The position numbers and the translations under genes were made by a program. A stretch of 64,000 nt of DNA, from assembly GCF_000473995.1 (NCBI RefSeq), contig NC_022571.1, forward strand, positions 4,061,416-4,125,415. The letters run 5' to 3'. The notes under the pieces were generated by a model. It was given only the letters and a program-made list of their open reading frames with translations, searched no databases and was not told the DNA's origin. Positions 1 through 64,000 of this stretch are shown here, one piece after another; positions within the stretch are counted from its first letter, which is position 1; each line of letters begins with the position of its first letter. This DNA is from Clostridium saccharobutylicum DSM 13864 (lineage in GTDB: Bacteria > Bacillota > Clostridia > Clostridiales > Clostridiaceae).

Positions 1-723
1 AATTATCACATCAGGATTTTCACTTTTTTCAATTTCCTTAACAAACTTGTTAAACATTAAAATCTTTTCGTTTTCTTTATATTCATTACTAAAAAACCAA
101 TCTGGTATAGAGTAAAATCCCATGGTTTCACTTAATGCTTTTGTTCCTATTTGACTGACTTTATAGCCATTTTGTAAAAATTTATCCCTTAAATATAATT
201 GAAGATCAAATTTTTGTGTCATAGGAGACATTCCTAAAACAGTAATTATAGGTGTATTTATTTTCGCTAATGCAAATGAAATCTCTACATTATTACAATC
301 CACCATATTAAAATCTTTAATATAATCATTAATTGTAATTATTTTTACATTGTTAGCTTCGCATAATTTATATATTTCTTCTTCATAGATATACCCTGAG
401 TTAACCGTATAAAGAATATTTTTATTATGTTTACCAATGTTCTCAATTAAATCTTTTATATTGGTAAATTCCACCTTTTGTATTGATTCAGTAATCCATA
501 CAACATCTATATTCTCAAAGCATTCTTCTGAAATTTGACTTTTAATAGTAAACCCTAATTTTTCACTATCATCAAAATAATATGCATCCTTATTTTCTAA
601 TCCAAATCCGCTTGGGGCAACTAAATACTTAATGTCAATATTGTTTAATAAATGATTATTTCTTATCACTGGTAAAAACTCAAAATCATACGGAAATACT
701 ATAGCATTCATTTTTTTCTCCAT
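1..723 (-). CDS. Peptide maturation partner protein (TIGR04066-like), C-terminus off the window
   Basis: This open frame runs off the left edge, so only the first 241 codons are visible. It begins MEKKMNAIVFPYDFEFLPVI at 723, three bases after the stop of the radical SAM gene, with its GGAGGT ribosome site inside that gene, so the two are translationally coupled. A later stretch, VLGMSPMTQKFDLQLYLRDK, looks like a nucleotide-handling segment. From memory this start and the GMSPMTQK region fit the clostridial peptide maturation family TIGR04066, found beside Cys-rich peptides and their radical SAM enzymes. Its biochemical role is not known to me. The assignment rests on gene context and recall, not on a search. 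Confidence 0.7.
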   Translation of the reverse strand, partial: MEKKMNAIVFPYDFEFLPVIRNNHLLNNIDIKYLVAPSGFGLENKDAYYFDDSEKLGFTIKSQISEECFENIDVVWITESIQKVEFTNIKDLIENIGKHNKNILYTVNSGYIYEEEIYKLCEANNVKIITINDYIKDFNMVDCNNVEISFALAKINTPIITVLGMSPMTQKFDLQLYLRDKFLQNGYKVSQIGTKALSETMGFYSIPDWFFSNEYKENEKILMFNKFVKEIEKSENPDVII

Positions 724-726
724 TCC

Positions 727-2172
727 TTATACCTCCTTTTCAAAATCACAACCATATTTCTTTAAAACAATATAATCTTTTATTTGCTCTTCTGCATTTT
801 TTTGTGTTTCACTACATCTACTCAATCTTCTTTTTCTTGATAGATCTCCATCCTCTTCTGCCATAGATACACATTGGGTACATATCTTAAAGCACCAACA
901 TTTCCTACATTCTTCTTCAGTAGTATTAGCTATATTTAAAATGTTCTTTGCTTTGTCAATATCAAAGCCATTATGTATATTACCAATATTTAAAATATCA
1001 GCATTTTCATTTACTCTCTCACAAGGATAAAACTCACCATCCACATTCACAAAAAATCTTTGTATTCCTGGAATGCATTGTCCTCCTGGACTAGATTGTA
1101 AAATTCTTTCACCTCTTACCTTAACTCTATCATTCATGCTGCTTTTTATATTATTAACAACATTATTTAATAAAGTAGGCTTGTACGCACTAAATATGTT
1201 ACTGCAATGATATAAATATGCCTTAAATGTTTCATATTGTGCATCCGCATAGTATTTAGTGTTTATATCTATCTTCTCAACCTTATTTGTAACATTCACA
1301 TAGTTACCAGCTACATTTAAATCTTTTACCATATCATATGAAAGGAAAAATTCATTTGCACAAGAAAAATTTTCTTTTAAGTCTATAACCGCATTAAAAG
1401 ATATCCTTTTATAAAAACTTTCATCAATCATTTTAACTTTGCTTAAATTTTTCATAACAACTTCAAAAGTACCTCTATGTTCATCTGCAAAAATTCTATT
1501 TTTATTCTGCACATCTGCTGGACCATCTAAACTAATTACTAAATCAAAATTATTTTCTGACAAAAATTTTATCTTTTCCTCTGTAAGTAGTGTTGCATTT
1601 GTTGTCACAGTGAAGAAAATCTTCTTTCCAATAAAAAGTTCTCTTATATAATTAATACATTTCTTCATTAATTCAAATTCTAGCAAAGGTTCTCCACCAT
1701 AAAATCCAAAAACAACTTCTTCAGTATTAGTTGAATGTTCATAAAAGAAATCAATCGCTTTTTTAGCTACTTCCCACGACATTCTCTTATTACTATGTGT
1801 TCTATTAACATAACTTCCAGAATAAACGCAATAACTACATCTTAAATTACAGTTTTGTGTTACCTGTAAAGTTAGTGATCTTAAATTATTTTCATATAAA
1901 TCTTTTAATAAATCAGTTTCTACATGCTTTATCTTTAGATTTTCATTTCGTGGTAATAACATTCCTTGAGACTTTAGATATTCTATACCATCTCTTAAAT
2001 TCTTATCTAAGCATTCATATAGGTTATTACTATTTTCATCGCTGTTTAAACTAGATTGTAAATATTCATAAACCTTTGAAGGTATAGATACAATAGCATT
2101 TGTATTTACATCATACAAATAGTATTCATTATACAGTTTTAATAAATGAATATGTGGAATATTTTTTAGCAT
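727..2172 (-). CDS. Radical SAM/SPASM maturase of a Cys-rich peptide
   Basis: A 481-residue enzyme expected to modify the small Cys-rich peptide encoded just upstream. The radical SAM 4Fe-4S motif CNLRCSYC uses C108, C112 and C115, and is followed by the GGEP motif at 159-162 typical of SAM binding. The C-terminal SPASM region carries C366, C384, C422, C425, C427, C431, C434 and C453, enough for auxiliary iron-sulphur clusters. Residues 1-85 form a small N-terminal domain that could recognise the peptide leader, as in other peptide maturases. The gene lies 197 bases downstream of the precursor gene and is tightly coupled to the downstream partner gene. The family resembles the clostridial CLI_3235-type maturases (TIGR04068). 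The exact modification, such as thioether bridging, is inferred. Confidence 0.88.
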   Translation of the reverse strand: MLKNIPHIHLLKLYNEYYLYDVNTNAIVSIPSKVYEYLQSSLNSDENSNNLYECLDKNLRDGIEYLKSQGMLLPRNENLKIKHVETDLLKDLYENNLRSLTLQVTQNCNLRCSYCVYSGSYVNRTHSNKRMSWEVAKKAIDFFYEHSTNTEEVVFGFYGGEPLLEFELMKKCINYIRELFIGKKIFFTVTTNATLLTEEKIKFLSENNFDLVISLDGPADVQNKNRIFADEHRGTFEVVMKNLSKVKMIDESFYKRISFNAVIDLKENFSCANEFFLSYDMVKDLNVAGNYVNVTNKVEKIDINTKYYADAQYETFKAYLYHCSNIFSAYKPTLLNNVVNNIKSSMNDRVKVRGERILQSSPGGQCIPGIQRFFVNVDGEFYPCERVNENADILNIGNIHNGFDIDKAKNILNIANTTEEECRKCWCFKICTQCVSMAEEDGDLSRKRRLSRCSETQKNAEEQIKDYIVLKKYGCDFEKEV

Positions 2173-2369
2173 CTGTTCAATTCCTTCCTAATTTATTATC
2201 AAAAATTTATCAAGCTCCATTCTCAAATTTAATTTATTGAATGGAGCTTTTAAATAAGCAAATAAAATATAATAACATTTAATTTGCTATTAGAATATAT
2301 TAAAAATAATATACAAATTATTCAAATAATAATTTATTATAGCTTATTTTTAATATGCTTTAGTAGTAA

Positions 2370-2588
2370 TTATGCACCTAACATAGTCATAGGAGCCATA
2401 GATTTCATTTCTATTTTGCTGTTATTCACAAGACTTAGTGCATAAAATCCTTGAACATCATTTTTTTTGTACTTGCTGCAGTTAGTGCATGTCCCACATG
2501 AAATATTGAAACAATTACAATTACATGCATAAGCCATAAAAGTTCCCTTTTCAAAATCATTTTTTTTACCTAAACTCACTTTTTTCAT
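2370..2588 (-). CDS. Cys-rich RiPP precursor peptide (CLI_3235-like)
   Basis: A 72-residue peptide starting MKKVSLGKKNDFEKGTFMAY. Six cysteines (22, 24, 26, 31, 34, 37) crowd the middle, and a 35-residue tail ends in SMAPMTMLGA. I place the start at ATG 2588 because a GTG nine bases further upstream lies inside the ribosome site GGGAGGTG. The short LGKK-FEKG leader followed by an AYxCxCxC block matches my memory of the CLI_3235 bacteriocin-precursor class. Its neighbours, a radical SAM/SPASM enzyme and the TIGR04066-like protein, complete that locus type. The mature product, its cleavage point and its activity cannot be read from the sequence. Confidence 0.85.
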   Translation of the reverse strand: MKKVSLGKKNDFEKGTFMAYACNCNCFNISCGTCTNCSKYKKNDVQGFYALSLVNNSKIEMKSMAPMTMLGA

Positions 2589-2628
2589 ATATTTCACCTC
2601 CCTTCAATATTAAAATTCAAAAAAATAT

Positions 2629-3261
2629 TTATATATTTGTATCGAATCTATCCAAGAAGCTCATATCAATGTTTGCAGCAATATCACTATATATTTTATG
2701 TTCTTTGCTTAATTTTAAATTCCGTTCTTTTCTTTCTTTCATTCTTTTTATTCGTAATTTTTCCTCTTCACTCGTTTTACTTGAATCCTTTGTATTACTT
2801 GTATTTTTAGATTTCTTTGGTTCAATCTCACTCGTGCAACTTAATCCACCATTTTCATCTATTACAACGCTTACACTTTTTACCTCACTTCCCCCTAAAG
2901 TATATTTATGATTACCAATATACTCCTTCAATGATGGTATTTGATTTAATAATCGTTCCAAATTTTGAGCCACCTTAGGATCTTTAGTTGCCTTCTCTAT
3001 CAATTTAGGAGAAATATTATAAGTCAATTCATTCTTTTTCATATTATATGAATTGCTCATATAAAGATTAGCACCTGAATATCTTTCACAAACATTTTTA
3101 AAATACTCCTCTTTCGAAATTGTTTTATCTGTTGTGCTTACACTACTAACTGTAGTTTTATCAGCATCACTAACTTTAGTTTTATCATTATTATTACTTC
3201 CAGTTTTATTAGATGCTTGTGTATAATACGAACCATAACTACTATTAATTCCTATTGACAT
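2629..3261 (-). CDS. Uncharacterised protein, tandem paralogue 1 (DUF6033-like?)
   Basis: A 210-residue protein with no signal peptide or membrane segment. It starts MSIGINSSYGSYYTQAS, has a low-complexity Ser/Thr/Asp stretch, then a conserved block (YFKNVCERYSGANLYM, NISPKLIEKATKDPKVAQNL, VVIDENGG) and ends in a basic Lys/Arg/Glu helix and SFLDRFDTNI. The ATG at 3261 is preferred over a GTG inside AAGGGGTGA. The overall plan, with a Tyr/Ser-rich start, an ISPKLL-type helix and a DENG strand, reminds me of DUF6033 proteins of Firmicutes, but this is recall only. It is about four-fifths identical to the next gene. It lies between that gene and the RiPP locus on the same strand, so a link to the peptide is possible but unproven. 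Confidence 0.75.
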   Translation of the reverse strand: MSIGINSSYGSYYTQASNKTGSNNNDKTKVSDADKTTVSSVSTTDKTISKEEYFKNVCERYSGANLYMSNSYNMKKNELTYNISPKLIEKATKDPKVAQNLERLLNQIPSLKEYIGNHKYTLGGSEVKSVSVVIDENGGLSCTSEIEPKKSKNTSNTKDSSKTSEEEKLRIKRMKERKERNLKLSKEHKIYSDIAANIDMSFLDRFDTNI

Positions 3262-3322
3262 ATTATTATTCACCCCTTAATTTTCTTAATATGCAAAATT
3301 ATACAATATATTTTTTAAAATA

Positions 3323-3952
3323 CTATATATTTGTATCGAATCTATCCAAGAAGCTCATATCAATGTTTGCAGCAATATCACTATATATTTTATGTTCTTT
3401 GCTTAATTTTAAATTTCGCTCTTTTTTCTCTTTCATTCTTTTTATTCGTAATTTTTCCTCTTCACTCGTTTTACTTGAATCCTTTGTATTACTTGTATTT
3501 TTAGAATTCTTAGGTTCAATATCAAGCATACCGCTGACTCCACCATTTTCATCTATTACAACGCTTACACTTTTTACCTCACTTCCTCCTAAAGTGTATT
3601 TATGAGTATTGAAATATTCCTTAAATGATTGTATTTGACTTAACAATCCTTCTAACTTTTCAGCATATTTAGAGTCCTTTGTCGCCTTATCTACTAATTT
3701 AGGCGAGATATTATAGGTTATTTCATTCTTTTTCATAATACCTGAGCTACTCATATGAAGATTAGCACCTGAATATCTTTCACAAAGATTTTTAAAATAC
3801 TCATCTTTCGAAATTGTTTTATCTGTTGTGCTTGTACTACTAACTGTAGTTTTATCAGCATCACTAACTTTAGTTTTATCATTATTAACTCCAGTTTTAT
3901 TAGATGCTTGTGTATAATACGAACTATAACTACTATTAATTCCTATTGACAT
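3323..3952 (-). CDS. Uncharacterised protein, tandem paralogue 2 (DUF6033-like?)
   Basis: A 209-residue duplicate of the gene at 2629-3261. The last 60 residues are almost the same in both copies, down to the SFLDRFDTNI ending, while the centre (residues about 75-140) has diverged. The start at 3952 (MSIGINSSYSSYYTQ) matches the paralogue; an in-frame ATG twelve bases upstream touches the AAGGGG ribosome site. The 61-base spacer to the next copy and the repeated 3' half point to a recent tandem duplication. No catalytic motif is visible and the function is unknown. Confidence 0.75.
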   Translation of the reverse strand: MSIGINSSYSSYYTQASNKTGVNNDKTKVSDADKTTVSSTSTTDKTISKDEYFKNLCERYSGANLHMSSSGIMKKNEITYNISPKLVDKATKDSKYAEKLEGLLSQIQSFKEYFNTHKYTLGGSEVKSVSVVIDENGGVSGMLDIEPKNSKNTSNTKDSSKTSEEEKLRIKRMKEKKERNLKLSKEHKIYSDIAANIDMSFLDRFDTNI

Positions 3953-4086
3953 TTCATTATTCATCCCCTTATGAATTTTAAAGCTTAATTACATGAAAAA
4001 TATTCCTTTATTTGATTTAATTAAACATTATTTTACAAAGAATGTAAATATATATTACACAAAACGTATAATATATGGAACAAAAG

Positions 4087-4183
4087 GTAAATAAATTGCA
4101 CCTAATTACTGACAACCTTTCAATGAAAATTTTATAAATCTGTGCAACAAAAATATGTGAAATTCAATTAACTATCGCGTTTG
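4087..4183 (-). repeat. Family A hairpin element, decayed one-arm fragment
   Basis: The stretch with CTTTCAATGAAAATTTTATA, GTGCAACAAAAATATGTGAA and AATTAACTATC aligns with the left-end arm of the complete family A copy at 33943-34204. The other arm is not found. The region 3953-4490 otherwise holds two terminators and a weak inverted repeat (TAAGTTCTAA near 4310, TTAGAACTTA near 4400). Confidence 0.45.
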
Positions 4184-4196
4184 GATATCTATATAT

Positions 4197-4240
4197 AAAA
4201 TTAGCCTTAACCATTATTATAATTGGTTAAGGCTAATTTT
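4197..4240. terminator. Bidirectional terminator hairpin
   Basis: TTAGCCTTAACCA at 4201-4213 pairs perfectly with TGGTTAAGGCTAA at 4224-4236, extended by AAAA on the left and TTTT on the right, so it can end transcripts from either side. Confidence 0.7.
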
Positions 4241-4414
4241 CTCTCCAATAGAAAGAATCTCATTTTTTATTTATCAAGACAATATCATCATTAGTTTGAA
4301 CTATACATAAGTTCTAAAAAATATTGTTCATCAAACATGAATTTCTACTTTTATAAATATTCAATTAGTACTCTTACTAATTGTGAATTTTATTAATTAG
4401 AACTTATATATAAA

Positions 4415-4438
4415 GAAAAAACGTGTATCTTCATACAC
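4415..4438 (-). terminator. Terminator of the TetR gene
   Basis: GTGTAT and ATACAC form a six-pair stem with a four-base loop. On the minus strand it is followed by a run of T, 50 bases after the TetR stop codon. Confidence 0.65.
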
Positions 4439-4490
4439 ATTAGGCTTTTTATTTAAAAAGTGTTGATTCTTTGCTTAATAAAAACAACAG

Positions 4491-5084
4491 CTATACACTT
4501 TTATATCTAATCTGTAATGCTTCAACTATAGTATCACAATATTTTACCATTTCTTCGATTGAAATAATCATATCTTCTTCAAGCCACTCTCCTGCTGAAT
4601 ATACCAATGCTGGAGAAAAAAAGCCTGCAATAATATCAATTGGCACTATAAATTTAATTCCATTTTTTTCGTCATTTCTTAGTCGATATTCTATACATTC
4701 AAGTACTATCTTTTGGAGCTGCTTCATTGCTGAACTATTATTTAATAATCCTATTGTGTACATCTTTTTATTTTTGCACATATGCTCAAGAAGAAGTTTA
4801 AATAAATTGCTATAATATTGCTTTGGGTCATGTGGTGGAGTTTTTAAACTTTCTTTTTCAAAATCTTCTATCAAATCTCTTAATAAACAATCAAGTAATT
4901 GATATTTATCTTCAAAATGCTTGTAAAATGTAGTTCTATGTACCATTGCTTGGTCACAAATATCTGAAACTCTAATATCTTCAAAACTTTTTTCTGTAAG
5001 CAAAGACATTAATGAATTAGATAATAATTTATGAGTTCTTCGTATTCTTAAATCAATTTTTTCATTCTTCTCATGATTACTCAT
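4491..5084 (-). CDS. TetR/AcrR-family repressor of the divergent RND pump
   Basis: A 197-residue regulator. The N-terminal helix-turn-helix is typical of the family: THKLLSNSLMSLLTEKSFEDIRVSDICDQAMVHRTTFYKHFEDKYQLLDCLL, shown here as overlapping pieces RRTHKLLSNSLMSL, FEDIRVSDICDQA and HRTTFYKHFEDKYQLL. The C-terminal helices would form the ligand pocket and dimer face. The start at ATG 5084 is chosen because it follows AGGAGG by six bases; an upstream TTG overlaps that ribosome site. The gene is transcribed away from the adaptor-pump pair at 5299-9607, the usual arrangement for a local repressor. Two ten-base palindromes in the shared promoter region are candidate operators. The inducer is unknown. 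Confidence 0.88.
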   Translation of the reverse strand: MSNHEKNEKIDLRIRRTHKLLSNSLMSLLTEKSFEDIRVSDICDQAMVHRTTFYKHFEDKYQLLDCLLRDLIEDFEKESLKTPPHDPKQYYSNLFKLLLEHMCKNKKMYTIGLLNNSSAMKQLQKIVLECIEYRLRNDEKNGIKFIVPIDIIAGFFSPALVYSAGEWLEEDMIISIEEMVKYCDTIVEALQIRYKSV

Positions 5085-5195
5085 GTTTTTCCTCCTAATC
5101 AAACAATCAACAAAAATTCTAATGTGTAGAATAACTATATAATTTTAAATTTTTGTTTCTTGATAACAATATAGCAATAGTATAAATTATACATA

Positions 5196-5225
5196 TACAA
5201 TTGTAAAGTTATTCATACATATGTA
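5196..5225. promoter_or_regulatory. Candidate TetR operator pair
   Basis: Two perfect ten-base palindromes, TACAATTGTA at 5196-5205 and TACATATGTA at 5216-5225, lie with centres 20 bases apart between the divergent TetR and adaptor genes. Equal spacing on one helix face suits a pair of TetR dimers. This is inference from position and symmetry. Confidence 0.45.
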
Positions 5226-5298
5226 GATTATATACTATTTTAAACTTAAGAGTCTAAATAGATCTTTTATTCTGGATTCTTAAGTACAAGGAGGATAT

Positions 5299-6510
5299 AT
5301 GCATAAGAAAATATTAGTTATTTGTTTAGTACTTTTTAATCTATCAATATTTAGTGGATGTAGTGCTAAAACAAATCCAAGTACAGAAGTTAAAACCTAT
5401 CCTGTAAAAACTATAGAGCTTCAAGATAAAAATTATCCTGTTTCATTAGAATATGAAGGGATAACAGGTGGAAGTGAAGTTAGAAAGCTTTCTTTTAAAA
5501 GTTCATCAAAAATTTCAAAAATATTCGTTTCAAAAGGTCAACATATAAAAAATGGAGACAGCCTTATTGATTTAGATAAAACTGATTTAAATTCCGCAAC
5601 AGAAGCTTCAAAAGCTCAAATGGCTGCAGCTTCAGCGCAATATAATAAAGCATTAAATGGTGCACAATCTGAGGATATAAACAAAGCTCAAATAGCAGTA
5701 AAAAATGCTCAGGCTAATTACAATTACTACAAAGATTTATATGATAAAAATGTTACCTTATATGAAGCACATGCTATACCACAGCAGGAGGTTAATGATA
5801 CCAAAGTTAAATTAGATGGAAGTGAAAATGACTTAAATTCAGCTCAAGAAACATTAAAGCAGCTCCAAAATGGTACAAGAGAAGAAGATAAGCAAGCAGC
5901 ACTAGCTCAATTAAATTCTGCAAAAGTTGATTATGATTCGAAAGTCAATTTGACTCAAGATGCTTCTCTTAAAGCCGATGAAGATGGTTATGTGGTAGAT
6001 ATTCTTTGTAAAGAGGGAGAAATACAAGCATCAGGAAATCCAGTTATCTTAATTAGAAGTGAAAATCAAGTTGTTACTGTAGGTTTATCTGATACTGATG
6101 TAAAGAAAATACAGTTAGGAACAAAAGCACAAGTTAAAATAGATGATGTTACAACTGACGGAGAAGTTATGAATGTAGTTCAAATGGCAGATAAGCAATC
6201 CGGAACATATAGTGCGGAAATTAAATTGTTAAATCAAATAGATAATAGTAAATTTTACATAGGTCAATGTGCAAAAGTTTATATTAATGAAGGTGAAAAG
6301 AATGGAATTTGGATTCCTATCGCAAGTATTTTAAATGACGGTCAAGACTATGTATATGTAGTAGAAGACGGACGTGCCGTTAGGAAAAACATAACTTTAG
6401 GACAAACTAATGAAAATCAAGTGTGTGTAGATGGATTAAAGAACGGAGATAATCTTGTTAATGAAGGTATGAAAAATATAAAAGCTGGATATCAGGTTTC
6501 AGTAGAATAA
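5299..6510 (+). CDS. RND efflux membrane-fusion (HlyD/AcrA-type) lipoprotein
   Basis: A 403-residue adaptor for the pump encoded 13 bases downstream. The N-terminus is a lipoprotein signal (hydrophobic stretch ending LSIFSGC). It is followed by a barrel-sandwich half (VRKLSFKSSSKISKIFVSKG), an alpha-helical coiled coil rich in Ala/Gln/Asn (about 95-210), the second lipoyl half (LKADEDGYVVDILCKEGE) and a beta-barrel region ending in VNEGMKNIKAGYQVSVE. In a Gram-positive cell it would be anchored to the outer face of the membrane. GGAGG precedes the ATG by five to six bases. Control by the divergent TetR protein is likely. Confidence 0.9.
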   Translation: MHKKILVICLVLFNLSIFSGCSAKTNPSTEVKTYPVKTIELQDKNYPVSLEYEGITGGSEVRKLSFKSSSKISKIFVSKGQHIKNGDSLIDLDKTDLNSATEASKAQMAAASAQYNKALNGAQSEDINKAQIAVKNAQANYNYYKDLYDKNVTLYEAHAIPQQEVNDTKVKLDGSENDLNSAQETLKQLQNGTREEDKQAALAQLNSAKVDYDSKVNLTQDASLKADEDGYVVDILCKEGEIQASGNPVILIRSENQVVTVGLSDTDVKKIQLGTKAQVKIDDVTTDGEVMNVVQMADKQSGTYSAEIKLLNQIDNSKFYIGQCAKVYINEGEKNGIWIPIASILNDGQDYVYVVEDGRAVRKNITLGQTNENQVCVDGLKNGDNLVNEGMKNIKAGYQVSVE

Positions 6511-6523
6511 AGGAGGATGAATT

Positions 6524-9500
6524 ATGGGATTGATTAATGCTGCTATAAAAAATAAGAAGATAGTGATGTTTTTGGTGCTTCTTTCTATAATAAGTGGTTT
6601 TATCTGTTACTATTACATTCCTAAGCAGGAAAGTCCAGATGTTTCATCTCCAGCGGCAATGATAACAACTATTTATCCAGGGGCTTCTCCTAAAGATGTA
6701 GAAAGTTTAGTTACAAAAAAGATTGAAGATAAAATTGAAGAAATAGATGGATATGATTATGCTGAGTCTTATTCTCAAAATAGCGCATCTATAGTTATTG
6801 TTTACTTAAATAATGATGCAGATAAAGATAAAGCATGGCGCAGCTTGAGAGACAAAATAAAAGATTTAAAAGCTGAGCTTCCAGATGGCTGTGAGGATAG
6901 TAAAATAGACACCAACCTTACTCAAACTGCAGGTATGATTTTAAGTATAACTGGTGAAAGTTATTCTTATGAGCAATTAGGAAATTATGCAGATGATATA
7001 AAGAAACAACTAAGTAATGTTAGTGGTATTTCTAGATTTGATATAAAGGGAAAACAGGATAAACAAGTAAAAGTAAAAGTGGATTTAAGTAAAATAAATA
7101 AATATTCTATTTCTCTTGAAGATGTATGTGGTGTATTACAATCACAAAATGTAGAGATTCCTTCTGGATCTTTGGAACTAGCGACTGGAAAAATAAAAGT
7201 GCAGACACCCGGGAGCTTTACATCGCTTAAAGACATAGAAAATACAATTGTGGGAGTTTCAACAGAAACCGGACAAACTATAAAACTTAAAGATATCGCT
7301 AGTATAAATATGGATTATGATGATGATTCCAATTATAAATATACTGATAATGGAGAAAATGCAGTATTGCTTGCAGGGTATTTTCAAGATAATAAAAATA
7401 TAGTTTTAATAGGTGATGATGTAAGAAAAAAATTAGATGAAATAAAAAAGCAATTGCCACAGGATTTAAATATAGAAGAGGTTACCTTCCAGCCTAAAGA
7501 TGTAAATGAGTCAGTTTCTTTCTTTATGGAAAACCTTAGAGATGGTGTTATTCTTGTAGTTATAACTGTTCTAATAGGAATGGGTATTAGAAATGCACTA
7601 GTAGTATCCTCAGTAATTCCAATATCTATTGCTATGTCATTTATTGCTATGGAGCTTCTTGGAATCAAGGTGCATCAAATTTCTACGACAGCACTTATTA
7701 TAGCACTTGGAATACTTGTAGATGATGCAATTGTAATAGGAGATGTTGTTCAGGTAGGAATTGATGAGGGATTACCAGGAGATGAGGCTGCATTTAAAGG
7801 AATTAAAAAATTATTTGTGCCTGTATTTACCTCCACATTAATTATAGTTGGTGCCTTTGCACCTCTGCTAAGCATACCAGGAGCAGTCGGCGAATTTATA
7901 AGAACGCTTCCACAAGTAGTAATGATTTGTATAACTTGCTCATATATATCAGCGCTATTAATTACTCCTGCTATGTCATCTTTATTTTTTAAAAAGAGTA
8001 AAAAGGCTGAAAAGGAAAATAAAATTCAAAAATTATTATCTAAGCTTTTAACTTATGGACTTAATCATAAAATAAAGATTATTGCAGCATCTTTACTTAT
8101 ATTTTCAGTATCAATGGGATTGATGAATTTATTGAGTTCACAATTCTTCCCTTATGTAGATAAAAATATTATTTATATAAATGTGTCTAATGAAAAAGTT
8201 GAAGATTTGGATAGTACAAATAATTTAGTGAAAGAAGTAGAAAATGTTTTAAAATCACAAGAAGAAGTTACGAATTATACTTCAGCCATAGGTGGTGGTC
8301 TGCCTAGTTTTTATGTTACATTGCCTACTGTGACACCATCAAAAGATACAGCTCAAATTATGGTAAAAGTAGATCTAGATAAAACTAAAAAGTTTGATAC
8401 AAGAGAAAAACTCGTTGAACATATACAAAGTGAATTAGACAATAAAATCTCTGGTGGAACGGCTACAGTTAAACTTTTAGAACAAGCAGATCCAATAGGA
8501 GCACTTGTTAGAATGCGTCTTACAGGAGATGATTTAGATAAAATTTATACTGCTTCAGAGCAAATACAAGAAAATTTAAAAAATATACCAGGGACTACAA
8601 ATGTAAGAGACGATGCAGCTAAAAAGACATATGAATATGAAGTAAATATAGATAGTACGAAAGCATCTCAATATGGTTTGTTAAAGTCTGATATTTTGAA
8701 ACAAATGAACATTGCATTAAAAGGATATAGCAGTTCTGTATATAGGAAAAGTGGAAGCGAATACGATATATTAGTCAAAAGTAATATTGCTTCAGTAGAA
8801 GATTTGAAAAATCTTCAAGTAAAATCAAGTGTTACAAATAATAAAATATTGTTATCACAAGTAGCATCTATAAATCTTAATTCTGAGTTAGATCAAATAA
8901 AGCATTATAAGAAAGATAAGACTGTAACAGTATATAGTGATTTAAAATCAGGATATAACTCAAGTGATATAGAAAATACAGTCAAAACTGAAATTAATAA
9001 AATGGACTTAAATGGTGTAAATGTTCTTTATGATGGAGAACAAAAACAAATAGAAAATAACTTCTCAAATCTTGCTATTGCTGGAGTGCTTATTATAGTA
9101 ATAATTTATTTAATTCTATTTGTTCAATTTAAGTCATTTATACAACCAATTGTAATACTCTATTCACTACCATTATCACTAATAGGAGTAATAGTAGGAC
9201 TTTTGATGTGTGACATGCCACTATCTTTAACTGCTGTAATGGGAATAATAAGCTTGATTGGAGTTGTTATAAGAAATGCAATTCTGCTTGTAGAATATAT
9301 AATTGAGGGAAGACATGAAGGGCTTTCTATAGATGAAGCTTGTGTGCATGCTGTAAGTCAAAGATTTAGACCAATAATATTAAGTTCAACTGCAACTATT
9401 ACAGGGCTTATACCACTTGCATTTTCTAAAAGTGCATTATTTGGACCTATGTCTGTTACTATAATATTTGGACTTGCGTCTGCTACTTTCCTTACATTTA

Positions 9501-9607
9501 TAGTTGTTCCTGTAATGTATTCTTTAGTTAATACTCAACTTGAAAAGAAAAGACAACATAATTTTTTACAAATTTTAAAAAATGTATTGCATAAATATAA
9601 AAAATGA
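6524..9607 (+). CDS. RND (AcrB/MexB-type) efflux transporter
   Basis: A full-length 1027-residue RND permease, driven by proton motive force and working with the adaptor upstream. It has the family plan: TM1 near the N-terminus, a large loop with porter subdomains (PGASPKDVESLVTKKIEDKI), TM2-6 with the signature GILVDDAIVIGDVVQVGIDEG around residues 395-415, TM7 near 515, a second porter loop, and TM8-12 ending about residue 1010. The acidic pair in the signature is the expected proton-relay site. Compared with Gram-negative drug pumps it is at the normal length. RND pumps without an outer membrane partner occur in clostridia; the substrate is unknown. A second, partial RND gene lies at the right edge of the window. 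Confidence 0.92.
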   Translation: MGLINAAIKNKKIVMFLVLLSIISGFICYYYIPKQESPDVSSPAAMITTIYPGASPKDVESLVTKKIEDKIEEIDGYDYAESYSQNSASIVIVYLNNDADKDKAWRSLRDKIKDLKAELPDGCEDSKIDTNLTQTAGMILSITGESYSYEQLGNYADDIKKQLSNVSGISRFDIKGKQDKQVKVKVDLSKINKYSISLEDVCGVLQSQNVEIPSGSLELATGKIKVQTPGSFTSLKDIENTIVGVSTETGQTIKLKDIASINMDYDDDSNYKYTDNGENAVLLAGYFQDNKNIVLIGDDVRKKLDEIKKQLPQDLNIEEVTFQPKDVNESVSFFMENLRDGVILVVITVLIGMGIRNALVVSSVIPISIAMSFIAMELLGIKVHQISTTALIIALGILVDDAIVIGDVVQVGIDEGLPGDEAAFKGIKKLFVPVFTSTLIIVGAFAPLLSIPGAVGEFIRTLPQVVMICITCSYISALLITPAMSSLFFKKSKKAEKENKIQKLLSKLLTYGLNHKIKIIAASLLIFSVSMGLMNLLSSQFFPYVDKNIIYINVSNEKVEDLDSTNNLVKEVENVLKSQEEVTNYTSAIGGGLPSFYVTLPTVTPSKDTAQIMVKVDLDKTKKFDTREKLVEHIQSELDNKISGGTATVKLLEQADPIGALVRMRLTGDDLDKIYTASEQIQENLKNIPGTTNVRDDAAKKTYEYEVNIDSTKASQYGLLKSDILKQMNIALKGYSSSVYRKSGSEYDILVKSNIASVEDLKNLQVKSSVTNNKILLSQVASINLNSELDQIKHYKKDKTVTVYSDLKSGYNSSDIENTVKTEINKMDLNGVNVLYDGEQKQIENNFSNLAIAGVLIIVIIYLILFVQFKSFIQPIVILYSLPLSLIGVIVGLLMCDMPLSLTAVMGIISLIGVVIRNAILLVEYIIEGRHEGLSIDEACVHAVSQRFRPIILSSTATITGLIPLAFSKSALFGPMSVTIIFGLASATFLTFIVVPVMYSLVNTQLEKKRQHNFLQILKNVLHKYKK

Positions 9608-9648
9608 TAATTATTTGATAAAACCTCTATATAAACTATAGATCATAC

Positions 9649-9863
9649 TTATGTGTGAACTCACCGAAATCATATATATATTTGTTTCGTCGGACTTATG
9701 AAATTTTCGTTGGAAGATTCTAAATGGGAGCTTGTGCCCATTTCTGCATGTTCCAAATATTAATTTTGACAAGCAGTAAATGTAACAAGCTCCCATTAAG
9801 AATCTTCAACAGCTAAATTTCAAATGATTCCTTCACAAATATATATATGATTTCTAGTGGAGA
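9649..9863 (+). repeat. Family A hairpin element, copy 1
   Basis: Left end CTTATGTGTGAACTCACCGAAA lies 42 bases after the RND stop; the right end is TTTCTAG. The outer arms AATCATATATATATTTGT (about 9668-9685) and ACAAATATATATATGATT (9835-9852) pair fully. The inner arms at 9713-9735 and 9785-9807 pair with one mismatch (core GGGAGCTTGT/ACAAGCTCCC). An open frame across the element is a by-product of the palindrome. Confidence 0.8.
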
Positions 9864-9931
9864 TGTTAACCCTAAATAAGTTGAATTCTTAAATTGGGTA
9901 TCTATAATTTAAACTTCCCAATATATTCTAA

Positions 9932-10031
9932 CTAGAAAGCAAGAGGATTCTTTTGTTTGATTAATATAGAAACATTCTAAATTCAATCAAGCAAAAGAAT
10001 CCTCTTAACTTTTTATAAATTACCACATAAG
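9932..10031 (-). repeat. Family A hairpin element, short copy 2
   Basis: Reverse orientation, with the interior deleted. Arms AAGAGGATTCTTTTGTTTG and the complementary CAAGCAAAAGAATCCTCTT (within 9941-9962 and 9985-10006, 22 pairs with one mismatch) enclose only 22 bases. The end TTATAAATTACCACATAAGT is the reverse of the family left end and lies 38 bases from the stop of the L,D-transpeptidase gene. Confidence 0.75.
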
Positions 10032-10068
10032 TCTAAATTTTAAGTTATAGATATCCATATTGCCTCAG

Positions 10069-11490
10069 TTATTCTTGATAACACACAATAGGAGTTCCTG
10101 GTTCAATATTTTCAAATATTGTCTTTGCTAAATAATATGGTGAATTTACACAGCCATGAGAACCACTTGTCTTATAAATAGTTCCTCCAAAAACACCATT
10201 TCTCCAACTTGCATCATGTATTCCAATATTACCATTAAAAGGCATCCAGTAATCAACTGGTGAGCTATAATTTTCTCCTTTTAATGTAGCATTTTTTTCT
10301 TTATAATTTAAAACATAAGTCCCTGCTGGTGTTCCCGTATTATTACTTACATTACCTGTAACAACATCTCCTTCTACAACCAAGGCTCCTTTTTTATAAA
10401 ACCATACATGTTGCTTTGTTAAATTAACTTCTACATATGTATCGCCAATATCATTGCTATCTTTAGATACTGCTGTTTGTGAATATGCTGGTTCCTTTGT
10501 TACATCCTGACCACCTTTTACAGCTTCAATTAAATCCTTCACTTCTTTAGATTTATTTACAATCCATCCATAATTACCACCATCAACTTGCACTGTAGTT
10601 TTAGATGATGTAACAAAACTTCTTGTAGAACCAAAAGTATTATAAATGCCCGCTATTTTATCTACATAACTCTTAACCTTATTTTCATCAAAAGTAACTT
10701 CCATATTGTCATTTACTCCAAGCCAAGTATTTATGGTTGATCCATCTAAAACTTCCTTAGTTCCATGAGAATCATAAGTAATTTTTAAAGATGCATATTT
10801 ATTAAGAGTATCTTTTGCATTTTGAACTTCTTCTGACTTTGAAGTATACTGTGGATTTTCATAACTATTATCCGTACCTAAATCTATAGATTCTTCTCCA
10901 TTAAGAATTGCATCCGCTACATTATCATGTAGAGCATCTATATTTATCTTATCTCCTAAAACTTCATCCACAATTTGATAACTTCCATCTTTATATTCAA
11001 AACTTGCATTTTGAGGTCTTGTTACCTTTTTCTTATTAACACATGAAAGATTGCTTAAAGCTTTATTTAATAAGTCTTCATCATATGAATATATTTGGGA
11101 ATCATCAGTATCATCTTTCTTAAAAAGAGTAGCTATCCATCCAAGTGAACTTTGATTATCCTTTAATTGTTTAATCTTATCAGAATCATATTTTAATCCA
11201 ATATCAGTACCTTTAATTTCTTCTTTTGAATCTCCTCTTTCATCTAATTCAAGCTTATATGATTGAATTTCAGATGATAAAATGTCCTCTGCCTTCGTAA
11301 CACTTTTTCCCCCAACATTAACACCATCAATCTTGGTTCCAAAATTAAAATGAGTAGTAGAATATAATGCTATTCCTAAATATATAGCTGCTAAACAACC
11401 AATGGAAGCTATGGTTTTCTTCATCATTTTACTTTGTTTATTTTTTGCTCTTTTTAATCTCCCAAGTTTTTTTTCTTCTTTTTCCCCCAT
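10069..11490 (-). CDS. L,D-transpeptidase with N-terminal peptidoglycan-binding domain
   Basis: A 473-residue, single-pass membrane protein: a basic N-terminus (KKLGRLKRAKNKQSKMMKK), one membrane helix (TIASIGCLAAIYLGIALYS), two PG-binding type-4/VanW-associated repeats over about 45-335, and a C-terminal YkuD domain. The catalytic signature is complete: GIHD with H425, and SGSHGC at 442-447 with H445 and the nucleophile C447. Such enzymes make 3-3 cross-links or attach groups to peptidoglycan on the outer face of the membrane. It stands alone between repeat elements, with GGAAGG before ATG 11490. Length and domain order are normal for clostridial members. Confidence 0.92.
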   Translation of the reverse strand: MGEKEEKKLGRLKRAKNKQSKMMKKTIASIGCLAAIYLGIALYSTTHFNFGTKIDGVNVGGKSVTKAEDILSSEIQSYKLELDERGDSKEEIKGTDIGLKYDSDKIKQLKDNQSSLGWIATLFKKDDTDDSQIYSYDEDLLNKALSNLSCVNKKKVTRPQNASFEYKDGSYQIVDEVLGDKINIDALHDNVADAILNGEESIDLGTDNSYENPQYTSKSEEVQNAKDTLNKYASLKITYDSHGTKEVLDGSTINTWLGVNDNMEVTFDENKVKSYVDKIAGIYNTFGSTRSFVTSSKTTVQVDGGNYGWIVNKSKEVKDLIEAVKGGQDVTKEPAYSQTAVSKDSNDIGDTYVEVNLTKQHVWFYKKGALVVEGDVVTGNVSNNTGTPAGTYVLNYKEKNATLKGENYSSPVDYWMPFNGNIGIHDASWRNGVFGGTIYKTSGSHGCVNSPYYLAKTIFENIEPGTPIVCYQE

Positions 11491-11606
11491 GTTTTTTCTT
11501 CCTTTCCTTACTCTATATAATCAAAATATATTAATGAATTTAAATTAATTGCTTAAAATCAAATCACAAATATGTAAATATTAAAACTTACATTCTTAAA
11601 AGCCTC

Positions 11607-11671
11607 ATCAAAATTTTCAGTAACCGAAAAAATGCATAACCTTTATTTCGATTAACTATCACATAACGCTA
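11607..11671 (-). repeat. Family A mini-palindrome
   Basis: AGTAACCGAAAAAATGCATA followed by ACCTTTATTTCGATTAACTA and TCACATAA resembles the compact copies at 22436-22496 and 23060-23135: two copies of the family end facing each other across a 20-base centre. Confidence 0.5.
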
Positions 11672-11742
11672 AGGCTTAATTTGAATATATATATGTCTTA
11701 AATATTTATTCATTAAAGTACTATAATTGACATTATAAGCTG

Positions 11743-11794
11743 TAAAAAAACAGCTGATATGCTCAAATAATAGCAAGCATTAAATATCAGCTGT
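11743..11794 (-). terminator. Terminator downstream of the cupin gene
   Basis: ACAGCTGATAT (11750-11760) and ATATCAGCTGT (11784-11794) form an eleven-pair stem followed on the minus strand by seven T. The rest of the 11491-11976 gap holds only the mini-palindrome and A+T-rich sequence. Confidence 0.7.
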
Positions 11795-11976
11795 ATAAAT
11801 TATACTATTTTTCTTCTATATTTTTCAATCATTGTTTTAAAGGTTTTATAAATTCTATAGGATAAAAAGTGCTTTTATCTTGGATACATATGAAATATGC
11901 TCATATACATACATTCTATCTCTAGCAAACGTCCCTTTACATCAAGTCTACCGTTATCCCATTTGTGCAAGTTGTT

Positions 11977-12480
11977 TTAAAAACTTCTAGTTAATTTAAG
12001 AATTACTTTTTCATACTCTGGATATCTTTCCAACAAATATTTTCTTTCAAATAATTCAAAATCTTTAAATTCAAAGCCTGGAGATACCATACACCCAACT
12101 AAAGCATATCCAGTATTATTCATTGCAGAGCCAAATATGTAATTTTTAGGAACTAATATTTGAGGTTTTTCTCCTTTTTCAATATTAAGTCCAAGTTCCT
12201 CTGTTATAAGTTCTCCTTCTGGAGTGATCATATATATAGTTAGTGGCGAACCAGAATGATAGTACCACATTTCATCGGATTTTAATCTATGAAAATTTGA
12301 AACTTCACCATCCCTAAGCAAAAAATATATGCTAGTCCAAAGTTTTTTTGATTCTTCACTTTCAATGTCTAATCCTCTATTTGATATATTTTGGCCTGAA
12401 ACAAAACTTTCTTTATAAAATCCTCCCTCTGGATGAGATATCATATTTAAATTCTTTACAAAATAATCTGCTGTATACAT
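11977..12480 (-). CDS. DUF985 cupin-fold protein
   Basis: A 167-residue single-domain protein starting MYTADYFVKNLNMISHPEGGFYKES, which is the typical opening of DUF985 (YML079w-like) proteins. Other family marks are SIYFLLRDGEVSNFHRLKSDEMWYYHSGSPL and the later LVGCMVSPGFEFKDFELFER. The fold is a jelly-roll resembling sugar-nucleotide epimerases, but no enzyme activity is established for the group. The gene has its own AAGGAG site and ends at a clear terminator, so it is probably monocistronic. Confidence 0.88.
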   Translation of the reverse strand: MYTADYFVKNLNMISHPEGGFYKESFVSGQNISNRGLDIESEESKKLWTSIYFLLRDGEVSNFHRLKSDEMWYYHSGSPLTIYMITPEGELITEELGLNIEKGEKPQILVPKNYIFGSAMNNTGYALVGCMVSPGFEFKDFELFERKYLLERYPEYEKVILKLTRSF

Positions 12481-12577
12481 CTAATTACTCCTTTAAAATT
12501 TTTTTAATGTGTCTAATATATAATTTAAATAATACAATATATTCAAGTTTAATAAATCCTATTATTTTATTTATTTT

Positions 12578-13084
12578 TTAGTGTAGTATTTTCTCAAATG
12601 CAATTCTTTTATTTCCATCTTCTAAATAAATTATTCCACAATATTTAAATTTATTTTTCTCAAGTAACTTTTGCATTGAGATATTTTCTTCATGTGTATC
12701 TACCTTTATGCTATGTACACCTTTATTTAAACAAAGCTCTTGTGCATATTTAATAATTGCAGATGATAATCCTAATCCCTTATAAGTATTATCAACAGCT
12801 ATTCTATGAATAACTGCATATTCATTATTACTAATCCATTCACCTTCATAAATAGAATCATATGTTTTTTCTCCATCAAAGGAAATTGCTACTGTAGCAA
12901 CAATTTTATTGTCTTTTAAAAGTACATAACTATTTTTATTAGCAATATCATTACTTATTGTGCAATTATTAGGGTAATTGTCCTGCCATTGATTTATTCC
13001 CTGTTCTTTAAAATAATCTTGAGCCTGTCTTATAATATTCATTATATCATTGATATCTGTTTCAACTGATTTCCTAAATTTCAT
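12578..13084 (-). CDS. GNAT-family N-acetyltransferase
   Basis: A 168-residue acetyltransferase. The acetyl-CoA site is visible as VIHRIAVDNTYKGLGLSSAIIKYAQELC (V-x-R/Q-x-x-G/A variant YKGLGLSS), followed by the beta-4/5 region SIKVDTHEENISMQKLLEKNKFKYCGIIYLEDGNKRIAFEK. The N-terminal part (DINDIMNIIRQAQDYFKEQGINQWQDNYPN) is common in small-molecule GNATs of Firmicutes. The substrate is unknown. GAGGGGGAT precedes ATG 13084. A family B repeat lies just upstream. Confidence 0.87.
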   Translation of the reverse strand: MKFRKSVETDINDIMNIIRQAQDYFKEQGINQWQDNYPNNCTISNDIANKNSYVLLKDNKIVATVAISFDGEKTYDSIYEGEWISNNEYAVIHRIAVDNTYKGLGLSSAIIKYAQELCLNKGVHSIKVDTHEENISMQKLLEKNKFKYCGIIYLEDGNKRIAFEKILH

Positions 13085-13101
13085 TCTTATCCCCCTCGTT
13101 T

Positions 13102-13171
13102 AAGGTACATTCAAAAAATAACACTTCCATCTGTCAAAATTATTTTGGACTTGTTATTTTCTTTCATGTGC
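13102..13171. repeat. Family B palindromic element, short copy
   Basis: AAGGTACATTCAAAAAATAA followed by CACTTCCA on the left and TGGACTTGTTATTTTCTTTC followed by ATGTGCA on the right are inverted copies around a 15-base centre. It lacks the interior found in the longer copies at 14196, 56065 and 60117. Confidence 0.7.
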
Positions 13172-13231
13172 ATAATTATGATTAACTAGCTAACTTGATT
13201 CTAATATTTTAAACAATTATAACATAAGACT

Positions 13232-13663
13232 TTAATTGAAATTAATAAAAATCAATCCTACTATACAACATATAATTCCTACTATTTGATATACTCCAAT
13301 ATGTTCTTTATAAAATAAAATGCCAATAATAATTAACACTATTGCTACTAGGATATTTGCAATTAATGAACCCTTGCTTATGTCCCAGCCTGCTCGATAC
13401 ATATACATATACCCAATTTCCACACCTACAATTGATATTCCTAGAACATAACTTGTCCAATTTATTTCATGTATCTCTGTTAAAATCTTACTAGGTTTAG
13501 ATGTCAAACAATACATCGCTATAGCAATAATAACCCCTACGAAATAAGTTATTGCTAATGACAAAAATGAATTTGCTTCTTTGGGTATATTCTTAGCTGT
13601 ATTATGATAAACAACATTAGATATAATAATTATAATAATTGGTATAATGTACTTAAATGACAT
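13232..13663 (-). CDS. Short EamA/DMT-like membrane protein
   Basis: A 143-residue hydrophobic protein with four to five membrane helices starting MSFKYIIPIIIIIISNVVYH. The C-terminal half (GSLIANILVAIVLIIIGILFYKEHIGVYQIVGIICCIVGLIFIN) has the KE-H/L...G--L-LxG plan of one EamA repeat. Full DMT carriers have two such repeats, so this would act as a dimer if it transports anything. The start at 13663 follows AAGGAG; longer frames run into the upstream gene. It overlaps the end of the acetyltransferase gene by 11 bases, so the two are co-translated. The substrate is unknown. Confidence 0.75.
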   Translation of the reverse strand: MSFKYIIPIIIIIISNVVYHNTAKNIPKEANSFLSLAITYFVGVIIAIAMYCLTSKPSKILTEIHEINWTSYVLGISIVGVEIGYMYMYRAGWDISKGSLIANILVAIVLIIIGILFYKEHIGVYQIVGIICCIVGLIFINFN

Positions 13664-14117
13664 GATTAATCTCCTTACCGTATAGTTGCTTTTCCATATG
13701 AATATGCTTACAAAATTCATCTAAATATATTTCTCCACTTGCAACATACCCGAGCTTTTCATAAAACCTCTGAGCTGTGCATTGTGCTGATAATTCAATA
13801 CTTATTCCACCCAATGTTTTAGCCATTTCTTCTAATGCACTTATAATTTTACTTCCAAGATGCAGCTTTCTATATTTCTTTAATACTGCCACTCTGCCTA
13901 TAATAAAAATCTTGTTACTTTTCCCAGGCAATAATCTTCCAGTACCAGCTGCTTTTCCATCTACAAATAATACTACATGTGATACTTTATTATCCCATTC
14001 ATCAAATTCATCTTTAAATCCCTGCTCTTTCACAAACACTTCCATCCTAATATGCTTTGCTTCCTCACATAAAGAATTATATTGTTTGATAGTTATTAAA
14101 TTATTTTCTTCCAACAT
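13653..14117 (-). CDS. GNAT acetyltransferase (ElaA-like)
   Basis: A 154-residue acetyltransferase with the ElaA/GNAT plan: IRMEVFVKEQGFKDEFDEWD near residues 22-42, VVLFVDGKAAGTGRLLP, the acetyl-CoA loop RVAVLKKYRKLHLGSKIISALEEMA, and SAQCTAQRFYEKLGYVASGEIYLDEFCKHIHMEK at the end. The substrate is unknown. GGGGAGG precedes ATG 14117. Its last codons overlap the first codons of the EamA-like gene, making a two-gene operon. Confidence 0.88.
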   Translation of the reverse strand: MLEENNLITIKQYNSLCEEAKHIRMEVFVKEQGFKDEFDEWDNKVSHVVLFVDGKAAGTGRLLPGKSNKIFIIGRVAVLKKYRKLHLGSKIISALEEMAKTLGGISIELSAQCTAQRFYEKLGYVASGEIYLDEFCKHIHMEKQLYGKEINHVI

Positions 14118-14195
14118 AACAATCCTCCCCTAAAAAATAAAGCGCTTAAACATCACACTTTCAAAGGCCTGCGGTGTGAAATTTAAACGCTTATT

Positions 14196-14355
14196 AAGGC
14201 ATATCAAAAAATAACGAGTCCATTTATCGGCCTATTTTCCATCATACTACATCAACAAATTGACATAATAACACCGCTATGAAGGCAACTTGCCTCCTTG
14301 CCTGATGAAAAATGTCCACAGCAAATTGAACTTATTATTTATTTTCATGTGCCTA
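14196..14355 (+). repeat. Family B palindromic element, long copy
   Basis: Ends AAGGCATATCAAAAAATAAC and TTATTTATTTTCATGTGCCT are inverted copies. The centre contains GGCAACTTGCCTCC and TTGCCTGATGAAAAAT, shared with the copies at 60117 (same orientation) and 56065 (opposite). It fills most of the 14118-14643 gap. Near 14470-14525 there is a decayed relative of the terminator at 22973. Confidence 0.72.
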
Positions 14356-14643
14356 ATTTCTTTATCCGGCGACAAAGAAATTATTTTTTTATTTATTTTT
14401 ATAATTATTATAACACCTTCATAAATAATTTCAATCATGTACTAATTTTAAAACCTCGCCATAATTACACATATCTTTGTAGATAAAGTAAAACCAATAT
14501 TTAAATATAATTCTTAGCCTTATTTTTAATAAATGCTCATTCCCCTGCTTAATATTCCAATAATTATTTTTTCAATATAAGCTTATAAAAATTTTTTTAT
14601 AGTAAATATTAATACTGTACATTTTTGTTGAGGAGGTATACTT

Positions 14644-15483
14644 ATGAAGAAAAACTTTTTCGTTTTAGCGGCAGCACTATTCTTAACCTTTACCGCTTCA
14701 TGTAGTTCAAGACCAAACACAGAAAACCAACAAAATCTTATAGGAGGCGTAGAATCCTCTGTGTCTGAAATGGGTGATATTAAAAAAATAAAAATCACAG
14801 CTGATACTTCTAATGTTAGATCTGGATGTTCAAATAATGCTTCTGTTGTTAATACAGTAGACAAAGGTAATACATTAGATGTTATTAATCAAGTTGAAGA
14901 CTGGTTTGCAGTAAAACTCTCAAATGGTCAAATAGGCTTTGTATCTAAACAAGAAGCTACTCCAGTAGTAACTGATACAAAAACTACAGACATCACACAA
15001 GAAAATTCCAGTGCAACACCACAACCAACTCAGGGCAATACAACTAGCTCAACAATACCTAAAACTCCGACTGCACAAACAAACTCAGATACATTAACTT
15101 CACAAGAACAAGAAATGCTAGATCTTATAAATCAAGCTAGAACTCAAAATAATGTACCACCTTTGGAGATTGATATGCAAGTGACAAATGTAGCTAGAAT
15201 TAAAGCCCAAGATATGATAGATAATAATTATTTCAGTCATAGCTCACCAAAGTATGGAAGTCCATTTGATATGCTAAAATCCTTTGGAATAAGCTACGTT
15301 AAAGCTGGGGAAAATATTGCAGGAAACCATGATGTTCAAGATGCTCATAATTCACTTATGAACTCACCTGGTCACAGAAGAAATATATTAGATCCTAACT
15401 TTACTCATATAGGTATAGGCATAAAAAATGGTAGTAGTTATGGAAATATGTTTTCACAAATGTTTGTAAGCAAGCCTAAATAG
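14644..15483 (+). CDS. Lipoprotein with SH3b and CAP (SCP/PR1) domains
   Basis: A 279-residue surface lipoprotein. The signal peptide ends in a lipobox at C20 (TFTASC). An SH3b domain follows at about 45-105 (IKITADTSNVRSGCSNNASV, WFAVKLSNGQIGFV), then a Thr/Ser/Pro/Gln linker, and a C-terminal CAP domain from about 155 (EQEMLDLINQARTQNNVPPL, YFSHSSPKYGSPFDML, GENIAGNHDVQDAHNSLMNSPGHRRNIL, IGIGI). CAP proteins of this YkwD type are extracellular, of uncertain biochemical role, and often tied to spores or cell wall; SH3b usually binds peptidoglycan. GAGGAGG lies seven bases before the ATG. A CAP paralogue with wall-binding repeats lies at 36790-37908. Confidence 0.92.
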   Translation: MKKNFFVLAAALFLTFTASCSSRPNTENQQNLIGGVESSVSEMGDIKKIKITADTSNVRSGCSNNASVVNTVDKGNTLDVINQVEDWFAVKLSNGQIGFVSKQEATPVVTDTKTTDITQENSSATPQPTQGNTTSSTIPKTPTAQTNSDTLTSQEQEMLDLINQARTQNNVPPLEIDMQVTNVARIKAQDMIDNNYFSHSSPKYGSPFDMLKSFGISYVKAGENIAGNHDVQDAHNSLMNSPGHRRNILDPNFTHIGIGIKNGSSYGNMFSQMFVSKPK

Positions 15484-15495
15484 AATTATTATGCA

Positions 15496-15526
15496 AAAAA
15501 ACACCAATGAACAATTAGTGTTTTTA
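15496..15526 (+). terminator. Terminator of the CAP lipoprotein gene
   Basis: AACACCAAT and ATTAGTGTT pair around a five-base loop and lead into TTTTT, 16 bases after the stop. A second, stronger hairpin with AGAAATGCTT/AAGCATTTCT arms and a T run lies at 15579-15622, and a solitary family B end (GAATGTGCCTAA) at about 15623-15634. Confidence 0.7.
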
Positions 15527-15707
15527 TATCTTAAAATTAATTTTTCTGAGTAATCATAAAGCAAAACAAATATTGTAAGAAATGCTTATTAGTGTTACAT
15601 CACTAAGCATTTCTTATTTTTTGAATGTGCCTAAATAGAAATGAACATCATATACTCTAGTAACTAAAACCAAAAATACATTTTTTTCAGTTAAATACTA
15701 CATAATT

Positions 15708-16340
15708 CTAACTTGCAATTGCTACTAATTTATTTTTAAACAACATATTAAATAATGAAATAGCACGACCTACTCCAATAACAGCTAATACAGTACCCAG
15801 ACCAATTCCAATAATTTTTCCACCTGCAAACATTCCAATTCCTATGGTAATTATTACACTGAATATATCTAAAATGTTTTTTGCCAAGCCAAGATTTTTA
15901 TTCATCGCTTCTGCCATAGCTTGTGCAAGACCATCTGCTGCATTCGGAACAAACTTCATCTCAACTGTAATAACAACTCCAATTGCTGTGAGCATTATAG
16001 CTATCATAAGCAAAATTAAATTCATTACAAAACTGCTGTTATTTATTATTATCTTATCATTAAAAACATTAATTACTCTAGTAAATATAATGCTCATAGG
16101 AATCTGTAACAAATCAAATGAACGAAACTTTCTTCTTCGAAGCACCATCTGTAAAACTACATACAATATATAAGTATACATAGTAATATCCCCTAAATTT
16201 AATTTCCAAATTTTTGAGATACAATATGGAATAGAAATAATAGGAGACACTCCGAGTCCTGTCTTTGTATTTAAAATAATTCCTAATGCAAGTATCACAA
16301 GTCCGATACAGTACATTACTCCACGGTAATATTTCTTCAT
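15708..16340 (-). CDS. YczE/YitT-like integral membrane protein (DUF6198)
   Basis: A 210-residue membrane protein with five to six helices: YCIGLVILALGIILNTKTGLGVSP at the start, then a YTYILYVVLQMVLRRRKFRSFDLLQIP loop, a helix pair near 105-130, FVPNAADGLAQAMAE, and IGIGMFAGGKIIGIGLGTVLAVIGVGRAI. The opening GxxLxxxTGLGVSPI and the later GTVLAVIGVGRAI are typical of the YczE-type family. No transport substrate is known. GGGGAAG precedes ATG 16340. Base composition matches the neighbours. Confidence 0.82.
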   Translation of the reverse strand: MKKYYRGVMYCIGLVILALGIILNTKTGLGVSPIISIPYCISKIWKLNLGDITMYTYILYVVLQMVLRRRKFRSFDLLQIPMSIIFTRVINVFNDKIIINNSSFVMNLILLMIAIMLTAIGVVITVEMKFVPNAADGLAQAMAEAMNKNLGLAKNILDIFSVIITIGIGMFAGGKIIGIGLGTVLAVIGVGRAISLFNMLFKNKLVAIAS

Positions 16341-16453
16341 ATATCTTCCCCGATTCTTATTTTTAAAATTTATTTTCCAATTATACCATTAATTATAACA
16401 CATTTTTATTTTATCCTTAATAAACCATTTTGGGGGTTCCGCTATAAGAATAG

Positions 16454-16590
16454 AGCTTATGTGAATCCCAGCCAAAATTAGATACATATTTGTTCCATAG
16501 AACTATGAAAACTTCGCTGAAAAGTTCTAGATGAGGAACTCTATATAGATAAACAACTTGTGCTTGGACTTATGTTATAACTCACCGAAA
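16454..16590 (+). repeat. Family A hairpin element, broken copy or copies
   Basis: GCTTATGTGAATCCCAGCC and ATTAGATACATATTTGTTCC followed by AACTATGAAAACTTCGCTGA match the left arm of decayed family A copies. A second left end, CTTATGTTATAACTCACCGAA, follows at about 16569-16589. No right arms are present. The fragment lies directly ahead of the sugar-binding protein gene. Confidence 0.55.
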
Positions 16591-16678
16591 GTGCAGCTAC
16601 TGTGTTGCTCTATTGCCGTATAAATTTTTCTCCAAAACATATACTAAAATTACCAAACAAATGATTGGAATGATTCAA

Positions 16679-17734
16679 ATGAAGATATTTAAGAAAACCA
16701 TAACTATATCCATAATTGCAATTATAATCATTATAATACTAGAAAATAATCTTTATACGGTAAAATGTATTGCGAATGACTATTCCGTAACGCTTCCTGT
16801 TAAAGTAGCCTTATTTACAAAAGATCTTAATGATGATTATATAGAATCTCTTAGCAAAAACTTTGAAGATATTCAAAAAAATAATGAAGGCAAAGTTATC
16901 TTCAATTTTTATGATGCCAAATTTAATAAGTCAACACAAATTTCAGATATTAATAATAAACTCAATCAAGGCGTTGATCTTATATTATTAGATATAGTTG
17001 ATATAAATGATCTAGCAGAAGTGATAAAAAAAATTGCACAATATAATGTCCCAGTATTAGTTTTTAATAGAGAACCATATTCAATAGATGTCATTAAATC
17101 CTATAAAAAAGCTTTGTTCGTAGGAACAGATTCAAAGCAAGCTGGCACTTTGCAGGGAAAAATTATAGCAGATGCTTGGAATAGTAATAAGCAAGCTATT
17201 GATAAAAATAATGATGATATATTGCAATATATTATGTTAGTTGGTGAAAGATTTAATCAAACATCTATTGATAGATCCACATATTCCGTTTTAACTATTC
17301 AGCAAGCTGGAATAAAAACGCAAGAACTTGCATCACCAATTTTAAATTGGAACACAGAATCAGCAAAAAGCACAGTTGAAGCATTGTTTTTAAGATATGG
17401 CAACCAAATAGAAGCAATAATTTCAAATGACGATTCTATGGCAATTGGTGCTGCTCACGCATTACAAAAATATGGCTATAACAACGGAAACAAATCAAAA
17501 GTAATTCCAGTCGTTGGCATTGACGGAATGATTGAAGCTAAAGAACTAATTTCAAAAGGCTTTATGCTAGGTACTGCTTTGCAAAATCCTGATTTAGCTA
17601 ATACTATTTATACAATAGGAATGAACTTAGTTTATGGCAGAGACCCTGTTGAGGGGACACCATATAAATTAGATGAAACAGGCGTATCAGTTCTTATTCC
17701 ATTTCAAGAATATACTGGACCAATGTTTAAATAA
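16679..17734 (+). CDS. Galactose/glucose-binding-like periplasmic-fold protein, copy 1
   Basis: A 351-residue secreted sugar-binding protein of the MglB type (type I periplasmic fold). After the signal peptide (MKIFKKTITISIIAIIII) come the first lobe (VKVALFTKDLNDDYIESLSKNFEDIQ), VDLILLDIVDINDLAEVI, the hinge region PVLVFNREPYS with FVGTDSKQAGTLQG, and the second lobe IEAIISNDDSMAIGAAHALQKYGYNNG plus VVGIDGMIEAKELISKGFMLGTALQNP. I choose ATG 16679 because it matches the start of its paralogue at 35487 (352 residues). Its ribosome site (TTGGAATGA) is weak, and longer frames begin inside a repeat fragment. No permease or ATPase gene is nearby, so it may serve a transporter elsewhere or a chemoreceptor. 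Confidence 0.85.
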   Translation: MKIFKKTITISIIAIIIIIILENNLYTVKCIANDYSVTLPVKVALFTKDLNDDYIESLSKNFEDIQKNNEGKVIFNFYDAKFNKSTQISDINNKLNQGVDLILLDIVDINDLAEVIKKIAQYNVPVLVFNREPYSIDVIKSYKKALFVGTDSKQAGTLQGKIIADAWNSNKQAIDKNNDDILQYIMLVGERFNQTSIDRSTYSVLTIQQAGIKTQELASPILNWNTESAKSTVEALFLRYGNQIEAIISNDDSMAIGAAHALQKYGYNNGNKSKVIPVVGIDGMIEAKELISKGFMLGTALQNPDLANTIYTIGMNLVYGRDPVEGTPYKLDETGVSVLIPFQEYTGPMFK

Positions 17735-17854
17735 AAAATAATTTAATTTCTTATTTCATTCTTAAAATACATCTATTTTTATTACTACCAATTGTTGAAT
17801 AATTCATAATATAATATACTTTATTTAGATAAACACCCATTTACTTTTATTAAA

Positions 17855-17897
17855 ATTAAAAACACCCTTGAACAAAGTTATAGCTTTATTCAAGGGT
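17855..17897 (-). terminator. Terminator of the cell-wall repeat protein gene
   Basis: ACCCTTGAACAAAG (from 17864) and CTTTATTCAAGGGT (to 17897) pair with one bulge; on the minus strand the stem runs into GTTTTTAA, about 45 bases after the stop. Confidence 0.7.
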
Positions 17898-17940
17898 AAA
17901 AAAGTTTACAATCAGCTTTGGCTATCATCAAATTTCCAGA

Positions 17941-19677
17941 TTATTTAATCCAAGCTCCATTGCTTCCTAATACATATCCATTAATAACTGTATTAGCTAA
18001 CATTGCACCTGATGAGTTGCAATAATACCATGTTCCATTATCATTAATCCAACCAGTTTTCATTGCTCCCTTTACACCATCTGATGTTGGGTTTAAGTAA
18101 TACCACATACCGCCTACATATTGCCAACCAGTTTGCATTACTCCTGATGCATTAGTATAATACCAATTTGCTCCATCTTGAATCCATCCTATAGCTTTAG
18201 TTCCATCTGCTTTGTTATAAGACCAAGTTCCATCTTTAGATTGTACCCAGCCTTTAACCACAGATGGTGTATCATTTTGCTTCTTTCCACCAATTAGCGA
18301 ATAAGCTTCATCATGTTGACTCCAAACAACCATATTGTCATTATCATAAACTGATAATGAATCAAATGATCCATCCACCTTATAAATCTTTGTCCAATCA
18401 TTAGTACCATCAAATTTCTTTATATATCCACTATCCAATACATAAATATTTCCATCCACATCAGTATCAACTGCTGCTTTATTCAGCTTAGTACTATACT
18501 CAGCTTTAATATCTGCTTTTTTTTCAACATCTGTATAATAATAACCATTTTTTGATTTTAGTGTAGCAGCTTGAATTTTAACATTTGGATCTGCACTCTT
18601 TGCATTATCTATGTTAAATAATACTAATTTTCCATCTATTACTTTAGCTTCAGTACTTGATAATTTTGCTAAAGTTAAGTAATTAGCTTCATTTGAACTT
18701 GAAGAAGTAACTATACCACTATCATTACTAATCACATAGTTAGTAACGGACTTTGAATATTTTGCATTTTTAATATTATCTGAATCTTGTGCTTTAGCTA
18801 TTTTTTGAATTACATCTACAGTTACAGTATGATCAGTTGCATCAAGACCAAATAATTTACCATTTATTTTTACTGTTGATGGCAAAGTCACACCATTTGC
18901 AGGTGCTAAAGTAAATTTAATTTGTGTATATCTATAAATATTATCCTTGTCTTGTCCTAATTCATTAGTGGAAGATGTTACAATTTTAGCATCTACAGTA
19001 ACAGCATTAGTGGTACCATATTTTAACGATTCTTTATCCACTGTATTTTCTACTGTTACTTGACCTACAACTCCTGCTCCTGTTGTTTCAACTTTAATTT
19101 TTCCTAAATTATAATCTGCATCAATATAATTTCCCTTTGCATTAGTATATATGCTTGGTCTATCACCTGCATTGTCTAACCCCTTTGTTATTGTATAAAA
19201 CTTCGTAGCATACCATTCTTCTCCAAACTTATTTCCTTTAATTTTACTCAAATCTGTTGGTATATTAGAATTGCTGCCATATCTATCAACACTTTTAATA
19301 CTTTTTCTCAATGCTGACTGAGCATCATCTAAAGCATTTTCTCTTATAGAATCGTCAGTCACTTTACCAGTATCTAAATCTACATAATAATCTCCATCCT
19401 CTACTTCTGCATATTTAGCTCCATATATAGAGTAATCCGAACCTGAATCAATACTTGATAAATTAGTATATTTACCATTACTATAATAATAAGATGCATC
19501 AGTATCTTTAATTTCTCCATCAATCAAAGCTTTACCATCTTTGTATGCTATTGCATTATAAACAGTTCCGCTCTCTGAATCTATTTTCTTAATATCTGCA
19601 GCATATGCTGGTATAATTGAGACAACAGCTGCTCCCGTTAATAATAATGATGTGATTTTATTTGCTCTTTTAATCAT
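17941..19677 (-). CDS. Secreted protein with C-terminal cell-wall-binding repeats
   Basis: A 578-residue exported protein. The signal peptide (MIKRANKITSLLLTGAAVVS, cleavage after AYA near residue 27) leads into a 430-residue region without a fold I recognise, beginning KKIDSESGTVYNAIAYKDGK. The C-terminus has at least four choline-binding-like repeats of the CW_binding_1 type: GWVQSKDGTWSYNKADGTKA, GWIQDGANWYYTNASGVMQT, GWQYVGGMWYYLNP and GWINDNGTWYYCNSSGAMLA. These hold proteins on the clostridial wall. The central part resembles surface-exposed adhesin or wall proteins of solventogenic clostridia only in general make-up. GGAGG precedes ATG 19677. Confidence 0.85.
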   Translation of the reverse strand: MIKRANKITSLLLTGAAVVSIIPAYAADIKKIDSESGTVYNAIAYKDGKALIDGEIKDTDASYYYSNGKYTNLSSIDSGSDYSIYGAKYAEVEDGDYYVDLDTGKVTDDSIRENALDDAQSALRKSIKSVDRYGSNSNIPTDLSKIKGNKFGEEWYATKFYTITKGLDNAGDRPSIYTNAKGNYIDADYNLGKIKVETTGAGVVGQVTVENTVDKESLKYGTTNAVTVDAKIVTSSTNELGQDKDNIYRYTQIKFTLAPANGVTLPSTVKINGKLFGLDATDHTVTVDVIQKIAKAQDSDNIKNAKYSKSVTNYVISNDSGIVTSSSSNEANYLTLAKLSSTEAKVIDGKLVLFNIDNAKSADPNVKIQAATLKSKNGYYYTDVEKKADIKAEYSTKLNKAAVDTDVDGNIYVLDSGYIKKFDGTNDWTKIYKVDGSFDSLSVYDNDNMVVWSQHDEAYSLIGGKKQNDTPSVVKGWVQSKDGTWSYNKADGTKAIGWIQDGANWYYTNASGVMQTGWQYVGGMWYYLNPTSDGVKGAMKTGWINDNGTWYYCNSSGAMLANTVINGYVLGSNGAWIK

Positions 19678-19974
19678 AATTTTCTTTCCTCCAAAATTTC
19701 ATTTTTTTAATACGCCTTATGTAAATACATTTAAATCAACACAAATAATGCTTACAATATATAATCAATATTGACTTTCATTATCATATGTTTTAGTGTA
19801 AGCTTTAGCAACATTTCTACCTTCCAGTGAATAAATTAATACATCATTTTAGGTGAAATTTCTATACGCTTCATTATTGTTTTTTATTCTTACATATATA
19901 ATACAATTCAGCTTAAGAAAGTGTTGCAATAAATTTTAAAATTTATTTATATAGATAAAAAACTTAGTATTTAG
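19678..19974. other. Upstream region of the cell-wall repeat protein gene
   Basis: A+T-rich sequence with no convincing gene. Phrases such as ATAATACAATTCAGCTTAAG and AAAGTGTTGCAATAAATT near 19898-19934 recur almost unchanged at 22606-22645 upstream of the sigma factor gene, so this block is itself a dispersed repeat fragment. Confidence 0.5.
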
Positions 19975-20191
19975 ACTTCTGTGGTAACTTACCGAAAGAA
20001 AGGGGATTATTTTACTCGGTTGCTAGATAATTGGGCTGTGGATTTCTAACAGCAGACGTTGTCCTATTCCTGCATGCTCCCAAGACAAGCTTTGTGACAA
20101 GCAAGAATAGAACAACTTCTACTGAAGAAATACCTACAGACAAATTATCAACGCAACACTACGTAAAATAATCCCCTTTCTTTCTAGTATT
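19975..20191 (+). repeat. Family A hairpin element, copy 3
   Basis: Complete copy. Left end ACTTCTGTGGTAACTTACCG. The outer arms at 19994-20015 and 20163-20184 are a perfect 22-base inverted repeat (core AAAGGGGATTATTTTAC and GTAAAATAATCCCCTTT). Conserved loops TCGGTTGCTA and GCAACACTACG flank them. The inner arms carry GTTGTCCTATTC and GAATAGAACAAC. Right end TTTCTAGTATTGAATGCATT. It lies tail to tail with copy 4. Confidence 0.88.
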
Positions 20192-20504
20192 GAATGCATT
20201 TCAAAGTTTAAATCTATTTCGTAGTTTATTTATATATGTATGATTGCTTTTTAAGTTCAAGCTTATGAAATTTAAAAACTCCTTATATTTCTGAATTTAT
20301 ATGATTTTTCTATCAATATGTAATCATATAAGATGATGAAATAAAATTTATTTTATAGAATAAATTTTATAAAAAAAGATTACTTAATATATTTATAATG
20401 TTTTTTCTACTTTAAAATTTTGTTTAGTCACATCCTTATATAAATAATCAACTTTTAATTTCAGATAGTTAATCTATAAATCACACTTATGCTTTAACGT
20501 ATAC

Positions 20505-20720
20505 TCTAACCCAGAAGGAATTGGTACTCTTTTGTGGAGTGTTACATAAAAAAAATGATTGTAGGATTTCTTTAACAAAAGTTGTTCCATTCATGCATGT
20601 CCTTAACTTGTTTAAGGATCACGCATGAATGGAACAACTTTTGTTATTAGAAATCCACAACCATTTTTTGTAGTAACCGAAACAAAAGAGTACCATTTCC
20701 TTCGGTAAATTACCACATAA
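20505..20720 (-). repeat. Family A hairpin element, copy 4
   Basis: Complete copy in reverse. The outer arms at 20514-20535 and 20682-20703 pair over 22 bases with one mismatch (core TGGTACTCTTTTGT and ACAAAAGAGTACCA). The inner arms hold AACAAAAGTTGTTCCATTC and GAATGGAACAACTTTTGTT. Its left end (TTACCACATAA as read here) directly abuts the stop codon of the anti-sigma gene at 20721. Confidence 0.88.
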
Positions 20721-21878
20721 CTATAAACTACTTTTAATTATATTTAATATTTCATCTTCATCAATTCCATTTGTTGATGAAATAGAATATGATATATCAT
20801 CTTTTTTCCAAGTTGCTAAATTAAATACTTTATTTTTGTTTTCTTGTAAATTTACATTTATCCCATTTACTTCACATGTATTCTTAATTTCATATATATT
20901 ATAATCACCACTTATATTTTCAATATCTTTTCCTGCTCTAAAAGTAATGCAATCTTGTCCATTACTATAATTTATTTGAACTATCTCATTTGTTATAACA
21001 CTTATATTATCAATATTGAATCCTTTAGGTAATTTTATAGAATTTATTCTTAATTTAACTGCATCTTCAGCTTCTTCTACTGTTTTATATTCTTCTATTA
21101 TCGAATCTTCACAAGTTCTCATAGAAGAACTATCTAAATCATTGTTTTCTTTATTTTCATTACTAGTTGTTTTATACTGTCTATTAATTACATCTTTTGA
21201 ATGTTCATCAAAACCTGATGGCTTTGCCATTTCATTATTTTCATTAGTTTGTGTTTCTGAATTTATCTTTGATGGTGAACTAGAATTCTCCACCGAATTA
21301 TCTAAAGCCTTTTCATTATGTTCTATTTCTGATGACTGTTCAGTTTTCTCTGAATCATCCATACTTCCTTTGTTTACAGAACTTTCTTTATTATCAATAT
21401 TACTTTCCTTGTTTATAGAATTACTTTTTGTATGTTCTTCATCATTACCAATATGTGAATTTATAATTTGATGTTTTTTAGCACCATCATTATTGTTTGT
21501 ACTATAGTCTTTAGTATCATTTGATTTACTTTCTTCGCTATTTTTTAATGCTTTATTTTCATCATCATCGTTATTATTATTGATTATTTGATTTTCATCA
21601 TCGCTATCATTAATTACTTGATTTTGTTCATTATTAGTATTATCATGCTTTAAAAGCTCAGGATAACTTTTAGCAACACTTAGACCTACTACTACTATAG
21701 TGCATGCTGCGGTCAACTGCATATTTCTTTTAAGGTTATTATATTTTTTTACTTTTGGTATTGTTGTACTTTTAGCCTCTATATTTTTATTGAGCACATT
21801 AACGAGTATTCTTTTTTTCATGTCTTCGTTCATAACAATCTTGTCCAATTCTTCTTTGTACTTCTTACTCAAAATCAT
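20721..21878 (-). CDS. Membrane anti-sigma factor with DUF4367 domain
   Basis: A 385-residue single-pass protein paired with the ECF sigma factor whose gene overlaps it by 14 bases. The N-terminal 50 residues (SKKYKEELDKIVMNEDMKKR) would bind sigma in the cytoplasm. One membrane helix follows (MQLTAACTIVVVGLSVAKSY, about 53-72), then a very long Asn/Ser/Glu/Asp-rich extracellular linker (80-245) and a C-terminal folded part (LPKGFNIDNISVITNEIVQI, YSISSTNGIDEDEILNIIKSS) that fits DUF4367. The linker is unusually long. The family sequesters its sigma until an envelope signal leads to release. GGAGG precedes ATG 21878. Confidence 0.82.
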   Translation of the reverse strand: MILSKKYKEELDKIVMNEDMKKRILVNVLNKNIEAKSTTIPKVKKYNNLKRNMQLTAACTIVVVGLSVAKSYPELLKHDNTNNEQNQVINDSDDENQIINNNNDDDENKALKNSEESKSNDTKDYSTNNNDGAKKHQIINSHIGNDEEHTKSNSINKESNIDNKESSVNKGSMDDSEKTEQSSEIEHNEKALDNSVENSSSPSKINSETQTNENNEMAKPSGFDEHSKDVINRQYKTTSNENKENNDLDSSSMRTCEDSIIEEYKTVEEAEDAVKLRINSIKLPKGFNIDNISVITNEIVQINYSNGQDCITFRAGKDIENISGDYNIYEIKNTCEVNGINVNLQENKNKVFNLATWKKDDISYSISSTNGIDEDEILNIIKSSL

Positions 21879-22356
21879 ACTCCTCCTTTAGCTCTTTCTT
21901 TAATATGTTTCTTCCTCTACTAAGCAATGACCGCACTGTTGATTCTTTTTTACCTATTATAGATGCAATTTTCACTGTAGTATAATCCTCATAATAATAT
22001 AAATAAATAATTTCTCTATATTTTAATGGAAGCTCCATCACCTTGTTAAGAACACTACTATCTTTATACTCATCATAATATTCCATTTCTGTTAACTCTA
22101 CATGTTTTTTAAACCAAGCAGATTTTAATTTATTTTTACAAATATTTCGCGCAACACAAATAAGCCAATGCTTTTTATGATCATCGCTTTCAAAGATTTC
22201 TATATTTTTAAGTAATTGTATAAAAACCTCTTGAACTACATCTTCTGCATCATACATATTTTTCATATATGAATATGCAAGTCTCAGCAGCATATTACCA
22301 TAATGATCTAAATCTTGTGAGATAATTTCATCCGTACGCAATGAAACCTCATTCAT
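21865..22356 (-). CDS. ECF-type RNA polymerase sigma factor
   Basis: A 163-residue sigma-70 family factor. Region 2 is LRLAYSYMKNMYDAEDVVQEVFIQLLKN with the core-binding helix and WLICVARNICKNKLK. Region 4 is LPLKYREIIYLYYYEDYTTVKIASIIGKKESTVRSLLSRGRNILKKEL, a clear helix-turn-helix. I place the start at ATG 22356, nine bases after GGAAGGATG; the longer in-frame extension would translate a repeat (22436-22496) and lacks family similarity. The gene runs directly into its anti-sigma gene. Autoregulation is usual for such pairs but its promoter was not identified with confidence. Confidence 0.87.
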   Translation of the reverse strand: MNEVSLRTDEIISQDLDHYGNMLLRLAYSYMKNMYDAEDVVQEVFIQLLKNIEIFESDDHKKHWLICVARNICKNKLKSAWFKKHVELTEMEYYDEYKDSSVLNKVMELPLKYREIIYLYYYEDYTTVKIASIIGKKESTVRSLLSRGRNILKKELKEEYDFE

Positions 22357-22435
22357 TATAAAACTCATCCTTCCATTCTCTAGCCAAAAATCACTAATCA
22401 AAAATTTTAAATAGCCCCAAATCAAATAAATCATA

Positions 22436-22496
22436 TTTATGTGGTGAGTAACCGAAACACATGCATCACCTCTATTTTGGTTATTCACCACATAAG
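22436..22496. repeat. Family A mini-palindrome
   Basis: TTTATGTGGTGAGTAACCGA and TTGGTTATTCACCACATAAG are inverted copies of the family A left end around a centre containing ACACATGCATCACCTCTA. It sits upstream of the sigma factor gene and falsely lengthens that reading frame. Confidence 0.7.
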
Positions 22497-22883
22497 TCTA
22501 AGTCTTGATTTACATATCTATATATCGACTAATTTAATAGTTGACTTAATTATTAAATTTCATCAATTAAATTGAATGTGCCTAAGTCACATCTTATTTT
22601 CTAAATATAATACAATTCAACTTAAGAAAGTGTTGCAATAAATTATAATTTTTTTAATAATTTATTATTAAACTTCAAATATGCTTATTTTTCACTAAAG
22701 TATATGAAAGAAAATAGCAAGTCCAAAATGTAATTATTGCTTTTTTGATTATACCTAATCAACTGATTTAGTGATACCGTACCTAGTTTTAATAAAGATT
22801 TAAATTTTCACCATATATATTTTTATTCATAGGTATATTTAATTCAATACTGCACACAATAATATCAGAAAGAGGTGATTCTC
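22497..22883. other. Non-coding stretch with repeat fragments
   Basis: Contains a solitary family B right end (TTGAATGTGCCTAAG near 22571-22586), the dispersed block AATACAATTCAACTTAAGAA shared with 19900, and a family B inner end (AAATAGCAAGTCCAAAATG near 22713). No gene recognised. Confidence 0.5.
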
Positions 22884-22931
22884 ATGGAATTAGATTTTGA
22901 AAATAATGTTTTAGGATTAGTCCGAAAATGA
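22884..22931 (+). CDS. Possible 15-residue peptide or gene remnant
   Basis: ATG at 22884 lies eight bases after a strong ribosome site (AGAAAGAGGTGA) and opens a frame of MELDFENNVLGLVRK then TGA. A strong intrinsic terminator follows at 22973-23011. The set of ribosome site, short frame and terminator looks expressed, but the peptide matches nothing I know. It may be the stub of a deleted gene, a leader peptide, or a real small peptide. Confidence 0.35.
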   Translation: MELDFENNVLGLVRK

Positions 22932-22972
22932 TTTTAAAGTCCCATAAGTACACAAATCTTTCTAAATAAAGT

Positions 22973-23011
22973 AAAGCCAAGGTTTAAGCATAATCCTTGG
23001 CTTTATTTTTT
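22973..23011 (+). terminator. Strong intrinsic terminator
   Basis: AAAGCCAAGG (22973-22982) and CCTTGGCTTT (22995-23004) pair perfectly and lead into ATTTTTT. A decayed relative of this sequence with its upstream flank lies near 14470-14525. Confidence 0.75.
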
Positions 23012-23059
23012 CATAACTTTAATTTTTAATCGGTTTATCTATATAGATATCCAATTTGT

Positions 23060-23135
23060 AAATAATCTTATGTCTTGAATATATATACAAATGCATGACC
23101 TCTATTTCGGTTATCTACTACATAAGTTTAAGACT
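23060..23135 (-). repeat. Family A mini-palindrome, half decayed
   Basis: ATGCATGACCTCTATTTCGG and TTATCTACTACATAAG match the right half of the copy at 22436-22496; the left arm is only recognisable as CTTATGTCTTGAATATAT. It lies about 34 bases after the stop of the first chemoreceptor gene, facing into that gene. Confidence 0.5.
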
Positions 23136-23168
23136 TGATTTGAATATCTATATTTCAATTCTTAAATT

Positions 23169-25163
23169 TTAAACTATAAATTTATTTACTTCCTCTAACA
23201 TTTCATTAGTCATATTATTAAGTACTTGCGCAGATGATGCCACTTCTTCTGTTGATGCATTCACTTCCTCTGATGATGCTGAAATCTCTTCCGATGATGC
23301 TGATACCTCAGCTGAAACTGAAGATAATCCATCTATTCTATTTAAAATAGTATTTTTATGATTTTCTATGTTCTCAGCAGAAGTTTTAACTGTTTCAATT
23401 TTAGGAATTACTTCATCCACTGCACCTATAATTTTCTTGAAAGATAATATTGAATTTTCTATAATTTTAGCTTGATTTCTCATTTCATCATCCATCATAA
23501 CTGATTCTTGAACTATTTCATCAGCATTTCCAGATATTTCACTTATTAATTTACTAATACTTTCTGATGAGTCTTTTGATTGTTCAGCAAGATTTCTTAT
23601 TTCCTCAGCAACTACTGAAAATCCTTTTCCTGATTCTCCAGCTCTAGCTGCTTCAATGGCTGCATTTAATGCCAATAAGTTTGTTTGCTCTGAAATGCTG
23701 TTTATTAAATTCGTAATCTCATTTATTTCATTTATGTCTTTTCCAAGTGTAATAATTTTATTATAAAACTCTTTAAATGACTTACCAATATTTGTTACCG
23801 AAATATTTAATTCATTCATTTCATTACTGCTATCACTTGCCATTGATCCTATTTCTCTAGAATTAGAATCCACAACTTGTATTTCTTTAACCATGTCAGA
23901 TAATTTGTCACTAAATTCGCTTAGAATTTCTGTAATTTGTATTAATTGCTCAGATTGATTGCCTGTTCCCTCTGCAACTTCTGATATTGCTTCTGTAACA
24001 TTTTGTGATGCACTTGCTATCTCTTCTGAAATAGATGATAAATTTTCTGACTGATCATTAATATTTGAAGAACTTTCTTTTATTTTTTTAATCATTCTTC
24101 CTAATGATTCCTGCATTACTTTCATTGAATTAGTCATCTCTCCAACTTCATCATTTAACTTCAAATGCTCTTTGGAAACTTCTTTGCATAAATTACCTTC
24201 TGCTAATAATGCTAAATGTGACGAAGTTGACTTTAATGACTTTGATAACTTATTTGCAATTATATATATTGTAGCAAGGCCAATCAATATAAATATTATA
24301 GATGATAATGAAGTAGAAATTTCCAAACTGCTTAATTCTGATAATATTTCATTTTCGTCCACTATAATTCCTACAAACCAATCTGTTCCATTTACAGGAG
24401 CATAACCAACAAATTTATCTGCTCCTGAATATTTATATTCACCTATTCCTTGTTGTCCAGTAATCATTTTACTTTCTATATCAGATAAAGATTGAAGTTT
24501 TGAATCTTTTTTTGCTTCCTCAATCATATTATTCATTTGTAAAACTAAATCTCTATTCTTATTAGCAACAGTTGTTCCTTGTTTATTTATCATGAACCCT
24601 GTACCTGTTTGTCCAATTTTAGCTTGGTCAGTTAACTCACTAAGTTTATTACCATCACGTGTTTCAATTAATACTCCTACAATTTCATTATTGTTTTTAA
24701 TAGGAACTGCGTATACAACAACTACTGAATTATCTGTTTTATTCACAAGTGGATCAGATACATTACTTTTACCACTTAATGCATTTTTAAAATATGGTCT
24801 TTCTTTAACATTAGCAGTAGTTCCATCTGAATTTGTAAGATTTCCATCCTTATCTATAACACTCATTCTGATACTGCCATTTCTTTTAACTTCATCTAAA
24901 AGAATTGATATTTTCTTTTCAATTGGAACATTAGGATCTTTTATATCATCTCTTGCTGCAACAGCCTCTAAACAACTTAATTTTCCTTCAATTCTTCCTT
25001 GAATGTTGCTTGCAGTTTGTTCTGCAAGTGCAGGTAAAGTTTTTCCTATATTAGATTTTAGTTCGTTTGATGCATTTACATATGAAATTACACTTAAGCC
25101 AATACATACAATTCCCATTAACAATCCTAGATGTGCTATTAATTTTGTTTTTATACTTTTCAT
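23169..25163 (-). CDS. Methyl-accepting chemotaxis protein, dCache type (copy 1)
   Basis: A 664-residue receptor. TM1 is near residues 8-28, an extracellular double-Cache domain about 35-280 ([59 protein letters not shown]), TM2 about 285-305, HAMP, and a signalling domain with the hairpin [37 protein letters not shown] around residues 490-525. The canonical Trp-Tyr amino-acid-binding motif of dCache_1AA receptors is not complete (ERPYFKNAL), so the ligand is open. It is closely similar to the next gene (copy 2), about 70 percent by eye. GGGGGAAAT precedes ATG 25163. No che genes are in the window. Confidence 0.93.
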
Positions 25164-25440
25164 TATTTCCCCCTAGCAAAAATTAAATGCCTAAAACGAT
25201 TATCATCGTTCATAGCAATTTTTGAATTAAATAAATAATACAATTCTAAGAAATATAATCATATTTCATCTTAAATTGCAAGTTTTCCGTCAATAATAGA
25301 CAAATACGTTCTTTTGCTAAAAATATTATTGAAACATTTTTAAAGCACATTATACTTTTTTCATAAATAAGTAAATATTTCTACAAAAAGCAAACCATTC
25401 TTATTATTCAAAATATATAATAAACTAGAATATAATAAAA

Positions 25441-25477
25441 AAATAGAGTCTTCAACTTTAGACTCTATTTTTTAATT
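25441..25477 (-). terminator. Terminator between chemoreceptor genes
   Basis: AAATAGAGTC and GACTCTATTT pair around a ten-base loop with A/T runs on both sides, so it may work in both directions. The rest of 25164-25440 is A+T-rich with no gene. Confidence 0.7.
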
Positions 25478-25480
25478 TAA

Positions 25481-27478
25481 TTACTTAATTTTAAATTTAT
25501 TTACTTCCTCTAACATTTCATTAGTCATATTAGTAAGTATTTGTGCAGATGATGCTACTTCTTCTGTTGATGCATTCATTTCCTCTGATGATGCTGAAAT
25601 TTCTTCCGCTGATGCTGATACCTCAACTGCAACTGAAGATAGTCCATCTATTCTATCTAATATAATATTCTTATCATTTTCGATATTTTCCGCAGAACTT
25701 TTAACTGTCTCAATCTTAGGAATTACATCATCAACTGCATCTATAATTTTTTTGAAAGATGATATTGAATTATCTATAATTTTAGCCTGACTTTTCATTT
25801 CATCATCCATCATAACTGATTCTTCAACTATAGTATCAGCATTTTTAGATATTTCATTTATTAATTTACTAATACTTTCTGATGAATCTTTTGATTGTTC
25901 AGCAAGATGTCTTATTTCTTCAGCAACCACTGAAAATCCCTTTCCAGCTTCTCCTGCTCTAGCTGCTTCAATAGCTGCATTTAATGCTAATAAATTTGTT
26001 TGTTCTGCAATACTATTTATTAAATTAGTAATCTCATTTATTTCGTTTATATCTTTTCCAAGTACACTAATTTTGTTATAAAAATCTTTAAACGAATTTG
26101 ACACATTAGCTACTGATGTATTTAATACATTCATTTCATTACTACTATCATTAGCCATTGAACTTATTTGTCTCGAATTAGAATCCACAACTTGTATTTC
26201 TCTAACCATTCCAGATAGCTTATGACTAAATTCATTCAGAATTTCTGTTACCTGTATTAACTGCTCAGATTGATTTCCTGTTCCTTCTGCAACTTCTGTT
26301 ATTGCTGCTGTAACATTTTGTGATGCACTTGCTATCTCTTCTGAAATAGATGATAAGTTTTCTGATTGTCCATTAATACTTGAAGAACTTTCTTTAATTC
26401 TCTCAATCATTTCTCTTAAAGATTCTTGCATTATTTTCATTGCACTAGTCATAACACCAATTTCATCTTTTGATTGCAAATACTTAGAAGAAATTTCTTC
26501 ACATAAATTACCTTCTGCTAATAATTCTAAATGCTTTGAAGTTGACTTTATTCCCTTAGATAAATAATTAGCTATTATGTAAATTACACCAAGTCCAATC
26601 AATATAAATACTATAGATGATAATAAAGTAGAAATTTTTAAGCTGCTTAATTCTGATAATATTTCATTGTTTGCTACAGAAACTCCTACAGACCAATCAG
26701 TTCCTTGTACTGGAGCATAAGCTACAAATTTATCTACTCCTTTATATTGATATTCACCAATCCCCGTGTCTCCAGATATCATTTTTTTCTCAATACTTGC
26801 CAATCCCTGTAAATTAGAATCTTTTTGCGATTCCTCAATTGGATTGTACATTTGAATAACCAAATCCCTATTTGGATTTGCTATTACTACTCCATCTTCT
26901 TTTATCATAAATCCACTGCCTGTTTGTCCAAATTTAACTTGATCTGTTAATCCACTTAGTTCATTACCATCTTGTGTTTCGATCAATACACCTACAATTT
27001 CATCATTATTTTTAATTGGAACCGCATATAAAATAGATACTGAGTTATCCGTCTTAGTTATAACTGGATCTGATACATTACTCTGACCACTTAATGCCTT
27101 TTGAAAATATTCTCTATCCTTAACATTAAGAGTTTTTCCATCACTAGTTTTTGCATCTCCATTTTTATCAGCAATATTCATTCTAATGCTTCCATTTCTT
27201 TTAACTTCATCTAAAAGAATTACTTTTTTATTTTCCCATGAATTGTTGATGTCCTTTATATCTTCCCTTGCTGCAACAGCCTCTAAGTAAGTTAGTTTAC
27301 CTTCAAGCCTTCCTTGAATATTATTTGCAGTTTGCTCCGCAACTTTAGGAAGTGTCTTTCCCAAATTGGAGTTTAATGCATTCGATGAGTTTATATATGA
27401 AATTATACTCAATCCCATACATATCCCCCCTATTAATACTCCAAAAAATACTATTAACTTTGCTTTTATGCTTCTCAT
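25481..27478 (-). CDS. Methyl-accepting chemotaxis protein, dCache type (copy 2)
   Basis: A 665-residue paralogue of the receptor at 23169-25163, with the same order: TM1, dCache ([60 protein letters not shown]), TM2, HAMP, and the signalling hairpin [37 protein letters not shown]. Changes between the copies concentrate in the sensor domain, as expected for receptors that have split ligand range after tandem duplication. GGGAGGG precedes ATG 27478. It has its own terminator, so the copies are separate units. Confidence 0.93.
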
Positions 27479-27968
27479 AATGCCCTCCCTAATAAAAATT
27501 AATTATCAAAACGATTACTGTAGTTAATAATTATTATCAAATTTGATAAATTTCAAATTACCTTTTTTAAAATAATTCTATTTTCGCCAATAATAGACTA
27601 ATTATTTTTGAATTCAAGCTTATTGTCGGAATATTTTAGCATTACATTATACTTTTCAAAAAATATTTTATCAAAATTTCTATATTCGATATCTAACTAT
27701 GTATCATTGCTTTTCCTAACTTCATTCTTTGATAACTTTATCATAAATACTAAATAGTCTTTATCATTCAAGTGCTTCTGTTAAACAAATAACTTTGAGA
27801 GTAGATAATGGATACAATTGATTATCAGATAGACAACACTATTACGATATATGTATATGTTGTGAAATATTTCAATAAAGAACATATTAAACTCTCTTCT
27901 AGTAAATAAGCACTAAAAAATAAATGACCTTACCTATAAAATATAATCTTAGTATCTAATAAAATAAA
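27479..27968. other. Intergenic region between chemoreceptor genes
   Basis: A+T-rich sequence without a recognised gene or a family A or B element. It must hold the promoter of the receptor gene at 25481-27478. Confidence 0.4.
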
Positions 27969-28012
27969 ACAGTGGATAGTTTTGTATAAAAGCAAAACTA
28001 TCCACTGTATTT
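27965..28012 (-). terminator. Terminator of the third chemoreceptor gene
   Basis: ACAGTGGATAGTTTTG (27969-27984) and CAAAACTATCCACTGT (27993-28008) form a perfect 16-pair stem; the minus strand continues TTTTATTTTATT. Confidence 0.8.
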
Positions 28013-28108
28013 ATTTATGTATTAGAAACCCGAAAAAAAATAACAATTCGAAAATGTCATTATGAAAATAATCTTCACAGATGAACTTATTATTTTTCTT
28101 AATCTATC

Positions 28109-30100
28109 TTATTGTACTTTAAATCCTTCAACTTTACTTACTAAATCATTTACAGCTTCATCTAATTTTAAAGCTATTTGTGAAACTTCCTCTGTAGAAG
28201 AAAGCATTTCCTCTGCTGAAGCTGATATCTCTTCAGTTGATGCTGAAGTTTCCTCTGCAACAGAAGCTATCCCTTCAATCTTATCAACTACTACATTTTT
28301 TGCTTCAATTGCATTTTTCACAGAACTATAAGTTTCATCTACCATTGGAGTAATATTTTTTACAGACTCTAATATATTATCAAATGACTGAATAGTTTTA
28401 TTAATTATATTTCCTTGATTTATCATGAGTCCATTCATTTGATTAGAAGTTTCAATTACTTCTCCTGTTTCTTGACTTACTAAATTTATTAAATTCATTA
28501 TTTCACTAGACGCTCTGCTAGATTCTTCTGCTAATTTTCCTACCTCTTCTGCTACTACAGCAAATCCCTTACCTTGTTCACCAGCTCTAGCTGCTTCAAT
28601 AGCAGCATTTAATGCTAAAAGATTAGTTTGTTCAGAAATTTCATTAATAGAATCTGTTATTTTACCTATTTCACTAACAGTAACACCAAGACCGTTAATC
28701 TTATTATTAACTAATATAGCCGCTTCTTTTACCTTAGTTATTGATTCTGTCAATGATTCAATATATTCTTTTCCAGATGTCGCCTTATCTTCAGCACCTT
28801 TACTGCTTATATTTACGTTAGATATTTTATTATAAATATCATCTAAATCAGAATTAAATATATCTAAATGCTTAGTTACATCAAGTAATTCACGAGTTTG
28901 ATTTACAGCACCATTTGCTATTTCTTCAACAGCTGAAGCTACTTCACTTGCAGCCACAGTCATTTCTTTTGATGTACTTGCAAGAATAGTTGACATATTA
29001 TCAACATTTGAACTATTCTCTTGAACTCCAATTACAGAAAATCTTAATTGATCCATCGTTTCATTTATTTTATCGACCATTATACCTATTTCATCTTTAT
29101 ATTTAACATTTAATTTATTTGTAAAATCACCTTTTGCCAAGCTTTCCATAGCTACAACAACATTATTAATTCGATTTGTTAAACTTTTAGCTATTAATAC
29201 AGAAAGAACAACTGCAACAATTGCAGAAATCACTCCCATAATTAACACTATATTTACAACCGTTTTCGAAGTCCCCATAAACTCATCAATTGGAATATTA
29301 GCTACATATATTAATCCCATATCTTTATCTTCATTATATGCCACTATTTTTCTTACGCCATTGTACTTATACTCACCAATTCCTGTTTTATTCTTTAAAA
29401 TTTCTTCACCAATATCAGTTTTTAAAATGTTCTTTTGAAAAATTTCATCTTTGTTTGGGTGCATTATCATTGTACCGTCATAATCCATGGCATACATATA
29501 TCCAGATGACCCCATTTTAATGTTAGTTATATATTTTTCGGATAACTTCGATAAATTTATCGAATATATTATATATCCTAGTATCTGCTTGTCACTACTT
29601 AAAATTGGATTGCATATTGCCAAAATCGGTTCACCAGTAGTTCTACTTTTTCTAACACCTGATATCACCAATTGTTTTGTTTGCTTTGCCTTGTCCATAT
29701 AGTCTGGAACATCATATGGCTTGTCTTCAATGCCACTTTTCTTTGCATCAGTTAAAGGTTTTTCATCGATGCTATGAATAATTATATTAGAAAATAATCC
29801 ATACCTATCCATAACACTTTTATACTCATCAGATACATTTCCCTTTAACTCTGCTGAACTACTGTTATTTAAATAGTTAGTAAGCAATTCATCATTTTGA
29901 CTATCTAGCGCAATATTTTTCAACATCTCAATATTTCCTTCCATAGAGTTTTGCGCTACAGAAAGTTCTTCTTTCAATCTTACATAAGCCTCATTTTTAT
30001 TAGAATTTTGAACAACGCAGCTTATTACAATACCTGCTATAATTATAGGAATTATGGCAAAACTTGTGAAAATACCAATGAACTTGCTTTTTAATCTCAT
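28109..30100 (-). CDS. Methyl-accepting chemotaxis protein, dCache type (divergent)
   Basis: A 663-residue receptor only distantly related to the two before it. TM1 is [20 protein letters not shown]; a Cache sensor spans about 35-280 ([60 protein letters not shown]); TM2 is near 285; HAMP follows; the signalling hairpin is [38 protein letters not shown]. The ending [14 protein letters not shown] has no pentapeptide tether. GGGAGAG precedes ATG 30100. The DGTMIMHPN motif is common in Cache receptors for small acids or sugars, but the ligand is not known. Confidence 0.92.
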
Positions 30101-30404
30101 AATTATCTCTCCCTTTTAATTATTTTTTGCTATTTTTTTAACAATACTTTGTTGTATAGGTATAATTATATTTCCATTGTAGAATATTGTCAATCAAACT
30201 ACTTTGTAAAAAATATTGATTTAAATTCTTTTAACAAATATTAAATTTTGTTATTAAGTTAAAATTTTTCTATTTATAATATTTTTTGTATGTTGTTAAA
30301 TAACAATGTTTATATGCATAATTCTAGATATTTAGCTGTATTACGCAAATTGCTATTTAAGTAAATCACTTTATAGTTCTTATTGATAATACTAAACTTT
30401 ACAT
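30101..30404. other. Upstream region of a chemoreceptor gene
   Basis: Very A+T-rich, no recognised gene or repeat element; presumably holds the promoter for the receptor gene at 28109-30100. Confidence 0.4.
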
Positions 30405-30440
30405 ATAAAAAAAGAACTTTTCCTCATTAGATAAGTTCTC
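30405..30440 (-). terminator. Terminator of the glycosylase-like gene
   Basis: GAACTT (30414-30419) and AAGTTC (30433-30438) pair; the minus strand then reads CTTTTTTT. It lies about 100 bases after the stop. Confidence 0.55.
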
Positions 30441-30542
30441 TTACTGTATATTTTATAGATATTGATATCGATAACAAATATTATAGTCAAAATACAATCT
30501 TACTATTTTATGTAAGTATTTTAATTTATTTTTTTATTTTAT

Positions 30543-31286
30543 TTAATATTTCAATATTTTTTGATGTTGAATCATCATTTCTTTATTCTTTTCAAACTGA
30601 GATCTCATATTCACATTAGCCCCAGAAGGATGTGGAAATCCTTTAAGAATTTGATTTTCATTAATAATTCCATGCTCCTCTAATTTATATAATACCTCTT
30701 CTACACATTTCCCTAAAGGTATAATCAGAATGCTACGAGCATTATCTAACACTTTCAGTTCATCAATAAAATTTTCATAAACATACTTCATTAAGAATTC
30801 ACTCTTAATGAGTTTAGGACTATGGCCTGAATAATTTTTGCCTTCTACAAAAACAGCATATGGTATAAGTGATACAGTATGTAATAAATAATCCTTTTTT
30901 CCAAACAATTCGTTGCAACTATCTATATCTAAATATTTATTAATCTCGATTTCATCCAACATACTAATTAAATTCTTTCTAAGACTACCACTAAAGCGTG
31001 CAGCTTCCTTACATTTGTATTGAACTTCTTCAATATCATTAGAATTTTCCAATTCCTTTCGTGCAGCAGAAATAGCTGTACTCATCTGCTGAAACCCAGG
31101 AGTTATTCCTACAATAAATATCTTAGCCTTTGTATTTATATATTCATTGTGAGGCGAATAATATATTTCTATATTCTTTTCCCTCTCTATAAGAAAATCA
31201 TTTGTTAAAATTTCATCTTTATCATACTTGTCTTTTATTGGTAATTTAATTATTTTATCTTTGTATTCATATAATGTTTTCTTCAT
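30543..31286 (-). CDS. Uracil-DNA-glycosylase-superfamily protein
   Basis: A 247-residue protein with the two hallmarks of the UDG fold: motif A as FIVGITPGFQQ (GITPG at 60-64) and the C-terminal DNA-contact motif GFPHPSGAN (HPSGAN at 219-224). Between them lie SLRKNLISMLDEIEI, LHTVSLIPYAVFVEGKNYSG and IPLGKCVEEVLYKL. In the superfamily these residues flip and cut a damaged base from DNA. The catalytic polar residue of motif A is not in the standard family 1 or 4 form, so damage specificity and even activity are uncertain. GGGGTTTAAT precedes ATG 31286. Confidence 0.7.
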   Translation of the reverse strand: MKKTLYEYKDKIIKLPIKDKYDKDEILTNDFLIEREKNIEIYYSPHNEYINTKAKIFIVGITPGFQQMSTAISAARKELENSNDIEEVQYKCKEAARFSGSLRKNLISMLDEIEINKYLDIDSCNELFGKKDYLLHTVSLIPYAVFVEGKNYSGHSPKLIKSEFLMKYVYENFIDELKVLDNARSILIIPLGKCVEEVLYKLEEHGIINENQILKGFPHPSGANVNMRSQFEKNKEMMIQHQKILKY

Positions 31287-31432
31287 ATTAAACCCCTAAA
31301 TAATATTTTATCTTTATTATTTTCATAACTTCAAATTATTATTTATGAATTTATCTAATTCGCATTTTTCCTTATGCTAGGAAAAAATTGCCCAAGAAAA
31401 AAACTAAAAAAAAAATTTTTTTTAAAAGTATG

Positions 31433-31461
31433 TTTACAAATTCACCTTTAAACTTGTTTTA
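31433..31461 (+). promoter_or_regulatory. Candidate UviA/TcdR-type promoter of the lysozyme gene
   Basis: TTTACA at 31433-31438, a 17-base spacer, then GTTTTA. TTTACA with GTTATA- or CTCTTT-like -10 boxes is known for the BotR/TcdR group of clostridial sigma factors. A similar pair precedes the uviA-like gene here. Inference only; it lies 250 bases before the start codon. Confidence 0.35.
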
Positions 31462-31650
31462 TATAGTGTAAAAAGACACAAGGGAAATTAAAAAAGCAAA
31501 AAACTTAAATATATATAATTTCTAATTAGAATTCTACATTTAATGATCATTATTTTTTACATTTTAATAAATTTGCTTATTAAAAAACTCAAAAGATTCC
31601 CTTCTAACTATTAACAATTAGTTATTATCTTTTTACAAAAATAAATATGC

Positions 31651-31686
31651 AAGGCATATTCAAAAAATAATAAGCCAATATGCCTA
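31651..31686. repeat. Family B minimal palindrome
   Basis: AAGGCATATTCAAAAAATAA then TAAGCCAATATGCCTAA: the two ends of family B with almost no interior, 27 bases before the lysozyme start codon. Confidence 0.6.
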
Positions 31687-31712
31687 ATTAATTTTAGAGG
31701 AGAGATGTTTTT

Positions 31713-32588
31713 ATGTTATTACAAAAAGGTTCAAGTGGTTCTTATGTTACTTATTTACAATACGGATTAAAAATTATGTGTTGCAATCCTGGATCTATTG
31801 ATGGTCAATTCGGAGCTGGCACTTATAATGCTGTTGTTAAATATCAAAATTTAAAAGGATTATCTGCTGATGGTATTGTTGGTGATGGTACATGGGGAAG
31901 ATTAAAAACTGACATTACTCAAGTTCAACAAGCATTAAATAATAAAGGATATTCCGTAGGGGTTGATGGCGTTGCAGGTCCTGGCACTTACAATGCAGTA
32001 GTAAGTTTCCAAAGTGCACATAATCTTAGCGCTGATGGTATGGTTGGTCCTGCTACATGGGCAGCTTTAAGAGGTTCTGTAACTCCTACTCCAACACCTG
32101 TTCCTAATCCTGGTACACCAACTAATGGTACTGTATCAAGTGCTTTAGTTGAATTCGTTAAAAGCTACGAAGGATTTAGCGCAACACCATATTATGATAG
32201 TGTTGGTGTAAGAACCATTGGATACGGAAGTACACATGGCTGGATAATGAATAGATCATCTGTTACAGTTGCAGAAGCTACCCAAGCTCTTATGGAAGAA
32301 ATAAATTCTATGGCTGCACAAATAAAGAGAAATTTGGATTCTAAGGGCGTTTCTTTAACTCAACAACAATTTGATGCTTTATGCAGTTTTGCATACAACT
32401 GTGGAACTGGCGCACTATTTAGCTCAACACTTTATAAAAGAATTTGTGCTGGAGTTAGAGATACATCATTAAAAGCAAACTTTGAAGCTTGGTGCCATGG
32501 TAACGGACAAGTTATACAAGGTCTTTTAAATAGACGTAGAGAAGAATTCGACATGTTTATGTACGGAGATTATACTAGAAATTTATAG
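31713..32588 (+). CDS. Lysozyme (GH24) with two peptidoglycan-binding repeats
   Basis: A 291-residue endolysin-type enzyme with no signal peptide. Two PG_binding_1 repeats occupy 1-66 and 67-122 (YVTYLQYGLKIMCCNPGSID, VQQALNNKGYSVGVDGVAG, each ending in DGxVGxxTW). A Pro/Thr linker follows, then a GH24 domain: SYEGFSATPYYDSVGVRTIGYGST with the E153, D162, T168 triad of T4 lysozyme, and a C-terminal LLNRRREEFDMFMYG. Lack of an export signal fits release through a holin such as the one encoded at 34232-34450. GAGGAGAG precedes the ATG. It could be a prophage relic, but it lies with uviA/uviB-like genes and no other phage gene. Confidence 0.93.
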   Translation: MLLQKGSSGSYVTYLQYGLKIMCCNPGSIDGQFGAGTYNAVVKYQNLKGLSADGIVGDGTWGRLKTDITQVQQALNNKGYSVGVDGVAGPGTYNAVVSFQSAHNLSADGMVGPATWAALRGSVTPTPTPVPNPGTPTNGTVSSALVEFVKSYEGFSATPYYDSVGVRTIGYGSTHGWIMNRSSVTVAEATQALMEEINSMAAQIKRNLDSKGVSLTQQQFDALCSFAYNCGTGALFSSTLYKRICAGVRDTSLKANFEAWCHGNGQVIQGLLNRRREEFDMFMYGDYTRNL

Positions 32589-32613
32589 TATAGATATTCA
32601 AACTATGAATTAA

Positions 32614-32671
32614 AATTATGTGGTAAATAATCGAAATTGGATACAAATATGTATCCAATTTCTTTGTTTGT
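32614..32671 (+). repeat. Family A miniature hairpin, likely terminator of the lysozyme gene
   Basis: The family left end AATTATGTGGTAAATAATCG is followed by a 12-pair perfect hairpin (GAAATTGGATAC at 32633-32644, GTATCCAATTTC at 32651-32662) and then TTTGTTTG. It starts 26 bases after the lysozyme stop and faces the gene. Confidence 0.7.
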
Positions 32672-32707
32672 GATTAATTTTGTATTTTAAAACATCCACT
32701 TTCAATT

Positions 32708-33025
32708 TTAAGAAATAGAAACATCTCCATCTCCAACTATTGCAATTGTATAATTTTCTGGAAGAGGTGATAGCTTATACTTTCCAGATTTAACTTGTAA
32801 GCGTAAAGATTGTTGGACAACATTGTTTTTATCAAAAACAAGAATATATACAGCAGAACTAGGAGAAAGATTTTGAATATCGTATTCTTTATTAGGCTCT
32901 AGGTTTAAATCGTTCATTTTGTAAAAGCCTTCTTTTAAATTGTTAGCTTGTGCTAACGGGCTCATTTTAATCATGCCAACAGACAAAAATAAAACAGTTA
33001 AAAATATTGCAGTAGATTTCTTCAT
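32708..33025 (-). CDS. Small secreted protein, paralogue 1
   Basis: A 105-residue exported protein of unknown function. The signal peptide MKKSTAIFLTVLFLSVGMIK ends near ANN. The mature part is about 75 residues: GFYKMNDLNLEPNKEYDIQN, then VYILVFDKNNVVQQSLRLQV, and IAIVGDGDVSIS at the end, mostly beta strands by pattern. Start ATG 33025 is chosen because an upstream TTG sits in the ribosome site GAAAGGTAG and because this makes the gene exactly as long (318 bases) as its paralogue. No cysteine in the mature part and no known domain. Confidence 0.75.
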   Translation of the reverse strand: MKKSTAIFLTVLFLSVGMIKMSPLAQANNLKEGFYKMNDLNLEPNKEYDIQNLSPSSAVYILVFDKNNVVQQSLRLQVKSGKYKLSPLPENYTIAIVGDGDVSIS

Positions 33026-33105
33026 CTTACCACTACCTTTCAATTTATTATAATTATCAAATACTGTAGCTATATCATTTCATATACATTAGCTCTTTTG
33101 ATTCT

Positions 33106-33423
33106 TTAAGAAATAAATACTTCTCCATTGCCAACTATTATTATTCTATAATCTGGTTCCAATGATAATAATTTATATTTTGGTGAATTAGCGGGCATTC
33201 TTATAGACTGATATAAATTTTGGTTTTTATCAAAAACAAGAACATAAACATCACTTGTACCTGAAACATTTTGAATGTCATAAACTTTATTAGGTTGTAT
33301 GTTTAAGTCCGATATTTTATAAAAGCCTTCTTTATAAATATTACCTGCTGCTAAGGGAGACATCATAGTTATATTAAATGAAAAACATAAGAAAAATAAA
33401 ATTAAAATTGTAAGTTTCTTCAT
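33106..33423 (-). CDS. Small secreted protein, paralogue 2
   Basis: A 105-residue partner of the protein at 32708-33025, colinear along its whole length: signal MKKLTILILFFLCFSFNITM, GFYKISDLNIQPNKVYDIQN, VYVLVFDKNQNLYQSIRMPA, ending RIIIVGNGEVFIS. About half the mature residues agree. The start at 33423 follows AGGTGG; a longer frame overlaps that site. The 80-base spacing and same direction indicate tandem duplication and probably a shared transcript. Position between a lysozyme and a holin/sigma pair suggests, but does not show, that these are the released product or immunity factors. Confidence 0.75.
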   Translation of the reverse strand: MKKLTILILFFLCFSFNITMMSPLAAGNIYKEGFYKISDLNIQPNKVYDIQNVSGTSDVYVLVFDKNQNLYQSIRMPANSPKYKLLSLEPDYRIIIVGNGEVFIS

Positions 33424-33942
33424 GTTGCAACCACCTTTCAGTTTTATCATATGTAATACATCTCACAATATACCTATATCATCTATAAAAAGACATATAA
33501 TGATTAAAAATATGTCTGTTCTATTCTCTATCTTATTTTACTTTTGAAAAATAATCCAAATAAAATTTAAATTGTATAATTGTATGAATATTGTTAATAA
33601 TATAAATGGATATAATTTAAATTAAAATAGATATGGCAGTACACTAATCCCCCCTGCTGTTTCTATTTTAAATTCCAATTGTTATATTATATTTAGCAAT
33701 CAAAATAAGTTGTCTATAGTGATGATGTGTTTAACCAAAACTTTCCCCTTTATCCCTATAAATATATTACGTATTTAATTTTCCGTATTTCAAAATATAA
33801 AATAGTTTACAGCACATCATCCTATAGACAAACTACTAATTAGATTTATACCTTATGTAGATATGAAATTTATAAATAACGTCTATGTTTTTAATATATA
33901 TCCACTTTAAGAATCAGACTTATAATTAAAATGTGTTTCCAT
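33424..33942. other. Intergenic region with two unrelated inverted repeats
   Basis: Two palindromes are visible. AAATTAAAATAGATATGGCA (33619 on) pairs imperfectly with GCTGTTTCTATTTTAAATT (to 33675) around CCCCCC. GTTGTCTATAGTGATGATGT (33709 on) pairs with GCACATCATCCTATAGACAA (33812 on) across about 80 bases. Neither belongs to families A or B. No gene recognised. Confidence 0.55.
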
Positions 33943-34204
33943 ACTAGAAATTGCATACATTTTTGTAAAAGCAATCATTGAAATTAAACTGTGAAGGTTC
34001 TTAGTATAAGGTTGTACCATTTTCTTGCTTGTCTTAAAAGTGAGAATGAAAATTTTATATTTCGTTATTCGAACTTTCTCTGTTAGCTTTTAGATTAGGA
34101 GCATCCAAAAATGGGCACAGTCTCTTGTACTTAGAAACTTTCAGTGAAAATTTCATAGTCCTGTGGAACAAAAATGTATGGAATTTCGGTTATTCACTAC
34201 ATAA
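33943..34204 (-). repeat. Family A hairpin element, long divergent copy
   Basis: Outer arms GAAATTGCATACATTTTTGT (33947-33966) and ACAAAAATGTATGGAATTTC (34168-34187) pair over 20 bases with one mismatch. The left end, read here as GGTTATTCACTACATAAC, points to the holin gene stop 28 bases away. The interior is longer and more worn than in other copies and matches the fragments at 4087 and 16454. Confidence 0.78.
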
Positions 34205-34231
34205 CTCTAAGCTCCAGATATTTATTTAAAT

Positions 34232-34450
34232 TTAATTAATCTTATTTTTCATTTCGTTTATAGTTGAATTTATTAAATCTAATGTGTTGAGCCTTTCTGT
34301 AAGTTCTTTTATTATTTCCTGGTAGTTCTTTTCTCTTTCTTCCTGTTTTAAATCTCTAGTTTCCTGAGCTTTTAATATATATACTATAAGTAGACAGCTA
34401 AGCATTGCCCAAATTCCTTGGGTTGCACCCATCTTTATTAATTCATCCAT
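34232..34450 (-). CDS. UviB/BhlA-like holin or bacteriocin-release protein
   Basis: A 72-residue protein with one N-terminal membrane helix (ATQGIWAMLSCLLIVYILKA) followed by a charged coiled coil (QEEREKNYQEIIKELTERLN, STINEMKNKIN). This is the layout of the BhlA/UviB family, whose members are holin-like and sit beside bacteriocin or toxin genes in clostridia (UviB of the bacteriocin plasmid of C. perfringens). Here it could let the signal-less lysozyme reach the wall. It is 69 bases downstream of the sigma gene on the same strand, so probably co-transcribed. AAAGGAG precedes the ATG. Confidence 0.82.
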   Translation of the reverse strand: MDELIKMGATQGIWAMLSCLLIVYILKAQETRDLKQEEREKNYQEIIKELTERLNTLDLINSTINEMKNKIN

Positions 34451-34519
34451 AGCATTATCTCCTTTGCCATAAAAATTAGTAACTATTTTTTTATTCTCAT
34501 AGCCGCCTAAACATTAAGC

Positions 34520-35050
34520 TTATGATAATAATTCTACCTTTAATTTTTTTAGAGCTAATCTTTTAGCTTGATTAACACCTTGCCTTGACATTTTAAACAT
34601 CTTAGCAATTTCTATATCTGATAATTGTAAATAATATTTACAGAATGTGATCTGCTTTTGTTTTGGATTTAATGATGAAATTAAATCCATGAAAAAAACA
34701 TCTGAGTACTCATCATTTTTTTCTTCATAATTCATCGAATCTAATACTTCTGTTTCAGATATAAGATTAATACGTTCTTTTTCCTTTGCATTATTATAAA
34801 ATAATGTTATTGATCTGTTTTTTAAGCACTTATTAATAAATGCTAATAAATCCTTATCTTCTTTAAATCTGTTTAAATTTAATCTTCTTAATAGCTGATG
34901 CAAGTAAATTATAAGATCACTTTCGGCTTCTGGATATTTTAGTTTATATCCTATATATTTAATTGTTGAATTAAAATAATATAGAATTTCATTAAAGTTT
35001 TTCTGGTTTTTTTGAAACATTTTAGCTTTTTCTAATAACTTTGTAATCAT
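34520..35050 (-). CDS. UviA/TcdR/BotR-like alternative sigma factor
   Basis: A 176-residue sigma-70-like factor. The N-terminal half carries a weak region 2 (YLHQLLRRLNLNRFKEDKDL, FINKCLKNRSITLFYNNAKE); the C-terminal half a clear region 4 (LNPKQKQITFCKYYLQLSDIEIAKMFKMSRQGVNQAKRLALKKLKVELL). Size and make-up fit group 5 sigma factors that switch on toxin or bacteriocin genes in clostridia. The downstream holin-like gene repeats the uviA-uviB order. GGAGG precedes ATG 35050 and a TTTACA-type promoter lies about 48 bases upstream, suggesting autoregulation. Targets may be the lysozyme and small secreted proteins nearby. Confidence 0.8.
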   Translation of the reverse strand: MITKLLEKAKMFQKNQKNFNEILYYFNSTIKYIGYKLKYPEAESDLIIYLHQLLRRLNLNRFKEDKDLLAFINKCLKNRSITLFYNNAKEKERINLISETEVLDSMNYEEKNDEYSDVFFMDLISSLNPKQKQITFCKYYLQLSDIEIAKMFKMSRQGVNQAKRLALKKLKVELLS

Positions 35051-35098
35051 CTATACCTCCAAAATATAGTTAAGAGTTTTATAGAATTTCATATTCAC

Positions 35099-35127
35099 CA
35101 AAAGTTCATAATACGAATATCTGTAAA
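35099..35127 (-). promoter_or_regulatory. Candidate promoter of the uviA-like gene
   Basis: On the minus strand TTTACA (35127-35122), a 17-base spacer and CTTTTG (35104-35099) lie 48 bases before the start codon. The shape fits TcdR/UviA-type promoters. Inference from motif only. The rest of 35051-35486 shows no gene. Confidence 0.35.
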
Positions 35128-35486
35128 TCTCTTTTCCATTATTAACATTTCTATAGTTATATTTTATCGGTATTGATGATTAACATAAACTCGCATTTAT
35201 CGTAATTGCCGATTATAGCAACAATTATATATAACATTACATAACTTGTCTTCTGTTCTCTTAAAATTCCTATTAATTTTATCGCTAATAATGATAATTT
35301 ACATACATTTCTTTAATTATTAAAATTTAAAATGTATTAGAATAATTTTATTTATTAAAACACAATATAAATCTAGTCATTAATAGTTTTTTAGTATTAT
35401 GTAAAAAGATACTACAAGAAATAATATCAAAAATTATACAATTATATACTAATATTATTCTAGAGATGATACATGGAGGATTACAA

Positions 35487-36545
35487 ATGAAAAAAATAAT
35501 AAAAACATTAATATTTATTGTTATTACAATACTATTCACTGGTCAATTAATAAATGTCACTCAAACTAGCATATATGCAGAAGTTCCAAATTCTAATACA
35601 AAAACTCCAGTTAATATAGCTGTATTTTTATATGATTTGAATGACAAGTGGATTAATCTTGTTAAACAAAATCTTGAAAATATTCAAAAGGAACATAATA
35701 GTGAAGTCAATTTCACTTTTTTTGATGCAAAAGGAAATCAGCTTATACAAAATCAAGATATAGATAATGTGCTCAAACAACGTTTTGATGCTTTAATAAT
35801 AAATTTTGCAGATATAAGATCAGACTCGATAAGTGATATTATTACAAGGATAACTAAAAGAAATATTCCATTAATAATCTTGGGCGATCCTACTGAATCT
35901 TTACTAAATCTTGTTAAACTTAATAATAAAGCCATTTTTATATCATCAGATAATGAGCAGTGTGGTAATTTACAAGGACAAATTATTGTTAATGAATGGA
36001 ATCATAATAAAGCATCTATAGATAAAAATAATGATAATATATTGCAATATATTATGTTACGTGGAAGGAATAATAATGTAGCTGCTGATATTAGAACAAA
36101 ATACTCCATTTCGGCAATTAATAATGCTGGAATAAAAACAGAAAAAATTGAAACAGCATATGGTGGTTGGGATGAGGAGACTGCAAAAACTGCTATTGAA
36201 TCTTTGTTTTTAACATATAATGATAAAATTGAAGCTATAATTTCAAATAACGACGCTATGGCAATAGGTGCAGTTAAGGCTCTTCAAAAATATGGATTTA
36301 ACAATGGTAATAAAGAAAAAACTATTCCTATTGTAGGGGCTGATGGAATACCTGAAGCTATAGACTTAATAAAAAAAGGCTTTATGACTGGCACCACTAT
36401 TCAAGATCCTAATGCTACAGCTAAAGCTCTTTATAAAGTTGGACTTAATTTATCATTAGGTAAATATGCTCTTGAAGACACTGATTACAAATTTGATTCA
36501 ACTGGAATTACAATTCGTCTTCCTTTCGCTGAATATAAACCTTAA
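35487..36545 (+). CDS. Galactose/glucose-binding-like periplasmic-fold protein, copy 2
   Basis: A 352-residue paralogue of the protein at 16679-17734. Signal peptide MKKIIKTLIFIVITILFTGQ; first lobe VNIAVFLYDLNDKWINLVKQ; ILQYIMLRGRNNN; second lobe IEAIISNNDAMAIGAVKALQKYGFNNG and IVGADGIPEAIDLIKKGFMTGTTIQDP. ATG 35487 is chosen because TGGAGG lies nine bases upstream and an earlier ATG precedes that site. As with copy 1, no ABC permease or ATPase gene is near. The MglB family binds hexoses for uptake and for chemotaxis; several receptors are encoded in this window. A terminator follows. Confidence 0.88.
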   Translation: MKKIIKTLIFIVITILFTGQLINVTQTSIYAEVPNSNTKTPVNIAVFLYDLNDKWINLVKQNLENIQKEHNSEVNFTFFDAKGNQLIQNQDIDNVLKQRFDALIINFADIRSDSISDIITRITKRNIPLIILGDPTESLLNLVKLNNKAIFISSDNEQCGNLQGQIIVNEWNHNKASIDKNNDNILQYIMLRGRNNNVAADIRTKYSISAINNAGIKTEKIETAYGGWDEETAKTAIESLFLTYNDKIEAIISNNDAMAIGAVKALQKYGFNNGNKEKTIPIVGADGIPEAIDLIKKGFMTGTTIQDPNATAKALYKVGLNLSLGKYALEDTDYKFDSTGITIRLPFAEYKP

Positions 36546-36614
36546 GCTTAAATAAATTATTTAAAATAACTTCCAGAGTTAGATATTTAGTTATAAGTTT
36601 ATCTATATAAAAAT

Positions 36615-36655
36615 GAAATCCAAGGCACCTACCTTGGATTTCATTCTTAATAATT
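36615..36655 (+). terminator. Terminator of the sugar-binding protein gene
   Basis: GAAATCCAAGG (36615-36625) and CCTTGGATTTC (36632-36642) pair perfectly; a T run follows a few bases later. Confidence 0.7.
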
Positions 36656-36789
36656 TTTTGTTAAATGCTAGTTACTGCTTTAATACATGTTGCAGTATTA
36701 ATTTTTCAGTAAAATTAAATTACTGTTACATCTTTTGATGTAAATTATTCTTTACAACATATATATATTAATTAAAATATTTTTTATTA

Positions 36790-37908
36790 CTAATTTGAAA
36801 AATCTTGTGTTCCCATATATTTGCCATTACCATAAACAACACCTATACCAACTTTAGTAAATGAAGGATTCATCATGTTTGCTTTATGACCTGGAGAATT
36901 CCACCATTGATTGAATAACTCAACTGCATCAGAAGTGTTATATGCTATATTTTCACCACTTGTAGTGTAGCTATATCCTAATGTTTTTAACCAATCTGCC
37001 CAGTTAGTTCCCTCTGGAGTTGTGTGACTAAAGTAATTATATTGGATCATATGGTCACTCTTATATCTTGCTACTTTTATCAAAGTGTTGTCCAATGTTA
37101 ATGGTTTCAAACCAGCTTCTACTCTCTTTTGATTCATTAAATCAAGAATTTGTTGTTCACCACTAGTTTGTACACTTATAGAATAAGTCTTAGGTAATTG
37201 TGGTAACCCTTGTACATCAACTGAAGTTGAATCTGTATTTGCATTGTTTGTAGTTCCTGTATTAGTTGTTTTTGTACTTGTTGTGTTTGATGTAGTGCTT
37301 GTACCTGTTGTGTTTTTTGTTGTATTTGCCGTAGTTGTAGTGTTTACGTTTCCTGTTGAAGTAGTAGTTGCCGTATTACTGTTGCTTCCTGAAGTAGTAG
37401 TTGTTTGATTATTTGAATCAATTGTTTTATTTCCACTTGTTACTGTAGAAGTTTGATTGTTAACCTTTACTGCAGTGTTATTTGAATCAAATATTACATC
37501 AGGTGTTGGAGCGTTAGTTCCGATTACTTGTCCATTAGAGGAAACCTTATATGTTGCATTATTCACTATAACCTTACCTGTTTGCATTGCTCCAGAATTA
37601 TTTAAACAATAAGTTTTACCATTAACATTAATAACTCCTGTTTGCATTGCTCCATTGTTATCTAAGTAATACCAATTACCATTATCCTTAACCCATCCTG
37701 TTTTTGCATTTCCTGTTGTATCGCCATAAGACCAAGTTCCATTGTTGAATGTCCAACCTGCCTTTGATATTGTGTTGGAAATTAAGTTATAATAGTTGCT
37801 ATTTGTTGAAGTATTACTTGCTGCCGATACTCCTAATGGTGTTAGAGTAGTCATTGTTGCTGCAACAACAACCGCTGTCACTATCTTTTTTAAAAAAGCT
37901 TTCTTCAT
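36790..37908 (-). CDS. Wall-anchored CAP-domain protein with cell-wall-binding repeats
   Basis: A 372-residue exported protein. Signal peptide MKKAFLKKIVTAVVVAATMT cut after VSAA; three to four choline-binding-like repeats at about 42-135 (GWTFNNGTWSYGDTTGNAKT, GWVKDNGNWYYLDNNGAMQT, GVINVNGKTYCLNNSGAMQT); a long Thr/Asn/Ser linker; and a C-terminal CAP domain (ILDLMNQKRVEAGLKPLTLD, YFSHTTPEGTNWADWL, GENIAYNTSDAVELFNQWWNSPGHKANMM, VGIGVVYGNG). Start ATG 37908 follows AAAGGAG; an upstream GTG does not. Domain order is the reverse of the lipoprotein at 14644, with wall binding at the N-terminus. The role of CAP proteins on bacterial surfaces is unclear. Confidence 0.9.
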   Translation of the reverse strand: MKKAFLKKIVTAVVVAATMTTLTPLGVSAASNTSTNSNYYNLISNTISKAGWTFNNGTWSYGDTTGNAKTGWVKDNGNWYYLDNNGAMQTGVINVNGKTYCLNNSGAMQTGKVIVNNATYKVSSNGQVIGTNAPTPDVIFDSNNTAVKVNNQTSTVTSGNKTIDSNNQTTTTSGSNSNTATTTSTGNVNTTTTANTTKNTTGTSTTSNTTSTKTTNTGTTNNANTDSTSVDVQGLPQLPKTYSISVQTSGEQQILDLMNQKRVEAGLKPLTLDNTLIKVARYKSDHMIQYNYFSHTTPEGTNWADWLKTLGYSYTTSGENIAYNTSDAVELFNQWWNSPGHKANMMNPSFTKVGIGVVYGNGKYMGTQDFSN

Positions 37909-38368
37909 TAGTTTTTCTCCTTTGTTTCGCTTATTTGACACCTCATATTCTTGTTAATATTTTTTAATTTAGTGAGTGTGTCCATGCCTCTATGGTACCA
38001 TGTTTTCGACATTTTTCAACACTCTAATTCCTTGGATAATTGTATTAAAAGATATTAACTTTAAATAACTGCGGTTTTCTCTTACTTTTGCTCATATGCA
38101 CCACAATATGCTTCCATCCCTATGACTGCAAAGGATTACCCCGTATAATTATTTTAAAGCTTTGTTATAATCACATTTAAAAAATATATATTCTAAAGAC
38201 TTTTTTTTACATTTCAACGATAAATAATTGAAATTCTAAAAAATAATTGCGTTTAAATATTTAATCTCTTCAATACATAAATATTTAAATTTTATAGATA
38301 ACCAATTAGGAGATGTGACTTGTATATATAAAAATATATACATTTACTAAACTAAAAATTATTTATAT
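37909..38368 (-). other. Long leader region of the CAP-domain gene, possibly structured
   Basis: Between about 38150 and the start codon the minus strand holds G/C-richer pieces rare in this gap: ACGGGGTAATCCTTTGCAGT, CATAGGGATGGAAGCATATT, GTGGTGCATATGAGC and GAGAAAACCGCAG. CATAT and ATATG flank a GTGGTGC loop. It does not fit any riboswitch class I can recall. The remaining gap is A+T-rich with no gene. Confidence 0.35.
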
Positions 38369-38941
38369 CTATAAACATTTTGCTATATATCTATTAAGTT
38401 TTGCTAGAGAGGCTTTTTTTCTTCTTATTATTGTTGTATATGGAATGTTCTTTAATGAAGAATAAGAGGCTGCTGAATTGTTTTTTAAGAATATGAAATA
38501 AATGAGTTCTTTTTCTTCATCATTTAAAATGCTAAGTGCTAATTTTAAGGATTCATAATCGCATTTATTACAAAGGATATCTTCTAAATTTTCTTCATTT
38601 GATACTAAATTTTGTTCTAGATTGTCAGAAAGACAAAGTACTTCTTGCCCCTCAAAAGAACTTCTATTTTTAAATTTTCTAATTAAATCATTTATATTAT
38701 TTTTAATTGCATTCGTTGCATATGATACAAATCTGTGATTTTGTAAGTTATACATTAATAAACATTTAAACAGTGTTTTATAACATTCATTTTGAATATC
38801 ATTTTTATCATAACCATGAATAAATGTTCTTTTGCAAATGTTTATTATTAACGGCCGAAATTCTTGTGCTAATTTTTCTTTAGAGCATTCATCGTTTGTC
38901 TTTGCTTTTGACACTAAATCTTCTATATATTCGTAATCCAT
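38369..38941 (-). CDS. Small sigma-70-like factor
   Basis: A 190-residue protein with sigma region 2 (AQEFRPLIINICKRTFIHGYDKNDIQNECYKTLFKCLLMYNLQNHRFVSYATNAIKNNINDLIRKFKN, shown as one family block from residue 27 to 95) and a C-terminal region 4-like helix pair (LSILNDEEKELIYFIFLKNN, IPYTTIIRRKKASLAKLNRY). It resembles the helix-turn-helix sigma-like proteins near toxin, bacteriocin or conjugative genes in clostridia more than classic ECF factors. Targets are unknown. GGAGGTG precedes ATG 38941. A lipoprotein gene is divergent on the other side. Confidence 0.75.
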   Translation of the reverse strand: MDYEYIEDLVSKAKTNDECSKEKLAQEFRPLIINICKRTFIHGYDKNDIQNECYKTLFKCLLMYNLQNHRFVSYATNAIKNNINDLIRKFKNRSSFEGQEVLCLSDNLEQNLVSNEENLEDILCNKCDYESLKLALSILNDEEKELIYFIFLKNNSAASYSSLKNIPYTTIIRRKKASLAKLNRYIAKCL

Positions 38942-39439
38942 ATTAACACCTCCATTTAAATCACATTTCTAAATCCCTTATTTTTAAATTACATAACAAT
39001 TTCTAATTGTGAATCTTACATAAGTTTTAACCGTCAAAAGCCATTATTTGTAAACCACTTTTCTCAAATAATTAAATTATATTTAACTATTTGGGATACG
39101 AAATTTTCATATAAATATCACTGTTGTGGATTTCAATATAATAAAGAAATAAATATAAAAAATATTTAGATGCATTAAAAATACAAAAGTATTGATCATT
39201 AAGGTGAGAATTTATTCAAATAGAATATAAAAATATTTAAGTATTAACTCAAATGGTGTTAGAAAACATATACTTTTCATACAAACAATAGGAATATATA
39301 GCATAAGCAGGCAAAATTGTAAGATATCTAGAGAAAAGCATATTATTCTTGCTATAGAATAACTTTGAGCTATTTGAAATCGATTATAATGTTAGATAAA
39401 ATGTTAAGGGACTTTAAAGGGAAAATAGGGGAGGTAATT
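38942..39439. other. Intergenic region between divergent genes
   Basis: A+T-rich; no repeat element, RNA or gene recognised. A long in-frame extension of the lipoprotein gene into this area has no ribosome site. Confidence 0.4.
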
Positions 39440-40066
39440 ATGAAAAATTCAAAAAAAATTTTAGCAGTTGCATTGGTAACTGTAATGTCTGGAACTATGT
39501 TAATTTCATGTGGTAAGCCTAAAACATCACCAGAGGATACTGCGAAGATTTATTTAGACGTTGTTTTAAAAAATGACAAGACTAATATGGACAAGATTGG
39601 AATGACAGAAGACGATTATAACACTCATGCGAATAAGGAAAAAGATTTATTAATGGGAGAATTCGAAACTTCAAGTGCTAACAGCAATATATTAACAGAT
39701 GAAATTAAGACTAATTTAGAAAATAATATTTCAACTGGAATGTCTAAATTAGACTATGAAGTAACTCCTGTATCAACAGACAAAGATACTGCAAAAGTTA
39801 ATGTAAAAATTAATTGTTTTAAATTCAGTAAACTTGTAGCAAATGAACAGCAGAAAATAACAGAAGAAGTTACTGCTAATCCGTCAATGACTGAAAATGA
39901 AATAATACAAGAATCACTTAAAATTGCTGGTGAAGAAATTGCTGCTGGTCCAGAAAAAGATGACACAACAACTGTAGAAGTTAATTTAACTAAGAAAAAT
40001 AATATATGGGTACCTGATGATAACTTCGAAAATGATATTTCTAAAGTTGCAATATCAATGAATTAG
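39440..40066 (+). CDS. Lipoprotein of unknown function (DUF5105-like?)
   Basis: A 208-residue lipoprotein: signal MKNSKKILAVALVTVMSGTM with lipobox LISC, then a 180-residue acidic domain (SPEDTAKIYLDVVLKNDKTN, YEVTPVSTDKDTAKVNVKIN, VEVNLTKKNNIWVPDDNFEN). The pattern of a helix-rich start and a strand-rich VNVKI...VNLxKxxxxW end resembles DUF5105 or DUF4878 lipoproteins of Firmicutes; I cannot tell which. Start ATG 39440 follows GGGGAGG by six bases, whereas longer frames have no ribosome site. It is monocistronic, ended by a strong terminator. Confidence 0.8.
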   Translation: MKNSKKILAVALVTVMSGTMLISCGKPKTSPEDTAKIYLDVVLKNDKTNMDKIGMTEDDYNTHANKEKDLLMGEFETSSANSNILTDEIKTNLENNISTGMSKLDYEVTPVSTDKDTAKVNVKINCFKFSKLVANEQQKITEEVTANPSMTENEIIQESLKIAGEEIAAGPEKDDTTTVEVNLTKKNNIWVPDDNFENDISKVAISMN

Positions 40067-40076
40067 AAACATAAAT

Positions 40077-40121
40077 AAAGTTCTAAAGTAATTTTGAAAA
40101 AATCACTTTAGAACTTTTTTG
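40077..40121 (+). terminator. Terminator of the lipoprotein gene
   Basis: AAAGTTCTAAAGTAATTTT and AAATCACTTTAGAACTTT form an about 17-pair stem (one mismatch) running into TTTTG. Confidence 0.8.
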
Positions 40122-40360
40122 TTTCAAAATTTAGATAAACAACTTAGAGTTATTTGTATAATATAACTTATGTTTTTAAGCCAAAGTCCAAACCTTAAAT
40201 CTTTTATTTACAAAATTTCATCTAAATACATTAATACTTTACATAACGTGTGACTTATTATGATATATATACTACAATTAATAGTATAACTAACCATTAA
40301 AATAAAATATAAATTAATTATCTTAATTACGATTATACAGAATGAAAGGATTTAGTAGAT

Positions 40361-41188
40361 ATGGGCGATAATTTAAAAATAATATCTAATATATTTAGAA
40401 AAGGCAATCTTAATGATTTATGTTTTACGTTCTTTAAAGGAAATTTATTGATTAAGAAAAAAGATGATAATATAACTATTCCAATATTTGATGACATTAA
40501 AAAATTAAACATTAAATATGAAAATGAATTTTTTATAGGGACAATTGATAAGAAATCTTGTTTTGCTGTTGAAGCTGTTGGAGAAGTTGATTTATTGGGT
40601 GATTTTGAAATAATACCTTTATATGAGTTCGGATCATTTGTTAAGGAAGAATTATTTTTAGCAGCGGGAAGAGCTACTCAAATATTAAATTGGGATAAAA
40701 CCCATAGATTTTGTGGAAAATGTGGTTCTAAAACAGAAAACAAAAATGATGAAATAGCTAAAGTTTGTCCTAATTGCAATAATGTAATGTATCCTGTGAT
40801 TTGTCCAGCTATAATAGTTGCAGTTATTAATGGTGATAAAATACTTCTTGCTCATAATAAAGGATTTAAAAATAATAAATATAGTTTAATTGCTGGATTT
40901 GTAGAAGCAGGTGAAGATTTAGAAAGTGCTGTAAAACGTGAAGTCTTCGAAGAAGTTGGCATAAAAATAAAAAATATCAATTATTATACAAGTTCACCTT
41001 GGTCATTTCCTAATTCATTAATGATCGGATTTACTGCCGAATATGAATCTGGTGAAATTAAAGTTGATGGAGAAGAAATACTACATGCTGATTGGTTCAC
41101 AAAAGATAACTTTCCAAATATTCCAGACAAATTTACCCTTGCACGAAAAATAATAGATAGCTTTACAGATAAACAACTTGAAATTTAA
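40361..41188 (+). CDS. nudC: NADH pyrophosphatase / NAD-capped RNA hydrolase NudC
   Basis: A 275-residue Nudix enzyme that splits NADH into NMNH and AMP, and in E. coli also removes NAD caps from RNA. The zinc ribbon uses C118, C121, C136 and C139 (FCGKCGSKTE, VCPNCN). The Nudix box GFVEAGEDLESAVKREVFEEVGI spans 179-201 with the REVFEE metal-binding core. The NudC-type motif after it reads SSPWSFPNSLM, a small change from the usual SQPWPFPxS. Length is close to the family norm. AAAGGA precedes the ATG. A family A hairpin starts at the base after the stop codon. Confidence 0.93.
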   Translation: MGDNLKIISNIFRKGNLNDLCFTFFKGNLLIKKKDDNITIPIFDDIKKLNIKYENEFFIGTIDKKSCFAVEAVGEVDLLGDFEIIPLYEFGSFVKEELFLAAGRATQILNWDKTHRFCGKCGSKTENKNDEIAKVCPNCNNVMYPVICPAIIVAVINGDKILLAHNKGFKNNKYSLIAGFVEAGEDLESAVKREVFEEVGIKIKNINYYTSSPWSFPNSLMIGFTAEYESGEIKVDGEEILHADWFTKDNFPNIPDKFTLARKIIDSFTDKQLEI

Positions 41189-41406
41189 ACTTATGTAGTG
41201 GCTTACCGAAATTAGGGATATGTTATTGTTCCGGTTTCTAAGGAATTTTCATGGATGATTCTAAGAGCATAAGTTGCATCCAAAACGCTAGCCTCAAATT
41301 CAAGCTTTGAACTAGCATATTGGGAACAACTTATGCTCTAAGAATCAAAACCATAAAAATTCCTAATGAAACACTTCCCAAAAACATATCCCTAATTTCT
41401 AGTATA
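41189..41406 (+). repeat. Family A hairpin element, copy 5
   Basis: Left end ACTTATGTAGTGGCTTACCG begins immediately after the nudC stop. Outer arms GAAATTAGGGATATGTT (41208-41224) and AACATATCCCTAATTTC (41383-41399) pair perfectly. Inner arms GATTCTAAGAGCATAAGTTG (41257-41276) and CAACTTATGCTCTAAGAATC (41327-41346) pair with one mismatch and differ from the inner arms of copies 3 and 4. Confidence 0.85.
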
Positions 41407-41750
41407 GATGCGAATTAAAGTTTAAAAGTACGTATATATATTTTAATTATAAGTCTAATTCTTAAATTAACGCGTTGTGCTAGTTAACTTTAATATAAAA
41501 TAATCTGCTTCGCAGACTGTAAGTCTGTTCTACTTCTAAAAATCATCCACAGATTTGACTGCATTATAATTTCCTAAAAAATAAAAAACTCTAACAAAAT
41601 CAAATCATCCAAATTATAATTAAATTAACAAAAGTACAATAATATAGGACATATAAATTGCTACAATTACAGAAATATCAGTATTTTTTGAATTTCAATT
41701 AGGATCATTATCTATAAATAAACAAACTACTACTTATGTAATTATTTCAA
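41407..41750. other. Spacer between two family A copies
   Basis: No gene recognised. It contains a short GC-richer hairpin, TCTGCTTCGCAGACTGTAAG followed by TCTG near 41505-41530, and otherwise A+T-rich sequence. Confidence 0.4.
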
Positions 41751-41952
41751 CTAGAAAGAAGCTGAATTCTTTTTCGGAGTGTTGCATTTATAATTTTGCT
41801 GTAGATATTTCTTCAGCAAAAGTTGTTCTATTTCTGCTTGAGGAGCATGCATGAATAGGTCAACTTCTGCTGATATAAATCCACATCCGAATTATATAGC
41901 AACCGAGAAAAAGAATGCAACTTCTTTCGGTAAGTTATTACCTAAGTCTAAA
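41751..41952 (-). repeat. Family A hairpin element, copy 6
   Basis: Outer arms at 41754-41775 and 41907-41928 pair over 22 bases with two mismatches (CTGAATTCTTTTTC and GAAAAAGAATGCAA). Inner arms CAGCAAAAGTTGTTCTATTT and GAATAGGTCAACTTCTGCTG. The left end, read here as CGGTAAGTTATTACCTAAGT, reaches the stop codon of the chemoreceptor gene at 41953. Its outer arm is nearly that of copy 9. Confidence 0.85.
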
Positions 41953-43668
41953 TCATATCTTAAACTTGGATATTTGCTCATTTAATTTCTGAGAACTATT
42001 CTTTGATTTCGCCATTTCTTCAGCAACTCCATTTGATTTTTCAGTTATAGCAACTATCTTATCGGCAATATTATATGTTCCTTCTGCCCCTTCATTGGAA
42101 GCTGCAGCCACCTGCTCTATTGTATTTACTACATTCTGAAGCGAAGCTAAAAGTTCCTCCGAAGTAGAACTAAAATCTAAAACTAAATTACTTACAAATT
42201 CAGCATCTTTGCTATATTTATCTGCAACATTTATCATAGAATTATAATCATCCTGCACATCTGCAGACATAAAATTCAATAGTTCATGTGAACTAGATGA
42301 TAAATCATTTACTGATGATATTACTTTTTTAGTTACATTTTGTATTTCAATTATTGTATTTTCAGACTCTTCTGCAAGATTTTTTATTTGATCGGCAACA
42401 ACTGCAAAACTGCGCCCTGCTTCTCCAGCTCTTGCAGCTTCAATAGATGCATTTAATGCTAACAGATTTGTTTGACCCAAAACTCCTTTAATTGTTTCAG
42501 ATAATATATTAATTTCTTCAACCACCTTTGATTGTTTCATGGCAATTTTCAAGCTCTCATTTATTGTATTAAATATACCTAAACTTCTTTCTTGTGACTT
42601 TATAACACTATCTCTTGTGTCAATTGCTCTTTTATTTATCTCAGAAGCTTCCATTGCACCTTCTTCAGCTTTTTTAGCTATGGACTTAACAGCTCTTTCT
42701 ATTTCATTAGCCGTTGAATTCATTTCCTGTGCAGATGCTGCTGTTTCTTCCATACCCGCAGATAATTCTTCTGTTGTAGCAGCCACCTCTTCTATGTTTC
42801 CATTTAAATTATTTATATCTTCTGAAACATTAATTACTACTGTTTCTATGGAATTAGATTCATCTTTTACCTTTCCAATCAACTGCTTTAAAGAATTTTG
42901 CATCAATTGTATCGTATTTGCAATTTCACCAATCTCATCTTTTCTATTTATAAATTGTTCCGATTCATTAGTTGTGAAATCACCTTCAGCTACTTTTTTC
43001 AAATGATTTACACCTAATATAAGAGGATATGATATAGACTTTGAAATAATAAATGTAAGAATTGTCCCAATACCTATTGCAATCAAAAAGATTATTAAAA
43101 ATACCACTTTAGAAGTATCAAAATTTTTAGTATTCTGAATACTTAATTGCTCTGCCAAATTAGTATTATATATAGCAATTTCCTTTAACGCATCTTGAAA
43201 TTGTTTTTCATTGCTATCAACAGTTTTAAGTTCATCCATTGCAGCTTTTTGATCACCTTGAACTGCTAATTTAATAGCAGAATCTCTTACGCTTGTATAC
43301 TTTTCAAGGTTACTTTCAATAACCGGAATCCTATCTGTTTCATATTGATCATTAGCAACTTGCTTATATTTTTTCCAGTTTTCAGAAAAATTTTTTTGTC
43401 TTGTTTCAATATCCTTTACTGTCTCACTTTGTTTATTTTTATCTTCTGTATGCAATAATATATAATATAAATCTGCTTCTATAGCTCTAGCTTGATTTCT
43501 ATTGTCATTTAACCATTGAACACTCAATAAATTATCTTTGTATAATGCTGTAATATCTTTATTCGACTTTGAAATATAATAATATCCAACCCCACTCATT
43601 ATGCTTGTAAGAAACAACGATATAGCTGAGAATAATATTAATTTTGATTTTACTTTTAAGTTGTTCAC
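41953..43668 (-). CDS. Methyl-accepting chemotaxis protein, four-helix-bundle sensor
   Basis: A 571-residue receptor of a different class from the three at 23-30 kb. TM1 is [20 protein letters not shown]; a 4HB_MCP sensor of about 150 residues follows ([36 protein letters not shown]); TM2 is [20 protein letters not shown]; then HAMP and the signalling hairpin [39 protein letters not shown] choose GTG 43668 (VNNLKVKSK) because AGGGGTGA lies just upstream; an earlier ATG has no ribosome site and overlaps it. The ligand is unknown. Confidence 0.9.
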
Positions 43669-43869
43669 ATAATCACCCCTCGACATAATTATACACTATA
43701 TTCTTACATTCTCAATATGTACCAACAAAAAACATCTTATACGTCATCATATTTTCAATTACTATTAAGTAATTTAAAAACTTTCATAAAATTACTTAAA
43801 TTGTCAAAAACAACACTTTACTAATTAATAGTTTTTCATAATTATAAATAATGCAAATTTTTTATTATA

Positions 43870-43908
43870 AAATCAAATAAAAATGACCTCTGCTTATTAA
43901 CAGAGGCC
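43870..43908 (-). terminator. Terminator of the riboswitch-controlled gene
   Basis: GACCTCTG and CAGAGGCC arms around CTTATTAA, with a T-rich tail on the minus strand (CATTTTTATTTG). It lies about 200 bases after the stop at 44114. The rest of 43669-44113 shows no gene. Confidence 0.6.
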
Positions 43909-44113
43909 AATCCCATAAATTTGAATAAATTCAACTACATAAATTAACGCTGAATACTTCCCTATTATTATTTTTTTCTTTAATATTTCTTATTAATATA
44001 AAATACCCTTTTTATATTATAATTCTCATTCTAGCCACTTAAGTGTGACTTATTACTCTCAATTAATAAATTACCCTTACCTTGTATTACATTCTAAGTT
44101 ATTCTAAACACCC

Positions 44114-44491
44114 TTATTTAACCATAGCTGAAAGATTAAACATTTCACTAACATTATAATCAACAATTCCATACCTAGAACTCCAAGTGGATATCATATC
44201 ATCTTGCATTGTACAAGTGCATATAATATTACTCAACAACGAACTTTTGTTATTATCTACTTCATCATATAATTCTGGATTAAAAATAACTGCATTATTA
44301 TAATCTGTTTGTGATTTTGTCATGATTGAATTTACTTCATCCATACTAACATTGCCAAGCAACGAATCTACATTTGAAGTTCCTTCATCATTATTTTTCG
44401 CTACGGATACGTTTACCAAAGATGCTTTCGAAACCAAAGTAAACATCGATGACATCATAAATGATATCTTCCTTAAAAAACTTTTTTTCAT
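44114..44491 (-). CDS. Small putative secreted protein under a c-di-GMP riboswitch
   Basis: A 125-residue protein with a basic, hydrophobic N-terminus (MKKSFLRKISFMMSSMFTLV, possible cleavage after SVA near residue 31) and an acidic mature part (DEGTSNVDSLLGNVSMDEVN, FNPELYDEVDNN, CTCTMQDDMISTWSSRYGIV). A CTC pair of cysteines lies near residue 91. I know no domain for it. The main clue to function is the cyclic-di-GMP riboswitch in its leader, which places it with surface, adhesion or motility-to-biofilm genes. AAAGGTAGGG precedes ATG 44491. Confidence 0.7.
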   Translation of the reverse strand: MKKSFLRKISFMMSSMFTLVSKASLVNVSVAKNNDEGTSNVDSLLGNVSMDEVNSIMTKSQTDYNNAVIFNPELYDEVDNNKSSLLSNIICTCTMQDDMISTWSSRYGIVDYNVSEMFNLSAMVK

Positions 44492-44555
44492 ATGACCCTA
44501 CCTTTCATCGTGAAAAAGGGAAATAGGTCAATAAAAATGGACCAAAAAAATATTA

Positions 44556-44730
44556 ATCACAGTTCCATTCCTATGATCTCCCGTGGTAACCGGCTGCCAT
44601 CCACATAAGAAATATTTAAGAATAGTAAGCACATCAACTAGTCTATTTTTTCATATTTCTAAATAACTTTAGTGGTTCAGGCCCTTGGCTTTGCGTCTCA
44701 CAGTTTCCCATGATTTGCCTTTTTCACTTT
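44556..44730 (-). ncRNA. Cyclic-di-GMP-I (GEMM) riboswitch with terminator
   Basis: On the minus strand the conserved parts occur in the right order: AAAAAGGCAAATCATGGGAA, then GAGACGCAAAGCCAAGGGCC followed by TGAACC, and last GGATGGCAGCCGGTTACCAC. The peripheral stem between GGCCTGAACC and GGCAGCC is enlarged to about 75 bases. Directly after the aptamer, ATCATAG and CTGTGAT (44556-44577) form a seven-pair stem followed by TAATATTTTTTT, an intrinsic terminator, so control at transcription termination is likely. The gene start is 65 bases further. Whether ligand turns the gene on or off is not decided. Confidence 0.85.
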
Positions 44731-45191
44731 TTACTTTTTTTAATATTCAATTAAAAGCTTTATATTTTTTAGAACTTTTGTATCTTATAAAATATAAATC
44801 AATAATTTTCAATATCCAGGTAAAATTCTATCACATTGCTCTGAAATAAACAACATAAAAATCACGAAATTTTCAGGTATTATTAACCAAATGTAACTTT
44901 ATTACATAGACGAACAACTTATAACTTAAAACTACTGTCGTAATTCACCACAATGAAACTTAATTTTCTTAAAGAATATTTTAATGAATAGTACTATATT
45001 TTCAGTTAGTCAACACATAGTTTTAAATTACAATTTGTTTATCCTATGGGTAAATTTAATCCAGTTCTCTTATAAAAATTAATAAATTTCAATCATAAAC
45101 AGCTTTGTTTTTCTCAATATTTAGCATATATTGTGGTAGCCGCCGGCTTAACTTTACTCATATGTTTGTTATATGTAATTTTAGTTTTATT
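44731..45191. other. Intergenic region upstream of the riboswitch
   Basis: Should hold the riboswitch promoter. No gene or clear repeat; a short G/C-richer piece, GTGGTAGCCGCCGGC, lies near 45131-45145. Confidence 0.4.
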
Positions 45192-48100
45192 CTAATCAAA
45201 ATAGATATCCGAAAATTCCATATCAGTTATATCAACACAACTACTTGCATTCTCAACTTGAGTTTGTATATCTTCAGCTTCATCTTCATCTAACCTTTTA
45301 ACTGGGATTTCGATAATAAACTTACTACCTTTACCTAGCTCACTAGATACAGATATTTTTCCTCCATGAAGTTCAATAAAAGATTTCACAATAGACAGTC
45401 CTATTCCGCTTCCTTCATTTCTTCTTGTGAATGTATTGTCGATCTGATGGAACCTTTCAAAAATAATATCCATTTTTTCTTCTGGTATTCCTATTCCAGT
45501 ATCATCTACAGAAATTATAACCTTAGAGTTTTCATTTAAAACTTTCACAAATATATAACCATTTTTCGGTGTAAATTTTATAGCATTTGAAAGAAGATTA
45601 AGTAATGATTTTTCAATTTTATCAGAATCTACAGCTATAATCCGCTCTTCTTCATCTGTATCAAACAATACTGTTATTTCTTTTAATTCAGCATATTTTA
45701 TAACCGATGTTGTTATATTCTCTATTAAGTTAATAATATTTAAATTTTTAAGCTCTAATTTTTTCAATCTCGCATCAATTTTAGTTATATCAATAATATT
45801 ATTTACTAATCTTAATAATCGATAACAATTCTGCTTAATCGTCTTTATATGATTAAATAAGTTTGCATTATTTTCAGCCGAATTATTTTTAATATTAGCT
45901 TCTATTAATTGTATTCCACTTAATATAACGGCAATTGGTGTTCTAAGCTCATGGCTTATATTTGCAATAAAATTAGTCTTGTCTAAATTTGCCTTATTAG
46001 CTTCTGCCTTTGCTCTAATAAGTTCCACTTCAGTTTTTCCGTACTTTTGTATTTCGTCCTTAATGATAGCATTAACTTCCTCTATGATAGTATTGGTTTT
46101 ATCAATTTCATTTGTTTTGCTTATCATAATTGGTATATTTTTTATTTTATTATCAATGTTATTAGAACTTCCCTCTTCATTAGGTAAATTAGAAAGAAAT
46201 TTCTTTTTTAAAAGACTTACTTCTTCAACTGCTTTCTTTGCCATTTTAAGCTCATTTTCAACTACTTTTCTTTCAGATATATTCATATGAATACCAGACA
46301 TTTTAATCGGTTTATTACTTGTATTCCATTCAGTAACTCTTCCTGTTCCTAATATCCAAACCCACTCACCATTTTTATGTTTGATTCTAAATTCACATTC
46401 ATATACATCTAATTCTTTAGCAAAACATCTCTTTAAGCATTCCTTTGACTTCGTAATATCATCAGGATGCATAATTTCAAAAAACATATCTATATTTTGA
46501 AGTTTTAATTCATCTAAAGTATAACCTACCATAGAAACCCATTCTTCATTAATTTTAATTTCTCCAGTTTCTATATTCCATTCCCAAAGCCCCAAACCTG
46601 CATTAGTAACTGTAAATCTTAACTTATTTTCACTATCTCGAAGTTTATCATTCATGTTTTCCTCTAAAGTATTATAAAGAATAGCATTTTCAAGAGAAAT
46701 TGCTGCTTGAGTTGATAAAATATCAATGACCTTTACTCTATCAGGCTTAAAAGCTCCCTCAACTAAATTATTTTCAAGATATAATACTGCTTTTATTGTA
46801 TTTTTTATCTTAACTGCTGTTGAAAAGAATGATTTTGGCTTTTTATTAATAATATATGGATCCTCATCAAATAAAAATTTATCCGTTTTTTCTGGAAATA
46901 TAACATTTTCTCCTGTCCTTGCTGTAAATCTGATAACTGTTTTTGGTAATTCTTCAAATTCATCAAGTGGCTGAAGAGTCAATATTTCCTTTTTGTTGCG
47001 TACTGCATCTACATAAGCTTTAATAACTAGTGCATCATGTGATTTTAATATAAGAAATCCTCTTTGTGCTCCCATATTTTCTAAAATAACTGTCATAAGG
47101 CGACCAAGTAATCCTTCTAGATTTATTTCACTCGAAATTGCTTGCGAAGCCTTCATAATTGAAAATAAATCCATACCTTGAGTTGAATTTATATTATCAT
47201 CAGTTTCCTCCATTAAACTTGGATACCTATTTTTCATTTCATTTACTTTTGCTATTGCTCCCCAAAGTTCATATTTATTTTTAGCTTCAATAAGATATAC
47301 TTTCGCCGCATCTCTCTTGCATTCATCTAAATAAAACTTTCCTGCTAATTCATAAGCTAAAGCTTCATCATTTAAATATTCATTTTCCCTAGCTAACTTA
47401 ATTGATTTATCATAACATTGTCTAGCTTCATTATAATTGCCATTTACTTTACACAGTTCTGCTTGGACTAAATAAAACTTATGCATAAAATTCATTGGCG
47501 CAAGCTTTGCCCAAGTTTTCATAACTTCTTGATTTCTGCTTACTCTTGTTAAGTTAGCAATTTGTTCTTCTTTTGCTAATGTGAAATGTACAGCTAATCT
47601 TGAAAGTGAATCATAAAAATAATAAACTGCTATATCTATAGTTGCAGATGCTCCAGCTAAGTTTTCTTCTACCTTTTTTCCATATTGTATAGCGCCAAAA
47701 TAATTTCCAAATATGTAATCAAGTCTCATCTTTCCTAGGTATAGAAATACTAAACCTAACATATCACCAATATCTTCAAGTATCAAAATCATTTCATCTT
47801 CATCACAAAACTCTCCTGTAAGTTTAATTGGATCTTTTGATTTTCCTTGAATATTCTCAACAATCTGTCCAAAAACAAATACCCAGTTAACACTGAATCC
47901 TTGTTTTATTTTTTGTAACTTTATTATATTCTTCTTTATATCATCTTCAACTATGTTAAGTTCTTTACCAGAATAAAATGAATGTTTATTGTAATTCATT
48001 AAACAATAACCCGCATACTCAAAATTACCATTTTCTATTCCTGCAAGATATCCATCCATAAGAGGTTTGAGCGTATCTCTAAGACTTTCCTTCCACTCAT

Positions 48101-51100
48101 TTACTGATGAATTATTCACGTCTAAAACTACTACCTTAGATGGTTTCATATTAGGCTTTTCTACAATATGCGCATTTATTTTTCCTAATTTATAAGCAAG
48201 CTCTATGTATTCCTCAAGTTTATCCCCTAACTCTATATTGGTTATATATGAACAAAGAGCAAGTCCATAAAGTGAATATGCTCCAGGTGAAAATGGAGAA
48301 TCACCAAACTTTATTGAAAGTTCTACCATCTTACACACAGCTATATTCATGACCATTGGCGCTATTTTATATGCGGCAGATATACTTCCAAGTAAAATCT
48401 GCATTGCTCCAAGCATTACTTTATCTTTCATTTCTGGTAGCTTTACTAAATTTTCTGGCTTAATTTCTCTTACTATATTCCATACCTCTTCAAACACTTC
48501 ATCTACGTCTTCTTTGGTAGGATTAGCTTTAATATCTATTCCCATTAATTTAAGAACTGGTAAAGCAGTATCTAATGCTTCCTGTACATTTAATTGAGCT
48601 TGAGATGCTTCAATTTTAACTCTATAAACGTTAACCTTATCCATTAATGTTTTAGCATTTTCCAAAACTACTGCTGCAAATTTATCCATTTTATTATAGT
48701 TGCTTATAAGATAACTTGCTTCTGTAATTTCTGAGTATAATTGCAGAGTTATATCATAAAAATCCTGCCATCCATTGCTATTAGCTAATAACTTAATTCC
48801 TTCATTAAAATAAGTATATGCAGAATAATATGCAGAAGATTGTTTTGATGCTATACCTGCTTTTAAGTTTAACTCTGCTAATTTAACTTTTTCAAATTTA
48901 TCTGTTATTATTATGCTTCCTGCATTAAGCTGTCTCACTGTTTCAAATAATTGTTCAGACTTATTAACTTCCGCATAATTCTTTAAATAAAGCTGACCTA
49001 ACTGTAAATGTATCGAACATTTTTCATCATCAGATATTATAGAATATACTGCCTGCTGAACGCGGTCATGAACAAACTTAAATTTAATATCCGCCTTCAG
49101 TAGATCTGATTCTCTGTTATTATGTAAATCATAAATCAAACCAATTTTTACAGCTTCCTTTAATGAATTTAATATTGATTCACCATCTTTATCGTTTACT
49201 AAAACTAATGTTTGCAAATCAAACTCATTTCCCATACATGCTCCATACTTTAGATACTCAATAGCTGATGGTTTTAACATTTTAATTTTACTATCTAGAA
49301 GATCTATAACATTTTCTGTTATATTCATCTTTCTTATTTCTTCAGTATTGAAGCACCATTTCATTAAATTATACTCAAACCATAAGTGTTTAAAATCATA
49401 TAAAGATCTCAAAAACTGTCTTACAAAAAATGGATTACCTTGTGTTTTACTATATATGCAATCTGATAATTCTTCGATATCATTCAAATCCTGTTCAAGC
49501 CCTACCAAAGTATCTTGTAAAAGTAACTTAATATCTTTTCTCTCAATAACTTTTAAATCAATTGTATGAATTGTTATTCCATCTTGAATAATTTCATACA
49601 TCCATGACATTATTGGACGAAGTAGATTAGGATCATTATCCCTATATGCTCCTATTACTAATAAATATTTGTTAGATTTATCCATCATCATCATCTTTAT
49701 GAAATTAAGGCTAGCAGAATCTGCCCATTGTAAATCATCAATAAACATTACCAATGGATGTTCCTCTGTAGCTATTATTTTCATAAAATTTCCGAACACC
49801 AAATTAAATCTATTCTGAGTTTCAATTGCGCCTAATTGAGGTACTTCTGGCTGCTTTCCTATAATTAGCTCTAAAGTTGGAATAACATCTATTATCACTT
49901 GTCCATTGTTTCCAACACATTTTAAAATACGTTCTTTCCATTTCTTTAGCTCACTTGATGGTTCTACAAGTAACTGCTTAATAAATTTATCTAGCGATTG
50001 AATTATTGTGCTATAAGGTATGTCATTTTGGAACTGTTCAAATTTTCCAAAAAGGAAATATCCATTTTTTTGCTTAATGCTATCAGAAATTTCATTAACT
50101 AAAGCAGATTTTCCTACTCCTGGCGAACCTGCTATTAACAGTATTTCCATACTTCCTTCTCTAACTCTATCAAATGACTCTATTAACTCTTTAATTTCTT
50201 TATCACGTCCGTATAATTTCTGAGGTATGCAAAACTCTCCCGAAAAATCATATTTGCCCAATTCAAAATTCATACTTTCATTATTTTCTATTGCAATAAC
50301 ACACTTTTCTAAATCTTTCTTTAAACCTGAAGCTGACTTATAACGTTCTTCAGGATCTTTTGCAATTAATTTTAAAACAATATCAGAAACAACTTCTGGT
50401 ATATCAGAAATTAATGTTGTTATACTCTCAGGTTGTTTTGCTACATGACTATAAATAAGGCCCATAGTATCTTCTGATTTAAATGGTAGTCTTCCTGTTA
50501 ACATTTCATAAAACGTTATTCCTAAAGAATAGAAATCGCTTCTATAATCCATAGATCTATTTGTTCTTCCAGTTTGTTCTGGAGAAATATAATTTAGGGA
50601 GCCCTGAAAAATATTATTATTCTCATCTATATAACTCTCATTTTGTAAGCATTTAGCATTACTAAAATCAATAATTTTTATCTCTCCAGTCTCTCCATCA
50701 TATAATATATTTGAAGGATTAATAGCCCCGTGAACAATATTTTTTGCTTGGATCTTCTTTAAAGCATTACAAATTCCAATCGCAATTGATAAAAATTCTT
50801 TAATATTAACTTTATTAAATTTATCTATAGTTTCGCCACTAAAATATTCTTCAACAATTCCCAATGAATGATTAAATTTCACAATATCAATATACTTAAT
50901 AACATTATTACTATTAATTCTACTTCCTATTTCAAACTCTTTCTGAAACGATTTAATATCTTCACTATTAGGGCATTCTGCATTCATCATTTTTAAAACA
51001 ATAGGATATCCATCAGAAATTCTCTTTCCCTTATAAATCTTTGATCTTAATCCACTATATAATTCACCTAATATTTCATAATCTTTTAATTTTATATACA

Positions 51101-51101
51101 T
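45192..51101 (-). CDS. Giant kinase-like/AAA ATPase/GAF/PAS/histidine kinase (HstK-like)
   Basis: A 1969-residue cytoplasmic signalling protein. Residues 1-270 form a Ser/Thr-kinase fold: K37, the loop HGAINPSN at 124-131 and DFS at 145-147. The catalytic Asp of the usual HRD is Ala126, so this part may be a pseudokinase. An AAA-type ATPase follows with P-loop GSPGVGKS (325-332) and Walker B LVMFIDDLQWAD, then a long helical TPR-like region (about 700-1250), a GAF domain (about 1270-1440), a PAS domain (LWEWNIETGEIKINEEWVSM), and a histidine kinase with H-box NISHELRTP near 1715, N-box LLSNAIKFTP, and G-boxes DDTGIGIPEE and GSGIGLSIV. The layout matches cyanobacterial and clostridial HstK-type proteins. 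No response regulator is encoded nearby. Confidence 0.9.
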   Translation of the reverse strand: MYIKLKDYEILGELYSGLRSKIYKGKRISDGYPIVLKMMNAECPNSEDIKSFQKEFEIGSRINSNNVIKYIDIVKFNHSLGIVEEYFSGETIDKFNKVNIKEFLSIAIGICNALKKIQAKNIVHGAINPSNILYDGETGEIKIIDFSNAKCLQNESYIDENNNIFQGSLNYISPEQTGRTNRSMDYRSDFYSLGITFYEMLTGRLPFKSEDTMGLIYSHVAKQPESITTLISDIPEVVSDIVLKLIAKDPEERYKSASGLKKDLEKCVIAIENNESMNFELGKYDFSGEFCIPQKLYGRDKEIKELIESFDRVREGSMEILLIAGSPGVGKSALVNEISDSIKQKNGYFLFGKFEQFQNDIPYSTIIQSLDKFIKQLLVEPSSELKKWKERILKCVGNNGQVIIDVIPTLELIIGKQPEVPQLGAIETQNRFNLVFGNFMKIIATEEHPLVMFIDDLQWADSASLNFIKMMMMDKSNKYLLVIGAYRDNDPNLLRPIMSWMYEIIQDGITIHTIDLKVIERKDIKLLLQDTLVGLEQDLNDIEELSDCIYSKTQGNPFFVRQFLRSLYDFKHLWFEYNLMKWCFNTEEIRKMNITENVIDLLDSKIKMLKPSAIEYLKYGACMGNEFDLQTLVLVNDKDGESILNSLKEAVKIGLIYDLHNNRESDLLKADIKFKFVHDRVQQAVYSIISDDEKCSIHLQLGQLYLKNYAEVNKSEQLFETVRQLNAGSIIITDKFEKVKLAELNLKAGIASKQSSAYYSAYTYFNEGIKLLANSNGWQDFYDITLQLYSEITEASYLISNYNKMDKFAAVVLENAKTLMDKVNVYRVKIEASQAQLNVQEALDTALPVLKLMGIDIKANPTKEDVDEVFEEVWNIVREIKPENLVKLPEMKDKVMLGAMQILLGSISAAYKIAPMVMNIAVCKMVELSIKFGDSPFSPGAYSLYGLALCSYITNIELGDKLEEYIELAYKLGKINAHIVEKPNMKPSKVVVLDVNNSSVNEWKESLRDTLKPLMDGYLAGIENGNFEYAGYCLMNYNKHSFYSGKELNIVEDDIKKNIIKLQKIKQGFSVNWVFVFGQIVENIQGKSKDPIKLTGEFCDEDEMILILEDIGDMLGLVFLYLGKMRLDYIFGNYFGAIQYGKKVEENLAGASATIDIAVYYFYDSLSRLAVHFTLAKEEQIANLTRVSRNQEVMKTWAKLAPMNFMHKFYLVQAELCKVNGNYNEARQCYDKSIKLARENEYLNDEALAYELAGKFYLDECKRDAAKVYLIEAKNKYELWGAIAKVNEMKNRYPSLMEETDDNINSTQGMDLFSIMKASQAISSEINLEGLLGRLMTVILENMGAQRGFLILKSHDALVIKAYVDAVRNKKEILTLQPLDEFEELPKTVIRFTARTGENVIFPEKTDKFLFDEDPYIINKKPKSFFSTAVKIKNTIKAVLYLENNLVEGAFKPDRVKVIDILSTQAAISLENAILYNTLEENMNDKLRDSENKLRFTVTNAGLGLWEWNIETGEIKINEEWVSMVGYTLDELKLQNIDMFFEIMHPDDITKSKECLKRCFAKELDVYECEFRIKHKNGEWVWILGTGRVTEWNTSNKPIKMSGIHMNISERKVVENELKMAKKAVEEVSLLKKKFLSNLPNEEGSSNNIDNKIKNIPIMISKTNEIDKTNTIIEEVNAIIKDEIQKYGKTEVELIRAKAEANKANLDKTNFIANISHELRTPIAVILSGIQLIEANIKNNSAENNANLFNHIKTIKQNCYRLLRLVNNIIDITKIDARLKKLELKNLNIINLIENITTSVIKYAELKEITVLFDTDEEERIIAVDSDKIEKSLLNLLSNAIKFTPKNGYIFVKVLNENSKVIISVDDTGIGIPEEKMDIIFERFHQIDNTFTRRNEGSGIGLSIVKSFIELHGGKISVSSELGKGSKFIIEIPVKRLDEDEAEDIQTQVENASSCVDITDMEFSDIYFD

Positions 51102-51440
51102 TTGATTTTAAATCCTTTCTTTAACATTAATTTTACGAAATATTTAAGCATATGAAACAAAATAACAAGTGAGCAATTAATTTGTATTTAGTCAGGTAAT
51201 GCTAATCATACATAGTTTATTAATTAAAATAATCATGCATAAAAAACATAATATCTATGTCTAAATTTTAATTTTATATAACAACAACTTAATTCTTATA
51301 CAAAATTAAAATTACAATATATATGTATATATCATATACTAACCTGGTATTTTATTTGATACGCTTTTTAATTACAGTATTCTCTATTTCTTCAAGAAAA
51401 CCTCTAATTTTTTCATGACATTCTGCGACAAAAAGCATCA
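51102..51440. other. Upstream region of the giant kinase gene
   Basis: A+T-rich, no gene or family A/B repeat seen. Confidence 0.4.
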
Positions 51441-51467
51441 TTCTGATACTACATTAAAGTATCAGAA
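51434..51467 (-). terminator. Terminator of the GH18 gene
   Basis: TTCTGATACT (51441-51450) and AGTATCAGAA (51458-51467) pair perfectly; the minus strand continues TGATGCTTTTTG. Confidence 0.65.
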
Positions 51468-51489
51468 CAATATTCTGATACTTTATAAA

Positions 51490-52467
51490 TTAATTTTTTT
51501 TATTTAAATCCGTCCAAAGTGAATTTAAAAGCATATCCATATAATCCTGATTATATTCCCAGAACATTGCTCCTCCAAGACCTTTTGATTTTATATAATC
51601 AGCTTTATATTTTATTGATTCTTCATCTTCATAAGTTATAAAAGAACTGTTATTTTTCAAATAAGAAGCTTTAGCTTCATCATCCCAATATCTCGTCCAC
51701 CCATTTTTATTTATATACTCATTAACAAGAGTGAAATACGAGAGAGAATGATTGTTGTAATATCCAAAGAATGGAATTCCAAGATTAATTTTATTAGCTG
51801 GAACACCAGCATTAAGATACATATTTACCGATTCATCACAGCTGATACCCGGATCATAACCCGAAGATGTATGATAAAGATTTGAATTATGAGTTCCCTG
51901 ACCAAAATCATAAGTCATTAAATTTATATAATTGCATATATCTACTATTTTATTAATCTCTACATTGTTAATATAAAACTTATCTGCACCTGCTGCCACA
52001 CTAAGTATCTTATTATTTCCTATCTTATCTCGTATACTCTGAAGTAAAAATGTGAAATTATACTTATCTTCTGGACGGCATTTAATCAATCCACACGCAC
52101 CACTAACAGGATATTCCCAATCAATATCAATTCCATCCACTCCATAAATGTTCAAGATATTTAAACAACTATTTGCAAATGCTTCTCTTGATTCTACTGA
52201 ATAAGCCACATCAGAAAAGCCGTCTGCTCCCCATCCCCCTATTGAAATAATAACTTTCAAATCGGGATTATAAGCTTTAAAAGAAACTAACCTTAGTACC
52301 TCATCACCATTTGAAATAAAAACCTTATTATTAACAATATGCCCAAATGCATAATTAGCATGAGTTAACTCTGATACATTCATAGTGCTTGGAGTACCAT
52401 ATACATATGCTATTACCCTATACTTAGCATCATTTCTACCTGAACAAAATTTCCTTATAAATCTCAT
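51490..52467 (-). CDS. Glycoside hydrolase family 18 (chitinase-like)
   Basis: A 325-residue single-domain GH18 enzyme. The catalytic motif is complete: DGIDIDWEYP at 111-120, with E118 the proton donor. Other family marks are YRVIAYVYGTPSTMNVSELT at the start, LKVIISIGGWGADGFSDVA (the SxGG motif), the later LMTYDFGQ, and GGAMFWEYNQD near the end. No signal peptide is visible, so it may be cytoplasmic, released by lysis, or spore-associated; GH18 proteins of this size without a signal are common in spore formers. Substrates could be chitin, chito-oligosaccharides or peptidoglycan glycans. GGGAGG precedes ATG 52467. Confidence 0.9.
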   Translation of the reverse strand: MRFIRKFCSGRNDAKYRVIAYVYGTPSTMNVSELTHANYAFGHIVNNKVFISNGDEVLRLVSFKAYNPDLKVIISIGGWGADGFSDVAYSVESREAFANSCLNILNIYGVDGIDIDWEYPVSGACGLIKCRPEDKYNFTFLLQSIRDKIGNNKILSVAAGADKFYINNVEINKIVDICNYINLMTYDFGQGTHNSNLYHTSSGYDPGISCDESVNMYLNAGVPANKINLGIPFFGYYNNHSLSYFTLVNEYINKNGWTRYWDDEAKASYLKNNSSFITYEDEESIKYKADYIKSKGLGGAMFWEYNQDYMDMLLNSLWTDLNKKN

Positions 52468-52795
52468 ACTTCCCTCCCAATAGAAATCTATAGCTTTCTA
52501 TAGATATCCAAATCAAACAAAAAAACATATATTTATAATCCATTGAATAATGTTAAAACATTAATTTAATCTACGTATATATTATGCTTATTTAATCAAT
52601 TTAGTTTATATAATTTTTTAAAATATAAATAAACAAACTTGAGACTTAGATTTATGATATGATTCACCTTATTTTCTAGGTAGAATATACTTAAAATCTA
52701 GTTTAGAGCTTGTTTATCTATACTTGGTATTGTTTTTAGTTCTATTTCTTTAGGTTAATTTCAAAATGAGCATTTGAACACTTCAATTGGTCTGG
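52468..52795. other. Intergenic region with a worn family A trace
   Basis: GACTTAGATTTATGATATGA, TTCACCTTATTTTCTAGGTA (about 52643-52682) reads like a family A left end joined directly to a right end. Otherwise nothing recognised. Confidence 0.35.
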
Positions 52796-53998
52796 TTAAT
52801 TTTTTTTATTTTTTTCTTTATTCTGTGCGTTGGAATTACCATTATCACCCCTTTCAGATTTCGAAGAATTACCGTTGTTTCCACCTTCTTCAGACCTTAT
52901 ATTTCTATGAATGCTTGCTTGTGAATTTTCGCTACTGTTATTATTACTACTGTTACTACTGTTATTATTACTTTTACCATTGTTAATATCATTATTCTTG
53001 CCATTGTTGCTGCTATTATTTTCCTTTTCACTTGCAACATTTTCAGTATCTGTATCATTGTTTAATTTATTTACATTGCTATTTTCTTCTTTTTTAGCTT
53101 TATCATTATTATCTTTATCATTAGAAGAAGTATTATTTTCTTCAGTTGCTGCATCAGAATTTACTTCATTATCATTAGTAGTTTGATTAGCATCATTAGT
53201 AGTTTCATCAGCAGTATTACCTTTTCTTAATTCTATAGTTTTCTTTTGTATTTCTTTTACAGATTTATCTTTATAATCTTCTACAGTTGCAGATGGATCT
53301 AATTCTTGAAGCTTTTGTATAAGATTTAATTTACCAGGTGTTATTCCCAGTTTTCTTGCTTCATCTCTTCTTGCAAGCGCAACATTTTCAGTTTCAACAT
53401 TTGCTTTAACATCATTGCTATCTAGAGTTTCGTCAGCAACATCTTTTAAAGAATCATCTAACTTATCAGCAACTTTTTGTTTGTCTGTAGATGTAGTAAT
53501 TTCAATTTTAGACGAACCATCCTCGCTTATATACCCTGCTGAAATTGCATGTTCTAATAAAGTACTTATAGCATTTTTAACTTCATAATTTTCTAAATTA
53601 GTATCTTCTAATATTTTTTTGCCATCTTCATTATAAGCTTCGACTGAAACTACTTTGTCAAAAGCATTAACTCCTAATTCAACACTTGGATTAATATCCA
53701 TACTTACATAAGCTACTGGAGATTTAGTATATGCATATGCTCCTCCACCAGATCCTAAAATTATACAAGCTCCTAACGCTAAAGCTATCTTTCTTTTCAT
53801 TAAATTTCCTCCTAAAATGTTACTTATTTTATCTTTAAATGTAATTTGTTTATTATAATAACCTGCTTTTTTCATTACAGATTTTTCTATACGTTTCCTA
53901 GTAAAAGAATCTATTTCCAAATTAATATCTTCATCTAATAATAATTTGGTATCCTTAATATTTAAATTATCTAATAATTCAAATAATCTATCATCCAA
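52796..53998 (-). CDS. RsgI-like membrane anti-sigma factor
   Basis: A 400-residue single-pass protein directly after its ECF sigma gene. The cytoplasmic N-terminus (about 1-65) would bind sigma; the membrane helix is IALALGACIILGSGGGAYAY. The adjacent extracellular block YVSMDINPSVELGVNAFDKVVSVEAYNEDG is the conserved RsgI middle domain. After about residue 265 the protein is a long Asn/Ser/Glu/Lys-rich tail without a fold or a carbohydrate-binding module. The frame starts at a TTG that follows the sigma stop codon without a gap, nine bases after GGAGGG. RsgI proteins usually sense extracellular polymers; here the sensor would be the disordered tail, so the signal is unclear. Confidence 0.83.
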   Translation of the reverse strand: MDDRLFELLDNLNIKDTKLLLDEDINLEIDSFTRKRIEKSVMKKAGYYNKQITFKDKISNILGGNLMKRKIALALGACIILGSGGGAYAYTKSPVAYVSMDINPSVELGVNAFDKVVSVEAYNEDGKKILEDTNLENYEVKNAISTLLEHAISAGYISEDGSSKIEITTSTDKQKVADKLDDSLKDVADETLDSNDVKANVETENVALARRDEARKLGITPGKLNLIQKLQELDPSATVEDYKDKSVKEIQKKTIELRKGNTADETTNDANQTTNDNEVNSDAATEENNTSSNDKDNNDKAKKEENSNVNKLNNDTDTENVASEKENNSSNNGKNNDINNGKSNNNSSNSSNNNSSENSQASIHRNIRSEEGGNNGNSSKSERGDNGNSNAQNKEKNKKN

Positions 53999-54553
53999 TT
54001 ATAAAATCCCTCCTAATACCTTTTTTAATTTTTGTATGCCCCTAGACATCTTTTTATCAATAGTATTAACTTTCAGACCTACATTCTGAGAAATATCTTT
54101 TGAACTTTGGTTGAAATAATATCTTCTTATAATTATTTCACTATCTGGCTCTCCTAAAGACTTTATAGCATTTATTAATTCTGAATTACTTTCTTTTGAT
54201 AATATTGAATCCACTACATCATCGGCAGAAGTATATAAAACTTCTGCTGTATCATCTATAGGAACATGAATATTATTCTTATTTTTTCTATACATATCTA
54301 TAGCTTTTCTCTTTGCTATCACCGCCAAAAATGATTTTATTGATCCTTTTTCTAAATCAATTCTATTTTTATAATGAAATACTTCAAAAAAGACATCACT
54401 CACGCATTCTTCTATATCTTCTTTTGAATATAGTCCTGAGAGCTTATTAAATATTATCGTATAAATGAGTGACATATAATTATCCATCATAACTTTAAGG
54501 CCTTGCTCAGGCTTGCTATACAATAGCTCAAGTAATTGAATATCAGAAATCAA
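53999..54553 (-). CDS. ECF-type sigma factor partnered with RsgI-like protein
   Basis: A 184-residue sigma-70 family factor. Region 2 appears as LIYTIIFNKLSGLYSKEDIEECVSDVFFEVF with FLAVIAKRKAIDMYRK. Region 4 is LGEPDSEIIIRRYYFNQSSKDISQNVGLKVNTIDKKMSRGIQKLKKVL. I place the start at TTG 54553 (MISDIQLLELLYSKPEQG), four bases after AAGGTG; a TTG 21 bases upstream lacks a site. Pairing with an RsgI-type partner is usual for SigI or ECF factors that control wall or polysaccharide genes in clostridia. Targets may include the nearby GH18 gene, but this is not shown. Confidence 0.83.
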   Translation of the reverse strand: MISDIQLLELLYSKPEQGLKVMMDNYMSLIYTIIFNKLSGLYSKEDIEECVSDVFFEVFHYKNRIDLEKGSIKSFLAVIAKRKAIDMYRKNKNNIHVPIDDTAEVLYTSADDVVDSILSKESNSELINAIKSLGEPDSEIIIRRYYFNQSSKDISQNVGLKVNTIDKKMSRGIQKLKKVLGGIL

Positions 54554-54722
54554 AGTGCACCTTCTTTCTATCAAATTCGATTTACATAATACAGTTCGTA
54601 ATTAATTAAACAAATCTGACAAAAAAATAAATAAAATTATATTTTAAGTGTGTGTCATAACCGATATAATATATTCTATATATTGAGATATTTTAAAAAT
54701 TCCTAAAATGAGGTAATATACT

Positions 54723-55409
54723 ATGAATAAAATAATCAAAGAAAAAATTTTTGAGCTCTCAGATCCTGAATATCAAAGATTCCAAAGAAAATTATGCCCT
54801 AATATTAATAATATTGTAGGAGTACGTCTTCCTCTTCTTAGAAAACTTGCTAAAGAAATATCTAAAGATGATTGGCGCAATTTTCTACGCACCTGTCCAA
54901 CTGACTATTTTGAAGAAACAATGCTACAAGGTTTGGTCATTGGATATGCAAAAGCAGATATCGAAGAAATTCTTACTCATATAACTAATTTTGTACCTAA
55001 AATTGATAATTGGGCTGTATGTGATAGTTTTTGTACAAGTCTAAAATTTACAAAATCAAATATGAACCGTGTGTTTGAATTTTTAAAAACATATTTAGAG
55101 TCAAAAAAAGAATTTGAACTTCGTTTTGGAATTGTAATGTTATTAGATTTTTATATCGTTGATCAGTATATTGATCAAGTACTTATCTTACTTAATAAAA
55201 TAAAACATGATGGTTACTATGTAAAAATGGCAGTTGCCTGGGCTCTTTCAATTTGTTTCATTAAATATCCAGATAGAACTATGATTTATTTAAAGAATAA
55301 TAACTTAGATGATTTTACTTATAATAAAACATTACAAAAAATAACGGAATCTTTTCGTGTAAGTAAAGAAACAAAATCTATTATTCGAAGTATGAAACGA
55401 AAAAAATAG
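54723..55409 (+). CDS. AlkD-type DNA alkylation repair glycosylase
   Basis: A 228-residue HEAT-like repeat protein of the AlkC/AlkD family, which removes alkylated purines from DNA. The family opening is SDPEYQRFQRKLCPNINNIVGVRLPLLRKLAKEISKDDW; then EETMLQGLVIGYAK and the KIDNWAVCDSFCTSLK block, where Trp and Asp match the catalytic W/D positions, and later FELRFGIVMLLDFYI and VKMAVAWALSICFIKYPDRT. Length is normal. GAGGTAATA precedes the ATG. The terminator stem begins with its stop codon. Confidence 0.92.
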   Translation: MNKIIKEKIFELSDPEYQRFQRKLCPNINNIVGVRLPLLRKLAKEISKDDWRNFLRTCPTDYFEETMLQGLVIGYAKADIEEILTHITNFVPKIDNWAVCDSFCTSLKFTKSNMNRVFEFLKTYLESKKEFELRFGIVMLLDFYIVDQYIDQVLILLNKIKHDGYYVKMAVAWALSICFIKYPDRTMIYLKNNNLDDFTYNKTLQKITESFRVSKETKSIIRSMKRKK

Positions 55410-55455
55410 ATAGATTGCAAAAATGAGATCTATTTTTGCAATCTATCTATTTTAA
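55407..55455 (+). terminator. Terminator of the alkD-like gene
   Basis: TAGATAGATTGCAAAAA (55407-55423) and TTTTTGCAATCTATCTA (55433-55449) form a perfect 17-pair stem with a T tail; the first three bases of the stem are the stop codon. Confidence 0.8.
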
Positions 55456-55601
55456 AATTCAAACATTCCTATTTAATAACTGTAACTTTTATATAAAATG
55501 CTTTAATGTAAAAAAATAAAAGTACTAATCAATTTGCCTTTTATTTTTTTCTATATATTATATAATATTAACATAATATGTTTTAAGAGGTGGAGTTTTG
55601 T

Positions 55602-56066
55602 ATGAATAATACATTGACAGAAGAAAATGTTAAAAAGCTTAGAGAAGAATTAGATTATAGAATGACTGTAAAAAGAGCTGAAATAGCAAAGGAAAAATTA
55701 GTTGCTGCTGCACATGGAGATAGATCAGAAAATGCTGAATACAAAGAAGCTTGTGCAAACTATAGAGAAAATGATAATAGAATACAATATTTATTAACTA
55801 TGATTTCAACAGCAACTATCATAGATGATAAAGATCTTGATAAATCCATGCTTGGAATTAATGGTAAAGCTAGAATTAAATTTATAGAAGACGATGATGA
55901 AATTACTGTAACACTTGTAACTACTATGGATTTAGACCCTGAAAATATGCTTATAAGTATAGAATCAGATTTAGGAAAAGCTTTATCTGGAAAAAAAGCT
56001 GGAGATATAGTCGAAGTTAATGCTCCAGGAGAAAATTACACAGTAGAAATATTAGAAATACTTTAA
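55602..56066 (+). CDS. greA: Transcription elongation factor GreA-type
   Basis: A 154-residue GreA/GreB-family protein that helps stalled RNA polymerase cleave its backtracked transcript. The N-terminal coiled coil (LTEENVKKLREELDYRMTVK, RAEIAKEKLVAAAHGDRSEN) carries the acidic tip as DRSENAEYKEA, and the C-terminal FKBP-like domain ends ISIESDLGKALSGKKAGDIVEV. Start ATG 55602 follows AGAGGTGG; an upstream TTG overlaps that site. It may be a second GreA, as it is slightly diverged (MLISIESDLGKAL instead of the usual YTIVGSxEADP-type loop). A family B repeat begins at its stop codon. Confidence 0.9.
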   Translation: MNNTLTEENVKKLREELDYRMTVKRAEIAKEKLVAAAHGDRSENAEYKEACANYRENDNRIQYLLTMISTATIIDDKDLDKSMLGINGKARIKFIEDDDEITVTLVTTMDLDPENMLISIESDLGKALSGKKAGDIVEVNAPGENYTVEILEIL

Positions 56067-56226
56067 GGCACATGAAAATAAATAACAAGTCCAAAGTTGC
56101 CATGGATATTTTTCATCTGGCAAGGAGGCTAATTGCCCTCATAGCGGGCTATTAGGTCAATTTGCCGACGCAGCATGATGGAAAATAGACTGGCAAATGG
56201 ACTTGTTATTTATTTGATTGTGCCTA
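56065..56226 (-). repeat. Family B palindromic element, long copy
   Basis: AAGGCACATGAAAATAAATA and ATTTATTTGATTGTGCCTAA are inverted ends; ACAAGTCCA and TGGACTTGT follow inward. The interior (TTTTTCATCTGGCAAGGAGG, CCCTCATAGCGGGCTATTAG) is the reverse of that in the copy at 14196. The left end overlaps the greA stop codon. Confidence 0.75.
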
Positions 56227-56228
56227 AA

Positions 56229-56441
56229 TTAAGATGTAACTTACTGAAAGAACTGGTCATCTTTTGCTCGGTTGCTGTAGAATATAGCTGTGGATTTCTA
56301 CCAGTAAAAGTTGTTCCATTCCCGCATGCTCCTCAGCAAGCTGATGACAAGCAAGAATGGAACAATTTTTACTTAAGAAATTCTACAGCTATATTCTAAA
56401 TGCAACACTACGCAAAAGATGACCAGTTCTTTCTAGTATAC
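56229..56441 (+). repeat. Family A hairpin element, copy 7
   Basis: Left end TTAAGATGTAACTTACTGAA. Outer arms at 56246-56266 and 56413-56433 form a perfect 21-base inverted repeat (GAACTGGTCATCTTTTG and CAAAAGATGACCAGTTC). Loops CTCGGTTGCT and TGCAACACTACG are conserved. Second arms GAATATAGCTGTGGATTTCT and AGAAATTCTACAGCTATATT pair. Right end TTTCTAGTATACAATCCACT. Confidence 0.88.
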
Positions 56442-56454
56442 AATCCACTTTAAG

Positions 56455-56613
56455 TCACACAAAAGAGAATAAAAAGTCCAATAATATGTTTTTTTATATA
56501 TTCTGCATTAAAACTAATGTGAATCCCTTTGAGCAATGCTTCATCAAAAATCTGCCCATAAGCATTTCTTCAACACAGCTATTCCATATTTTCATGTGCC
56601 TTAATAAACAAAG
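56455..56613 (+). repeat. Family B element, degraded copy
   Basis: TCACACAAAAGAGAATAAAA then AGTCCA at the left, CATATTTTCATGTGCCTTAA at the right, and GCTTCATCAAAAATCTGCCC inside, resemble a worn long family B copy. It adjoins the family A element to its left. The rest of the gap to 56742 shows nothing else. Confidence 0.55.
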
Positions 56614-56742
56614 GAGCATATAACAACAGATTCAAATCTTAATTTAGAATCTCACAAAAAATTTTCATAATATTATGGAAGAAAAATGTATTTAATTACA
56701 CATAATCCTTGAAAACTTGTCTATTAATGTTTATAATTAATT

Positions 56743-56777
56743 GTTGTAGCAACTAATTGTATATCAATTATTGTCGC
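56743..56777. promoter_or_regulatory. Candidate MarR operator upstream of the first MarR gene
   Basis: GTTGTAGCAACTAATTG and CAATTATTGTCGC form an imperfect inverted repeat 30 bases before the start codon, similar in plan to the better palindrome at 60388-60421. Inference. Confidence 0.45.
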
Positions 56778-56806
56778 ATCAATTTTATTTATGGAGGTAA
56801 CATAAT

Positions 56807-57241
56807 ATGTTTGAATCTTATGACCAAGACATTGGAATGCTGACAAACAAAATTTCAAAAAAATTAATATACTATGTTAATAGTAATTTAGAAAAGTTTA
56901 ATCTCACGACTGAGCAGTGGGTTGTTTTATTAAATTTATCTAAACAAAATAAAATAAGCCAAAAGCTTTTGGCAAAACTTTCGGGAAAGGATCAATCCAC
57001 TTTAACTAGAATATTAGATATACTTGAAAGAAAAAATTTTATTGAAAGGCATCCAAGTAAAGAGGATAGACGATCCTTTGAAATACATATAACTGAAACT
57101 GGTTTAAACATTACAGAACAAGTTATTCCATTTTTAGATGAACTGTTCAATAATTTACTTGAAGACATATCTTATGAAAAATTAAAGATTTATAATGAAG
57201 TTCTTTTAAAAATTGATAATAATATAAACAAATTGCAATAA
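56807..57241 (+). CDS. MarR-family regulator, copy 1
   Basis: A 144-residue winged-helix repressor. Helix and recognition parts are TEQWVVLLNLSKQNKISQKLLAKLSGKDQSTLTRILDILERKNFIERHPSKEDRRSFEIHITETG, with the DRR wing motif at residues about 85-92. It starts MFESYDQDIGMLTNKISKKL, nearly the same as the second MarR gene at 59660. The MFS gene lies 16 bases downstream, so this is a repressor-transporter operon, probably autoregulated and induced by the exported compound. TGGAGG precedes the ATG. Confidence 0.9.
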   Translation: MFESYDQDIGMLTNKISKKLIYYVNSNLEKFNLTTEQWVVLLNLSKQNKISQKLLAKLSGKDQSTLTRILDILERKNFIERHPSKEDRRSFEIHITETGLNITEQVIPFLDELFNNLLEDISYEKLKIYNEVLLKIDNNINKLQ

Positions 57242-57257
57242 TATAGGAGGAATTTAC

Positions 57258-58463
57258 ATGGAAATAAAATCGCACTCAAATTCTACAAAACTTTGGACCA
57301 AAAATTACATTTTTATGCTGTTTGCAAATCTATTTATATACTTAGCTTTTTATATGTTAACTCCTACTTTACCTGCATATGCAAAACTATGTGGTGGAAG
57401 TAGCTTAGAAGCGAGTCTAGTTGTAAGTACATTTTCAATCACTTCTTTACTTGTTAGATTATTTATAGGTAATATTATGGATAAGATTGAAGTTAAGCCT
57501 TTACTCTTTTTAGGTGGTATAATTCTCGGAGCAAGTACATTATCATATAATTATCTGCCTTTAGATGCAATAATAGTTGTTCGTGTTATTCAAGGAATAG
57601 GTTGGGGACTAGCTTCTACTGGTGCTGCTGCAATCTTTTCTAATATTGTCCCAAAAGAAAAACGTGGTGAAGGTATGGGATACTATTCTCTTTCAATGAT
57701 AGTTTCTATGGCTTTATCTCCACTAATTGCAATAGAAATAATGAACCTATCTAGCTTTAAAAATATTGTTTTTATTTCAATAGCTCTAGTAATTATTGGT
57801 GTACTGTTTCTCAGTCAAGTTAATCTGCCTAAGAAAACTTCTGTAAAATCTAATTTATCAAAAAAATTCTCATTAGCAGATGCATTTGAAAAACAAGCAG
57901 CATTACCATCTTTATTATGCTTCCTTCTTGTGATCACATTATGCGGAATTATGAGTTATATAATGTTATACGGAAAAGAAATTAATATATCTTCAATTGG
58001 AATTTACTTTATTGGATTTGTTGCAATGATTTTAATAACAAGACCTTTTGTCGGAAAAATATTTGATGAAAAAGGACATGCTGTAATAATAATACCTAGT
58101 GCAATTTCTTTAATTATAGGACTTATTATTCTATCATACGCAAATTCTACATTAATGCTTGTAGTATCTTCTTTATTCTATGGTCTTGGATATGGTGCTG
58201 CACAACCATCTTTGCAGGCTTGGGCTGTAAACAGATCACCTTCTAATAGACAAGGTGCTGCAAACGGAACATTCTTATCTTCCATGGATTTATCTTATAC
58301 ATTTGGATCAATTCTTCTAAGTTTTATTGCTGAACATAAAAGTTACGCAATAATGTATAGATTCTCTAGCATCTTCATAGTATTACTTTTAGTAGTATAC
58401 TCTTATAATATTTTTGTAGCCAATGCTAATGAATCAGAAGCTCTAGAAGAAGAAATTTCTTAA
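57258..58463 (+). CDS. MFS transporter (12-helix)
   Basis: A 401-residue major facilitator with twelve predicted helices and no large insert. The N-terminal half shows ANLFIYLAFYMLTPTLPAYA, GNIMDKIEVKPLLFLGG (the loop 2-3 motif A with G-D-R/K) and VVRVIQGIGWGLASTGAAAI; the second half ITRPFVGKIFDEKGHAVII and FYGLGYGAAQPSLQAWAVN. This pattern resembles small-molecule or drug efflux members of Firmicutes. It lies in an operon with the MarR gene upstream. GGAGG precedes the ATG. A family A hairpin starts 28 bases after the stop. The substrate is unknown. Confidence 0.9.
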   Translation: MEIKSHSNSTKLWTKNYIFMLFANLFIYLAFYMLTPTLPAYAKLCGGSSLEASLVVSTFSITSLLVRLFIGNIMDKIEVKPLLFLGGIILGASTLSYNYLPLDAIIVVRVIQGIGWGLASTGAAAIFSNIVPKEKRGEGMGYYSLSMIVSMALSPLIAIEIMNLSSFKNIVFISIALVIIGVLFLSQVNLPKKTSVKSNLSKKFSLADAFEKQAALPSLLCFLLVITLCGIMSYIMLYGKEINISSIGIYFIGFVAMILITRPFVGKIFDEKGHAVIIIPSAISLIIGLIILSYANSTLMLVVSSLFYGLGYGAAQPSLQAWAVNRSPSNRQGAANGTFLSSMDLSYTFGSILLSFIAEHKSYAIMYRFSSIFIVLLLVVYSYNIFVANANESEALEEEIS

Positions 58464-58490
58464 AGTATAGAAGATAAAACTTAATATTTA

Positions 58491-58708
58491 AAGTTATGTG
58501 GTAACTTACCGAAATAAGTGAGATTCTTTTGCTCGCTTTGCTATATAATATAGCTGTGAATTTCTACCAGAAGAGGTTGTTCAATTCCTGCATACTCCTT
58601 AATCAAGTTAATGACATGCAAAAATTGAACAACCTCTTCTGAAGAAATCCTACAGCTATATTATAAATGCAACGCTGCGCAAAAGAATCTCACTTATTTC
58701 TAATATAC
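58491..58708 (+). repeat. Family A hairpin element, copy 8
   Basis: Left end AAGTTATGTGGTAACTTACC. Outer arms at 58511-58532 and 58679-58700 form a perfect 22-base inverted repeat (AAGTGAGATTCTTTTGC and GCAAAAGAATCTCACTT). Second arms ATATAGCTGTGAATTTCT and AGAAATCCTACAGCTATAT, inner arms CAGAAGAGGTTGTTCAATT and AATTGAACAACCTCTTCTG. Right end TTTCTAATATACAATATATT. Confidence 0.88.
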
Positions 58709-59330
58709 AATATATTTCAAAATATAAACTTAGTTGTTAAAATATATGCCTATTATTAAATACATTTTTATTCTGCAAAACTTATAAAAATTCGTTGTAA
58801 GTTTCTATATGACATATTAATGTATTGCTACTGTAAGAACTACCACTCTTTAGATTTTTCTTTAAAGTACTCACTTTTTTCAAAATCCATTTAAGCTTTA
58901 TGTATATAACTTTTATTGTCTTCTTATATTTGCTTTTTCCCGCTCCATTAAGGAATATAAATTTCTTATGTTAAATAAGTCTTTTACTTAAATTACATCA
59001 GTTATAATTCTCCGTTTAACTAATTAGTTTCCCTTTCGGAATTATCAATATCACAAACAAAGTCATAAGTTATCTGATAAGATAAAAGTTCCATTCTATT
59101 TAAACTTTAATTTTTATGATTGAAATGGATTATAACGTTTTAACCTTATGCCTATGAATAAACACTTTATAAATCACACTTATGCTTTGAATATATATTC
59201 AAAAGTAGAAATAGACATCATACTTTTGTGTAGTGTTGCTTTAGGAAATTTTGACAGCCATGCTTCTAATACTGTAATTTGTATATCTAGATATATATAT
59301 ACTAGTTTTAAATTTCGAAATATATTCTAT
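58709..59330. other. Non-coding stretch between the two MarR-MFS operons
   Basis: No gene recognised. AAATCACACTTATGCTTTGA near 59170 matches a sequence beside family A copy 4 (near 20478), showing that repeat flanks are shared too. Confidence 0.45.
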
Positions 59331-59550
59331 ACTAGAAAGAAGCTGTATTCTTTTTCGGAGTGTTGCATTTATAATTTGGGTTTAGTCATTTCTTCAGTAG
59401 AAGTTGTCTAATTCTTGCTTGTCCTCAACTTGTTTGAGAAACATATAGGAATTGGTACAACTTCTGCTGATAGAAATCCACACCAAAATTATGTAGCAAC
59501 CGAGAAAAAGAATATAGCTTCTTTCGGTAAGTTATCACATAAGTTTAAAT
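59331..59550 (-). repeat. Family A hairpin element, copy 9
   Basis: Outer arms at 59335-59356 and 59504-59525 pair over 22 bases with one mismatch (AAGCTGTATTCTTTTTC and GAAAAAGAATATAGCTT). Inner arms CAGTAGAAGTTGTCTAATTC and GAATTGGTACAACTTCTGCTG in shortened form. The left end, here CGGTAAGTTATCACATAAGT, faces the start of the second MarR gene, so this copy does not follow a gene end. Confidence 0.85.
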
Positions 59551-59659
59551 TCAAAGTTATTTATCTATAGTTAAAATGTATTGCATTTTTAGTACTTAAA
59601 AATATATAATTAACTTATTATACCAATATTTATTATGGTAATTACTTGGAGGGACTTTT

Positions 59660-60097
59660 ATGTTTGAATCTTATGACCAAAGCATTGGAAATTTTACAAA
59701 TTTAGTTAACAAAAAGATGATTTATTTCTTAAATTCACAATTAGGGGTTTTTGATATAACTGCTGAACAGTGGCAAGTATTGCTTACACTTTCTAAAAAA
59801 AATAAGATAAATCAAAAAGTTCTTTCACAAGCTGTAAATAAAGATCAGCCTACATTAACAAGGATGCTTGATATATTAGAAAGAAAATCTCTTGTTAAAA
59901 GGCATGTGAGTAAAGAAGATAGACGTTCTTTTTCTATTCATATAACTGAGAAAGGTTTGACTTTAACAGAAAAACTTATTCCTCATATTGATGATATATT
60001 TAAGAAAATCTTAACTGGAATTTCTGAAGAAGATTTAAAAATATATATAAATGTTCTTACTAAAATAGACAACAATATAAGCAACCTTTATAAATAA
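59660..60097 (+). CDS. MarR-family regulator, copy 2
   Basis: A 145-residue winged-helix regulator paralogous to the one at 56807: MFESYDQSIGNFTNLVNKKM, TAEQWQVLLTLSKKNKINQK, DQPTLTRMLDILERKSLVKR and the wing SKEDRRSFSIHITEKG. Roughly 60 percent of residues agree by eye. It precedes the DHA2-type transporter gene at 60459, with a family B repeat and a strong palindromic operator candidate between them, so the two genes need not be one transcript. GGAGGG precedes the ATG. The duplication of both the regulator and a transporter suggests two parallel efflux switches. Confidence 0.9.
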   Translation: MFESYDQSIGNFTNLVNKKMIYFLNSQLGVFDITAEQWQVLLTLSKKNKINQKVLSQAVNKDQPTLTRMLDILERKSLVKRHVSKEDRRSFSIHITEKGLTLTEKLIPHIDDIFKKILTGISEEDLKIYINVLTKIDNNISNLYK

Positions 60098-60116
60098 ACA
60101 ACTTTATACTTAAACT

Positions 60117-60262
60117 TAGGCACATTCAAAAAATAACAAGTCCATTTGTTAGCCTATTTTTAATAATCCCCCTAATAGACCAGCTATGAGGATAATTCAC
60201 TTCCTTGTCTTATGAAAAAATATCCATTGCAAATTGCACTTATTATTTATTTTCACGTGCCT
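60117..60262 (+). repeat. Family B palindromic element, long copy
   Basis: TTAGGCACATTCAAAAAATA then ACAAGTCCA on the left; CACTTATTATTTATTTTCAC then GTGCCTTA on the right. The interior CCAGCTATGAGGATAATTCA, TTGTCTTATGAAAAAATATC matches the copy at 14196. It begins 20 bases after the MarR stop codon. Confidence 0.75.
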
Positions 60263-60387
60263 TATCTGAAATGTGACTAATATGAAAACGTTAGTCGCAT
60301 TTTTTATATTCTAAAATAAAACGCGAATAATTTGTATATATTTACAAAAATTCATTTGACAGGAAATATTTTCAGGTATATTATTAG

Positions 60388-60421
60388 TATAGCAATTATT
60401 TATATACAAATAATTGCTATA
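60388..60421. promoter_or_regulatory. Candidate MarR operator of the DHA2 transporter gene
   Basis: TATAGCAATTATTT (60388-60401) and AAATAATTGCTATA (60408-60421) form a perfect 14-base inverted repeat around six bases, 37 bases before the start codon. MarR dimers bind palindromes of this size. The similar site before the first MarR gene supports a shared binding code. Confidence 0.6.
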
Positions 60422-60458
60422 TCATTTAATTTAAAATGTATTAATGGAGGTAGAAAAA

Positions 60459-61904
60459 ATGGAACAAGAATTAAAACAAATTGTTTGTGAAGACAATGAA
60501 ATAAAAGTAGTACCAATTACTATAGCACTTATATTAGCTGGTTTTTTTTGCATGTTGAATGAAACGGTATTAAATATGGCTTTAAAAAATTTAATGGGAC
60601 AATTTAATATATCTGCAACTACTGTTCAGTGGCTAAGCACAGGTTACATGCTTATCATGGGTGTTTCTATCCCAATCTCTGCTTTTCTCACTCAAACTTT
60701 TACAACAAGGCAATTATTCTTAGCTTCTGTAATTATATTTTTAGTAGGAACAATAATATGTAGCGTTTCTCCTGCCTTTTCTATTTTATTAATAGGCAGA
60801 TTAATTCAAGCTATTGGTACTGGAGTATTGATACCTAACATAATAAATACCTTATTAATTATTAATCCCGTTGAAAAACGTGGTAAAGCATTAGGTATAT
60901 TCAATCTTGTAATGTTTTGTGCTCCAGCCATTGGTCCAACACTCTCTGGTTTAGTTCTCCAATCACTCAGTTGGAGATGGTTATTCTTAGGCATAATTCC
61001 CTTTTCCATAATTGCATTAATAATTGGATATACTTATTTGAGAAATGTAACTAAATTAACAAATCCTCATCTTGATATCCTCTCTATTCTATTATCTACT
61101 GTTGGTTTTGGAGGCTTTATATACGGTGTTAGCAACATTGGTAATTCTGCTGCTACAATGGCTTTACCTATAATTTTAGGATGTATTGCATTATTTACAT
61201 TTACACTACGTCAAATTCATATGAAAGATCCTATGTTGGACATGCATCCTTTTAAATATCCTATGTTCACTATCGGAACTATACTCATTATAATCATGCA
61301 TATGGTCAACTTTGCTACTATGCTTATTTTACCAATGTTTCTTGAAGGTGCTTTAGGATTAACCGCTTTTACTGCTGGTCTTATTATGCTACCTGGTGGA
61401 TTTATCAATGGAATTGTATCACCTATTTCAGGACATCTTTATGATAAATTTGGTGCAAAAGTATTAATCATTCCAGGATTTATAATTTCAGCAGTTGTAT
61501 TTTGTGCTTTTTCATTTACAATATCACTCAAAATAACAATTCCTTTAATAATTGCTTTACATTGTTTATCATTATTCGCTGTAGGAATCATAAATACACC
61601 AACTCAAACAAACAGTTTGAATCAGTTATCTCTCCAATCCGCTCCCCATGGTACAGCTATAATGAATACATTACAACAAATAGCAGGAGCATTTGGGACC
61701 TCTTTATTTGTTGCCATTATGTCATCAAATCAAAAAAGTTATTTAATGTCTGTAGCTAATCCTAATGACTCACATTCACAAGCTTTATCTCTAGTTTTTG
61801 GTGTTCATAATGTTTTTATAATTCAAGTATTCCTCCTTTTAGTTGCTGTAATCTTATCTTTATTTATAAAACGTAATAATTTTACCGCTACTGAAAATTA
61901 TTAA
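60459..61904 (+). CDS. DHA2-type MFS multidrug transporter (EmrB/LmrB-like)
   Basis: A 481-residue major facilitator with fourteen predicted helices. The start region ALILAGFFCMLNETVLNMAL, QWLSTGYMLIMGVSIPISAF, and the motif C region IFNLVMFCAPAIGPTLSGLVLQSLSWRWLF are typical of drug:H+ antiporters of the LmrB/EmrB branch. ATG 60459 follows TGGAGG by eight bases; an ATG 15 bases earlier overlaps that site. A perfect palindrome lies just upstream. A family A hairpin follows 37 bases after the stop. The likely role is export of a toxic compound under control of the upstream MarR protein. Confidence 0.9.
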   Translation: MEQELKQIVCEDNEIKVVPITIALILAGFFCMLNETVLNMALKNLMGQFNISATTVQWLSTGYMLIMGVSIPISAFLTQTFTTRQLFLASVIIFLVGTIICSVSPAFSILLIGRLIQAIGTGVLIPNIINTLLIINPVEKRGKALGIFNLVMFCAPAIGPTLSGLVLQSLSWRWLFLGIIPFSIIALIIGYTYLRNVTKLTNPHLDILSILLSTVGFGGFIYGVSNIGNSAATMALPIILGCIALFTFTLRQIHMKDPMLDMHPFKYPMFTIGTILIIIMHMVNFATMLILPMFLEGALGLTAFTAGLIMLPGGFINGIVSPISGHLYDKFGAKVLIIPGFIISAVVFCAFSFTISLKITIPLIIALHCLSLFAVGIINTPTQTNSLNQLSLQSAPHGTAIMNTLQQIAGAFGTSLFVAIMSSNQKSYLMSVANPNDSHSQALSLVFGVHNVFIIQVFLLLVAVILSLFIKRNNFTATENY

Positions 61905-61940
61905 TCTCTAAATATAAAATTAGTGCTATAATTTGGATTT

Positions 61941-62160
61941 AGAATTATGTGGTGGATAACCGAAATAAGTATGACTCTTTTACTCGGTTGCTAGTTAATT
62001 AGACTGTTGATTTCTACCATCAGAAGTTGTACTCATTCCTGTATGCTCCTTAAACAAGTTAGGGACAAGCAAAAATGAAACAACTTATGATGAAGAAATA
62101 CCTACAGCCCAATTATCAACGCAACACTACGTAAAAGAGTCATACTTATTTCTAGTTGAT
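61941..62160 (+). repeat. Family A hairpin element, copy 10
   Basis: Left end AGAATTATGTGGTGGATAAC. Outer arms at 61962-61983 and 62131-62152 form a perfect 22-base inverted repeat (AAGTATGACTCTTTTAC and GTAAAAGAGTCATACTT). Loops TCGGTTGCTA and GCAACACTACG are conserved. It differs from copy 8 at four arm positions, all compensated in the opposite arm. Confidence 0.88.
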
Positions 62161-62515
62161 ATATATTTCAAAGTCTAAATTTAGCATATAATATATATAT
62201 TATTGAATAATATAGCTATTTCATAAATTTAATTAATTAACTAGACTTGTGCAGTAATTTAGACATATATACAAAAAGGCGAACATTTTATTCTTTGATA
62301 TTTAATACACCTTACCCTTAATTCTTTAGCAAATTTTATCAATTTAATGTACCATTCAAGACACCTTAATTAAGGTGTAACCGTTCGTATTTTAAAACAG
62401 TTTGTTCATCATACTCTTTTTCAAAAAATATTTTTTAAGAATTACTTGACTATTATTAGTTGGTTTATATATTATTCAACAGAATAAATTTTTTATAAAT
62501 TTAATTATGTAATAT
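62161..62515. other. Intergenic region with an 18-base perfect palindrome
   Basis: ACACCTTAATTAAGGTGT at 62361-62378 is a perfect palindrome; a half-like ACACCTTACCCTTAATT lies near 62308. It could be an operator. No gene seen. Confidence 0.45.
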
Positions 62516-62725
62516 TTATTTCTTAGAATTTCTTTTAAGTAGATATTTGTATACCAATATTATGCAAGCATATAATAATACTATACACGAATATATAATT
62601 AATATTTGTATTTGAGAAACATAGAAACTTTTATATTCAAATAAAATCGGCTTCAATGTAACTGCTAATATAAAGAATATCCAAACCTTATTTATCTTTA
62701 GAAATTTATAAACCTTCTCCTTCAT
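62516..62725 (-). CDS. Small two-helix membrane protein
   Basis: A 69-residue protein: basic start MKEKVYKFLKINK, helix VWIFFILAVTLKPILF, a short loop EYKSFYVSQ, helix IQILIIYSCIVLLYACIILV and a basic end YKYLLKRNSKK. The start at 62725 is preferred because GGGGGG lies seven bases upstream; an ATG two codons earlier touches that run. No family recognised. It stands alone upstream of the RND gene's 3' end on the same strand order, so no role can be inferred. Confidence 0.65.
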   Translation of the reverse strand: MKEKVYKFLKINKVWIFFILAVTLKPILFEYKSFYVSQIQILIIYSCIVLLYACIILVYKYLLKRNSKK

Positions 62726-62957
62726 AATCATCCCCCCCAGAATTGTCTATTCATTTAATTATATACTACATAGCTTTATAAGCAAAACACCAATGTTTCC
62801 AAACATATAACTCAAAATAAAAATTACCATTTTGAATAATTCTTTTATTCTCCTTTTTATCAATGTTTCACATTACTACACACTAGTATTTTTTTATACT
62901 AAAAGAAACCATGCTAAAATTAAATTCTAGCATAGTCTCCTTTAAATTGAATAAATT

Positions 62958-64000
62958 CTATAATCCTAAATTTGTTCCTTCATCAACTTTTATCTTTGTA
63001 GATTTTCTGTGACGAAGCTTTTTAAATGCTCTTTTTAAATCATCAAGTAATGAATATACAATTGGTATTACAAACAATGTCAAAATTGTAGAAGTAATTA
63101 ATCCTCCAATTATTGCTTGTGCCATTGGTGCACGCATTTCAGTACCTGATCCTTTAGCTATTGCTGTAGGAATCATACCAAATATCATTGCTAAAGTAGT
63201 CATGATTATTGGACGTATTCTTACAAGTCCCGCTTCTACTAGTGCTTCATTTCTTGGCATACCTTGTTCAATTCTTTCCTTTGCAGCATCGACCAGCAAG
63301 ATACCATTTTTAGCCGCGAGTCCCATAAGCATTACAATACCAATTACTGCTACCAAACTTAATTGATTTCCACAGACAAATAATGCTATTATAGCTCCAA
63401 TAATTGCAAGTGGCAAAGCAAACATTATAGATATAGGATCAACAAAGCTTTCAAATTGTGCTGCCATAACTAAATATAATAAAAGAATTGATAAGATTGC
63501 ATTTTGAACCAAACTAACCATACTCTTCTGCAAACTTCCCATTGATCCTCCAACCGATAATGAAACTCCTGATGGTAGCTCGCTTTGTATTTTAGCCAAA
63601 TATTTGTCTTTAAAAGTACCTGTAGCTAAACCTTTCACATTACAAGAAAGTTCAACTTGTGCCTGCTTATTGTATCTGTGTAGCGTTGAAGAAGTTGTTC
63701 CAATAACTTTTTTAGTTACTTGATTTATAGGAATCAACTTACTAGTTGAACCCTTTGAACCTGAAACATAAATTCCATCAAGATTGTTAAGATTTTTACG
63801 TTGATCATCCTGTAGCATTACTTTAACATCATATCTATCTTTTCCACCATCATATTTAGTCACAGTAGAACCATTAAATAATGTAGTTAATGTACTTGCA
63901 ACTTCTGAACTGTTAACACCTAAATCTGCAGCTTTATTACGATCTACAGTCATCTTAACTTCTGGAGTACCTAATTTAGTATTAGTACCAACATCAGTTG
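62958..64000 (-). CDS. RND (AcrB-type) efflux transporter, C-terminal part
   Basis: The frame is open to the right edge, giving 347 visible codons plus stop. It begins inside the second porter loop (TNTKLGTPEVKMTVDRNKAADLGVN), continues through the GxTxxY-type strand SGSKGSTSKLIPINQVTKKV, and has TM8-12: ILLYLVMAAQFESFVDPISI, FALPLAIIGAIIALFVCGNQLSLVAVIGIVMLMGLAAKNGILLVD, RIRPIIMTTLAMIFGMIPTA and APMAQAIIGGLITSTILTLF. Sequence marks such as VRIRPIIMTTLAMIFGMIP are closer to classic HAE1 pumps than is the pump at 6524. The adaptor gene would lie outside the window. Length missing: about 680 residues. Confidence 0.92.
   Translation of the reverse strand, partial: TDVGTNTKLGTPEVKMTVDRNKAADLGVNSSEVASTLTTLFNGSTVTKYDGGKDRYDVKVMLQDDQRKNLNNLDGIYVSGSKGSTSKLIPINQVTKKVIGTTSSTLHRYNKQAQVELSCNVKGLATGTFKDKYLAKIQSELPSGVSLSVGGSMGSLQKSMVSLVQNAILSILLLYLVMAAQFESFVDPISIMFALPLAIIGAIIALFVCGNQLSLVAVIGIVMLMGLAAKNGILLVDAAKERIEQGMPRNEALVEAGLVRIRPIIMTTLAMIFGMIPTAIAKGSGTEMRAPMAQAIIGGLITSTILTLFVIPIVYSLLDDLKRAFKKLRHRKSTKIKVDEGTNLGL

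What the first reader, a model, noticed from the sequence alone, without database searches (positions are those of the whole stretch)
44114..44730. c-di-GMP-I riboswitch with an enlarged stem controls an unknown small protein
The conserved GACGCAAAGCC and GGCAGCCGG-TTACC parts are clear, but one peripheral stem is expanded to about 75 bases. The terminator directly after the aptamer argues for c-di-GMP control of a 125-residue putative secreted protein without a known domain, a possible new effector of the motile/sessile switch.
Basis: partly seen in the sequence, partly recalled or inferred. Interest (0 to 1): 0.6.

Follow-up and report, generated by a model that had tools for sequence, protein, structure and literature searches.

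The report
c-di-GMP riboswitch before truncated surface-protein gene
A genuine switch RNA for the signal molecule c-di-GMP sits in front of a short gene that is most likely not a new effector but the broken-off beginning of a giant secreted protein which related bacteria still encode behind the same switch.

Summary
The riboswitch is real: RF01051 (c-di-GMP-I) matches window 44729..44582 on the minus strand at 60.5 bits, cut-off 35. The enlarged stem is also real. P3 is 96 nt, against 33-46 nt in 20 relatives with the same switch, and this aptamer span is the longest of 100 in the genus.

The scan finds no terminator directly after the aptamer. The platform instead looks like a Shine-Dalgarno (SD) switch: aptamer 5' strand GUGAAAAAGG is perfectly complementary to CCUUUUUCAC just before the SD, a feature of all seven clostridial members and of none of 96 other genus c-di-GMP-I RNAs.

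The "unknown 125-residue protein" is most likely a truncated remnant. In C. folliculivorans, C. pascui and many Bacillaceae the same switch precedes large secreted fibronectin-III repeat proteins. The window ORF aligns with their signal peptide and first FN3 strands, at protein (0 of 2,000 shuffles reach it) and DNA level (E 4e-5), then stops. Two sister genomes kept the switch while the gene decayed or vanished.

So it is a known RNA class on an eroded target. Ligand response and ON/OFF sign are untested.

The parts
44582..44729 (-). c-di-GMP-I riboswitch aptamer (RF01051)
   Evidence: cmscan 60.5 bits, E 2.3e-9; one of 4 in this genome
44718..44727 (-). Aptamer 5' strand GUGAAAAAGG: P1 5' half and complement of the anti-SD element
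   Evidence: sequence; duplex -14.0 kcal/mol with CCUUUUUCAC, 0 of 60 shuffles reach it
44583..44585 (-). P1 3' half CAC (pairs with GUG); CAC or CGC in 21 of 21 same-class switches
44605..44671 (-). P3 apical extension unique to this copy; imperfect hairpin 44660-44608; single copy in the genome
44556..44577 (-).
   Evidence: sequence, relatives, no terminator called here
44510..44519 (-). CCUUUUUCAC: can pair either with the SD region or with the aptamer 5' strand
44496..44506 (-). GAAAGGUAGGG, Shine-Dalgarno region of the ORF, conserved in the clostridial members
44114..44491 (-). 125-codon ORF: probable remnant of an FN3-repeat secreted protein (signal-peptide-like start, about 50 unmatched residues, first FN3 strands, stop)
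   Evidence: no FN3 relative of it elsewhere in the genome
44119..44206 (-). Part of the ORF homologous to the first FN3 domain (QDDMISTWSSRYGIVDYNVSEM...)
   Evidence: blastn 65% over 88 nt, E 4e-5, to C. folliculivorans; hmmsearch 12.6 bits for the stretch
43884..43909 (-). Terminator-like hairpin closing the riboswitch-ORF unit before the MCP gene

Best explanation
A class-I c-di-GMP riboswitch once controlled a giant secreted FN3-repeat protein here. The coding part has since been cut down to a 125-codon stub, while the switch and the SD stayed. The switch most likely works on translation. With c-di-GMP bound, helix P1 holds the aptamer 5' strand (GUGAAAAAGG), leaving CCUUUUUCAC free to pair with the SD (GAAAGG), so expression is OFF. 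Without ligand, the aptamer 5' strand takes CCUUUUUCAC and the SD is open, so expression is ON. Shown by computation: the aptamer, the complementarity and its restriction to this class, the homology of the ORF to the FN3 protein, and the lack of that protein elsewhere in this genome. Inferred: ligand binding, the direction of control, and loss of function of the stub. The P3 extension is most likely a tolerated insertion at the stem tip with no new function.
For: RF01051 match. The same switch is found in 20 relatives, 18 of them before FN3-type secreted ORFs; pfam fn3 E 6e-26 and 3e-31 in the two scanned. The ORF against a profile of their N-termini scores 15.3 bits, E 7.6e-7 for one comparison, best of 2,000 shuffles 10.2. 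DNA homology is collinear at the ORF start (74% over 43 nt, E 0.005) and end (65% over 88 nt, E 4e-5). The FN3 protein gives no match in this genome at E 0.001. Parallel decay: the Clostridium MAG_CA253 60-codon ORF is a DNA-level remnant (E 5e-12), and C. chromiireducens shows no trace of the gene. Duplex of 5' strand and anti-SD: -13.4 to -14.4 kcal/mol in 7 of 7 clostridial members, none of 96 other c-di-GMP-I RNAs of the genus at -13 or below. With P1 forced the SD is 0.12-0.29 unpaired in the six clostridial relatives; with the alternative helix 0.63-0.97. The genome has 17 GGDEF matches.
Against: About 50 residues in the middle of the ORF have no match in the family, and the matched protein stretch is short (37 residues). 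The frame from start to stop is open, so a small protein could still be made and used. In the window copy the folding contrast is weak (SD unpaired 0.61 with P1 forced, 0.82 with the alternative helix, 0.36 unconstrained), so the switch may be impaired. The predicted OFF sign is opposite to Bc2 of B. thuringiensis, an ON switch before an adhesin gene (PMC4933901). Energy models do not capture ligand binding or co-transcriptional folding.
Confidence: 0.65

Rival explanations
1. The truncated ORF has been kept as a small secreted protein with a role of its own under c-di-GMP control.
For: Intact start, SD and 125-codon frame; signal-peptide-like N-terminus; aptamer almost unchanged. In C. chromiireducens the same switch leads directly to a 43-residue membrane peptide that has relatives in other genus members.
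Against: No homologue of the whole ORF in 68 genus genomes or in genome contigs. Its matched part ends in mid FN3 domain. Sister genomes carry different leftovers, which is the pattern of decay.
Confidence: 0.17
2. The switch is an ON switch acting by anti-termination or anti-sequestration, as Bc2 does before the cap adhesin gene of B. thuringiensis (a rival on mechanism only; compatible with the remnant reading).
For: Precedent for c-di-GMP-I before an adhesin gene (PMC4933901). Bacilli in this set have a terminator-like hairpin and a competing stem after P1.
Against: Both P1 strands are used by the alternative structures: the 5' strand by the anti-SD helix and, in Bacilli, the 3' strand by the stem competing with the terminator-like hairpin, so P1 formation should switch off.
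Confidence: 0.3
3. The P3 extension is a functional addition (second sensor, protein site or processing site).
For: About 50 nt longer than in any relative, unique in the genus set, can fold as a hairpin.
Against: No Rfam hit inside it, single copy, folding not exceptional (z -1.72), no relative carries it.
Confidence: 0.07

Closest known systems
c-di-GMP-I riboswitch (RF01051, GEMM-I)
   Same: All conserved elements; score well over the gathering cut-off
   Different: P3 tip extended by about 50 nt; predicted translational platform that uses the aptamer 5' strand
Bc2 riboswitch upstream of cap/cbpA of Bacillus thuringiensis (PMC4933901, PMC7423583)
   Same: c-di-GMP-I before a large surface-protein gene
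   Different: Bc2 is a transcriptional ON switch; this one is predicted translational and OFF; the ancestral target is an FN3-repeat protein, not a collagen-binding MSCRAMM; the target here is truncated
FN3-repeat secreted proteins behind the same switch (C. folliculivorans, C. pascui, Bacillaceae, Paenibacillus, Cohnella)
   Same: Same riboswitch architecture, SD and signal-peptide start; homologous first FN3 strands
   Different: Complete ORFs of relatives are about 1,270-1,890 codons long; the window ORF has 125

Membership tests
c-di-GMP-I riboswitch (RF01051) | Covariance-model score above gathering cut-off over the full model | tested here: met
   60.5 vs 35 bits, model 1-87
c-di-GMP-I riboswitch (RF01051) | GACGCAAAGCC core, GAAA tetraloop on P2, GGCAGCC-GGUUACC 3' segment | tested here: met
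   alignment
c-di-GMP-I riboswitch (RF01051) | Binding of c-di-GMP | not testable with these tools
   needs in-line probing or calorimetry
Translational (SD-sequestering) riboswitch | Anti-SD strand with two mutually exclusive partners, one in the aptamer | tested here: met
   complementarity and class specificity
Translational (SD-sequestering) riboswitch | SD accessibility differs between aptamer-formed and alternative state | tested here: inconclusive
   clear in six clostridial relatives, weak in the window copy
Transcriptional terminator riboswitch | Intrinsic terminator between aptamer and start codon | tested here: not met
   none called; only one at 43909..43884 after the ORF. The scan is a simple consensus search
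FN3-repeat secreted protein of this switch class | Homology of the N-terminus and first FN3 strands | tested here: met
FN3-repeat secreted protein of this switch class | Complete FN3 domains and repeats | tested here: not met
   ORF stops after 125 codons inside the first domain; no Pfam hit

The most novel reading that the evidence does not exclude
Three Clostridium lineages lost or truncated the FN3 protein yet kept an almost unchanged c-di-GMP riboswitch with its SD switch. The riboswitch may have been re-used for small secreted or membrane peptides (125, 60 plus 47, and 43 residues), a case of riboswitch exaptation after target loss.
Probability: 0.2. Interest if true: 0.5.

Novelty: new member of a known kind. 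Interest (0 to 1): 0.33.

Why it matters
It replaces a claimed new c-di-GMP effector by a traceable history: a conserved riboswitch and surface-protein pair across Clostridia and Bacilli, eroded in this lineage. The pair itself, giant FN3-repeat secreted proteins behind a c-di-GMP-I switch, was not found described in the papers searched here (which lack most subscription journals) and is a testable link between c-di-GMP and the cell surface of Gram-positive bacteria.

Tried and rejected
Pfam and NCBIfam on the ORF: no family; a weak TrsH score (17.1 bits against a cut-off of 150) was ignored. Homologues of the whole ORF: none. The P3 extension as a genomic repeat: single copy. A second copy of the ORF or the FN3 protein in this genome: none. 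The 43-47-residue membrane peptide of G007/G056: absent from this genome, and no Rfam riboswitch lies in the loci of four of its other homologues. Literature on c-di-GMP riboswitches with FN3 targets: nothing relevant found.

Full report
1. Observation. cmscan of the 64 kb window against Rfam gives one hit above cut-off: c-di-GMP-I, 44729..44582 minus, 60.5 bits. The genome (5,107,814 bases, one contig) has four such riboswitches. Methyl-accepting chemotaxis genes lie near the other three, two at 2.73 Mb and one at 1.18 Mb. The genome also has 17 GGDEF matches, so c-di-GMP is likely made. From memory the chromosome length fits Clostridium saccharobutylicum; this was not verified.

2. The enlarged stem. 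Among 100 c-di-GMP-I hits in the genus the span here is 146 nt, median 86.5, next longest 94. Against 20 relatives with the same switch architecture, the part between GACGCAAAGC and GGUURCCRC is 96 nt here and 33-46 nt elsewhere. The extra sequence sits at the tip of P3, folds as an AT-rich imperfect hairpin without unusual stability (z -1.72) and is single copy. The tip of P3 is not a conserved part of the RF01051 alignment, so a tolerated insertion is the simplest reading.

3. The expression platform. No terminator is called between aptamer and start codon; the only one on this strand nearby is after the ORF. An order-wide pattern search that asked only for GTGAAAAAGGC and GACGCAAAG found six genomes. 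All six carry CCUUUUUCRC just upstream of the SD GAAAGGURGGG. That element complements the aptamer 5' strand GUGAAAAAGG over ten pairs. Duplex energies are -13.4 to -14.4 kcal/mol in the seven clostridial members with 0 of 60 shuffles as good, and none of 96 other c-di-GMP-I RNAs of the genus reaches -13. Forcing P1 closes the SD in the six clostridial relatives (unpaired 0.12-0.29); forcing the alternative helix opens it (0.63-0.97). For the window copy the contrast is weak (0.61 vs 0.82). The logic predicts OFF with c-di-GMP. An experimentally studied analogue before an adhesin gene, Bc2, is ON (PMC4933901), so the sign stays open. Several Bacilli show an additional terminator-like hairpin. 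The genome contigs pattern required TTTTTC, so the Bacillus set is biased toward this element; in that set the ten-pair match is present in some members only. The order-wide set is not biased in this way.

4. The protein. The ORF has no Pfam family and no whole-length homologue in 68 genus genomes or in genome contigs. In named relatives the same switch precedes large secreted proteins: signal peptide, then a segment such as LLPPSNLSxQLxTPSDVKLxWSSVYGATGYNVYxI and repeated FN3-like domains (pfam fn3 E 6e-26 and 3e-31 in the two scanned). A profile of their first 150 residues scores the window ORF at 15.3 bits (best of 2,000 shuffles 10.2), through SNIICTCTMQDDMISTWSSRYGIVDYNVSEM. DNA alignment agrees: ORF nt 286-373 with C. 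folliculivorans at 65% identity (E 4e-5) and nt 1-42 with L127 at 74% (E 0.005), in the same order. About 50 residues between have no match, and the frame stops a few bases beyond the homologous part. A search with the FN3 protein finds no match elsewhere in the genome. The best reading is a truncated remnant.

5. Parallel cases. Clostridium MAG_CA253 (G056, L139) has a 60-codon ORF homologous at DNA level to the same start (E 5e-12), followed by a 47-residue membrane peptide. In C. chromiireducens (G007, L155) no trace of the FN3 start is found, and its switch leads to a 43-residue version of that peptide. G008 has a large FN3 frame (2,219 codons) but no c-di-GMP-I aptamer is found in front of it. 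Switch and target have come apart more than once in this genus.

6. Verdict. A real member of a known riboswitch class with an unusual P3 insertion, on an eroded target gene. The new-effector reading is unlikely but not excluded.

Noticed in passing
L157 (G008:C75, around locus 1360-1600): A large FN3 protein frame (2,219 codons, 55% identity to the C. pascui protein) has a similar U-rich leader and SD but no c-di-GMP-I aptamer: the switch seems lost or never gained there.
   Followed up: partly
L055 and L056; also G004, G021, G022, G067: A 43-47-residue membrane peptide (VAITxxFxLALCKxSxRxDRNAQI) follows the orphaned switch in two genomes and has homologues in at least four others without a nearby Rfam riboswitch hit.
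   Followed up: partly
L185 1-80 (C. chromiireducens): A c-di-GMP-II riboswitch lies about 1.6 kb from the c-di-GMP-I switch.
   Followed up: no
window 45192-51101 (-) and 41953-43686 (-): Neighbours are a 1,969-residue protein that looks like a serine/threonine kinase joined to a histidine kinase, and a methyl-accepting chemotaxis protein with its own promoter-like site (43715-43688).
   Followed up: no
L006 6777-8099 and L007 473-2049: Transposase-like genes lie close to the other c-di-GMP-I riboswitches of this genome.
   Followed up: no
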